From: Phycisphaerales bacterium
GTDB taxonomy: Bacteria > Planctomycetota > Phycisphaerae > Sedimentisphaerales > Anaerobacaceae
NCBI GenBank assembly: GCA_020343675.1
Contig: CP070806.1
Coordinates: 4,624,891-4,660,742 of the forward strand
Direction of reading: 5' to 3'
Length of the DNA: 35,852 nucleotides
The notes beneath the pieces are model-generated. The model was not told where the DNA came from. It did not search any database and saw nothing but the letters and a program-made list of their open reading frames with translations. Position 1 is the stretch's first letter; each line of letters opens with the position of its first letter. Below, in pieces: positions 1 to 35,852 of this stretch. The position numbers were made by a program, and so were the translations under genes.

Positions 1-647
1 ACGTCAGGCTGGTCGCGCGACAATACAGGATCGTCGATACGGTTCCATTCGAGGGGCCGGGTCGGATCGTACGTCCACGCGACGCCTATCGCCAGCGGAT
101 CCGTCTCGTAGCCTTCCAGCGCGCCACCGATATAGGAGAGCCAGTACCTGCCCTCGTATCGGCGCAATTCGTACGAGCCGCCCCACGTGTGTTCCTGCAG
201 GGCGATAAAACCGGCGGCCTGCCTCGCGTCCCATGTGTCCTTGCGAAAACGCATGATCTTACCCAGCGGCTTCCATTCGAGCAGGTCCGGACTCTCTGCG
301 ATCGCCGTCTCGTACCCGCTTCCGTCGAAGACAATGTACATCATGTACCATGTATCGCCCCGGCGAAACACACTTGGGCAATCAACCTTCCGACCCTCCC
401 GGCCTTTGAGGATGATCCCATATTTGTAAGGTGTTCTAATTTGCCCGTAGATTCTCTGCATGGTTTCCCTGCTGACGGTCCGGTCTGACGGTTTCGCCGG
501 AATGACCTGCCGGGTGCGTTCGAGGTTCTCGTCTTGCTCCGGTGCTCTCGCCCCGGCAAGACGTGTTGGGTAAAGAACGGCAAACAGACAGATGCCAATA
601 TTGAGAAACGGCCGTGACCTTTTTCGATCTGTTCGAGTGCTTTGCAT
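1..647 (-). CDS. Five-bladed beta-propeller glycosidase (GH43/GH117/GH130-like), 3' end outside window
   Basis: This is an open frame of about 215 codons that leaves the window at its left edge. It starts at the ATG whose complement is at 645-647, with GGAAGG about 9 bases upstream as ribosome binding site. The N-terminus is basic, then hydrophobic (FLNIGICLFAVLY), so it is probably exported. The body contains KYGIILKG, CPSVFRRGDTWYMMYIVFD, YETAIAESPDLLEWKPLG and YWLSYIGG. This pattern of exposed acids and 'WYMMY...ESPDLxxW' blades is typical of GH43/GH117/GH130-type propeller hydrolases. The exact family and substrate cannot be fixed because the C-terminal part is missing. It is divergent from the GH127 gene, sharing a 160-bp intergenic region, and probably acts on the same plant-type glycan. 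Confidence 0.75.
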   Translation of the reverse strand, partial: MQSTRTDRKRSRPFLNIGICLFAVLYPTRLAGARAPEQDENLERTRQVIPAKPSDRTVSRETMQRIYGQIRTPYKYGIILKGREGRKVDCPSVFRRGDTWYMMYIVFDGSGYETAIAESPDLLEWKPLGKIMRFRKDTWDARQAAGFIALQEHTWGGSYELRRYEGRYWLSYIGGALEGYETDPLAIGVAWTYDPTRPLEWNRIDDPVLSRDQPD

Positions 648-728
648 TGAATGGCTACCTTCCCAATGAATCAAACGAAGGTTATTGTGCCCAAACGTCA
701 AACGAAAATCAAGCACAGATGATTTGTA

Positions 729-765
729 CCTGTCGGTTGACAGGGTGTTCACATCCGTCTAAGAT
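729..765 (+). promoter_or_regulatory. Sigma-70-type promoter with overlapping palindromic operator candidate
   Basis: A perfect -35 TTGACA (737-742) and a -10 TAAGAT (760-765) are 17 bp apart, pointing at the GH127 gene. The -35 lies inside the inverted repeat CCTGTC-ggtt-GACAGG (729-744), a plausible repressor or activator site. Promoter and operator are read from sequence only. Confidence 0.55.
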
Positions 766-811
766 CGCACTATGAAGTCATTCGGTTTGGATAATCATCT
801 GGAACCCTCGT

Positions 812-2851
812 ATGGCAGGCCACATGCGTAAGCCCGTTTTCTTTCTCCTGGTCGTCGCTGTATGCCTTGCCAACGGCATCTCCAACGGGGCAGACAAAGG
901 TATAACAAATACCTCGGCCAGTCCGTCCGTCACGCTTCGGAGTGTGGATATCGACGCCGTGCAGTGGACGGACGGATTTTGGGCCGACAGGTTTGAATGG
1001 TGCCACAAGGTAGTGATTCCGAACATGTGGAGGCTCCTCGATGACCCGCAGATCAGCGGCGCCTTTGAGAATTTCCGTGTGGCGGCCGGTATGGAACAGG
1101 GCCGACACCGTGGTCCGAAATGGCATGACGGTGATTTCTACAAATGGCTCGAAGCCGCCGCGTTTGTTTATGCGCTGACCCGGGACGACGAGCTGGATCG
1201 GCGGATGGATCAGATTATCGAGGTCATCGGAAAGGCCCAGCGAGAGGACGGATACATTCATACGCCCGTCATCATCGCTCAACGCCGGCAGCCTTCTGAG
1301 GCCGGAGAATTCCGGAATCGGCTGGACTTCGAGACCTACAACATGGGGCACTTGATGACCTGCGCCTGCACGCATTACCGCGCCACGGGCAAGACCAGCC
1401 TCTTGCGTATTGCCGAGAAGGCCGCGGACTTCCTCTACAAAACGTACAAGAAATCGCCTCGCAATCTGGCGAACAATTCGATTTGTCCTTCTCATTACAT
1501 GGGTATCGTCGAGCTATATCGCACTGTCGGCGATGCAAGGTACCTTGAATTGGCCAAGGGGCTTATTGACGCTCGGGACCTGGTCGAGCAAGGCACGGAC
1601 CACAATCAGGACCGGATCCCCTTTCGCCAGCAGGACCAGGCCGTCGGACATGCCGTCAGAGCAAACTACCTCTATGCCGGCGCTGCAGACGTCTATGCCG
1701 AAACGGGGGACAAGTCACTGCTTGGCGCTCTGGAGAAGGTATGGAGCGATGTGGCGTATCGCAAGATGTACGTGACCGGTGCGACAGGCGCGCTGTACGA
1801 CGGCGCTTCGCCCGACGGCTCAGAAGCCCACTCGGCCATCCAACTCGTGCACCAGGCTTATGGCAGAGCTTATCAGTTGCCCAACGTCACAGCGTACAAT
1901 GAGTCGTGCGCTTCGGTCGGCTTTGTCTTATGGAACTGGCGAATGCTGGCTATTACGGGTGAGGCCCGATTCGCCGATCTGCTCGAAACGGCACTCTACA
2001 ACGCCGTTCTGGCAACCGTGAGTCTCGACGGGATAAAGTTCTTCTATACGAATCCTTTGGCCCGGGTGAAAGGGCTTCCTATTGAACTGCGCTGGTCGCG
2101 CAATCGCGAGCCATACATAAGCTGTTTCTGCTGTCCCCCGAATTCCGTGCGCACTATCGCTGAAGCTTCGGCCTATGCCTATGGTATCTCGGACCGGGGC
2201 GTGTGGATTACTTTGTACGGCAGCAGCGTACTCGATACCCATCTTGGTAGCGGCGAAACCATCCGATTGAGGCAGCGAACTCAATATCCGTGGGAAGGTA
2301 CGATTGACATTACCCTGGAGAACGCGCCAAAACGGGAATTCTCGCTGTTCCTACGGATTCCTGGCTGGGCCGAGACCGCGCACGTGACCGTCAACGGCAA
2401 TGCGCTCGCGGATAATCCGGAATCAGGGCAATACTTCGAAATCAGGCGATCATGGTCAACGGGTGACCAGATCGAGCTGGTTTTGCCCATGGCGGTGCAA
2501 TTGCTGGAGGCGCATCCTCTCGTTGAGCCAGCGCGCAATCAGACGGCCGTTCGCCGGGGACCACTCGTGTATTGCCTGGAATCGACCGACCTTCCGGATG
2601 ATGTTGAAGTAACGAACGTGGCTATCCCTTCCGGGGCACGTTTTCAAAGCCGTTTCGTCAGAGAGCTGCTGGGTGGAGTAGCTGTCCTGGAGGGCAAAGC
2701 GCATGTTCTTGCCCAGCGCGACTGGAACAAGACCTTATACCGCAGGGTATCTGCCCAAGAGATTCAAATAAGAGAGATTCGCCTGATCCCTTACTATGCG
2801 TGGGGTAATCGGGGTGAGTCCGAGATGGCGGTCTGGATACCTCTGAGATAG
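812..2851 (+). CDS. GH127 beta-L-arabinofuranosidase (DUF1680 family)
   Basis: This is a secreted enzyme predicted to remove beta-L-arabinofuranose from plant glycans or hydroxyproline-linked arabinans. The family uses a zinc-bound cysteine nucleophile. The four metal/catalytic residues known from HypBA1 appear here: Glu364 and Cys366 in NESCASVGF, and Cys440-Cys441 in SCFCCPPNS. An N-terminal hydrophobic segment (VFFLLVVAVCLANG) looks like a signal peptide. The (alpha/alpha)6 barrel covers roughly residues 45-460, followed by beta-sandwich domains, and 679 residues is within the usual family range. The start could be ATG 812 (GGAA upstream) or the in-frame ATG 824, which would give a cleaner signal peptide MRKPVFF. 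It is followed after 34 bp by the PL11 lyase gene, so the two are probably co-transcribed. Confidence 0.9.
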   Translation: MAGHMRKPVFFLLVVAVCLANGISNGADKGITNTSASPSVTLRSVDIDAVQWTDGFWADRFEWCHKVVIPNMWRLLDDPQISGAFENFRVAAGMEQGRHRGPKWHDGDFYKWLEAAAFVYALTRDDELDRRMDQIIEVIGKAQREDGYIHTPVIIAQRRQPSEAGEFRNRLDFETYNMGHLMTCACTHYRATGKTSLLRIAEKAADFLYKTYKKSPRNLANNSICPSHYMGIVELYRTVGDARYLELAKGLIDARDLVEQGTDHNQDRIPFRQQDQAVGHAVRANYLYAGAADVYAETGDKSLLGALEKVWSDVAYRKMYVTGATGALYDGASPDGSEAHSAIQLVHQAYGRAYQLPNVTAYNESCASVGFVLWNWRMLAITGEARFADLLETALYNAVLATVSLDGIKFFYTNPLARVKGLPIELRWSRNREPYISCFCCPPNSVRTIAEASAYAYGISDRGVWITLYGSSVLDTHLGSGETIRLRQRTQYPWEGTIDITLENAPKREFSLFLRIPGWAETAHVTVNGNALADNPESGQYFEIRRSWSTGDQIELVLPMAVQLLEAHPLVEPARNQTAVRRGPLVYCLESTDLPDDVEVTNVAIPSGARFQSRFVRELLGGVAVLEGKAHVLAQRDWNKTLYRRVSAQEIQIREIRLIPYYAWGNRGESEMAVWIPLR

Positions 2852-2885
2852 AAGTTACATCACAGTTTTTTTCAAAGGAGCAAAT

Positions 2886-4805
2886 ATGATGACTCATCCT
2901 TCGATTCGAATCGCTCTCGGCCTTCTGCTGACCGTGTGCACTGCGACTCCGGCGCAGCGCCAGATGGAAAACCTCACTCGGGGCATCGTGGCCGTCAGGC
3001 AATCCGACGGCAGCGTCTATATTGGCTGGCGTCTGTTCGGAACCGATCCCGAGTCCGTCGCCTTCAATCTCTATCGCATCACCGGCACAAACGGCCCGAC
3101 GAAAGTCAACGAAACGCCGATATCAGGCGCCACGAATTACGTGGATCGCGATGCCGAGACCGACGAACCACTGCAATACTTTGTCCGGCCGGTGCTCAAC
3201 GGCGAAGAACTGGAGCCGTCCAGGCCGGCTCCCCTCTGGCACACTAACTACCTCGAAATTCCGATCCAGAGTATTCCGGAATACCGGCCCGGCGATGCCT
3301 CCATCGCCGACCTCGACGGCGACGGCGAATATGAAATCGTGCTGCATCAGGTCTCCCGGGGCCGGGACAATGCATTTGCCGGGATCACCGGCGAGCCCGT
3401 ATTCGACGCCTATAAACTGGACGGCACCCACTTATGGCGCATCAATCTGGGCATCAATATCCGCGACGGCGAGCACTATACCCAGTTCATGGTCTATGAC
3501 CTGGACGGCGATGGAAAGGCCGAGATGGCGTGCAAAACCGCCGATGGTACAACCGACGGGACCGGCCAGATCATTGGCGATAAAGAGAAAGACTGGCGCA
3601 CCTACAAGGAAGGCGACCGAACCCACGGACGGATTCTCGACGGCCCGGAGTATTTTACGATCTTCGATGGCTCGACCGGAAAGGCCCTGAAGACGGTGGA
3701 TTACATTCCGAACCGCTACCCGATTGACGGCTGGGGCGGAATTGGCGGAAACGGCGGCAACGACAACTACGGCAACCGCTGTGACCGCTTCCTGGCATGC
3801 GTTGCCTATCTGGATGGCGAGCGCCCGAGCGTGGTCATGTGCCGTGGCGTTTACGGCCGTATCGTCATGGCCGCCTGGGACTGGCGCGATGGAAATCTGA
3901 CCAGCCGTTGGGTCTTCGACTCGGGCATCAGTTATCCTCCCTTTGACGACGCCTCGCTCTTCTCGGGCATGGGCGGCCACTCGCTGTCCGTCGCGGATGT
4001 GGATGAGGATGGAAAGGACGAAATCGTCTATCATTCGATGGTTGTCGATGATAATGGGCGAGGGCTTTACTCCACCGGATTGCGGCACGGCGATTCGATG
4101 CACATCAGTGACATGTATCCGGACCGTCCCGGCCAGGAAGTATTCACCATCCATGAGAACGAGGATGACACAGTCCGCTTTATGACCCCCGGCGCGGCGA
4201 TGCGGGACGCCCGCACGGGTGAGCTGCTTTGGAAGCACAGTCCCGGCGTGGACGTCGGCGCCGGGCTTGCGGCCGACATCGACCCGCGCCACCGAGGTTA
4301 CGAGGCATGGGGAGGGCCGGGGGGCCTTCGTGACTCACGCGGCAACGAGATAGGTCCGAATCCTCGCTCGACTCGTTTTGCCATCTGGTGGGACGGCGAC
4401 CTGCTCCGCGAGCTGCTCTCTCGTTCGGCCGTGACCAAATGGAACTGGGAGACAAGTGCCGAAGAAACGCTTTTCGAGACCGGCGTTCGAGGCGGCGGGC
4501 GAGGCCCCAACCTCATGGGCGATTTTCTGGGAGACTGGCGGGAAGAGCTGCTCATGACCGCGCCGGACGGTCAGGCGCTGCGGCTCTACACCACGACGAT
4601 CCCGACGAAGCGCCGCCTCTATACGCTCGTGCACGATCCACAATATCGCCTGGCGATTGCCTGGCAAAACGTTGTCTATAACAAGCCGCCGCATCCGAGT
4701 TTCTTCCTCGGCGACGGGATGGCGCCCGCCCCTCGACCCGAAATCTACCTCATCGGAAAGGGAGAGGCAATTATGGGCACCAAGCCCGATTCGCCGAACA
4801 GGTAG
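2886..4805 (+). CDS. Rhamnogalacturonan lyase, polysaccharide lyase family 11
   Basis: The protein starts, after a short signal peptide (about 1-23, ending TATPA), with MENLTRGIVAVRQSDGSVYIGWRLFG, the diagnostic opening of PL11 rhamnogalacturonan lyases such as YesW/YesX. These enzymes cleave the alternating rhamnose-galacturonate backbone of rhamnogalacturonan I by beta-elimination with calcium. An N-terminal Fn3-like domain (to about 120) is followed by an eight-bladed propeller with several calcium loops: DLDGDGEYEI, DLDGDGKAEM and DVDEDGKDEI. The length of 639 residues is normal. AAAGGAGCAA precedes tandem ATGs, so 2886 or 2889 is the start. With the arabinofuranosidase upstream it makes a backbone-plus-side-chain pair for RG-I. 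I am sure of the family; extracellular or periplasmic location is inferred. Confidence 0.93.
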   Translation: MMTHPSIRIALGLLLTVCTATPAQRQMENLTRGIVAVRQSDGSVYIGWRLFGTDPESVAFNLYRITGTNGPTKVNETPISGATNYVDRDAETDEPLQYFVRPVLNGEELEPSRPAPLWHTNYLEIPIQSIPEYRPGDASIADLDGDGEYEIVLHQVSRGRDNAFAGITGEPVFDAYKLDGTHLWRINLGINIRDGEHYTQFMVYDLDGDGKAEMACKTADGTTDGTGQIIGDKEKDWRTYKEGDRTHGRILDGPEYFTIFDGSTGKALKTVDYIPNRYPIDGWGGIGGNGGNDNYGNRCDRFLACVAYLDGERPSVVMCRGVYGRIVMAAWDWRDGNLTSRWVFDSGISYPPFDDASLFSGMGGHSLSVADVDEDGKDEIVYHSMVVDDNGRGLYSTGLRHGDSMHISDMYPDRPGQEVFTIHENEDDTVRFMTPGAAMRDARTGELLWKHSPGVDVGAGLAADIDPRHRGYEAWGGPGGLRDSRGNEIGPNPRSTRFAIWWDGDLLRELLSRSAVTKWNWETSAEETLFETGVRGGGRGPNLMGDFLGDWREELLMTAPDGQALRLYTTTIPTKRRLYTLVHDPQYRLAIAWQNVVYNKPPHPSFFLGDGMAPAPRPEIYLIGKGEAIMGTKPDSPNR

Positions 4806-4842
4806 CCAGGCTCGGATGGTCGCATTCCTATAGACAAGCGAC

Positions 4843-4871
4843 TTGTTTCGGCGGGAGTGACTTGTTATACT
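4843..4871 (+). promoter_or_regulatory. Candidate sigma-70-type promoter of the Asp-box protein gene
   Basis: TTGTTT (4843-4848) and TATACT (4866-4871) are 17 bp apart and lie 41 bp upstream of the next start codon. The promoter suggests that the Asp-box/cytochrome pair can be transcribed separately from the lyase gene. Confidence 0.45.
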
Positions 4872-4912
4872 GGTAATGCTGTTGGATCGCATTAGGAAGG
4901 AGGAAATCGACA

Positions 4913-7639
4913 ATGAGTCATTCTGCAAAGAACCCTCGAAAGACAGAGAAGATAATCGCAGCGGCAGTCCTTGCGCTCCAGACCATGCTTGTCGCCTGGC
5001 CCACCTGTTTGCACGGGCAAGAGACCGTCCTTTTTGAGGAGGACTTTGAAGATTCAGATACCCGACGTTGGGAACTGGAGCCCGGGTGGGCGATGGCCGA
5101 CGGCATGCTCAAGGGCCACGGCCATAGTTGGGCGCGGCCGATCGCTGGGCCATGGCAAGACTTCCGGCTGCAGTTTCGCCTTAATCTTGAACAGGGTGCC
5201 ATCCACCTGGTCTATCGCCTGAACGACACGGGACGTTACTTCATCGGGTTTCATGAGTACGGATCGCATCTGGCCAAGCAGTACTGGCCCGAGACCTTTA
5301 TCGATCTTCTGGACCATCCCGTCACCGCTCGCGATTTGGGACGCTGGTATGACATAGAAATTGCCGGCTCCGGACCGACCCTTCGGTTCTTAGTGGACGG
5401 TGAACTCGAATGGGAATACGTTGACCCCGATGCTCTACAGGGTGGAACATTTGCCTTCGAGACTCTGGATGACGGCGCTGCGACTATTGATGAGATACGC
5501 GTATTGGGGGAGGCTCAGGACACTTCTTCGGCCTGGGTGCGCACGGGCGGGCCGCTGGGTGGCCTGGGCTATGACGTCCGGATGCGGCCCGACCATCTCG
5601 ATATGATGTATGTCACCGACGCCTGGGCGGGCGTGTTCATCAGTGATGATAGTGGCCGGTCGTGGTACCCCTCCAACCAGGGCATCAGCACCCGGACGGG
5701 TGAGTCGGGCGACGCCATTCCTGTCTTCAGCCTGACCATCGATCCCCACGACAATGACCTCATTTGGATCGGTACGCAGAACGTTCGCGGTATATTCAAA
5801 TCGACGGACGCAGGCCAAACCTGGGTCGAGAAGGACAACGGCGTCACCGAGTATGAAGGGATCACCTTCCGCGGCTTTACCGTGGATCCGAACTCGTCGG
5901 ACATCGTCTATGCCGCGGCCGAGATGGCCAGCTTTGCCTGGAGCAGTCAGGTGCAGCAGGGCCGTGAGTTCGACAAGACCAAAGGAGTGGTCTATAAAAC
6001 CGTTGACGGCGGTGAAAACTGGACAGCTGTGTGGCGCGGTAACAACTTGGCCCGCTACATCTGGATTAATCCCAACAATTCAAACGTGCTCTATATTTCC
6101 ACGGGAATCTTCGATCGGGAGGCGGCCAATTCTGACCACACCATCAACAAAGCCGGTGGCGAAGGAGTGCTCAAATCGATTGACGCGGGCCAGACGTGGC
6201 AGCATGTCAACAGTGGTCTGAGCAACCTCTACGTCGGTACACTTTTTATGCACCCGGTGAATCCCGATGTTCTTCTGGCCGGGACCGGCAATAACGCTTA
6301 TCCGGACGGCGGAGGTATCTATCTGACTACCAACGGGGGCGCATCCTGGCAGTACGTACTTGCGAACGAGAACATTAATGCCGTGGAGTTTTCGCTGGCG
6401 GACCCGAACATCGCTTATGCCGGCAGCGCCGGCGCCATCTACCGAAGTCCGGACCGCGGGCAGACATGGACAAAGGTCTCCGTCGGCAATGAAGGCTGGG
6501 GGGCGCCGGGCGTACGAGCGGGATTTCCCATAGACTTCCAGGTTGATCCACGTGATCCGAATCGCATTTTCGCCAACAACTACGGCGGCGGCAATTTCCT
6601 CAGCATCGACGGCGGCCAAACCTGGACGGTCGCCAGCGATGGCTATACGGGCGCGCAAGTCCGTGCAATTGCCGTTGATCCCAACAATCCGGCGGTGGTC
6701 TATGCGGCGGCCAGGAGCGGCTTGTTCACAAGCGCCGATGGTGGCGACTCGTGGGCGGGATTAAACAAGCCGCCGGCCTATAACCTTGAGTGGAATGTCG
6801 TGGCTGTCGATCCGTCGAATCCACAACACGTCCTCGCCGGTAACAACTGGGATCCGATTCTGCTCCGGAGCTATGACAGCGGCCGGACGTTAGAGATGGT
6901 GGGCCAGCGGCTCACGGAGGGTATGGCGTGGCGCGTCATTGCCTTTGCCCCGTCTGACTCCAGGACGGTTTACGCCGGCTCCTCGGCGTTCTTCTCGGCC
7001 GGGGTGTTTGATGACCGGATGGCTGCGGCGGGCATTTATGTCTCACACGACGGCGGCACGACGTGGAATCCCGCTAACGATACCCTTTCCTCCCAGGCCA
7101 ATGTGATCGATTTGGCCGTGGATCCCGGCGATCCGCAGACAGTATACGCGGCCACAGGTAGCAACGGCCTGCTTAAATCCTCCGACGGCGGTCGTACCTG
7201 GAAGAAGATGAATCGGGCAGATTCCACAGCGATAATCCCTTCGGTGGCAGTCAACCCATTTGACTCCAACGTTGTTTATGCAGGCATTGGACGTATGGGT
7301 CTGTTTCGCAGTGACGACGGAGGGACCACGTGGCAGCTCTCGATGGAAGGCATGCCGCCGGAGGCACGCATTAGTGATATCGTCTTCGACCCACAGAACC
7401 TGCAGGTGGTGTATGTGAGCGACCATTTCAGCGGTGTCTATCGTTCGGGCAACGGCGGCAGCACCTGGCGCCAGGTCAATTCATCTCTTCGCACGCGGGC
7501 GGTTAATCGCCTGGCTCTCTCCAGCAACGGGCTGCATCTTTACGCCGCCACCGAAGGCGAAGGCGTGTACCGTCTCGACATCGACGGTGTGCCCCCACTC
7601 TCGGAATCCGACACGGAACCGGCAGGTGGAACCAACTGA
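4913..7639 (+). CDS. Secreted Asp-box (BNR) beta-propeller protein with N-terminal lectin-like domain
   Basis: A signal peptide (about 1-36) precedes a concanavalin-like/DUF1080-type domain (about 40-205; FEEDFEDSDTRRWELEPGW, FRLNLEQGAIHLVYR). Then come at least thirteen Asp-box motifs of the form S-x-D-x-G-x-T-W between residues about 240 and 850: SDDSGRSW, STDAGQTW, TVDGGENW, SIDAGQTW, TTNGGASW, SPDRGQTW, SIDGGQTW, SADGGDSW, SYDSGRTL, SHDGGTTW, SSDGGRTW, SDDGGTTW and SGNGGSTW. These form one or two propellers like those of sialidases, GH74 xyloglucanases, sortilin/VPS10 and Ycf48. I cannot identify catalytic residues, so hydrolase, lectin or cofactor-assembly roles remain open. The start is fixed by AAGGAGGAAA 8 bases upstream. 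Its TGA overlaps the ATG of the cytochrome gene (TGATG), implying coupled translation. Confidence 0.85.
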   Translation: MSHSAKNPRKTEKIIAAAVLALQTMLVAWPTCLHGQETVLFEEDFEDSDTRRWELEPGWAMADGMLKGHGHSWARPIAGPWQDFRLQFRLNLEQGAIHLVYRLNDTGRYFIGFHEYGSHLAKQYWPETFIDLLDHPVTARDLGRWYDIEIAGSGPTLRFLVDGELEWEYVDPDALQGGTFAFETLDDGAATIDEIRVLGEAQDTSSAWVRTGGPLGGLGYDVRMRPDHLDMMYVTDAWAGVFISDDSGRSWYPSNQGISTRTGESGDAIPVFSLTIDPHDNDLIWIGTQNVRGIFKSTDAGQTWVEKDNGVTEYEGITFRGFTVDPNSSDIVYAAAEMASFAWSSQVQQGREFDKTKGVVYKTVDGGENWTAVWRGNNLARYIWINPNNSNVLYISTGIFDREAANSDHTINKAGGEGVLKSIDAGQTWQHVNSGLSNLYVGTLFMHPVNPDVLLAGTGNNAYPDGGGIYLTTNGGASWQYVLANENINAVEFSLADPNIAYAGSAGAIYRSPDRGQTWTKVSVGNEGWGAPGVRAGFPIDFQVDPRDPNRIFANNYGGGNFLSIDGGQTWTVASDGYTGAQVRAIAVDPNNPAVVYAAARSGLFTSADGGDSWAGLNKPPAYNLEWNVVAVDPSNPQHVLAGNNWDPILLRSYDSGRTLEMVGQRLTEGMAWRVIAFAPSDSRTVYAGSSAFFSAGVFDDRMAAAGIYVSHDGGTTWNPANDTLSSQANVIDLAVDPGDPQTVYAATGSNGLLKSSDGGRTWKKMNRADSTAIIPSVAVNPFDSNVVYAGIGRMGLFRSDDGGTTWQLSMEGMPPEARISDIVFDPQNLQVVYVSDHFSGVYRSGNGGSTWRQVNSSLRTRAVNRLALSSNGLHLYAATEGEGVYRLDIDGVPPLSESDTEPAGGTN

Positions 7640-9384
7640 TGTATGATGCAAACACTCATTCCGTTCACAGCATAAGGTTGGCCCTCGCAGGCGCATGCGC
7701 GGGATTGGTTCTTGCCGTGCTTGTTCAATCCGCCCCGTCAGCTTCGGTGTCGGGCCTGGTGCGTGACGCCAACGGCCCTGTTGCGAGCGCGACGGTACGG
7801 GTGAAGGCGACGGCGAATGCGACGACCACTGACGCGGATGGGCGTTTTGCCCTGGCTGACCTGGAGCCCAATAAACCGGTTGTCTTGACCGCCTGGGCAG
7901 AGGGTTACTACATCGGCGGGGGCCAGACGGAATACCTGCCCGGCGCCTCAGACGTGGATATCATGCTGAGCGCCCACAACGATCAGGACAACGCGAACTA
8001 CGCCTGGTTGAGTGCTTTCGCGAGCGCCGGCTATCCCGGCTCGGGCGAGGACGGCAATTGCGAACACTGTCACGCCGATCCCAATGACGCCCAGGTTTCG
8101 CTGCCTTTTGACGAATGGCGAGGCGATGCTCATGCCCTCTCGGCCGAAAACCCGCGATTCCTGACCATGTACACCGGGACCGACACCGCCGGCAGTCAGA
8201 GCTCCCCAACGCAGTATTTTCAGACCCGCGATTACGGCCGTATCCCCCTGCGTCCTGATCCGAACGAGTCCTACTTTGGCCCCGGCTATAAACTTGATTT
8301 CCCCGAGACTGCGGGCAACTGTGCGGCTTGCCACACCCCCGCGGCAGCGATTGACGCCGCCTATGAGACAGACCCCACGACCGTCACCGGCGTCGGCGCC
8401 GAGGGCGCGGCATGCGATTTTTGCCACAAAGTCTGGGATGTCCGTCTCGATCCGGCCTCGGGTCTGCCCTATCCCAACATGCCCGGTGTGTTGTCCTTTG
8501 AGTTTCGTCGTCCGCCCGAAGGTCACCAGTTCTTCGCCGGGCCGCTTGACGATGTTGCGCCGGGTGAAGATACTTACAGCCCCATCCAGCGACAGAGTCA
8601 GTACTGTGCCCCATGTCACTTCGGCGTGTTCTGGGACACGGTTGTGTACAACTCTTTCGGTGAATGGCTGCACAGCCCCTACAGCGACCCTCAGACGGGC
8701 AGGAGTTGTCAGGACTGCCACATGCCTTCGGGTCGAACAGACCATTTTGCCCGCTTCGACAAAGGCGGCGTGCTGCGCGACCCGACGACGATCTTCAGCC
8801 ATCGCATGCCCGGGGCCGCAGATGAGCAATTGCTGCAAAATGCCGTCAGCATGGATGTAAAGGCCGTTCGAGAAGGTGAGCGGCTCGCAGTCACGGTGAC
8901 TATCACCAACGATCAAACCGGTCACCACGTACCTACCGACTCTCCGCTTCGCCACCTCATTCTTCTGGTCGCCGCCACGGACGGCCGGGGACGCCGCCTC
9001 AAACAGTTAGATGGGCCCGTGGTTCCTGAATGGGGCGGGGTCGGAGATCCGAACCAGGGTTTTTATGCCGGTCTGCCGGGAAAGGCGTTTGCGAAGGTAC
9101 TGGAGGAACACTGGACCGAGCTGTCCCCGTCGGGGGCGTACTGGAACCCGACACGTGTGCTCAGCGACAACCGCCTTGCGGCCTTTGAGGTCGATACCTC
9201 GAGCTGTGTGTTCGCGCAGACCACCGAAGGGGAAGCCATTGTGGATGTGACGCTGCTCTTTCGCCGGGCGTTCATCAAGCTGATGGCTCAGAAGAGCTGG
9301 CAGTCGCCCGACATCGTCATGGAGCACGAGCGGATAACTATCGGCGGTTCTCCGGTACCGAATGCGGGCTTGCAGGAAAGATGA
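7639..9384 (+). CDS. Five-haem cytochrome c with N-terminal carboxypeptidase-regulatory-like domain
   Basis: The N-terminus has a hydrophobic export segment (RLALAGACAGLVLAVLVQSA), then a carboxypeptidase-regulatory-like beta-sandwich (about 35-110; VSGLVRDANGPVASATVRV, TDADGRFALADL). Five CXXCH haem c sites follow: CEHCH at 141, CAACH at 228, CDFCH at 259, CAPCH at 323 and CQDCH at 357. A C-terminal beta-rich domain (about 410-575) contains TGHHVPTDSPLRHLILLV, seen in several multihaem c families. It should act outside the cytoplasmic membrane as an electron carrier or redox enzyme; the partner is unknown. The start codon overlaps the stop of the Asp-box gene, with AGGTGG 12 bases upstream. 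No cytochrome maturation genes lie in the window. Confidence 0.88.
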   Translation: MYDANTHSVHSIRLALAGACAGLVLAVLVQSAPSASVSGLVRDANGPVASATVRVKATANATTTDADGRFALADLEPNKPVVLTAWAEGYYIGGGQTEYLPGASDVDIMLSAHNDQDNANYAWLSAFASAGYPGSGEDGNCEHCHADPNDAQVSLPFDEWRGDAHALSAENPRFLTMYTGTDTAGSQSSPTQYFQTRDYGRIPLRPDPNESYFGPGYKLDFPETAGNCAACHTPAAAIDAAYETDPTTVTGVGAEGAACDFCHKVWDVRLDPASGLPYPNMPGVLSFEFRRPPEGHQFFAGPLDDVAPGEDTYSPIQRQSQYCAPCHFGVFWDTVVYNSFGEWLHSPYSDPQTGRSCQDCHMPSGRTDHFARFDKGGVLRDPTTIFSHRMPGAADEQLLQNAVSMDVKAVREGERLAVTVTITNDQTGHHVPTDSPLRHLILLVAATDGRGRRLKQLDGPVVPEWGGVGDPNQGFYAGLPGKAFAKVLEEHWTELSPSGAYWNPTRVLSDNRLAAFEVDTSSCVFAQTTEGEAIVDVTLLFRRAFIKLMAQKSWQSPDIVMEHERITIGGSPVPNAGLQER

Positions 9385-9430
9385 GACTGGTTGCCCACAA
9401 GCCCGGTGATCTGCTCTCAACCGATCCGGC

Positions 9431-10663
9431 TCAGTTAATTGTCCAGAGGGTCAGCGACTCCTGATCCTTTATAAAAATCCTGTTGCCGGCGACAACCGGA
9501 TGGGCGTAGGTTGGCGTTTCCGAGACCTTGATCTTCGCCACTTCCGAATATTGCTTATTGGTGGGCTTGAAGACAATCAATTCCGAGCTGCTGGGCAGGG
9601 CTAACAGGCATGAGCCGGCGCTGACGACAGGTCCGAAGCCGCCGCGATCTCGCTGTGTCTCATCGGTCCAGGCGGTCCGGCCGGTCTTGGCGTTGATGCA
9701 GAACAGATTGCCGCCATTGGACAGACCAAAGAGCAAACCATCCCTCAGGACCGGTGTATTGAATTGGACACTCAGCTCAGCATTATGCCAGAGTTCATTC
9801 GCGGCACAGCCGTCGCCCTGCTCTGTAATCTTCAAGGCCCGGGTTCCCAGACCGGCTCCTGAAATGAACACGACCTGACCATCCACGATTGGCGTGGCGG
9901 CGTTGTAGGCCCTCCTCTGCGGTTCAGACGCAATTTGCCACAAGAGCTTGCCATCCGCTACGCTGATCCCAACGATGCTTTTCTCTGTCGGTGTGGCAAT
10001 TTGCCTCGTCCCGCCCACCTTCAGCAGCGCAGGTGAGCCGTAGTCCGGCCCTTCGCCCGCCCATCGCCATTTCTCGCTGCCGGTCGCCAGGTCGTAGGCA
10101 ATGATGGAACCGTTGCCCGCGCCTCCAAGATGTGCAATGACCATCCCGTCAACAATGATCGGCGAAAAGGATGTGAAGAATCTCGGCACGACCTTGGGGA
10201 ACGGGTCTTTGCGCCAAATCAGCTTTCCGGTGTTTGCATCGAGACACGAAAGAACACCGCCGACGCCGATCGTGACGACCTTTCCATCGGCAACTGCAGG
10301 TGAGCTTCTCGGTCCCGGGTGCCGGGATGCTGCTCCGGTTACCGCCTGAGCGGTGTACTTGTCATTCCACAACTCTTTTCCGGTCGCTGCTTCGAGGCAT
10401 AGAGTAACCTCCTCGTCACCGCGGCGTGTGAAGACATAGAGTTTGTCTGCTACCAGGGCCGGCGTGGAGTCCCCCTGCCCGACGGTCACACTCCACTTCT
10501 GTTTGAGTTCACGGGGCCACGTCTGCGGCGCCGTAAATCCGGCTACCTTACCATCCCGATTGGGACCGCGCCACTGAGGCCAATCCTGCGCCAACGCACC
10601 ACTCGCACCCATCACGACTACACAAATTGTAAGCACAGCCTTTCTACTACGTGTGGCTTTCAT
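9431..10663 (-). CDS. PQQ-like beta-propeller repeat protein, exported
   Basis: This 410-residue protein has a signal peptide (KAVLTICVVVMGASGALA) followed directly by DWPQWRGPNRDGKV, the opening common to planctomycete PQQ-like propeller proteins. Repeated blades show the tryptophan-docking pattern, for example CLEAATGKELWNDKY, CLDANTGKLIWRKDPF, AYDLATGSEKWRWAGEG and CINAKTGRTAWTDE. Such proteins resemble BamB or quinoprotein dehydrogenase propellers, but no cofactor-binding or catalytic set can be recognised, so it is best treated as a periplasmic scaffold of unknown role. I prefer the ATG at 10663 over an upstream in-frame codon at 10690 because GGAGGT lies 7 bases before it. It is convergent with the cytochrome gene (46 bp apart) and divergent from the sigma factor gene. 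Confidence 0.85.
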   Translation of the reverse strand: MKATRSRKAVLTICVVVMGASGALAQDWPQWRGPNRDGKVAGFTAPQTWPRELKQKWSVTVGQGDSTPALVADKLYVFTRRGDEEVTLCLEAATGKELWNDKYTAQAVTGAASRHPGPRSSPAVADGKVVTIGVGGVLSCLDANTGKLIWRKDPFPKVVPRFFTSFSPIIVDGMVIAHLGGAGNGSIIAYDLATGSEKWRWAGEGPDYGSPALLKVGGTRQIATPTEKSIVGISVADGKLLWQIASEPQRRAYNAATPIVDGQVVFISGAGLGTRALKITEQGDGCAANELWHNAELSVQFNTPVLRDGLLFGLSNGGNLFCINAKTGRTAWTDETQRDRGGFGPVVSAGSCLLALPSSSELIVFKPTNKQYSEVAKIKVSETPTYAHPVVAGNRIFIKDQESLTLWTIN

Positions 10664-10871
10664 AACAAGTACCTCCAATTCGATTTGCAACAGTGATCAG
10701 GTTCTTTCCCACATATGAACAAGATGCCCCCTGACAGGCTGCTTGTCAAAGAAAAAAAGGCGAAGAATCCGGGCGGGGCCGAAGCGGCCTATGTTCCTAC
10801 GGGCTTGCTAAGTCTTCTTGTCTCGGAATCAGGACACAATCAGTCCTACTCAGAGAAGTGATAATTAGGGT

Positions 10872-10900
10872 TTCAGTTTTATTTATCTGTCCCTTATAAT
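10872..10900 (+). promoter_or_regulatory. Candidate promoter of the ECF sigma operon
   Basis: A perfect -10 TATAAT (10895-10900) is preceded at 17 bp by the weak -35 TTCAGT (10872-10877), in an AT-rich stretch 34 bp before the sigma factor start. No ECF-type autoregulatory -35 AAC motif is evident. Confidence 0.4.
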
Positions 10901-10934
10901 AGAGATATTATGCGATTGCCGAAAAAGTCGTATT

Positions 10935-11546
10935 ATGGACTATAATCTGAAAAAACTGACTGATGCGGAACTTCTGACGCGATATACAGCCGGAGAAGAG
11001 GCTGCTTTTCACGAGTTGGTGAGCCGCTACAAGAACAGCTTGTACGCGTTTCTGAGGCAGTTTTTGAACCGCCACGACCTCGTTGAGGACGTATTTCAAG
11101 AGACTTTCCTGCAACTGTTTGCCAGCCGGGCGAGTTTCGACCAGAGCCGGCCTCTGCGTCCGTGGCTGTTTACAATAGCGGCCAACAAGGCAAAAGACGC
11201 CCTGCGAAAATGGCAGCGTACCTCCGCGGTACCGATCGGCACGATGGCGGATTCCCAGGAGTTGTCGTTTGACGATATGCTCAATGCCGTTACGGCCGAC
11301 AGCACACTGCCTTCCGATGAGCTCCAGAAGGACGAGACGGCCTCGCGCGTGGGGCAGATTGTAGCGGATATGCCGGAGAATCTGCGAGAAATTCTGATTT
11401 TGGCATATTTTCAGAGATTTTCTTACAAACAAATGGCCGACATGCTGGGTATACCTATCGGAACGGTGAAGAGTAGGCTGCACACGGCCGTCGGTCGTTT
11501 TGCGAAAGAGTGGAAGGCATCCGTCGGGAGCAAAGAGAGCAAATGA
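10935..11546 (+). CDS. ECF-family RNA polymerase sigma factor
   Basis: This 203-residue sigma-70 family protein has only regions 2 and 4. Region 2 (about 10-95) includes FHELVSRYKNSLYAFLRQFL, DLVEDVFQETFLQLFA and RPLRPWLFTIAANKAKDALRK. Region 4 (about 135-195) has MPENLREILILAYFQRFSYKQMADMLGIPIGTVKSRLHTAVGRF split by a normal helix-turn-helix (IPIGTVKSRLH). It should direct RNA polymerase to a small stress or envelope regulon. Its TGA overlaps the ATG of the next gene by four bases (ATGA), the usual arrangement for a sigma factor and its membrane-bound partner. Confidence 0.93.
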   Translation: MDYNLKKLTDAELLTRYTAGEEAAFHELVSRYKNSLYAFLRQFLNRHDLVEDVFQETFLQLFASRASFDQSRPLRPWLFTIAANKAKDALRKWQRTSAVPIGTMADSQELSFDDMLNAVTADSTLPSDELQKDETASRVGQIVADMPENLREILILAYFQRFSYKQMADMLGIPIGTVKSRLHTAVGRFAKEWKASVGSKESK

Positions 11547-12568
11547 TTCCGCTTACCAGCGAGCAGAAACAGCTATTATTCGACCATTCAATTGGCTTGA
11601 CATCCCCAAAAGAAACTGCCCAGGCTGAAGCCTTGATCGCATCCCATCAGGAAGCAGCAGGCATTGACGCCAAACTTGGAGCCGCGCTTGCACCCCTCGA
11701 ACAGTTAGAGTCCGAACCCTGTCCGGATGCACTGGCGGAGCGCACCGTGTGGCGACTCAATAGCGCTTCACATTCAAGTCAGGACCGGCTACGCGAATTG
11801 CTCGCCACCGAGCAGAGTCGAGATGCCGGCCTGAAGACTCGGGTCTGGGTGGCCATGGTCAGAAGGTTGGCGACGGCGGCAGTGTTCTTGATTGTGGCGA
11901 GCATTCTGTTCAACACACTCAGCTATTTTCGGTACAATTCGCGGCGTCAACGGTGCCAGGTTCAAATGGCCGGCATTTTTCGAGGTTTGGCCAACTACAT
12001 CGCGGACCACGATGACCAGGCGCCGGCTGTGGCCGCTGCCGCGGGAGACCCGTGGTGGAAGGTCGGGCACCAGGGCACTGAGAATCACTCCAATACGCGC
12101 AACATTTACCTGCTGGTCCGAGGTAGCTATGTCGATGCGGGTGATTTTATGTGTCCGGGCTGTCCGCGCAGCCAGACCGAAGAAGTGACACCTGCCGAGT
12201 TAGGAGCCTACAAGGATTTTCCCCACCGAAGTTCTGTGACGTACAGCTTTCAAATAAGCTGCCGACAAACGAGGAACGGCAAGCTGCTGTGCAGAAAGGT
12301 CCTGATGGCGGACTGGAACCCGCTTTTTGAAGAAGTGCCGAAGGATTTCAGCAAACCGCTGCGGCTGCAGCTCACCAAGGAGATGCTGACCCGCAACAGT
12401 GTCAATCACAAGCGTCGCGGGCAGAGCGTTCTGTTCGGCGACGGTCGCGTTGAATTTCTCAAGACACGCCTTATCGGCACGGACGATATTTTCACGCTGC
12501 AGGACACCGACATATATCAAGGCTGCGAGATCCCTTCCTGCGAGACCGACTTCTTCCTTGCCCCGTAG
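11543..12568 (+). CDS. Putative membrane anti-sigma-like protein with H-X10-DG pseudopilin-type tail
   Basis: The protein (341 residues) starts at the ATG that overlaps the sigma factor stop; a longer reading from 11510 would run inside the sigma gene. Its first 110 residues are soluble and helical (LTSEQKQLLFDHSIGLTSP, ALAPLEQLESEPCPDALAERTVWRL), like the cytoplasmic part of anti-sigma factors but without an HxxxCxxC zinc motif. One membrane helix follows (LATAAVFLIVASILFNTLSYF, about 113-133). The outer domain begins RRQRCQVQMAGIFRGLANYIADH, has a CPGCP pair, and ends in NHKRRGQSVLFGDGRVEFLK, a variant of the H-X9-DG motif of DUF1559/pseudopilin-like planctomycete proteins. I infer it holds the sigma factor at the membrane and senses an envelope signal; direct evidence is only gene order and topology. 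Confidence 0.7.
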   Translation: MIPLTSEQKQLLFDHSIGLTSPKETAQAEALIASHQEAAGIDAKLGAALAPLEQLESEPCPDALAERTVWRLNSASHSSQDRLRELLATEQSRDAGLKTRVWVAMVRRLATAAVFLIVASILFNTLSYFRYNSRRQRCQVQMAGIFRGLANYIADHDDQAPAVAAAAGDPWWKVGHQGTENHSNTRNIYLLVRGSYVDAGDFMCPGCPRSQTEEVTPAELGAYKDFPHRSSVTYSFQISCRQTRNGKLLCRKVLMADWNPLFEEVPKDFSKPLRLQLTKEMLTRNSVNHKRRGQSVLFGDGRVEFLKTRLIGTDDIFTLQDTDIYQGCEIPSCETDFFLAP

Positions 12569-12703
12569 AAGCCGCGGGGACAAGTCTGCTTCCGACGCTA
12601 CCAGTCAAATCCCGGGCACGCAAAGGCACGTGCATTCGGGAACCTGTCTATGAGAATCCCGCAAGAGAGCCCTTTGACGCCTCCCGGACCGGCGAGCGTC
12701 CCC

Positions 12704-13576
12704 TTATTGGAGCAGCCCGTAATCTCTCAACGTCTGTTCGAGGACAGCTCTCTTGCTTTCTTCCAGGGAAGTCATAGGAAGTCGCAGTTCCTCCGGGGCC
12801 ATCTTCAGCATGGCCATCGCTGCTTTGATCGGTATCGGATTTGTGGCCAGAGTCAGCATGCTCTTGCACAGCGCGAAAAGTTTGTTGTGCCATTGTCTGG
12901 CCGAGACCAGGTCGCCCTCCAGGATCAGGTCCGTCATCGCTTTGACATCAGCGGGCACAATGTTCGCCACGACGCTTATGACGCCTTTGCCCCCGACGGA
13001 GGCCAGCGGAAGCGTAAGGGAATCGTCGCCCGAGATGATGGTTATGTCACAGCGGGTGGCAATCTCGCTTGCCTGGTCCAGGCTGCCCGTTGCCTCTTTG
13101 ACCGCGACGATGTTTTCGGCTTCGGCCAGCCGGGCTATTGTCTCGGGCGTCATGCCGGCGCCGCATCGGCCCGGTATGTTGTAAAGCACCACCGGAAGGT
13201 CAACTTCTTCCGCGATCGCTTTGAAATGCTGATAAAAGCCTTCCTGTGTCGGCTTGTTGTAGTAAGGCGTCACCTGCAATGTGGCATCGGCTCCCATCTT
13301 TTTCGCATAGGCGGTCAGTTCAATCGCTTCGGCCGTGCTGTTTGAGCCGGCCCCGGCGATCACGGGCACCTGCCCCCCCGAAGCCTTGATGACTCGCTCG
13401 ATAACGTGCTTGTGCTCCTCGTGGCTCAAGGTGGGGGACTCTCCCGTTGTTCCGACCGGCACAATTCCATCGATACTATGGTCCAATTGGAATTCTACGA
13501 GTTCATCGAGCGTCTCGAAGTCAATTTGGCCGTCCTGAAAAGGCGTGACCAATGCGACCATTGCTCCTGTAAACAT
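12704..13576 (-). CDS. dapA: 4-hydroxy-tetrahydrodipicolinate synthase
   Basis: DapA condenses pyruvate with aspartate semialdehyde, the first committed step to diaminopimelate and lysine. The TIM-barrel signature residues are all visible: the GTTGESPTLSHEEH loop, PYYNKPTQEG (Tyr106), LYNIPGRCG (Tyr132), and the Schiff-base lysine Lys160 in IVAVKEATG. The length of 290 residues is normal. I start at the ATG 13576, which has GGAGAT 7 bases upstream, rather than the TTG two codons earlier. It lies 86 bp downstream of pdxJ on the same strand, so the two may form a biosynthetic transcription unit. Confidence 0.96.
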   Translation of the reverse strand: MFTGAMVALVTPFQDGQIDFETLDELVEFQLDHSIDGIVPVGTTGESPTLSHEEHKHVIERVIKASGGQVPVIAGAGSNSTAEAIELTAYAKKMGADATLQVTPYYNKPTQEGFYQHFKAIAEEVDLPVVLYNIPGRCGAGMTPETIARLAEAENIVAVKEATGSLDQASEIATRCDITIISGDDSLTLPLASVGGKGVISVVANIVPADVKAMTDLILEGDLVSARQWHNKLFALCKSMLTLATNPIPIKAAMAMLKMAPEELRLPMTSLEESKRAVLEQTLRDYGLLQ

Positions 13577-13662
13577 TCTCAATCTCCTTGTCTGCTTCCT
13601 GTCGCGGGATCGATGGAAACCGCCGGGTCATTTTCAATTCTGTTTGTCTTTTGCGATCAGTG

Positions 13663-14391
13663 TCACTCTTCGCTGAACTTGTCTATCAGTCCGATCATCT
13701 CGGTGGTTGCCTGCCCTATTCCAACGAGGACCGCTCGCGCTATAATGCTGTGGCCGATGTTGAATTCACAAAGTCCCCTGATACACGCCACCGCACCGAT
13801 ATTGCGATAGGTCAAGCCGTGGCCCGCATGGACCACCAGTCTCTTTTCCGTTGCGAAGTCCTTACCGGCTTCCAGGTCGGCAAGTCTCTTTTGGACTGCC
13901 TTTTGACCTTTGGCGTTCGCGTACATGCCCGTATGCAATTCGATGGCGTCGCACCCGGTCTGAGCCGAGGCAAGAATCTGTTCCTGGTCGGGCGCGATAA
14001 AAGTACTGACCAGGATGCGCTTCTTGTGCATCCTCCTGACCACCTGGGCCAGACGTTTCTTGTGCCTCAGACAATCCAGGCCCCCTTCCGTGGTCAGCTC
14101 CGCCCTTTTCTCGGGCACCAACGTGACCTGGTCGGGCCTAATCTGTTCGGCGATCCTGACGATAGGCTCGGCCATACACATTTCGAGGTTAAGCTTGCAC
14201 GCGACTGTCTCTTTCAACAGTCGGATGTCGCGGTCGCAAATGTGCCGTCTGTCCTGCCGCAGATGAACGGTGATTCCGTTTGCACCGGCCAATTCGCACT
14301 GGACGGCCGCCCAGACCGGGTCGGGCTCATCGGTCAGACGAGCTTGCCGCACGGTTGCGACGTGATCGATATTGACATTTAATACCGCCAT
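13663..14391 (-). CDS. pdxJ: Pyridoxine 5'-phosphate synthase
   Basis: PdxJ closes the ring of vitamin B6 by joining 3-amino-2-oxopropyl phosphate with deoxyxylulose 5-phosphate. The 242-residue frame begins with MAVLNVNIDHVATVRQAR and carries GITVHLRQDRRHICDRDI, LNLEMCMAEPIV, VTLVPEKRAELTTEGG, IELHTGMYAN, VHAGHGLTYRN and EFNIGHSIIARAV, the conserved phosphate- and substrate-binding strands of the family. GAGGGCAAG upstream serves as ribosome binding site. Confidence 0.97.
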   Translation of the reverse strand: MAVLNVNIDHVATVRQARLTDEPDPVWAAVQCELAGANGITVHLRQDRRHICDRDIRLLKETVACKLNLEMCMAEPIVRIAEQIRPDQVTLVPEKRAELTTEGGLDCLRHKKRLAQVVRRMHKKRILVSTFIAPDQEQILASAQTGCDAIELHTGMYANAKGQKAVQKRLADLEAGKDFATEKRLVVHAGHGLTYRNIGAVACIRGLCEFNIGHSIIARAVLVGIGQATTEMIGLIDKFSEE

Positions 14392-14417
14392 GTTCTTGCC
14401 CTCGATTTACGTGCTGA

Positions 14418-14445
14418 ATTATATCAGGGTGCCGTCCTGACACAA
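14418..14445 (-). promoter_or_regulatory. Candidate promoter of pdxJ-dapA
   Basis: On the minus strand TTGTGT (complement of 14440-14445) and a perfect TATAAT (complement of 14418-14423) are 16 bp apart, ending 27 bp before the pdxJ start. Confidence 0.5.
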
Positions 14446-14534
14446 GAAAATTAGGCTCCCAAATATTCGGCCATTCTGCTATATTAGGAAGGTGTGGGCG
14501 TTCTCTATGGACTGGCAATTATTAGGGATTGACC

Positions 14535-14876
14535 ATGAAATGCAGACTCTTGTACGTGTTGGCAATCATTCTGGCTTGGGCCTTTCTTGCGCTGGTTTCG
14601 TGCCATAGCGTGACGATTGGCGTCGGTTCGGGCCACAGACACGGGCCTGCCCCTCACGCTCCGGCTCATGGGCATCGCCACAAGCATCGCGGCGTGGATC
14701 TTGTATTCGATGCTGACTGGGGCGTCTATGTGGTGGTCGGTTTTCCCCGCCACTACTACCACGGGGGGCGGTATTATCGCCGGCATGAGACCCGGTGGCA
14801 AGTGGGCGCGTGTGTGGAGGGGCCGTGGAAGTCCGTATCCGAAGACGCATTGCCCCCCGGACTGCAAGGCAGGTGA
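14535..14876 (+). CDS. Small His/Tyr-rich lipoprotein of unknown function
   Basis: This 113-residue protein opens MKCRLLYVLAIILAWAFLALVSC, a lipoprotein signal peptide with lipobox LVSC and acylated Cys23. The mature part starts with a histidine-rich stretch (GSGHRHGPAPHAPAHGHRHKHRG), which could bind metal, and continues with DLVFDADWGVYVVVGFPRHYYHGGRYYRRHETRWQVG. I do not recognise a named family; similar short 'YYHGGRYYRR' lipoproteins are common in Gram-negative bacteria. It stands 44 bp before pgsA on the same strand. The ATG at 14535 is the natural start, with AGGGA upstream. Confidence 0.75.
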   Translation: MKCRLLYVLAIILAWAFLALVSCHSVTIGVGSGHRHGPAPHAPAHGHRHKHRGVDLVFDADWGVYVVVGFPRHYYHGGRYYRRHETRWQVGACVEGPWKSVSEDALPPGLQGR

Positions 14877-14920
14877 CGCGGACACAGTAGCACATAGTCG
14901 ATGATGCGCGGTGAAGAACG

Positions 14921-15565
14921 ATGAGCGTGAAGCTGAACTGGGCCACTCGGATCACCATCTTTCGGATTTTTCTGATAATTCCCTTTGTCAGCTGCATGCT
15001 GAAGACGAACGATCCGGCACTGGGGGACGCCGGCCGCAGCGCGATGCGCTATGTGGCGATTCTTCTGTTCCTGCTGATGGCAATCAGTGACGCAGTGGAC
15101 GGCTATTTGGCACGCCGGAAAAATCAAATCACCAAGCTTGGGGCCTTTCTGGACCCGATTGCGGACAAACTGCTTATCACCTCGGCAAGTTTGCTGCTGG
15201 CCTCCCAGCGGGGCCACGTCGAGGACTTCCTGCTTCCTCCGACGGTGGTCGTGTTCATCATCGGCAAGGACTTGTTCCTGTTGATTGGCTTTGTGATTGT
15301 CTATTTGATTACCTCGAAGATCCATATTGCCCCTGTCTTCATCGGCAAGCTTGCGACGGCTCTGCAGTTGTCTATGGTCGCCGGGATTCTAATTGCCCCG
15401 GAAGTTTCCGGCTTCCTGCCGGGCTGGATCTGGCTTTTGCGCATTCTCTGGTGGTCGGCTGCGGGAACGGCCCTTCTGGCGACGCTTGTTTACATCCGCG
15501 GCGGAAGTCGTTATATTGAAGCGTACGAGCAGAACCTCGTGAACAAAACCGGCAATAACCAGTAG
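14921..15565 (+). CDS. pgsA: CDP-alcohol phosphatidyltransferase, probable phosphatidylglycerophosphate synthase
   Basis: This is an integral membrane enzyme that transfers a phosphatidyl group from CDP-diacylglycerol to glycerol 3-phosphate. The full CDP-alcohol phosphotransferase motif D-x2-D-G-x2-A-R-x8-G-x3-D-x3-D is visible, running from SDAVDGYLARR to LGAFLDPIADK at about residues 51-78. Several hydrophobic helices surround it (ITIFRIFLIIPFVSCML, VVVFIIGKDLFLLIGFVIVYLI, LLRILWWSAAGTALLATLVYI). The length of 214 residues is usual. GGTGAAG lies upstream of the ATG. The alcohol substrate cannot be proven from the motif alone, but the length and layout fit PgsA best. Confidence 0.88.
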   Translation: MSVKLNWATRITIFRIFLIIPFVSCMLKTNDPALGDAGRSAMRYVAILLFLLMAISDAVDGYLARRKNQITKLGAFLDPIADKLLITSASLLLASQRGHVEDFLLPPTVVVFIIGKDLFLLIGFVIVYLITSKIHIAPVFIGKLATALQLSMVAGILIAPEVSGFLPGWIWLLRILWWSAAGTALLATLVYIRGGSRYIEAYEQNLVNKTGNNQ

Positions 15566-15668
15566 CACCTGAAGAGCTATGGCCGGCAATCGGTTCGAGC
15601 CGCAATGGCGGCGGTTCCAACGTAGTATCTCGCTGATGGTTTTGGAGCTCTTCGCCAGGGATAGACAG

Positions 15669-16910
15669 ATGGCAATACAATTTAGTGATATACCGGAGAT
15701 TCTTGAGGATCTCCGCCGGGGCAGCATGATCGTGCTTGTCGATGCGGAAGACCGTGAGAACGAAGGGGACTTGGTCTGCGCCGCAGAGAAAGTCACCCCG
15801 GAAATCATCAACTTCATGGCCCGGTTTGGCCGGGGTCTTATTTGCCTGCCGCTGACGGCCGTCAAATGTGACGCACTTGGTCTATACCCCCAGACGGTTG
15901 ACAATACGGCTCGTTTCGGGACCGCTTTTACGGTTAGTGTGGACGCCGCCGACAGCATTACGACGGGAATCAGCGCCGCGGACAGGGCGCGGACGATTCA
16001 GGCGGCCGTTGCCAATGATGCCAAACCTGCCGACCTTGTTCGTCCGGGCCATATCTTTCCGCTGCGGGCGCGCGAAGGAGGCGTGCTGGTTCGAGCCGGA
16101 CAGACCGAGGGCGCAGTTGACCTGATGCGCCTGGCCGGCCTGAAACCGGCCGGTGTTATCTGCGAGATTATGAACGAAGACGGCTCGATGGCGCGAGTGC
16201 CCGACCTGCTGGATTTTTGTCAGAAGCACGGTCTCAAGATCGCTTCAATAGCCAAGCTCATAGAGTATCGTCTCCAGCGCGAGAGCCAGATCAGACGCGT
16301 CGAGTGTGTTAGCTTGCCGACCGACTACGGAGAGTTCACGCTGATCGGCTATGGGAGCATCACTTCCGCCGAGCCGCATTTGGCGTTGTGCAAAGGAAGC
16401 GTCGGCAAGCTCGACGAAAAGGGGCGTCCGGTTGAGCACGACGAGCCGGTGCTGGTGCGCGTGCATTCGGAATGCATGACGGGTGATTTGTTTCATTCAC
16501 AGCGCTGTGAGTGCGGTTACCAGTTGGTGACCGCGATGAAGATGATCGAGCAGGCCGGCGAAGGGGCCTTGATTTATCTGAGGCAGGAGGGCCGGGGCAT
16601 CGGCTTGACGAACAAACTAAGGGCTTATAAGCTCCAGGAGCAGGGTCTGGATACCGTTGATGCCAATCTGCAACTGGGGTTCAAGGCGGACAAGCGCGAC
16701 TACGGAATCGGGGCCCAAATTTGTCGCGACCTCGGCCTGCGAAACATACGCATACTGACCAACAACCCCAAGAAAGTCAGTCGGCTTGAGGTGTACGGCA
16801 TCAAGATTGTCGAGCAGATACCGCTCAGAGCGGAACCGGGGCAGCACAACATCACGTATCTGAGAACGAAGAAACGCCGTCTCGGCCACATGCTCGATGA
16901 GGACTTGTAA
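15669..16910 (+). CDS. ribBA: Bifunctional 3,4-dihydroxy-2-butanone 4-phosphate synthase / GTP cyclohydrolase II
   Basis: RibBA supplies both precursors of riboflavin. The N-terminal half (about 1-205) converts ribulose 5-phosphate and shows EDRENEGDLVCAAE, RPGHIFPLRAREGGVLVRAGQTEGAVDL and CEIMNEDGSMAR. The C-terminal half (about 210-400) opens GTP and has VHSECMTGDLFHSQRCECGYQL with the three zinc cysteines, RQEGRGIGLTNKLRAY and ILTNNPKK. The 413-residue length is standard. I start at ATG 15669 (AGGGATAGACAG before it); the frame is open further upstream but that part is not conserved-looking. It is likely co-transcribed with pgsA, 103 bp upstream. Confidence 0.96.
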   Translation: MAIQFSDIPEILEDLRRGSMIVLVDAEDRENEGDLVCAAEKVTPEIINFMARFGRGLICLPLTAVKCDALGLYPQTVDNTARFGTAFTVSVDAADSITTGISAADRARTIQAAVANDAKPADLVRPGHIFPLRAREGGVLVRAGQTEGAVDLMRLAGLKPAGVICEIMNEDGSMARVPDLLDFCQKHGLKIASIAKLIEYRLQRESQIRRVECVSLPTDYGEFTLIGYGSITSAEPHLALCKGSVGKLDEKGRPVEHDEPVLVRVHSECMTGDLFHSQRCECGYQLVTAMKMIEQAGEGALIYLRQEGRGIGLTNKLRAYKLQEQGLDTVDANLQLGFKADKRDYGIGAQICRDLGLRNIRILTNNPKKVSRLEVYGIKIVEQIPLRAEPGQHNITYLRTKKRRLGHMLDEDL

Positions 16911-16980
16911 CTGTTTTTATTCGTCTGTTGTATCAATGGTGCATGAAAACCTTTGTTTCAATCGGGAAGGCAAAGTGAAG

Positions 16981-17505
16981 ATGAAGCTGGCCCACGTTAT
17001 AGTGCGAGTGTTTGTGCCTGTGTCCCTCTTGATGAATGTTGGCTGTGAACTGCCCGCGTCGCCACCTGCGGTCCCCGCCGAGACGAATAACCACCCGGAT
17101 GCATCAGCCTCTTACGCTCTCTACGCTCCTGAGAAAGTTGATATCATGCCGCTGACCGAGCTCGTTCCGGCGGGCGGCACCCAGGGGGCCGCCATTAATC
17201 TCTACGTCAGCCTGCTGGACGCATTCGGCTCTCAGATGAAGTCGCCTGCGGTGTTTCGGTTTGAGTTGTATGAATACGTGCAGCGCTCGGCGGAGCCGAA
17301 GGGAAAGAGAGCGGTCATCTGGGCCGACGTTGATCTGGCGGACCCCGCCAGCAACAATCAGTACTGGCGGGACTTCCTGCGCGCTTACGAATTCCGTCTC
17401 CCGTTTGAGCAAGCCGGCGGCCAGAACTACATTCTTCAGGTAACGTGTCTGTGCCCCAACGGCAGCCGCCTCTCATCCGAATTGATGCTCAGACGCTCCG
17501 AGTAG
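16981..17505 (+). CDS. Putative lipoprotein, about 174 residues, function unknown
   Basis: The most likely start is ATG 16981, which gives a short signal peptide MKLAHVIVRVFVPVSLLMNVGC with Cys22 as possible lipidation site (the -3 Asn is unusual). A proline-rich linker (LPASPPAVPAETNNHPD) leads to a compact domain with KVDIMPLTELVPAGGTQGAAINLYVSLLDAFGSQMKSPAVFRFELYEYV and a C-terminal EFRLPFEQAGGQNYILQVTCLCPNG. This pattern looks like a conserved beta-sandwich envelope protein of planctomycetes, but I cannot name it. The frame extends upstream to 16897, overlapping the end of ribBA, but a start there would not give an export signal. It follows ribBA by 70 bp. Confidence 0.7.
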   Translation: MKLAHVIVRVFVPVSLLMNVGCELPASPPAVPAETNNHPDASASYALYAPEKVDIMPLTELVPAGGTQGAAINLYVSLLDAFGSQMKSPAVFRFELYEYVQRSAEPKGKRAVIWADVDLADPASNNQYWRDFLRAYEFRLPFEQAGGQNYILQVTCLCPNGSRLSSELMLRRSE

Positions 17506-18098
17506 CCGTTCTTCCAGATATTCGCGCGAATCCAAGGCGCGCATTTCGCAGCTGAAATTACAGGGGCAAAAAGAGCGGTTCAGCTCCCCTGATGGACATC
17601 CCATAGCATTCAGCGTTTTTTCTTGACCAGAGGGGGCCGATTTGGTATACATAAGAGAGCCAAAGCCTGTGAGTTATCAACTGCCGGCACCGGGTGTTAG
17701 CGAGGACATTTCTTGTAGTTGCTGGAGCGGTTGAGCAACAAAGCAGGATATGACCATGGCGGTCGTATGCTTCCAAGACAAGGGTTTTTTCCGATTGGCC
17801 GCCCCTGGCGTGGCAAGGCCACAATTCCTCGCCGGCGATGACCCGGCGTGAGGCGACGGAGACCGGCCAAGTCAGCAAAGCGTGCTACGAGTTTTCGAGA
17901 GGAAAGGAGGTGGAGCCGAGTTCAAAAAGCTATATTCATTGAGGATGTTCTGCGAGGAGGAGGTTCTCAGCGGTTGTTTTGTTGGTGCTTTGGTGGGCGG
18001 CCTGAGCGAAATGTCCTGTGAGTTTCCAGTTGAAAGGTGCCCTCGCCGGAAGAACTGAGAAATGTGTATCTGAAATAAATCTATGGAGGTAACAAAAA
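17506..18098 (+). promoter_or_regulatory. 593-bp gene-free region: promoter and long, apparently structured leader of the LamG gene
   Basis: A strong promoter at 17623-17651 would start a leader of about 440 nt. Within it are hairpins GTGGC-aag-GCCAC (17810-17822), and CCTC-GCCGG / CCGGC-gt-GAGG (17827-17853, nine pairs with a 2-nt bulge). A Cys-containing reading frame of about 58 codons (from GTG 17883 to TGA at about 18058) also runs through it. The leader ends in a strong ribosome binding site, GGAGGT, 8 bases before ATG 18099. I could not match it to a known riboswitch class. Upstream, near 17558-17590, a bulged hairpin CAGGG...GAGC-ggttca-GCTC-CCCTG may end the ribBA transcript. Confidence 0.45.
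17623..17651 (+). promoter_or_regulatory. Sigma-70-type promoter for the LamG protein transcript
   Basis: TTGACC (17623-17628) and TATACA (17646-17651) are separated by 17 bp. It is the best promoter match in the gap and faces the 18099 gene. Confidence 0.55.
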
Positions 18099-20915
18099 AT
18101 GACGCGCTTAACCATAATTTGCATCAGTGCGATCATCGCCAGTTTGATGTTTGCAGGGCAAGGCTATGCCGACATTGACCCCGACACCATTCTCGGGATA
18201 TGGCTCCTTGACGAAGGAAGTGGTGACACGACTAAGGACTCCTCGGGCAACGGCCATAATGGCACGCTCGGAGGCGGACCTAAATGGATTAACGGTGTGT
18301 ACGGCAAGGCCTTGGATTTCTCTGGGTCATCGAGTTACGTTGACTGCGGCAATGCTGCAGAGCTAAATGTCGAGGTTTTTTCCGTAGCATTTTGGTGCTA
18401 TATCCCAAGCACTCAGAGCTGGAACCATATGGTTTCAAGGGGTGAACATCATGGCGGTGGCAATCCTGGCGCAGTAAATTGGGGCGTTATGATGTACGAC
18501 GCCCAACAGACCATCCTTTATGAAGCGTTCAATGACACCGTTAAGCCCAGTATCAGCGCCAGTACTACTACCGGCGAATGGCACCACGTCGTTGCCACCC
18601 ATGACGGAGCTACGATGCAACTCTACCATGACGGCCAATTAGCTGGAACCTCATCGACAACAGGTATTTTGCTTGATGGGAATTTGCCGTTTATAATTGG
18701 CGCTCAATCTCGCGCTAGCGGTCCATCTGACTACTTTAGTGGAAGCATTGACGAGGTGGGCTATTTTAGTGCCGTTCTCTCGCCTGAAGATATTAAAACG
18801 ATAATGGACAATGGTCTTGCGGAAATCATTGGCGTTTTGCCCGTGGCTGCTGACCCTCAGCCGGCTGACGGGGAAACCGATGCACAGAGAGATCTTGTGC
18901 TTGGCTGGACGCCGGGAGAGTTTGCCAACACACATGATGTGTATCTTGGAACGACGTTCGGCGACGTCAACGACGCCAGCAGGACCGATCCGCTGAATGT
19001 ATTGGCCAGGCAAGACCAGAGCGACAGCACGCATGATCCCGGACGCCTTGAGTTCGAGACGACCTATTACTGGCGCGTCGATGAGGTCAACGCCCCGCCG
19101 GACAATACGATCTTCAAAGGCGACATCTGGAGCTTTATCACCGAGCCTGTTGGCTATCCTATTGACAGTGCAAATATAGCCGCGACGGCTTCCAGCACGG
19201 GCCAGGCGGATTTCGGCCCCGAAAACACCATCAACGGCTCAGGACTGGATGCGGACGACCTGCACTCGACGGGCGCGACAGATATGTGGCTCAGCGGAAA
19301 CGAACCGCTGGGGGCCTGGATCCAGTACGAGTTCGACAACGTTTACAAGCTGCACGAGATGTGGGTCTGGAACTCCAATCAAGTCCTTGAGGCCTTTTTC
19401 GGTTTCGGGATGAAGGATGTTACCGTCGAATACTCGACCAACGGCACCGAATGGACCGCTCTGGGCGGCGTGCCTGAATTCGCTCAAGCGTCCGGTGCGG
19501 CTGGGTACGCACACAATACCTCGGTCGACTTCGGCGGCGCGGTAGCCAAGTACGTCAGGCTGACCACCACCAGCAACTGGGGAGGCGTCCTGCCCCAATA
19601 TGGTCTCAGTGAGGTGCGCTTCTTCTCCATCCCTGTCAGCGTCAGAGAGCCCTCTCCGGATTCCGGGGCCATCGATGCGGACCTGGATGCGACGCTGGCC
19701 TGGCGAGCGGGTAGAGAGGCCGCCACGCACAGGGTGTACCTGAGCACGGATGAGCAGGCTGTGATGGATGGTACCGCCCCGGCTGTTAGCGTGACCGACG
19801 CGAGCTATAGTTCAGTGCTCGATTTAGGCAGCACGTACTTCTGGCGAATCGATGAGGTCAACGACGCCGAGACACCCACAACGTGGCAAGGGGATGTTTG
19901 GAGCTTCTCAACACCTGAGTACCTTGTCGTGGACGGTTTTGAGGACTACAACGACTATCCACCCGATGAGATATACTCGACGTGGTTGGACGGGTACGAG
20001 AACCCGGCAAACGGCTCCCAGGTCGGCAATCTGACGCCCCCTCTTGTTGAGACCACGACTGTCCGTGGGGGCGTTCAGTCTATGCCGCTGTTCTACAGCA
20101 ACACTGGCGGTGCCGCATATTCAGAGGCCGAACGCACCTTTATCAGTCCGCAGGATTGGACCAAGCATGGTATTCAGACATTGGTGCTTTACTTCCACGG
20201 GACTCCAGGCAACACCGGGCAGTTGTATGTAAAGGTCAATGGCGTCAAGGTGCCCTATGATGGAGATGCGGCTGCCATAGCGAAAATACGGTGGCAGCAG
20301 TGGAATATCGACCTGGCGTCGCTGGGCGTGAATCTGGCGAGCGTCACGACGCTGGCCCTTGGAATTGACGGCAACGGCGCCGCCGGAACATTGTACGTTG
20401 ACGATATTGTGCTGTATCGGTTGGCTCCGGAGGTTGTGGTTCCCTCGGAAGAACTCTGGATCGAGGCGGAGGCAGCCGTTACGATCACCGATCCCATGAA
20501 GACTTATGACGACCCCGTAGCATCGGGTGGTAAGTACATCGGCACAGACGACGGCATTGGTGATGAGTACGACAATCCGCCTGCGACCGGTGTCGCAACG
20601 TACAATTTCGCGGTAGCGGGCGGAACCTACAAAATCAGCATTCGCGTACAGATTCCCGGCGCCAGCAACTCCTTCTGGTTCCGAATCCAGGGAGCGACCA
20701 CTCCCGCCGAGACCGAGCTGCACAGCAGCGGCTGGGTTCGCTGGAATGACCCTCCTGATCTGGGCGGCTGGTTCTGGAGCGACGTCTTCAGCGACGACGA
20801 CAATGAAGATGCAACGGTGCTGTTCACGATGGATCCCGGCACGTACACTTTGGAAATTGCCCGCCGTGAAGATGGCGCACAGTTGGATCTCATCGTGATT
20901 TCCAAGATTGACTAA
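18099..20915 (+). CDS. Large secreted multidomain LamG / F5-8 type C / CBM-like surface protein
   Basis: The protein (938 residues) has a signal peptide cut near residue 24 (LMFAGQGYA). Domains in order: LamG/concanavalin-like (about 28-240; LGIWLLDEGSGDTTKDSSGNGHNGTL split around GKALDFSGSSSYVDCG and GSIDEVGYF); Ig/Fn3-like (250-345; PQPADGETDAQRDLVLGWTPG, YYWRVDEVN); F5/8 type C discoidin-like (350-515; ATASSTGQADFGPENTINGSG, YVRLTTTSNWGG); a second Ig/Fn3-like (515-605; YFWRIDEVN); a jelly-roll (605-775; VDGFEDYNDYPPDEIYSTW); and a CBM6/35-like C-terminus (780-938; LWIEAEAAVTITDPM). The arrangement suggests adhesion or glycan binding outside the cell. No catalytic domain, sortase signal or PEP-CTERM tail is visible. 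It is monocistronic, with its own promoter and terminator. Confidence 0.88.
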   Translation: MTRLTIICISAIIASLMFAGQGYADIDPDTILGIWLLDEGSGDTTKDSSGNGHNGTLGGGPKWINGVYGKALDFSGSSSYVDCGNAAELNVEVFSVAFWCYIPSTQSWNHMVSRGEHHGGGNPGAVNWGVMMYDAQQTILYEAFNDTVKPSISASTTTGEWHHVVATHDGATMQLYHDGQLAGTSSTTGILLDGNLPFIIGAQSRASGPSDYFSGSIDEVGYFSAVLSPEDIKTIMDNGLAEIIGVLPVAADPQPADGETDAQRDLVLGWTPGEFANTHDVYLGTTFGDVNDASRTDPLNVLARQDQSDSTHDPGRLEFETTYYWRVDEVNAPPDNTIFKGDIWSFITEPVGYPIDSANIAATASSTGQADFGPENTINGSGLDADDLHSTGATDMWLSGNEPLGAWIQYEFDNVYKLHEMWVWNSNQVLEAFFGFGMKDVTVEYSTNGTEWTALGGVPEFAQASGAAGYAHNTSVDFGGAVAKYVRLTTTSNWGGVLPQYGLSEVRFFSIPVSVREPSPDSGAIDADLDATLAWRAGREAATHRVYLSTDEQAVMDGTAPAVSVTDASYSSVLDLGSTYFWRIDEVNDAETPTTWQGDVWSFSTPEYLVVDGFEDYNDYPPDEIYSTWLDGYENPANGSQVGNLTPPLVETTTVRGGVQSMPLFYSNTGGAAYSEAERTFISPQDWTKHGIQTLVLYFHGTPGNTGQLYVKVNGVKVPYDGDAAAIAKIRWQQWNIDLASLGVNLASVTTLALGIDGNGAAGTLYVDDIVLYRLAPEVVVPSEELWIEAEAAVTITDPMKTYDDPVASGGKYIGTDDGIGDEYDNPPATGVATYNFAVAGGTYKISIRVQIPGASNSFWFRIQGATTPAETELHSSGWVRWNDPPDLGGWFWSDVFSDDDNEDATVLFTMDPGTYTLEIARREDGAQLDLIVISKID

Positions 20916-20981
20916 GCGTCGGTGTCCCAAGTCCTTGCTATTGAAGGCCGCGGGACGGACAAGGAGCATTTGCATCAGTTC

Positions 20982-21021
20982 GGGGCCTGTGCCGATTGAC
21001 TCGGTATAGGCCCCGCTTTTT
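20982..21021 (+). terminator. Rho-independent terminator of the LamG gene
   Basis: A 14-pair stem (GGGGCCTGTGCCGA, loop ttgac, TCGGTATAGGCCCC, with two G-U pairs) is followed by GCTTTTTC. It lies 67 bp after the stop codon. Confidence 0.85.
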
Positions 21022-21078
21022 CTCAGCAGAACTGTTCTGTGGTGACGTGCAGGCAGGAAGCTGAATTTCGGGTCGCGC

Positions 21079-21113
21079 AAAAAAAGAAGACCCGCAAGCG
21101 GCACCTGCGGGCC
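21079..21113 (-). terminator. Rho-independent terminator of the minus-strand xer operon
   Basis: On the minus strand the stem CCCGCA / TGCGGG with a 9-base loop is followed by TCTTCTTTTTTT. It lies 33 bp beyond the recombinase stop codon and faces the LamG terminator. Confidence 0.75.
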
Positions 21114-21145
21114 TTGAGAATGACACGCATTACTGTCTTCGGCTT

Positions 21146-22162
21146 TTACGGCTCGTCGCTGTCGTGCCCATTGTTTCGGGGATGAGCGTTGTCATATACC
21201 TCTTTGAGTTTCTTTGTAGTCAGATGCGTATAGACCTGCGTGGTTGACAGCGACTGGTGGCCGAGCAATTCCTGGACGCTTCGCAGATCCGCACCGTTGT
21301 TGAGCATGTGCGTTGCAAAGCTGTGACGCAGCGTGTGGGGGCTGATCGCCGGGTCCAGTCCGGCCATCTTGAGATACTTATCCATCTTCCGACGGACGCT
21401 GCGTGTGCTGAGCCGACGGCCGTGTTTGTTGACGAACAGAACCTTCGAATCGAAATGTCCGTTGCTCTGCGCACGCTTATTTCGGTATTCCATGTAGTGC
21501 TGTATGGTTTGCAGGGCCGATGAGCCGATCGGAGCGATTCGTTCCTTCTTGCCCTTGCCCCTGATGTGTACGACTTCACCGAGAAAGTCGATATCATCCA
21601 TATTGAGCGCCACAAGCTCGCTGACTCTGATTCCGGTGCTGTAAAGCGTCTCCAGGATGGCTCTGTCTCTGGCACCGAGCCAGCTATTGACCGGCGGTGT
21701 GTTGAGCAGTCTCTTGATCTCTTCGTATTCGAGGAAACGAGGCAGTTTCTTCTCCTGTTTCGGCGTTCTGATGGACACGACCGGGTTGGAGGGGATGTGG
21801 TTTCTTTTGACCAGAAACTTGTAGAAGCTGCGCAGCGTTGCCAGTTTTCGAGCGATGGTGGCCTTCGAGTAGTCCCTCTCGTTCAAGAAAGCCAGGTAGG
21901 CTCGAACGGCCTCGGTCTGCGCCGAAAGAAGCAACTGATCGATCTTCAAATCAACCTGTGTCGCGACGGCCGTGGCTGTCCCGTGGTCGTGCGGGGCCAT
22001 TGAGACCGATTCTGCGTCGGCCGACGCGCTCTGGGGCCTGCCCGTGAGGAACTCACAAAACTGTGCCAGGTCGGCGCCGTAACATTTGGCCGTATGTTCG
22101 GAGAAGCGCCTTTCGAATTTCAAGTAATCTAAGAACTTGTGGATAATAATGCTGTCTTCCAT
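21146..22162 (-). CDS. Tyrosine recombinase of the XerC/XerD family
   Basis: The 338-residue protein has an N-terminal SAM-like DNA-binding domain (IIHKFLDYLKFERRFSEHTAKCYGADLAQFCEFL) and a C-terminal catalytic domain. Catalytic residues are visible: Arg in LYSTGIRVSELVALNMDDID, the beta-hairpin Lys in HIRGKGKKERIAPIG, HTLRHSFATHMLNNGADLRSVQELLGH (His, Arg, His) and Tyr in STTQVYTHLT. It should resolve chromosome dimers at dif. An extra segment of about 45 residues (near 42-88, ASADAESVSMAPHDHGTATAVATQVD) splits the N-terminal domain, so it is longer than the usual 300 residues. XerC and XerD cannot be separated from sequence alone. It is the last gene of the minus-strand series and is followed by a terminator. 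Confidence 0.92.
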   Translation of the reverse strand: MEDSIIIHKFLDYLKFERRFSEHTAKCYGADLAQFCEFLTGRPQSASADAESVSMAPHDHGTATAVATQVDLKIDQLLLSAQTEAVRAYLAFLNERDYSKATIARKLATLRSFYKFLVKRNHIPSNPVVSIRTPKQEKKLPRFLEYEEIKRLLNTPPVNSWLGARDRAILETLYSTGIRVSELVALNMDDIDFLGEVVHIRGKGKKERIAPIGSSALQTIQHYMEYRNKRAQSNGHFDSKVLFVNKHGRRLSTRSVRRKMDKYLKMAGLDPAISPHTLRHSFATHMLNNGADLRSVQELLGHQSLSTTQVYTHLTTKKLKEVYDNAHPRNNGHDSDEP

Positions 22163-22260
22163 AATCTACCTATATCTATCTGTTTGACCATGCCTGAGAT
22201 TTCTGCAACTGTCACAGAACACAACTTCAAGTACTCCTGTCTGGAGAAAAGCTCCTGCGA

Positions 22261-22500
22261 CTAACTCGTGTGAAACTGGGCGTCTGCATTCTTGCCTAAG
22301 AGATCGTCCGCCTGACAGATAAGGGACTGGGTGAGCTTGAAACTCAGTACGGCGGCATCAAACCAGTCAAAATCCGTGCGTCCGTCTTTTGCCTGGTCAA
22401 TCAAGGTGTCGAGAAGCTCGTCTTCCCCACCTCTCTGGAAGCGGAAAATGTACTTCTCCGTACCTTTGTTGAGCACCAGTTGTTGCTTCATGTTCTTCAT
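22261..22500 (-). CDS. Conserved-looking small protein of unknown function (79 residues)
   Basis: The frame reads MKNMKQQLVLNKGTEKYIFRF, then RGGEDELLDTLIDQAKDGRTDFDWFDAAVLSFKLTQSLI, an amphipathic helical protein with no signal peptide or cysteine pair motif. GGGATTG before the ATG is a fair ribosome binding site. It lies 98 bp upstream of the recombinase gene on the same strand and may share its transcript. I do not recognise a family. Confidence 0.65.
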   Translation of the reverse strand: MKNMKQQLVLNKGTEKYIFRFQRGGEDELLDTLIDQAKDGRTDFDWFDAAVLSFKLTQSLICQADDLLGKNADAQFHTS

Positions 22501-22591
22501 GACAATCCCACAAAACGGACCGGCACGTGTTTACGCCGACGAATACTACACATTCACCCGCTTAATCTGTTATCGGCCGAAAGGCTGTTCC

Positions 22592-22620
22592 CTGAAGGAT
22601 AAAATTCCAATTTTCCTCAG
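22592..22620. repeat. Imperfect inverted repeat upstream of the 79-residue gene
   Basis: The arms CTGA-a-GG-at-AAAATT and AATTTT-CC-TCAG surround a CC centre, giving 12 pairs with small bulges. It lies 92 bp upstream of the small gene's start in a 276-bp gap. It has no T-run on either strand, so an operator is as likely as a terminator. Confidence 0.4.
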
Positions 22621-22776
22621 TGAACGTGATAAAAACGACGCTCTGTAAAACACTACAACGCTTTTATCGGCCAATAAGCCTCCTGGCTTTACAAATTGCA
22701 TGTGAATATGAGTAAATTAGAGGCGAATTCGGAGAATTTTTGGCAGGGTTCTGCGACACCGATGCTTGTGTTTCGC

Positions 22777-23754
22777 TCAAGGCAAGGCCTTGTAGAATGT
22801 GACTGCACCTCTTTGTTCGGCTCGGATCAGCCCCTGGCTCTGGAGGTCACCGATGTGTTTCAGTGTGTCGCCGAGACTCAGGCCCATGCCCGCACGGATA
22901 TCGTTCAGCGAGCACGGCCTGCGTTTCAGCATTGATAAAAGGGCTTGGGTCGTGGCGCTTGCTTCGGTAACGGCTTGCTGAGTGTCACCGGGCTCAGTGT
23001 CGGTCAGTGCCCCGCGGCGCGAGGCTGAAGGATCGGCTATCACGTCACAATGAGGGCCCAACAAGGCAGCGATTTCGTGCAGCGTCTCGGTGTCGAGGCG
23101 TCTGACATTCGGGTCGGCGGTAGGTCGCACGGCCGTATTGAGCTGAACCTTGTCGGGCCGGATTTGCTCAATTGCCTCCTTGATCGCGGTAACTTGGCCC
23201 CGGCCCGTGTTCATACCTTCGATAAAGAAGACTTCGAGCCATATCCGACCGGCAAATTCATCTCGAAACGCACACAGCCCCGAAATGACCTTCTCAATGC
23301 TGATACCTTGGCACGGGCAGTTTATTCTCCGGAATGTTGCCTCATCGGCGGCATCTAACGAGGGCATGACGACGTCGGCCCTGGCGCAATCCTGCCGCAC
23401 GTCGGCTCTAAAAAGGAGCGTGCCGTTGGTCAATATGCCCACGGGAATATTGGTGATTTGTTTTATGCCCCCTATGAGTTCACCCAGCCGGGCATGAAGG
23501 GTCGGCTCGCCCGAACCGGCAACGCTGATAAAATCGGCCTCGACGCCTTCCGCCAATGCCTGCTTGAACTCGGCCAGAACCGATTCGATGGGCACGTAGT
23601 CCTTTCGTTCAGTGGTTTTCTGGAGGGTCCTGCCGAGCTGGCAATAAACGCAATCGAGCGAGCAGACCTTGAATGGCACGATATCAACGCCGAGACTTCG
23701 GCCCAGCCTTCGCGACGGCACCGGACCGTATAAATGCTTCTTTCGTTCAGCCAC
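22777..23754 (-). CDS. Radical SAM protein with C-terminal winged-helix-like domain
   Basis: The 325-residue protein carries the [4Fe-4S]/SAM cluster motif as CSLDCVYCQLG (C-x3-C-x2-C, about residues 31-38), the glycine-rich SAM-binding strand ISVAGSGEPTLH, and ILTNGTLL. The opening HLYGPVPSRRLGRSLGVDIVPFK is that of the COG0731 group of uncharacterised radical SAM proteins. After residue about 245 it has a separate segment resembling a winged helix (LLSMLKRRPCSLNDIRAGMGLSLGDTLKHIGDLQSQGLI). The substrate is unknown. It starts with GTG overlapping the last eight bases of kdsA, so the two are probably translated together. Confidence 0.88.
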   Translation of the reverse strand: MAERKKHLYGPVPSRRLGRSLGVDIVPFKVCSLDCVYCQLGRTLQKTTERKDYVPIESVLAEFKQALAEGVEADFISVAGSGEPTLHARLGELIGGIKQITNIPVGILTNGTLLFRADVRQDCARADVVMPSLDAADEATFRRINCPCQGISIEKVISGLCAFRDEFAGRIWLEVFFIEGMNTGRGQVTAIKEAIEQIRPDKVQLNTAVRPTADPNVRRLDTETLHEIAALLGPHCDVIADPSASRRGALTDTEPGDTQQAVTEASATTQALLSMLKRRPCSLNDIRAGMGLSLGDTLKHIGDLQSQGLIRAEQRGAVTFYKALP

Positions 23755-24583
23755 TTCTTTGTCCGCGCACGGCCTCGAATATCTTTTTGCAGACCATCAA
23801 CAACTCTTCGAGCCAGTCTATCGGCATAATGCAGGCAGCATCGGACTTGGCCTTTTCAGGCTGTGTGTGTACTTCGATAAAAAGTCCGTCGGCGCCGGCG
23901 GCGATGGCTGCCCTGGCGAGGATGGGCGCCATCTCTCGCCGGCCTGCGCTGGCGCTGCCGAGCCCACCCGGCTGCTGTGTGCTGTGTGTGGCGTCGAAAA
24001 CAACCGGGCAGCTCAGCTTCTTCATCGTCTCAATGGCTGTCATGTCGTTGACGAGCCGGTTGTACCCGAAAAACGTGCCGCGCTCGGTGAGCATTATTCT
24101 CGTGTTCCTGCAGGCGCGAATTTTCTCGACGACATTCTTCATCTCATCGGGTGAGAGGAACTGCCCCTTCTTTACGTTGATGGGCTTGCCCGTTCTTGCA
24201 CAGGCGCGTAGTAAATCCGTCTGCCTGCATAGAAAAGCAGGCACCTGGAGACAATCGACCACCTGGGCAACCGGGGCGGCCTGGGCCGGCTCATGCACAT
24301 CGGTCATTACGGGCAGACTTGTCTGGCGTCTGACCGCTGCGAGGATATCCATGCCTTTTTGCATGCCTGGTCCGCGAAAGCTGCGCAAGCTGGACCGATT
24401 GGCCTTGTCGAAGCTGGCCTTGAAAATCATTCCTACCCCGGTTTTCTGACCGATATCCACGAGTTTGCGCGCGATGCTCAAACAACCGGCCTTGCTTTCG
24501 ATGACGCATGGCCCGGCCATGACAAACAGAGGCGCCTCCAGACCGATTTCGGTGTTGCCAATCTTGAAATCTGCGTTGCTCAT
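23747..24583 (-). CDS. kdsA: 3-deoxy-8-phosphooctulonate (KDO-8-phosphate) synthase
   Basis: KdsA joins phosphoenolpyruvate and arabinose 5-phosphate to make the LPS sugar KDO, which implies a lipid A-type outer membrane. The 278-residue frame shows MAGPCVIES, FKASFDKANRSS, RGPGMQKGMDIL, PVMTDVHEPAQA, LQVPAFLCRQTDLL, INVKKGQFLSPDEM, LTERGTFFGYNRLVNDM, VVFDATHSTQQPGG and FIEVHTQPEKAKSDA. The metal-ligand Cys11-type residue is present as AGPCV, so this is probably the metal-dependent class. It sits 28 bp after the lipid kinase gene. Confidence 0.96.
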   Translation of the reverse strand: MSNADFKIGNTEIGLEAPLFVMAGPCVIESKAGCLSIARKLVDIGQKTGVGMIFKASFDKANRSSLRSFRGPGMQKGMDILAAVRRQTSLPVMTDVHEPAQAAPVAQVVDCLQVPAFLCRQTDLLRACARTGKPINVKKGQFLSPDEMKNVVEKIRACRNTRIMLTERGTFFGYNRLVNDMTAIETMKKLSCPVVFDATHSTQQPGGLGSASAGRREMAPILARAAIAAGADGLFIEVHTQPEKAKSDAACIMPIDWLEELLMVCKKIFEAVRGQRSG

Positions 24584-24611
24584 GTCGTGCTCCAGAGTCC
24601 CAAGCTTTGCG

Positions 24612-25556
24612 TTATCCTATGGCCCTGATAATTCTTGTTCGAATCCCGGCGGGCTTTGCCCCCTCCGGTACGACGCAGTTGACGGCGTGCGGTATCACGT
24701 TGATTTGTACGGGCAGGGGCGGCCCCGGATCGCCGTCGATTTCAGTCCTGATACGCGCCGTGCTGGAACGAACCGTAACGTTTTTGCCCTGACGGTAAAT
24801 AACGTCGCGTCTGTTGGCGTGGTGTTTGAGGATGGTCATCAGCGAGTGCTTGGCCAGGTGAAGCTGCGAGGCACATCTATAGACACACACATCCAGCAAG
24901 CCATCACCAAAATCCGCATAGTGCAGGATCTGCAGGCCAATGGCGTAACGCGAGATGTTTCCGACGAACACCAGTCCCGGGCCGGTAAACATCTCCTCGC
25001 CGTCAACCTCCACCTGCATCGACTCGAACTTGTATTCCCAGAACGTTCTCCATATCGGCCAGAAGTAGTCAAAATGGTTGATGTGCCCCACTCGCTGCTG
25101 GCTCATCCGCCGGACCACCGCGCCGTCAAAGCCGAAACCGGCGATGGAGGTGAAGCACTTGCCGTTCGCCCTTCCCAAATCCAGAGGTCGAACGTATCCG
25201 GCTTCAAACGTCCTGATTATGGTTTTTGGTCTTGCGTCAAAACCCAATTCGTTTGCGAGAAGATTCTCCGTGCCTTGGGGGATGATTAGCAGCGGCTTGT
25301 CGCTCCCCTCAAGACCATGGGCGACCTCTCTGATGGTGCCGTCACCCCCGACGGCAACGACCATCGCACAGTTGTAATCTACCGCGGCGTCGGTCGCCAG
25401 CTCGCAGGCGTGGGTCAGCGACGCGGTCAGACTGCCTCTGACCTCGAATCCCTTCCTGACGAGGTATTGCTCGAACCGGCGTCCGATGCGCTTGCTGCTG
25501 CTGGCGCCGGCTTTTGGGTTTACAATATAGGCAATGTAGCCGTCGTCCGGTTTCAT
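24612..25556 (-). CDS. Diacylglycerol kinase-family lipid kinase
   Basis: The 314-residue protein has the DAGK/YegS fold signatures: IAYIVNPKAGASSSKRIG at the N-terminus, the nucleotide loop VVAVGGDGTIREVAHGL, IIPQGTENLLANELG, and ITSIAGFGFDGAVVRRM-like FTSIAGFGFDGAVVRR. The C-terminal beta-sandwich (about 150-314) has GLVFVGNISRYAIGLQI and DGLLDVCVY. It should phosphorylate a membrane lipid such as diacylglycerol, but the substrate is not shown by sequence. It lies 43 bp downstream of the CYTH gene and 28 bp upstream of kdsA. Confidence 0.9.
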   Translation of the reverse strand: MKPDDGYIAYIVNPKAGASSSKRIGRRFEQYLVRKGFEVRGSLTASLTHACELATDAAVDYNCAMVVAVGGDGTIREVAHGLEGSDKPLLIIPQGTENLLANELGFDARPKTIIRTFEAGYVRPLDLGRANGKCFTSIAGFGFDGAVVRRMSQQRVGHINHFDYFWPIWRTFWEYKFESMQVEVDGEEMFTGPGLVFVGNISRYAIGLQILHYADFGDGLLDVCVYRCASQLHLAKHSLMTILKHHANRRDVIYRQGKNVTVRSSTARIRTEIDGDPGPPLPVQINVIPHAVNCVVPEGAKPAGIRTRIIRAIG

Positions 25557-25599
25557 GTTTTGGGCTGTGCGGCGGGTGAATCGATCAGGCGTCTTAGAA

Positions 25600-26136
25600 T
25601 CATCCGCCGCGACGGGCCATTTCTTTCTTTATCAATACTGCATAACTTTCTGCAATGTGCGGCACGTGCTCCAATCCCATGCTCTTTTGGACATCGGCGA
25701 TTCTTGCATCATCCGGCCCCTCTATTTCCACGAAATCGCCCAGCAAAGGCAGTCGGTCCAGAGCCACGCTGCAGCCGCCAAGCTGCCAGAGGCGGCGTTT
25801 CTTTTCGACCGTGAAGACCTTCTCATACCCAAGCGCCGCCAGTAGCTTCTGCATCGAATCTGCATCTCTAATTTCAATCTCTATTTCCTGTCGCTTCTTA
25901 AAATCACTTTTTCCCTTGGCACCCTTGTACGTCAAGAAGAACTCCTCGTTTTCACCGACGGACTGCCGGCGCAACCGAAGACATTGATCGGCAGTGGTCA
26001 GAGTCGCATTTACATCGTCAAAATGACAATCCGTCTGCATCTGCTCGGCCAGAAACTCGGCGCCAAGCTCCTCGAGCTTCTCTTCTATTGCCGGAAGCGA
26101 ATCGACCTTGAGCTTTGCCTCGATCTCGATACACAT
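25600..26136 (-). CDS. CYTH-domain protein (class IV adenylate cyclase / inorganic triphosphatase-like)
   Basis: The 178-residue frame starts MCIEIEAKLKV with the ExExK signature of the CYTH superfamily, and continues QTDCHFDDVNATLTTADQCLRLRR, FFLTYKGAKGKSDFKKRQEIEIEI, VEKKRRLWQLGGCSVALDRLPLLGDFVEIEG. The tunnel of Arg, Lys and Glu residues binds triphosphate, so activity is either adenylate cyclisation (CyaB type) or triphosphate hydrolysis; small bacterial CYTH proteins are often the latter. Start is ATG 26136; the codon before it is TTG. The ATG overlaps the stop of a small upstream ORF (TGATG). Confidence 0.88.
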   Translation of the reverse strand: MCIEIEAKLKVDSLPAIEEKLEELGAEFLAEQMQTDCHFDDVNATLTTADQCLRLRRQSVGENEEFFLTYKGAKGKSDFKKRQEIEIEIRDADSMQKLLAALGYEKVFTVEKKRRLWQLGGCSVALDRLPLLGDFVEIEGPDDARIADVQKSMGLEHVPHIAESYAVLIKKEMARRGG

Positions 26137-26366
26137 CAAATTTGTCTCTGCTCCACACTAAGCCCGCGAACCGCTTCGACCAACCCGGGCGGATTGACCA
26201 CAAATCCTGCGTTTGTTTGCACGGCCGTCTCACGGCACAGCGTCACAATCCTCTCCGGCTTGGTTCCCGGATGGGCGGCGATGACGAGAAGACACGACAG
26301 AAGTGCCGAAGTCAGTGTACTACGATGCAATGCGCATACACCTTCACTTGATATGGACGTGCACAT
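26136..26366 (-). CDS. Possible small gene between leuS and the CYTH gene (76 residues)
   Basis: An ATG at 26366 with GAGGTG seven bases upstream opens a frame ending in a TGA that overlaps the CYTH start codon. The product is MCTSISSEGVCALHRSTL, then a hydrophobic stretch (LTSALLSCLLVIAAHPG) and a soluble tail (ERIVTLCRETAVQTNAGFVVNPPGLVEAVRG). Codon third positions are GC-rich as in neighbours. No family is recognised. It fills the 275-bp space between leuS and the CYTH gene, which is otherwise unexplained. Confidence 0.5.
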   Translation of the reverse strand: MCTSISSEGVCALHRSTLTSALLSCLLVIAAHPGTKPERIVTLCRETAVQTNAGFVVNPPGLVEAVRGLSVEQRQI

Positions 26367-26410
26367 ATGGGGCACCTCGTTTCACCGCGAACGATGTTGT
26401 TCTATCCGGT

Positions 26411-28975
26411 TCAAATCACGATATTCACCAGTCGCGACTTGATGACGATAACCTTCCTGAGTTCTCTGCCTGCGATAGCCGCGGCGACCTTTTCGCTGAC
26501 CAATGCCTTCTGCTTTATCTGCTCTTCGTCCGCATCGGCGGGAACGACGATCCTGTCCTTGATCTTGCCATTGACCTGTACGGCGAGCTCGATTTTCTTT
26601 TCCCTGATGAGTTCTCTGTCGTATTCCGGCCAGGGCTCATAGGCGAGAGTTCCGGCATGACCGAGCTTCTCCCAAAGCTCTTCGGCGATATGAGGCGCGA
26701 ACGGCGCAAGGATCAGGACAAGCTTCTCGACGACGGCTTTGGGCCTGACGGATAGTCTGCTCAGGTGATTAACGAAAATCATCATCGCGCTGATAGCCGT
26801 GTTGAAGCTGAACGTTTCGATGTCGTCACCGACTTTCTTGATCGTCTGATTCAAAAGTCTGAGCGTTGGCTCATCAGCCTGGGCGTCTTCGATCGCCTCA
26901 GCAAGCTCTCCGGTCTCCCTGTCGACGACGGCCCGCCAGAGCTTCTGCAGGAAGCGATGCACGCCTTCGACCCCCTGCATGCTCCAGGGCTTGATCGCTT
27001 CCAGGGGCCCCATGAACATCTCGTAAAGCCTCATCGAATCGGCCCCGTACTCGGCGATCACTTTGTCGGGATTGACGACGTTGCCTCGCGACTTGCTCAT
27101 CTTCTGGCCGTCCTCGCCGAGGATCATGCCCTGGTTGATCAGCTTCTTGAAGGGCTCTTTCGTGGTGACATAGCCCAGGTCGTACAAAAGCTTGTGCCAG
27201 AACCGGGCATACAACAGGTGCAGCACGGCGTGCTCGGCCCCGCCGATATACAAATCGATCCCGCCGTTCGCCATCCAGTACTGTTCCTTCTCCGGCGCCC
27301 AGCCCTGTTGGTCGTTGTCTGGATCGAGGTATCTCAGATAGTACCAGCAGCTGCCCGCCCATTGAGGCATCGTGTTGGTCTCTCGTTTGGCTTTCGAGCC
27401 GTCAGACAAAGTGACATTGACCCAGTCGAGAGCGTTGGCCAGCGGCGGCTCTCCCGTCCCCGTCGGCTTGTAGTCGGTCACCGCCGGAAGCTTAAGAGGC
27501 AGCTCGTCCTCGGAGATGGCCATGATCTGCCCATCTGGCCCATGCAGGATCGGAAACGGCTCGCCCCAGTACCGCTGCCGGCTGAAAAGCCAGTCGCGCA
27601 GCTTGTAGTTGACGGTTTTTTTGCCGAGGTCCCTTTTTTGGAGCCAATCCGTAATCTGCTCCTTGAATTCAGCGGTGCTCAGGCCGCTAAAATCCCCGCT
27701 ATTGATCGCTCTGCCATCCCCGATGAAGCACAACGTACCCTGTCGCACGGCTTCGGCCTGCTCGGCATCCGCAGGTTCCACAACGGGAATAATCGGCAGA
27801 TTGAACTTCGTGGCGAACTCGAAGTCGCGCTCATCGTGCGCCGGCACGGCCATAATCGCCCCGGTCCCGTAGCTGATCAGCACATAGTCACTAATCCAGA
27901 TTGGAATCTTTTCCCCATTGACCGGATTGATTGCGTGGGCGCCTATAGGTTCGCCCGTCTTCTCCTTGGCCAGGTCCGTGCGGTCCAGGTCGCTCTTGCG
28001 CGCGGCCGCCTCGCGGTACGTCCGGACGGCTTCTCTTCTATCCTGGCTTGTAATCTTGTCCACCAGCGGATGCTCGGGGGCCATGACCATATAGGTGGCG
28101 CCGAAGAGCGTGTCGGGTCGCGTGGTGAACACACGAATCGTCTCATCGAAGCCATCCACTTTGAAATCGACGTCGGCTCCGATGCTCTTGCCGACCCAAT
28201 CTGTCTGCAATTTCTTTATCGACTCGGGCCAATCCACTTCGGTCAGGTCGTCGAGCAGTCTTTCGGCGTATTTGGTAATACGCAGCATCCACTGGCGCAT
28301 CGGTTTGCGGATGACCGCGTGGCCGCCGCGCTCGCTCAGCCCCCCCACCACTTCTTCGTTGGCCAGAACCGTCCCCAGTGCCGGACACCAGTTGACCGGA
28401 ACCTCCGCTTCGCAGGCCAGGCGGTGGTCGTCGATGTACTTGGCTTTCTCAGCGTCGCTCAAACCCTCGGGAACCGGCAATTGGTCAATCGGTCTGGCCT
28501 TCTGCTCAGCCTCGTCGAAATAGCTGTTGAACAGCTTGAGGAAAATCCACTGCGTCCATTTGTAGTACTTCGGGTCGGTCGTGGCGACTTCTCTGTCCCA
28601 ATCGTAGCTGAAGCCCAGCGATTTGGTCTGGCGGCGCATGTTGTTGATGTTGTTCTGTGTGGTCTCTTTCGGGTCGGTGCCGGTCTGGATGGCGTGCTGC
28701 TCGGCCGGAAGCCCGAACGCATCCCAGCCGAAGGGGTGCAGCACGTTGAATCCTTTCGCTCGCTTGTACCGGGCCACGATGTCGCTGGCCGTATAGCCTT
28801 CCGGATGGCCCACGTGCAGCCCCTGGCCGCTTGGATAGGGAAACATGTCAAGCACATAGTATTTGGGTTTGGACGGGTCACAGTCCGGGGCCTTGAAGAG
28901 CCTGGATTCTTCCCAGAACCGCTGCCACTTGCCCTCTATTTCTCCAAAGCTGTAAAGACCTTTCTTAGCATCCAT
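26411..28975 (-). CDS. leuS: Leucyl-tRNA synthetase
   Basis: This 854-residue class I synthetase charges tRNA-Leu. The HIGH-type motif is [23 protein letters not shown] near residue 50, the CP1 editing domain contains [20 protein letters not shown] and [19 protein letters not shown], and KMSKS is present as [15 protein letters not shown] at about residue 620. The C-terminal part ([41 protein letters not shown]) is complete. GGGAG lies upstream of the ATG. It heads the minus-strand series; no T-box leader was seen in the 170 bp upstream. Confidence 0.97.
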
Positions 28976-29238
28976 CTATTCGTTTTACTCCCTAATCAAT
29001 GCAGAAAGCGGCCCCGCCATCCCAGAGGGAGCCTGTATTTCGCACCACCATATAGCAAATAGACGAAAAAGTCCAACAGAAAGCGCCGAGCACCCTGACG
29101 GTGGTTTTTATGTTGGCTGTGGGCCAGGGCGGTTGGTAAAATGGTGTGTCACGTGGAAAAAGTAAACAGTATAAGAATCGAGTGAAAAGGCAGTCTGTGT
29201 TTACCGTTCTTATACAGACGGCACAATCATTGTTAGCC

Positions 29239-29577
29239 ATGAAGAATATTGATGACAAGATGATTGAGAAAGCTCTTCGGAATCTGAAGTTGGTGTGTGG
29301 GGGAAGGCCATTCATCGGGATTGTTGGGCTCGTTTGCCTCGTCGGAGCAGGTTTTTCCGGCTACATTCTTTATCTGCACGTTCAGAAGCCTTGGCACTCT
29401 TCGGGAACGTCGGTTGCTTGGGTGGCCTACTTGACGTTCCTTACTGGGTTCCTTTTATGCGTAGGCCCCCAGCTACTCTGCATGGGATTGTTCAGGAATT
29501 ACAAGGATATCATTCTTGAGCGCCTTGCAGAACAATATCTGGAACAGCAGAAGAAGCAAGAGAACAATTCCGGCTGA
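29239..29577 (+). CDS. Small membrane protein of unknown function
   Basis: From ATG 29239 the frame gives 112 residues: a charged N-terminus (MKNIDDKMIEKALRNLKLV), two membrane helices (FIGIVGLVCLVGAGFSGYILYL and VAYLTFLTGFLLCVGPQLLCM) and a glutamine-rich C-terminal helix (ILERLAEQYLEQQKKQEN) that could form a coiled coil. The frame is open back to a GTG at 29146, giving 143 residues, but the extra part is basic and unlikely to be translated. No family is recognised. It is divergent from leuS. Confidence 0.6.
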   Translation: MKNIDDKMIEKALRNLKLVCGGRPFIGIVGLVCLVGAGFSGYILYLHVQKPWHSSGTSVAWVAYLTFLTGFLLCVGPQLLCMGLFRNYKDIILERLAEQYLEQQKKQENNSG

Positions 29578-29816
29578 CATTGTGCTGGAACGTATGCGTT
29601 CTTACTGCCGCGCCGCTGAGTGTCAGAGCGTTGGACGTGTGAGATGGGATAACGACGTTACATGAATCAAGCCAATCCAGGGCCGGCTCGAAAATGAGAC
29701 AAGAATAGGGTCCGTCCGCGTCCCTCTTTATTTGCCTTATTATGGAATACCGGGCGGCACCCTCAAGCTTGTTTGGGTGTGGTCTTTAACTTTTGATTTC
29801 GAACACCACCGAAGTA

Positions 29817-31481
29817 TTAATATTCTATATAAAGCACCGGCGGGTTTTGCTGATCACCATCATAGGATACGGCGCATCTTTCACCCGATCCAGTGACGAT
29901 GAATACGAGTGCGTTGCCCTCCTGCCAGTCAGGCTTGGCAATCACTTCTTGTATAAGGGCAGACACATCTGGCGTTCGCTGTTTCTCCGACCGCTCGCCG
30001 ATCACATTCCAGGGCTCAGGCGACCATTCGACCGAGGCCCAAGTCCGTTTGCGCCGGGAGATATTGTGCTTGTCCGGTGCAAACCACCGGACGAAGTAAG
30101 GTGTCGTTTCCGCGTGAATGACCAATCTGGTCGGTTTCGTTTTGATCTTGTCTGCCGTGAACTGCAAATATGCCTTTTTGATCCGAGACCCTCGTGTAAT
30201 CGGAATGTCGGTGAAGCGTATGCCGACGATCTGCGCACCCCTCCGGCCGTCATTGATTAAATCGAGATCAGAACTGTCGATGTCCATCGAGCCATCCTCG
30301 ATTTCTTCCGCATCATTTATCGAGCGGGTGACAAATCTCTCCAGGGCCCGCATACCGACAAAGAAGGTAACCGGGAGGGATTCGCTGGTTCTTCCCTTGC
30401 TGTCATAAACCTTGGCCTTGACAGTATGGCGTCCCTCTTCTGGTCCAGCCCAGTCGAACACATATGGGGCTTCAGTATCACCGGCTACGGTTTTGTCATC
30501 AGCAATGAACTCTACTTTATCCACCTTACTGTCTTTGCAGACAGTCGCCCTGGCCTCTAAGTGAACTGACCCGCCGGGATCAAAGCAGTCTTTAACCGGG
30601 CCGAGTATTTCGATAGTTAAACGCCCGGCCCGCAGAACGTGCATGACGATGTCCTTGACTTCTCCATTTTCGATCTTCGCCTTCCTCGCGTCGAGGACGA
30701 GTACGCTGCTGTCACCGACGACCTCGAAGGACTTCCCATGGAGGAAAACGGCGGTCTTTTCGTCGATTCCGACGCCGATCAACTCCGGCCTGTCGATCAC
30801 GGCCTCCAGCAGGCGGTTGAACCGGGAGCGCGCGAGGAAATGCTGGTCCACGATCGCGTCCGGCCAGAGTCCGAGACCCTCTGAAAGCCCGTCGGTGCTG
30901 AGCATGAATTTCGACATAACGGCCGCTCCGGCGCTGGCCCCTCCGATGACCGCGCCTTCGCGATAGCGGCGGTTTAAGGCCTCGGGCACACCGGTCCCCT
31001 TGAGTGCATTCACCAATCGATTCTGATTGCCGCCAGCCAGCCAGACGAGGTCCGCATTCATCACCGCCTCGACGGCCTTCTCCGGGTCGGAGAGGTACAG
31101 GATCGCAACGTCGCCGGCGCCTGCCTTCTTCCACCAGTCCGCTTCTCGCAGCCAAAGTCTCCTCTGCAGAGTTGCCTGCGGAATCACGAGGACCTTTGCC
31201 TTTGCTCCGCCCGCCAGCTCGAGGGTACGCTTCTGGACTTCCGTCGGCACTGCACCACCGCCCATGATCACAAGGCAGCCTTTTGGGTCTTCCTGGGTGA
31301 CCTCGGTGGTCTCAGACTCCATACCGGTCCGCACAGCCTCGCCAGATACCTTCTTGTTAAGCTGTGTACAGCCGGTGAACAGTAATGTACAGACCGCTGG
31401 GACCATCAGGATTGCTGTTATTCGGCTACCGGCCCAACGCCTTTGGTTGTGAGTCACTTCACCACTCATTTTCGCATCCAC
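29817..31481 (-). CDS. Secreted cyanophycinase-like (peptidase S51) lipoprotein with Ig-like and C-terminal beta domains
   Basis: The 554-residue protein has a lipoprotein signal with lipobox FTGC (Cys38). The S51/cyanophycinase domain covers about 65-290: CLVIMGGGAVPTEV, AKVLVIPQA, LVWLAGGNQNRLVNAL, the nucleophile elbow GGASAGAAVMS with Ser183, and GIDEKTAVFLHG. A second part (295-375) is an Ig-like sandwich (VHLEARATVCKDSKVDKVEFIADDKTVAGDTEAPYVFDW). The last part (380-554) resembles a DNRLRE/beta-sandwich repeat of planctomycete surface proteins (DSSDLDLINDGRRGAQIVGIRFTDIPI, YLQFTADK). Cyanophycinases split Asp-Arg peptides from cyanophycin. No cyanophycin synthetase is in the window, so the substrate may be external. 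Confidence 0.85.
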   Translation of the reverse strand: MDAKMSGEVTHNQRRWAGSRITAILMVPAVCTLLFTGCTQLNKKVSGEAVRTGMESETTEVTQEDPKGCLVIMGGGAVPTEVQKRTLELAGGAKAKVLVIPQATLQRRLWLREADWWKKAGAGDVAILYLSDPEKAVEAVMNADLVWLAGGNQNRLVNALKGTGVPEALNRRYREGAVIGGASAGAAVMSKFMLSTDGLSEGLGLWPDAIVDQHFLARSRFNRLLEAVIDRPELIGVGIDEKTAVFLHGKSFEVVGDSSVLVLDARKAKIENGEVKDIVMHVLRAGRLTIEILGPVKDCFDPGGSVHLEARATVCKDSKVDKVEFIADDKTVAGDTEAPYVFDWAGPEEGRHTVKAKVYDSKGRTSESLPVTFFVGMRALERFVTRSINDAEEIEDGSMDIDSSDLDLINDGRRGAQIVGIRFTDIPITRGSRIKKAYLQFTADKIKTKPTRLVIHAETTPYFVRWFAPDKHNISRRKRTWASVEWSPEPWNVIGERSEKQRTPDVSALIQEVIAKPDWQEGNALVFIVTGSGERCAVSYDGDQQNPPVLYIEY

Positions 31482-31778
31482 ATTTTAGCTGAGAGCAGAT
31501 CGTCCTTGTACTTAAGCGGAAATCCTGGCTAAGGGCACGCACAACCCGCCGCCGCTTTTATGCGCGCTTCCATTAATGGCCGATTGCCACAAAGGTAAAC
31601 CGGGATTTAACATATATCTTTATAATCGGCAATCCTGCACGCTACAACACATTATACTACCCGAATTGTTTGGATCATTTCAACCTCCTTGGCGGTTCAA
31701 TTGCCCAAATCATGACGAATGCCCTCAAGTATAACATTTTGGCACTTTTCCGATTTCCGACGCACCTCGACCAGATTG
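31482..31778. other. Intergenic region upstream of the cyanophycinase-like gene
   Basis: This holds the candidate minus-strand promoter described separately and an inverted repeat GATTGCC (31582-31588) / GGCAATC (31628-31634) that overlaps it. I see no gene in it. Confidence 0.4.
31619..31647 (-). promoter_or_regulatory. Candidate promoter of the cyanophycinase-like gene
   Basis: On the minus strand TTGTAG (complement of 31642-31647) and TATAAA (complement of 31619-31624) are 17 bp apart, 138 bp before the start codon. Confidence 0.4.
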
Positions 31779-31919
31779 TAGGGTGTGCAAAATCCTTTTT
31801 TTGCACACGCGGCGAAAGTGCTTATGATGGGGCCAATCCGGGATAGAGTGAGCGGCGCATTTGTTGGGCAATAGACCCGCGTGTGCAACAAGTCCCGCAG
31901 GGACAAGTTGCACACCCTA
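31779..31919. repeat. 141-bp nested palindrome, MITE- or REP-like element
   Basis: The outer arms are TAGGGTGTGCAA (31779-31790) and TTGCACACCCTA (31908-31919), perfect 12-bp inverted repeats ending in TA. A second perfect pair lies inside: TTGCACACGCGG (31801-31812) and CCGCGTGTGCAA (31877-31888). Each half also folds on itself. The left half is GTGTGCAAAA (31783-31792), 6-nt loop, TTTTGCACAC (31799-31808). The right half is GTGTGCAAC-aa-GTCCC-gca-GGGAC-aa-GTTGCACAC (31881-31915). The TA ends are compatible with an IS630/mariner-type non-autonomous element, but no transposase of that kind is present. It has no convincing coding frame. Confidence 0.75.
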
Positions 31920-31933
31920 TTCATGAAAGGCTG

Positions 31934-32282
31934 CCTGCTGTCAAATACTACCTTTTGCTTTTTTCATCTTTTGTTTTCTTCAGAGAACCTTTGACCGTGC
32001 AACGACTTATCCATCCTTATAGTTCCTTTACAGCCGGTCCTGTTCGTTCAGACGCGGATTGCTCCTCACGGCCAACCGGCGCACCGGCCGTGAGCGGTCT
32101 GCCATTGAACAGCCATCTTTTGTCCGTTACTTTCTTGCTCGTTCGTACACCGGAGCAGGGCTCGGTTCGGCCCACCTATTCATTTGTTCCCATGCGCTTT
32201 GTCATGTCTGCCGCCGAGTAGGCGGCGGCCACATGATCTGGTCCGGTGCGGGCGGCCCACATACCAAGAGGTCTCTCTGCCC
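31934..32282 (-). ncRNA. Candidate bridge-RNA region of the IS110-type element
   Basis: This non-coding stretch lies between the transposase stop and the distal inverted repeat, where IS1111-subgroup elements carry their bridge RNA. Two clear hairpins are present: CTCACGGCC / GGCCGTGAG (32065-32094) and CATGT-ct-GCCGCC-gagta-GGCGGC-ggcc-ACATG (32203-32235). The target- and donor-binding loops cannot be assigned without alignment, and transcription is not shown. Confidence 0.4.
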
Positions 32283-33437
32283 TCAGGCCTGGACCATAGG
32301 GTGCAAGAGCTGGCCCGTTCCCGAACGAGATTTCTTCTTAGGCTTCCTGCGGCCGGGACGCACAGGAGCCGTCTGTTGGTAATCCACGCCCTTGGCCCAG
32401 ACCGCATACACGACCTTGACCAGTTCGCGAGCCACTTTGATGTAGCCACGGCTGCGATCTTTCCGGCCGCCATCGGTTGCCCGGTCAAACAGAGTACGCC
32501 ATTTGCCCCCGGAACGCACCGCGCCGTGAGCCGCCTCGATAAAGGCCCATTTAAGGGTCTTGTTGCCTCGCAGACCAAGGTGGCGGCCCTGGGGAGAGTG
32601 CCTTGGATCCTCCTGGCCCGTGTCGTCTGCACGAGGGGCCAGAAGACTGTAAGAGGCCAACGCCTTGTGGTTCTTGAACCGCTCAATCCTGCCAATCTCG
32701 GCCGCCAGAACGTGAGCGAGGATTAAGCCGATGCCCGGAATCGTTTTCAGACGCATCGTCAATGGCGTGGCCGCCAGTTGGCGATGAAGGGTTCGAGCCA
32801 CATCGGCCAGTTGGCGGCGAAGATGCTCAAGAAGCTTCACCTGTCCACGCAAAGCCAGCAACGCCTGAGTAGGCAACTGGACAGGATTATACAAACAAAG
32901 CTCGACGAGGAACTTGCGTCCGTGGGCCCCGAACAAGTCGGAGAATTCGTGGAATATCCCATGACGATGGAAAATAGCATGAATGCGGTTCTTGACCATG
33001 CTCTGCAATCCGACCAAGTCCCCGCGAAACCGCATCTGCTCCCGCTGATTGCGGACCTCCGGCGGGGCTCGCCAGACCTTCCACCAGTCGGAGGACTCGA
33101 ACGGAAGCAACGAGACCAGGTCCGCGTCTTTTTTGTTGGTCTTGACCCAACCGCGTGCTTTACGCATCTGCTCGAGCTTGAAGCAGTTGGACAAATGAAC
33201 CTCCAAGCCCGCAGCTTCCATCAGGTCGCTAAGCCAGCCCCATCCGAACGACGCTTCCATCACCACCGGGATGCCCGCCGGCCACTGACCCAGACGCTGC
33301 CGCAACTGCTGGCGGTCCGGATGATCCAGCCGCTGACGAGAAACAACGATACCTCCGGCGTCGCGAAAGGTTACGTTGCTGAATTTGTAGTGGACATCCA
33401 TGCCGGCACACGCTACTTTTGATGTTATCTTTTTCAT
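32283..33437 (-). CDS. IS110-family transposase (DEDD type)
   Basis: The 384-residue protein has the RuvC-like N-terminal domain (CAGMDVHYKFSNVTF with Asp14, VVMEASFGWGW with Glu61, GWVKTNKKDADLVSLLPF with Asp104) and the C-terminal Transposase_20 domain (LKTIPGIGLILAHVLAAEIGRIERF, ALASYSLLAPRADDTG, LRGNKTLKWAFIEAAHGAVR). These enzymes act with a bridge RNA to join donor and target DNA. The position of the third acid of the tetrad is Asn101, and the segment where many relatives have a Ser-Gly has Thr-Gly, so activity is uncertain or the subgroup differs. AAAGGAGAT lies just before the ATG. A long basic C-terminus (RPGRRKPKKKSRSG) is present; the frame is intact. Confidence 0.95.
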   Translation of the reverse strand: MKKITSKVACAGMDVHYKFSNVTFRDAGGIVVSRQRLDHPDRQQLRQRLGQWPAGIPVVMEASFGWGWLSDLMEAAGLEVHLSNCFKLEQMRKARGWVKTNKKDADLVSLLPFESSDWWKVWRAPPEVRNQREQMRFRGDLVGLQSMVKNRIHAIFHRHGIFHEFSDLFGAHGRKFLVELCLYNPVQLPTQALLALRGQVKLLEHLRRQLADVARTLHRQLAATPLTMRLKTIPGIGLILAHVLAAEIGRIERFKNHKALASYSLLAPRADDTGQEDPRHSPQGRHLGLRGNKTLKWAFIEAAHGAVRSGGKWRTLFDRATDGGRKDRSRGYIKVARELVKVVYAVWAKGVDYQQTAPVRPGRRKPKKKSRSGTGQLLHPMVQA

Positions 33438-33528
33438 GGCTATCTCCTTTCTTTGGCCTCTATCCTAATTAGACCAAACGATGGGAGACAGCCTTTCATG
33501 AGATTACCGTCCTGTCTCAAAAGACGAA

Positions 33529-34890
33529 TTAGACCGCAAATTCGTCCGGCTGGAATTCCAGCTTGCGGGCGGCTTCGACGGCGTCGTTGACCTTGAGCAC
33601 CGCCACAGCCGTTTCATATCCGACTTCGGCCGGACAGGTGAGCCTGGCCCCGCCGCGAATGGCCTCGAAGAAATTCTCAAGGTGCGGCTGATGATACGGC
33701 TTGTCCATCTGCACCGTCAGCTTGTAGCGCGGCAGCTTGAAGGGTGGCGGCGTCTCGTCACCGTACATCGGCAGGGCCGGCTTGTGTTTGGACGGTGTTA
33801 TTTGCCTCGGTGCTTTGAGATAGCCCATGTTCACCCATTTCGTCCAGAGGTCCGGAGCAATGCGCGGCTCTCGATAGACTTCGCCGATTTGAGTTGATTC
33901 GGATATCAGCAGTGTCGCTTCATCGCCCATGAAGGTCTCGAAGTATCCTCCGCTGCTGTTGGCGCTGACCGTCTGATAGTACGCGCTGACCGGCCCCAGG
34001 GCAGTTGCATATTCGTAAATCGCCATGACGGTGTCGTACCATTCGTGAGTCTTCTTATCGTAGTAGTTGGTGCGTCCGCTCGCCGTAACCGTTTTCGGAA
34101 GGGCGTCCAGGAACCAGTTATAAACGTCAATCTGGTGCGAGCCCAAATCGACAATCGGACCGCCTCCAAGTCCTCTGTACCACCGCCAGTTCCGGAAATG
34201 ATGCATGGACTCGTAACCATATTTCTCCAACGTTGCCTGTTCAATCGGCGCATTTTTCGGCCAGCCTAACGGCTCTCTGGCCGAGCGATTCCATTGGCCG
34301 TTGACGGCGATAATCTGTCCCAGCAGCCTCGCTCCCTTTATGAGGTTTTCATAGCAGAAGATATATCGCGGATTGCTGCGCCGCTGATGGCCGATTTGCA
34401 GCAGCTTACCAGCTCTTTTGGCAGTCAGAACCATCTTGCGAGCGCCTTCGAGTGTGTTGGACATCTCTTTTTCGCAATAGACGTGCAAGCCCGCTTTCAG
34501 AGAAGCCACCGTGTGCTCGGCGTGCCAGAAATCGGGCGTGGCGATAATCACTGCATCGAGATCCTTCTCTTTGTCGAGCATTTCTTTGAAGTCCACATAC
34601 ACGTTGTGCTCGTGGCGATAGGCCGTGAGGATGCGTGAAACACGCTTCTGGTTGAAAGCCGTCCAGATGTCGCAAACCGCCTTGAAACGAACGCCGGGAA
34701 TCTTCAGGCAGGTGTTCATCAGGACCTGTCCCTGGACTCCGGCGCCCAGCAGCGCCACGTTGATATCATCCGCTTTGTCGTCGCTCGCCTGAGTCCATAC
34801 CGCCGGGACAAGCGCCACTCCCGCTCCGGCGGCCGCTGAATGAAGGAACCTGCGTCTATCTATTGATCTGTCTGCTTTTTGATCATCCAT
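33529..34890 (-). CDS. Gfo/Idh/MocA-family oxidoreductase with Tat signal
   Basis: The N-terminus SIDRRRFLHSAAAGAGVALVPAVWTQA is a twin-arginine signal, so the folded, cofactor-loaded enzyme is exported. The Rossmann part shows INVALLGAGVQGQVLM and DAVIIATPDFWHAEHTVASLKAGLHVYCEKEMSNT; the usual EKP is EKE here. The C-terminal alpha/beta domain has WYRGLGGGPIVDLGSHQIDVYNWFL with conserved Asp/His. Family members oxidise or rearrange sugars with NAD(P); the substrate is unknown. I start at ATG 34890 (GGGAGTG upstream), giving 453 residues; the ATG 13 codons earlier would place extra residues before the Tat motif. Its stop is 28 bp from the IS110 inverted repeat, so the gene is intact. Confidence 0.9.
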   Translation of the reverse strand: MDDQKADRSIDRRRFLHSAAAGAGVALVPAVWTQASDDKADDINVALLGAGVQGQVLMNTCLKIPGVRFKAVCDIWTAFNQKRVSRILTAYRHEHNVYVDFKEMLDKEKDLDAVIIATPDFWHAEHTVASLKAGLHVYCEKEMSNTLEGARKMVLTAKRAGKLLQIGHQRRSNPRYIFCYENLIKGARLLGQIIAVNGQWNRSAREPLGWPKNAPIEQATLEKYGYESMHHFRNWRWYRGLGGGPIVDLGSHQIDVYNWFLDALPKTVTASGRTNYYDKKTHEWYDTVMAIYEYATALGPVSAYYQTVSANSSGGYFETFMGDEATLLISESTQIGEVYREPRIAPDLWTKWVNMGYLKAPRQITPSKHKPALPMYGDETPPPFKLPRYKLTVQMDKPYHQPHLENFFEAIRGGARLTCPAEVGYETAVAVLKVNDAVEAARKLEFQPDEFAV

Positions 34891-35163
34891 TTTTCGCACT
34901 CCCGCAAGGGATGGCCAAGCCACTTTCAATTCTCGAAGCGCGCACCATCCGCGCCTTGTTCAACATTGACAAATCCCCGCTAACACTCGACTCTCACACC
35001 TCAAACCTGCCGGCTATCTATGCAGACGCTCCGCTCAAGATTTTTGGTATAAGAAAAATATCGTTCATCCGGCGAATGCGTACTCAAGTAGTCCGATGAG
35101 AAGCTGCGGCGACCTATCTGACCCAATATTAGAGATGGTCGAGAAGTGAACCCTCTGATTCAG

Positions 35164-35852
35164 TCAGAGCAGGTCGGAGATGTCGTACACGCGGGCTTTG
35201 AGTGTGTTGGGCAGCGACTCGACCGTTGCGATGATAATGACGCCGTCGTCGATGACGTAGCCGAGCAGGTCGTATCGGCCGGAGACCGACGCCAACAGCA
35301 ACTCCAGCGCGGTACCGACGGAAACCCCCGATATCTCGTCCATGTTGATGGGCGTCGTGCGGTCGATATCGGCGTTGTCGTACAAATCGCGCCAGAGCAC
35401 GGCGATCTGCAACGGCGGCTCGACGCAATTTCGTATCCGGTCAAGCGCCTCGGCAAACGGCATCTGCCGGTTGAACTGCAAATGGATTGTCGATACCGGT
35501 GGCACAGGTTGTCGATTGCCGGTTGCCGATTTTTCAATCAGAAATCTGAATGATTGCCATTCTCGCTCCAGCGAGTTTGCATCCAGCCGGCCGGGATGAA
35601 CCAAGACGCGGTAGCGAAGCATCAGACTCTTTCCGGCGGGCAGGGTGTATGGCTTGTTGAAAAGCAGCGCCGGGCCGAAGTAGCCGAACGGTACCTTCGG
35701 ATCCATGATAACGAAAGCCAGCTCGGGATGTCGCAGGTTGTTCGGATGGTCGAAGATGGCCATGCCCGCGGTTTTTCCTTGCGCGAATCGGCCGCTGAAA
35801 CCCATCCAGCGGGTCTTTTGGCCATGTGCGGCCAGGTCCTTTCGCCCCTCGC
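35164..35852 (-). CDS. DUF6807 (PmoA-like) family protein with extra C-terminal secretin/STN-like domain, 5' end outside window
   Basis: The frame is open to the right edge, so the N-terminus is missing; at least 228 residues are visible. The first part (TRWMGFSGRFAQGKTAGMAIFDHPNNLRHPELAFV, FGYFGPALLFNKPYTLPAGKSLMLRYRVLVHPGR) matches the end of DUF6807/PmoA-like proteins common near sugar-oxidoreductase genes in planctomycetes. After a linker (SATGNRQPVPPVST) comes a second domain, IHLQFNRQMPFAEALDRIRN, NADIDRTTPINMDEISGVSVGTALELLLASV, YDLLGYVIDDGVIIIATVESLP and ARVYDISDLL. It looks like the short domain found at the N-terminus of secretins and TonB receptors. It is on the same strand as the Gfo/Idh gene, 273 bp upstream of it. 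Confidence 0.7.
   Translation of the reverse strand, partial: EGRKDLAAHGQKTRWMGFSGRFAQGKTAGMAIFDHPNNLRHPELAFVIMDPKVPFGYFGPALLFNKPYTLPAGKSLMLRYRVLVHPGRLDANSLEREWQSFRFLIEKSATGNRQPVPPVSTIHLQFNRQMPFAEALDRIRNCVEPPLQIAVLWRDLYDNADIDRTTPINMDEISGVSVGTALELLLASVSGRYDLLGYVIDDGVIIIATVESLPNTLKARVYDISDLL

Follow-up and report, generated by a model that had tools for sequence, protein, structure and literature searches.

The 35.8-kb window, i.e., the whole stretch of DNA that was analyzed, carries a 141-bp intergenic element at positions 31779-31919, which is adjoined on its right by an IS1111-type insertion sequence of the IS110 family (Table 1). The element is built of an outer pair, TAGGGTGTGCAA (31779-31790) and TTGCACACCCTA (31908-31919), and an inner pair, TTGCACACGCGG (31801-31812) and CCGCGTGTGCAA (31877-31888), each of which is a perfect 12-bp inverted repeat, and each half possesses hairpin arms of its own. 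Four GTGTGCAA cores are present, all inside 133 bp of the element, and they are the sole ones in the window, for which 1.3 would be expected by chance. An earlier sequence-only reading of this DNA had described two nested perfect 12-bp inverted pairs, a separate hairpin in each half and four copies of the core, all of which were found. Compared with shuffled sequence, the whole element folds strongly both as DNA (z = -4.6) and as RNA (z = -5.0), and strong RNA folding was seen on both of its strands (z = -5.0 and -4.5).

Table 1. Features of the element and of the adjoining insertion sequence (positions in the window).
Feature	Position	Strand	Description
REP 1	31778..31812	+	GTAGGGTGTGCAAAATCCTTTTTTTGCACACGCGG: GTAG foot, stem, AAA-type loop, CGCGG tail; covariance model E 5.6e-11, exact pattern match
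Spacer	31813..31876	+	64 nt, apparent relic of both RAYT gene ends; two-end anchored alignment to L157, L160
Residual reading frame	31824..31874	+	MMGPIRDRVSGAFVGQ (stop); putative RAYT start leader plus C-terminus, stop 2 nt before REP 2
REP 2	31877..31919	-	(G)TAGGGTGTGCAACTTGTCCCTGCGGGACTTGTTGCACACGCGG: AAC-type loop, lengthened stem; covariance model E 2.4e-10
IS1111-type element	31920..33506	-	inserted at TA of REP 2 GTAG foot; TA at 31918-31919 and 33505-33506
IS110-family DEDD transposase, 384 aa	32283..33437	-	NF033542 158 bits (cut-off 140); PF02371, PF01548
Candidate guide ATGAATAGGTGGGCC	32169..32183	-	IS non-coding region; resembles IS-REP junction ATGAATAGGRTGGGC

At its full length, the element has one copy in its own 5.06-Mb genome, and the whole-element search returned no further 141-bp copy, whether there or among 397 genomes belonging to the class. 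Its halves recur independently in the own genome: BLAST matched them 49 times at E <= 10, with E < 2e-4 for the top 15, and 19 hairpins of the form GTGTGCAA-n-TTGCACAC were counted, compared with none for the reversed-pattern control. Single-copy occurrence, which the sequence-only reading had named as the result that would speak against its proposal of a MITE or paired REP elements, therefore holds for the full 141 bp and fails for its units, which recur across the genome.

Both halves are copies of a dispersed repeat, GTAGGRTG-stem-loop-YGCGG, which was detected in 22 of the 60 genomes searched, the own genome being counted among the 22. A covariance model recovered 51 units at E <= 0.01 in the own planctomycete genome, and the surroundings of the copies are unrelated to each other. 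The copies read out as one asymmetric unit, GTAGGGTGTGCAA-loop-TTGCACACGCGG, with sister stems in which one T-A pair is changed to G-C (GTAGGGTGGGCAA..TTGCCCACGCGG) or which start with GTAGGATGGGCA; single halves elsewhere retain the asymmetric ends, i.e., the GTAG foot and the CGCGG tail. When the variable stem positions were left unconstrained in the search pattern, stem covariation scored 0.380 versus 0.138 in shuffles, including 29 double changes at four stem pairs and 98.5% of cells paired, and controls with slid partners were close to zero. TAGG is invariant in the alignment of 22 units, and GTAG was read at the loci. The long stem of REP 2 is likewise present in copies elsewhere in the own genome, and the first letter of its GTAG foot, G, is now found at 33507, past the IS. 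As a GTAG-ended dispersed palindrome with compensatory stem changes and RAYT association (see below), the repeat is a GTAG-type REP, and the element, for which the earlier reading knew no matching family, fits the GTAG-tagged REP superfamily (PMC3733652).

Two further observations concern single copies. The REP of the window's type at G000:C1:4376461-4376513 contains CCCGTTCGGCTACGCTCGGGGCGTG in its loop, unlike the other loops, which is possibly another small insertion. In addition, 31692-31708 (GCGGTTCAATTGCCCAA) forms a 17-nt inverted match (88%) with 31864-31880 at the boundary of spacer and REP 2; a further REP, since decayed, may have left its tail and spacer end there, upstream of the element.

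REPs within 150 bp of each other form eight pairs in the own genome, versus 0.08 expected, and seven of the eight are tail-to-tail, so that inverted REPs with a short spacer are over-represented, as is characteristic of REPINs. Most pairs, both here and in another genome (G007), combine one AAC-type loop with one AAA-type loop. The other own pairs have spacers of 7-31 nt with no evident reading frame, among which the 27-31-nt spacers of four pairs appear by eye to be related, as copying of whole pairs would lead one to expect. For the pair in the window, no empty site was found. The element is almost certainly an inverted pair of REPs (a REPIN, or two-REP BIME), and the "paired REP elements" suggested by the sequence-only reading were borne out by these GTAG-foot/CGCGG-tail units in inverted orientation.

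The search for a RAYT gene, which that reading had recommended alongside one for an IS630 transposase, proved to be directed at the correct enzyme. The own genome possesses a RAYT at G000:4371718-4372311 (NF047646, 191 bits, cut-off 80), which is flanked on both sides by sister REPs, GTAGGATGGGCA..TGCCCATGCGG, in inverted orientation. Elsewhere in Planctomycetota, genes of the same RAYT clade lie between precisely the two REP types of the window, oriented as they are there. In Planctomycetes bacterium B3_Pla (L160) and Phycisphaerae BS750m-G58 (L157), the upstream REP is of the AAAATTCATTTT type (+) and the downstream REP of the AACTTGTT or AACTCGTT type (-), which is the arrangement of the window with a gene in the middle; the window's REP type also occurs at a third RAYT locus, L156. 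Of the approximately 100 RAYT loci listed, some of which are one locus fetched twice, most are flanked by a GTAG hairpin on at least one side, the stems varying between loci. The nearest RAYTs come mostly from Phycisphaerae and relatives, and on this ground the organism is taken to be a planctomycete. In the own genome, the assembly of which is gapped and estimated to be 82% complete, no RAYT bearing precisely the REP type of the window was found. A second RAYT-like gene in this genome (G000:C1:3992383-3992901, L107) was rejected as the cognate, because the REP-like hairpin beside it is a different one, GTAGGGTGCGATGAATCGCACC. Runs of N, each exactly 100 long and resembling scaffold gaps, were noted at L008 (1312-1411), L015 (1575-1674) and L053 (1401-1500), and one such run adjoins the second IS junction described below, so the one-contig genome is not gap-free.

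The insertion sequence to the right shows the features of the IS1111 group, namely a DEDD transposase, subterminal inverted repeats (ATGAAAGGCTG) near both ends of 31920-33506 with TAATCTC and GAA, i.e., 7-bp and 3-bp extensions, outside them, and approximately 360 nt of non-coding DNA downstream of the transposase gene. At the REP 2 foot, the window reads TAGGG after ATGAA, where GTAG would be due, and joining the window flanks at TA gives GGACGGTAGGGTGTGCAA with an intact GTAG foot. A 75%-identical IS in another genus (G007:C494) has the same right junction at a REP, its joined flanks restoring GTAGGATGGGC, and the same right junction at a REP was found at a second site in the own genome (G000:1181394), whose other end falls in an assembly gap. 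The right junctions are thus identical at three REPs in two genera, and the left end of the IS in a further genome (G013) again reads G-TA. The candidate guide ATGAATAGGTGGGCC lies within a stretch that is fully conserved in the 75%-identical element, and, as far as sequence can tell, it may be part of a guide RNA. The transposase also matched a TIGR-Tas endonuclease model weakly (30 bits, cut-off 100), probably owing to a shared domain.

These results bear on the identity of the element as a whole. The sequence-only reading had noted TA at its ends, and TA does stand at both; however, each of the two is part of the GTAG foot of its REP, and the IS1111-type insertion adjoins the one on the right. 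With perfect outer arms between these TAs, the element could be taken for a MITE of an IS630/Tc1-type transposon, with the 12-bp arms as terminal inverted repeats and TA as the target duplication. This would require the duplication to lie outside the terminal repeats, whereas the TA on the right lies within GTAG and forms a junction with the IS, the whole element is single-copy with halves that recur independently, lone halves keep asymmetric GTAG/CGCGG ends, and such halves flank RAYT genes. We consider a MITE origin scarcely credible; REP asymmetry and the IS junctions led us to reject the TA-duplication reading, and what had been suggested to be a MITE is two asymmetric REPs facing inversely rather than one unit bounded by terminal inverted repeats. 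The intergenic position and the strong RNA fold on both strands would also suit a structured RNA or a terminator acting in cis on neighbouring genes, but the Rfam search and the terminator scan of the element returned nothing, the copies lie in unrelated surroundings, and the repeat is associated with RAYTs. Such a function is very improbable as the identity of the element, although it may have a side role in transcription.

What distinguishes the pair in the window is its spacer, which appears to retain both ends of a RAYT gene. The spacer start, CGAAAGTGCTTATGATG, corresponds to GAGAAACGCCTATGATG, which follows the upstream REP of L157. The spacer ends in GCATTTGTTGGGCAATAG-AC, which CCGCG follows; its counterpart at these RAYT loci is the sequence for the C-terminus and stop, GTTTTCGTTGGCGAATAA-AT in L160 and ATTTTTGTCGGCGAGTAA-AT in L157. 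The encoded C-termini are ...FVGQ-stop in the window versus ...RIGDVFVGE-stop (L160) and ...RIGDIFVGE-stop (L157), and the gap from stop to REP is 2 nt in all three. When the alignment was anchored at the two REPs and allowed a single free internal jump, the spacer scored 20 against each locus, compared with averages of 9.8 ± 1.3 and 9.7 ± 1.2 (maxima 18 and 16) in dinucleotide shuffles, none of 1000 being as high. When 69 REP-RAYT-REP loci were ranked with slightly different anchoring and 60 shuffles, L160 and L157 took the first two ranks with a score of 19, while the next locus scored 12. Moreover, a copy in the own genome (G000:3993728) matches element positions 82-115, i.e., the REP with the same spacer end. 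A plain local alignment between spacer and RAYT loci did not reach significance, and the relic claim, which comprises approximately 35 aligned nt, therefore rests on the two-end model. This, together with the short, frameless spacers of the other own pairs, would agree with ordinary intergenic or transposition-signal sequence between the REPs and no RAYT relic, as sub-terminal sequence kept for transposition could yield the same signal. Against this stand the shuffles, the top ranks of both REP-matched loci among the 69, and the in-frame FVGQ-stop with its equal 2-nt gap, which make a spacer without a relic a tentative alternative that we do not favour. On balance, the element is probably an internally deleted REP-RAYT-REP unit from which the middle of the gene was lost, and it would rank, with similar likelihood, as a fossil of the passage from a REP-RAYT-REP transposon to a stripped-down REPIN.

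Taken together, the locus is very likely best explained as a REPIN of two facing GTAG REPs, most likely derived from a REP-RAYT-REP unit by deletion, with an IS1111-type element inserted later in its right foot. Its history would have begun when a REP-RAYT-REP unit lost the transposase gene between its REPs, leaving two GTAG REP hairpins facing each other. Judging from other RAYTs (PMC8266576, PMC3116915), the RAYT, a Y1/HUH transposase, would bind the single-stranded hairpin with its GTAG foot, cleave beside it and, as we infer by analogy, mobilize the non-autonomous REP pair in trans. Later, the IS1111-type element entered the GTAG foot of the right REP at its TA, presumably guided by an RNA from its own right end, and thereby created the present right boundary of the REP pair.

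The element represents a known kind, a REPIN/BIME of GTAG REPs, of which it is a well-made example, and its apparent RAYT relic is the informative part. The origin of REPINs was left open by previous work, in which REPs flanking an IS200-like ancestor were one possibility (PMC3116915). If true, the relic would be direct evidence, at the sequence level, that REPINs can originate from deletion inside a RAYT gene, as MITEs do from their parent transposons, and a spacer with both RAYT ends would directly support such a MITE-like birth; a systematic search for other relics of this kind is suggested. Furthermore, two mobile systems are stacked at this site, the REP pair serving as the landing site of an IS110-family element whose insertion point at REPs is the same in two genera.

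Similar to the REPINs described as hairpin-forming REP doublets (Bertels and Rainey 2011, PMC3116915), the element consists of two inverted REPs with a short spacer and nested folding, and its kind is over-represented and linked to a RAYT. Unlike them, its two REPs differ in loop type, and its spacer appears to bear both RAYT gene ends. GTAG-tagged REPs, of which 24 families were published, have been reported in Planctomycetes (PMC3733652), and the window's REPs share with this superfamily and with the BIMEs of E. coli (PMC8266576) the GTAG foot, a stem of 6-13 bp and a variable loop. The y-z BIME pairs of E. coli also combine units of different subtype (PMC8266576), as does the AAC and AAA pair of the window. 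The CGCGG tail and the GTG(T/G)GCAA stem set the window's REPs apart, a comparison drawn with the superfamily and E. coli BIMEs rather than with the 24 published consensuses. As for the insertion sequence, the IS1111 group is characterized by subterminal inverted repeats of 11-13 bp, 7-bp and 3-bp extensions and a downstream non-coding region (PMC11187229), and REP targeting is known in the IS110 family for ISPa11 (PMC11187229), IS621 (PMC11208160) and ISPpu9 (PMC8450116), with a survey in PMC1525189. The element in the window shares a fixed insertion place in a REP with all three, and the long downstream non-coding end and subterminal inverted repeats with ISPa11, a member of the IS1111 group; it differs from them in that it inserts at TA within a GTAG foot, in a REP of a planctomycete, and its guide RNA is putative.
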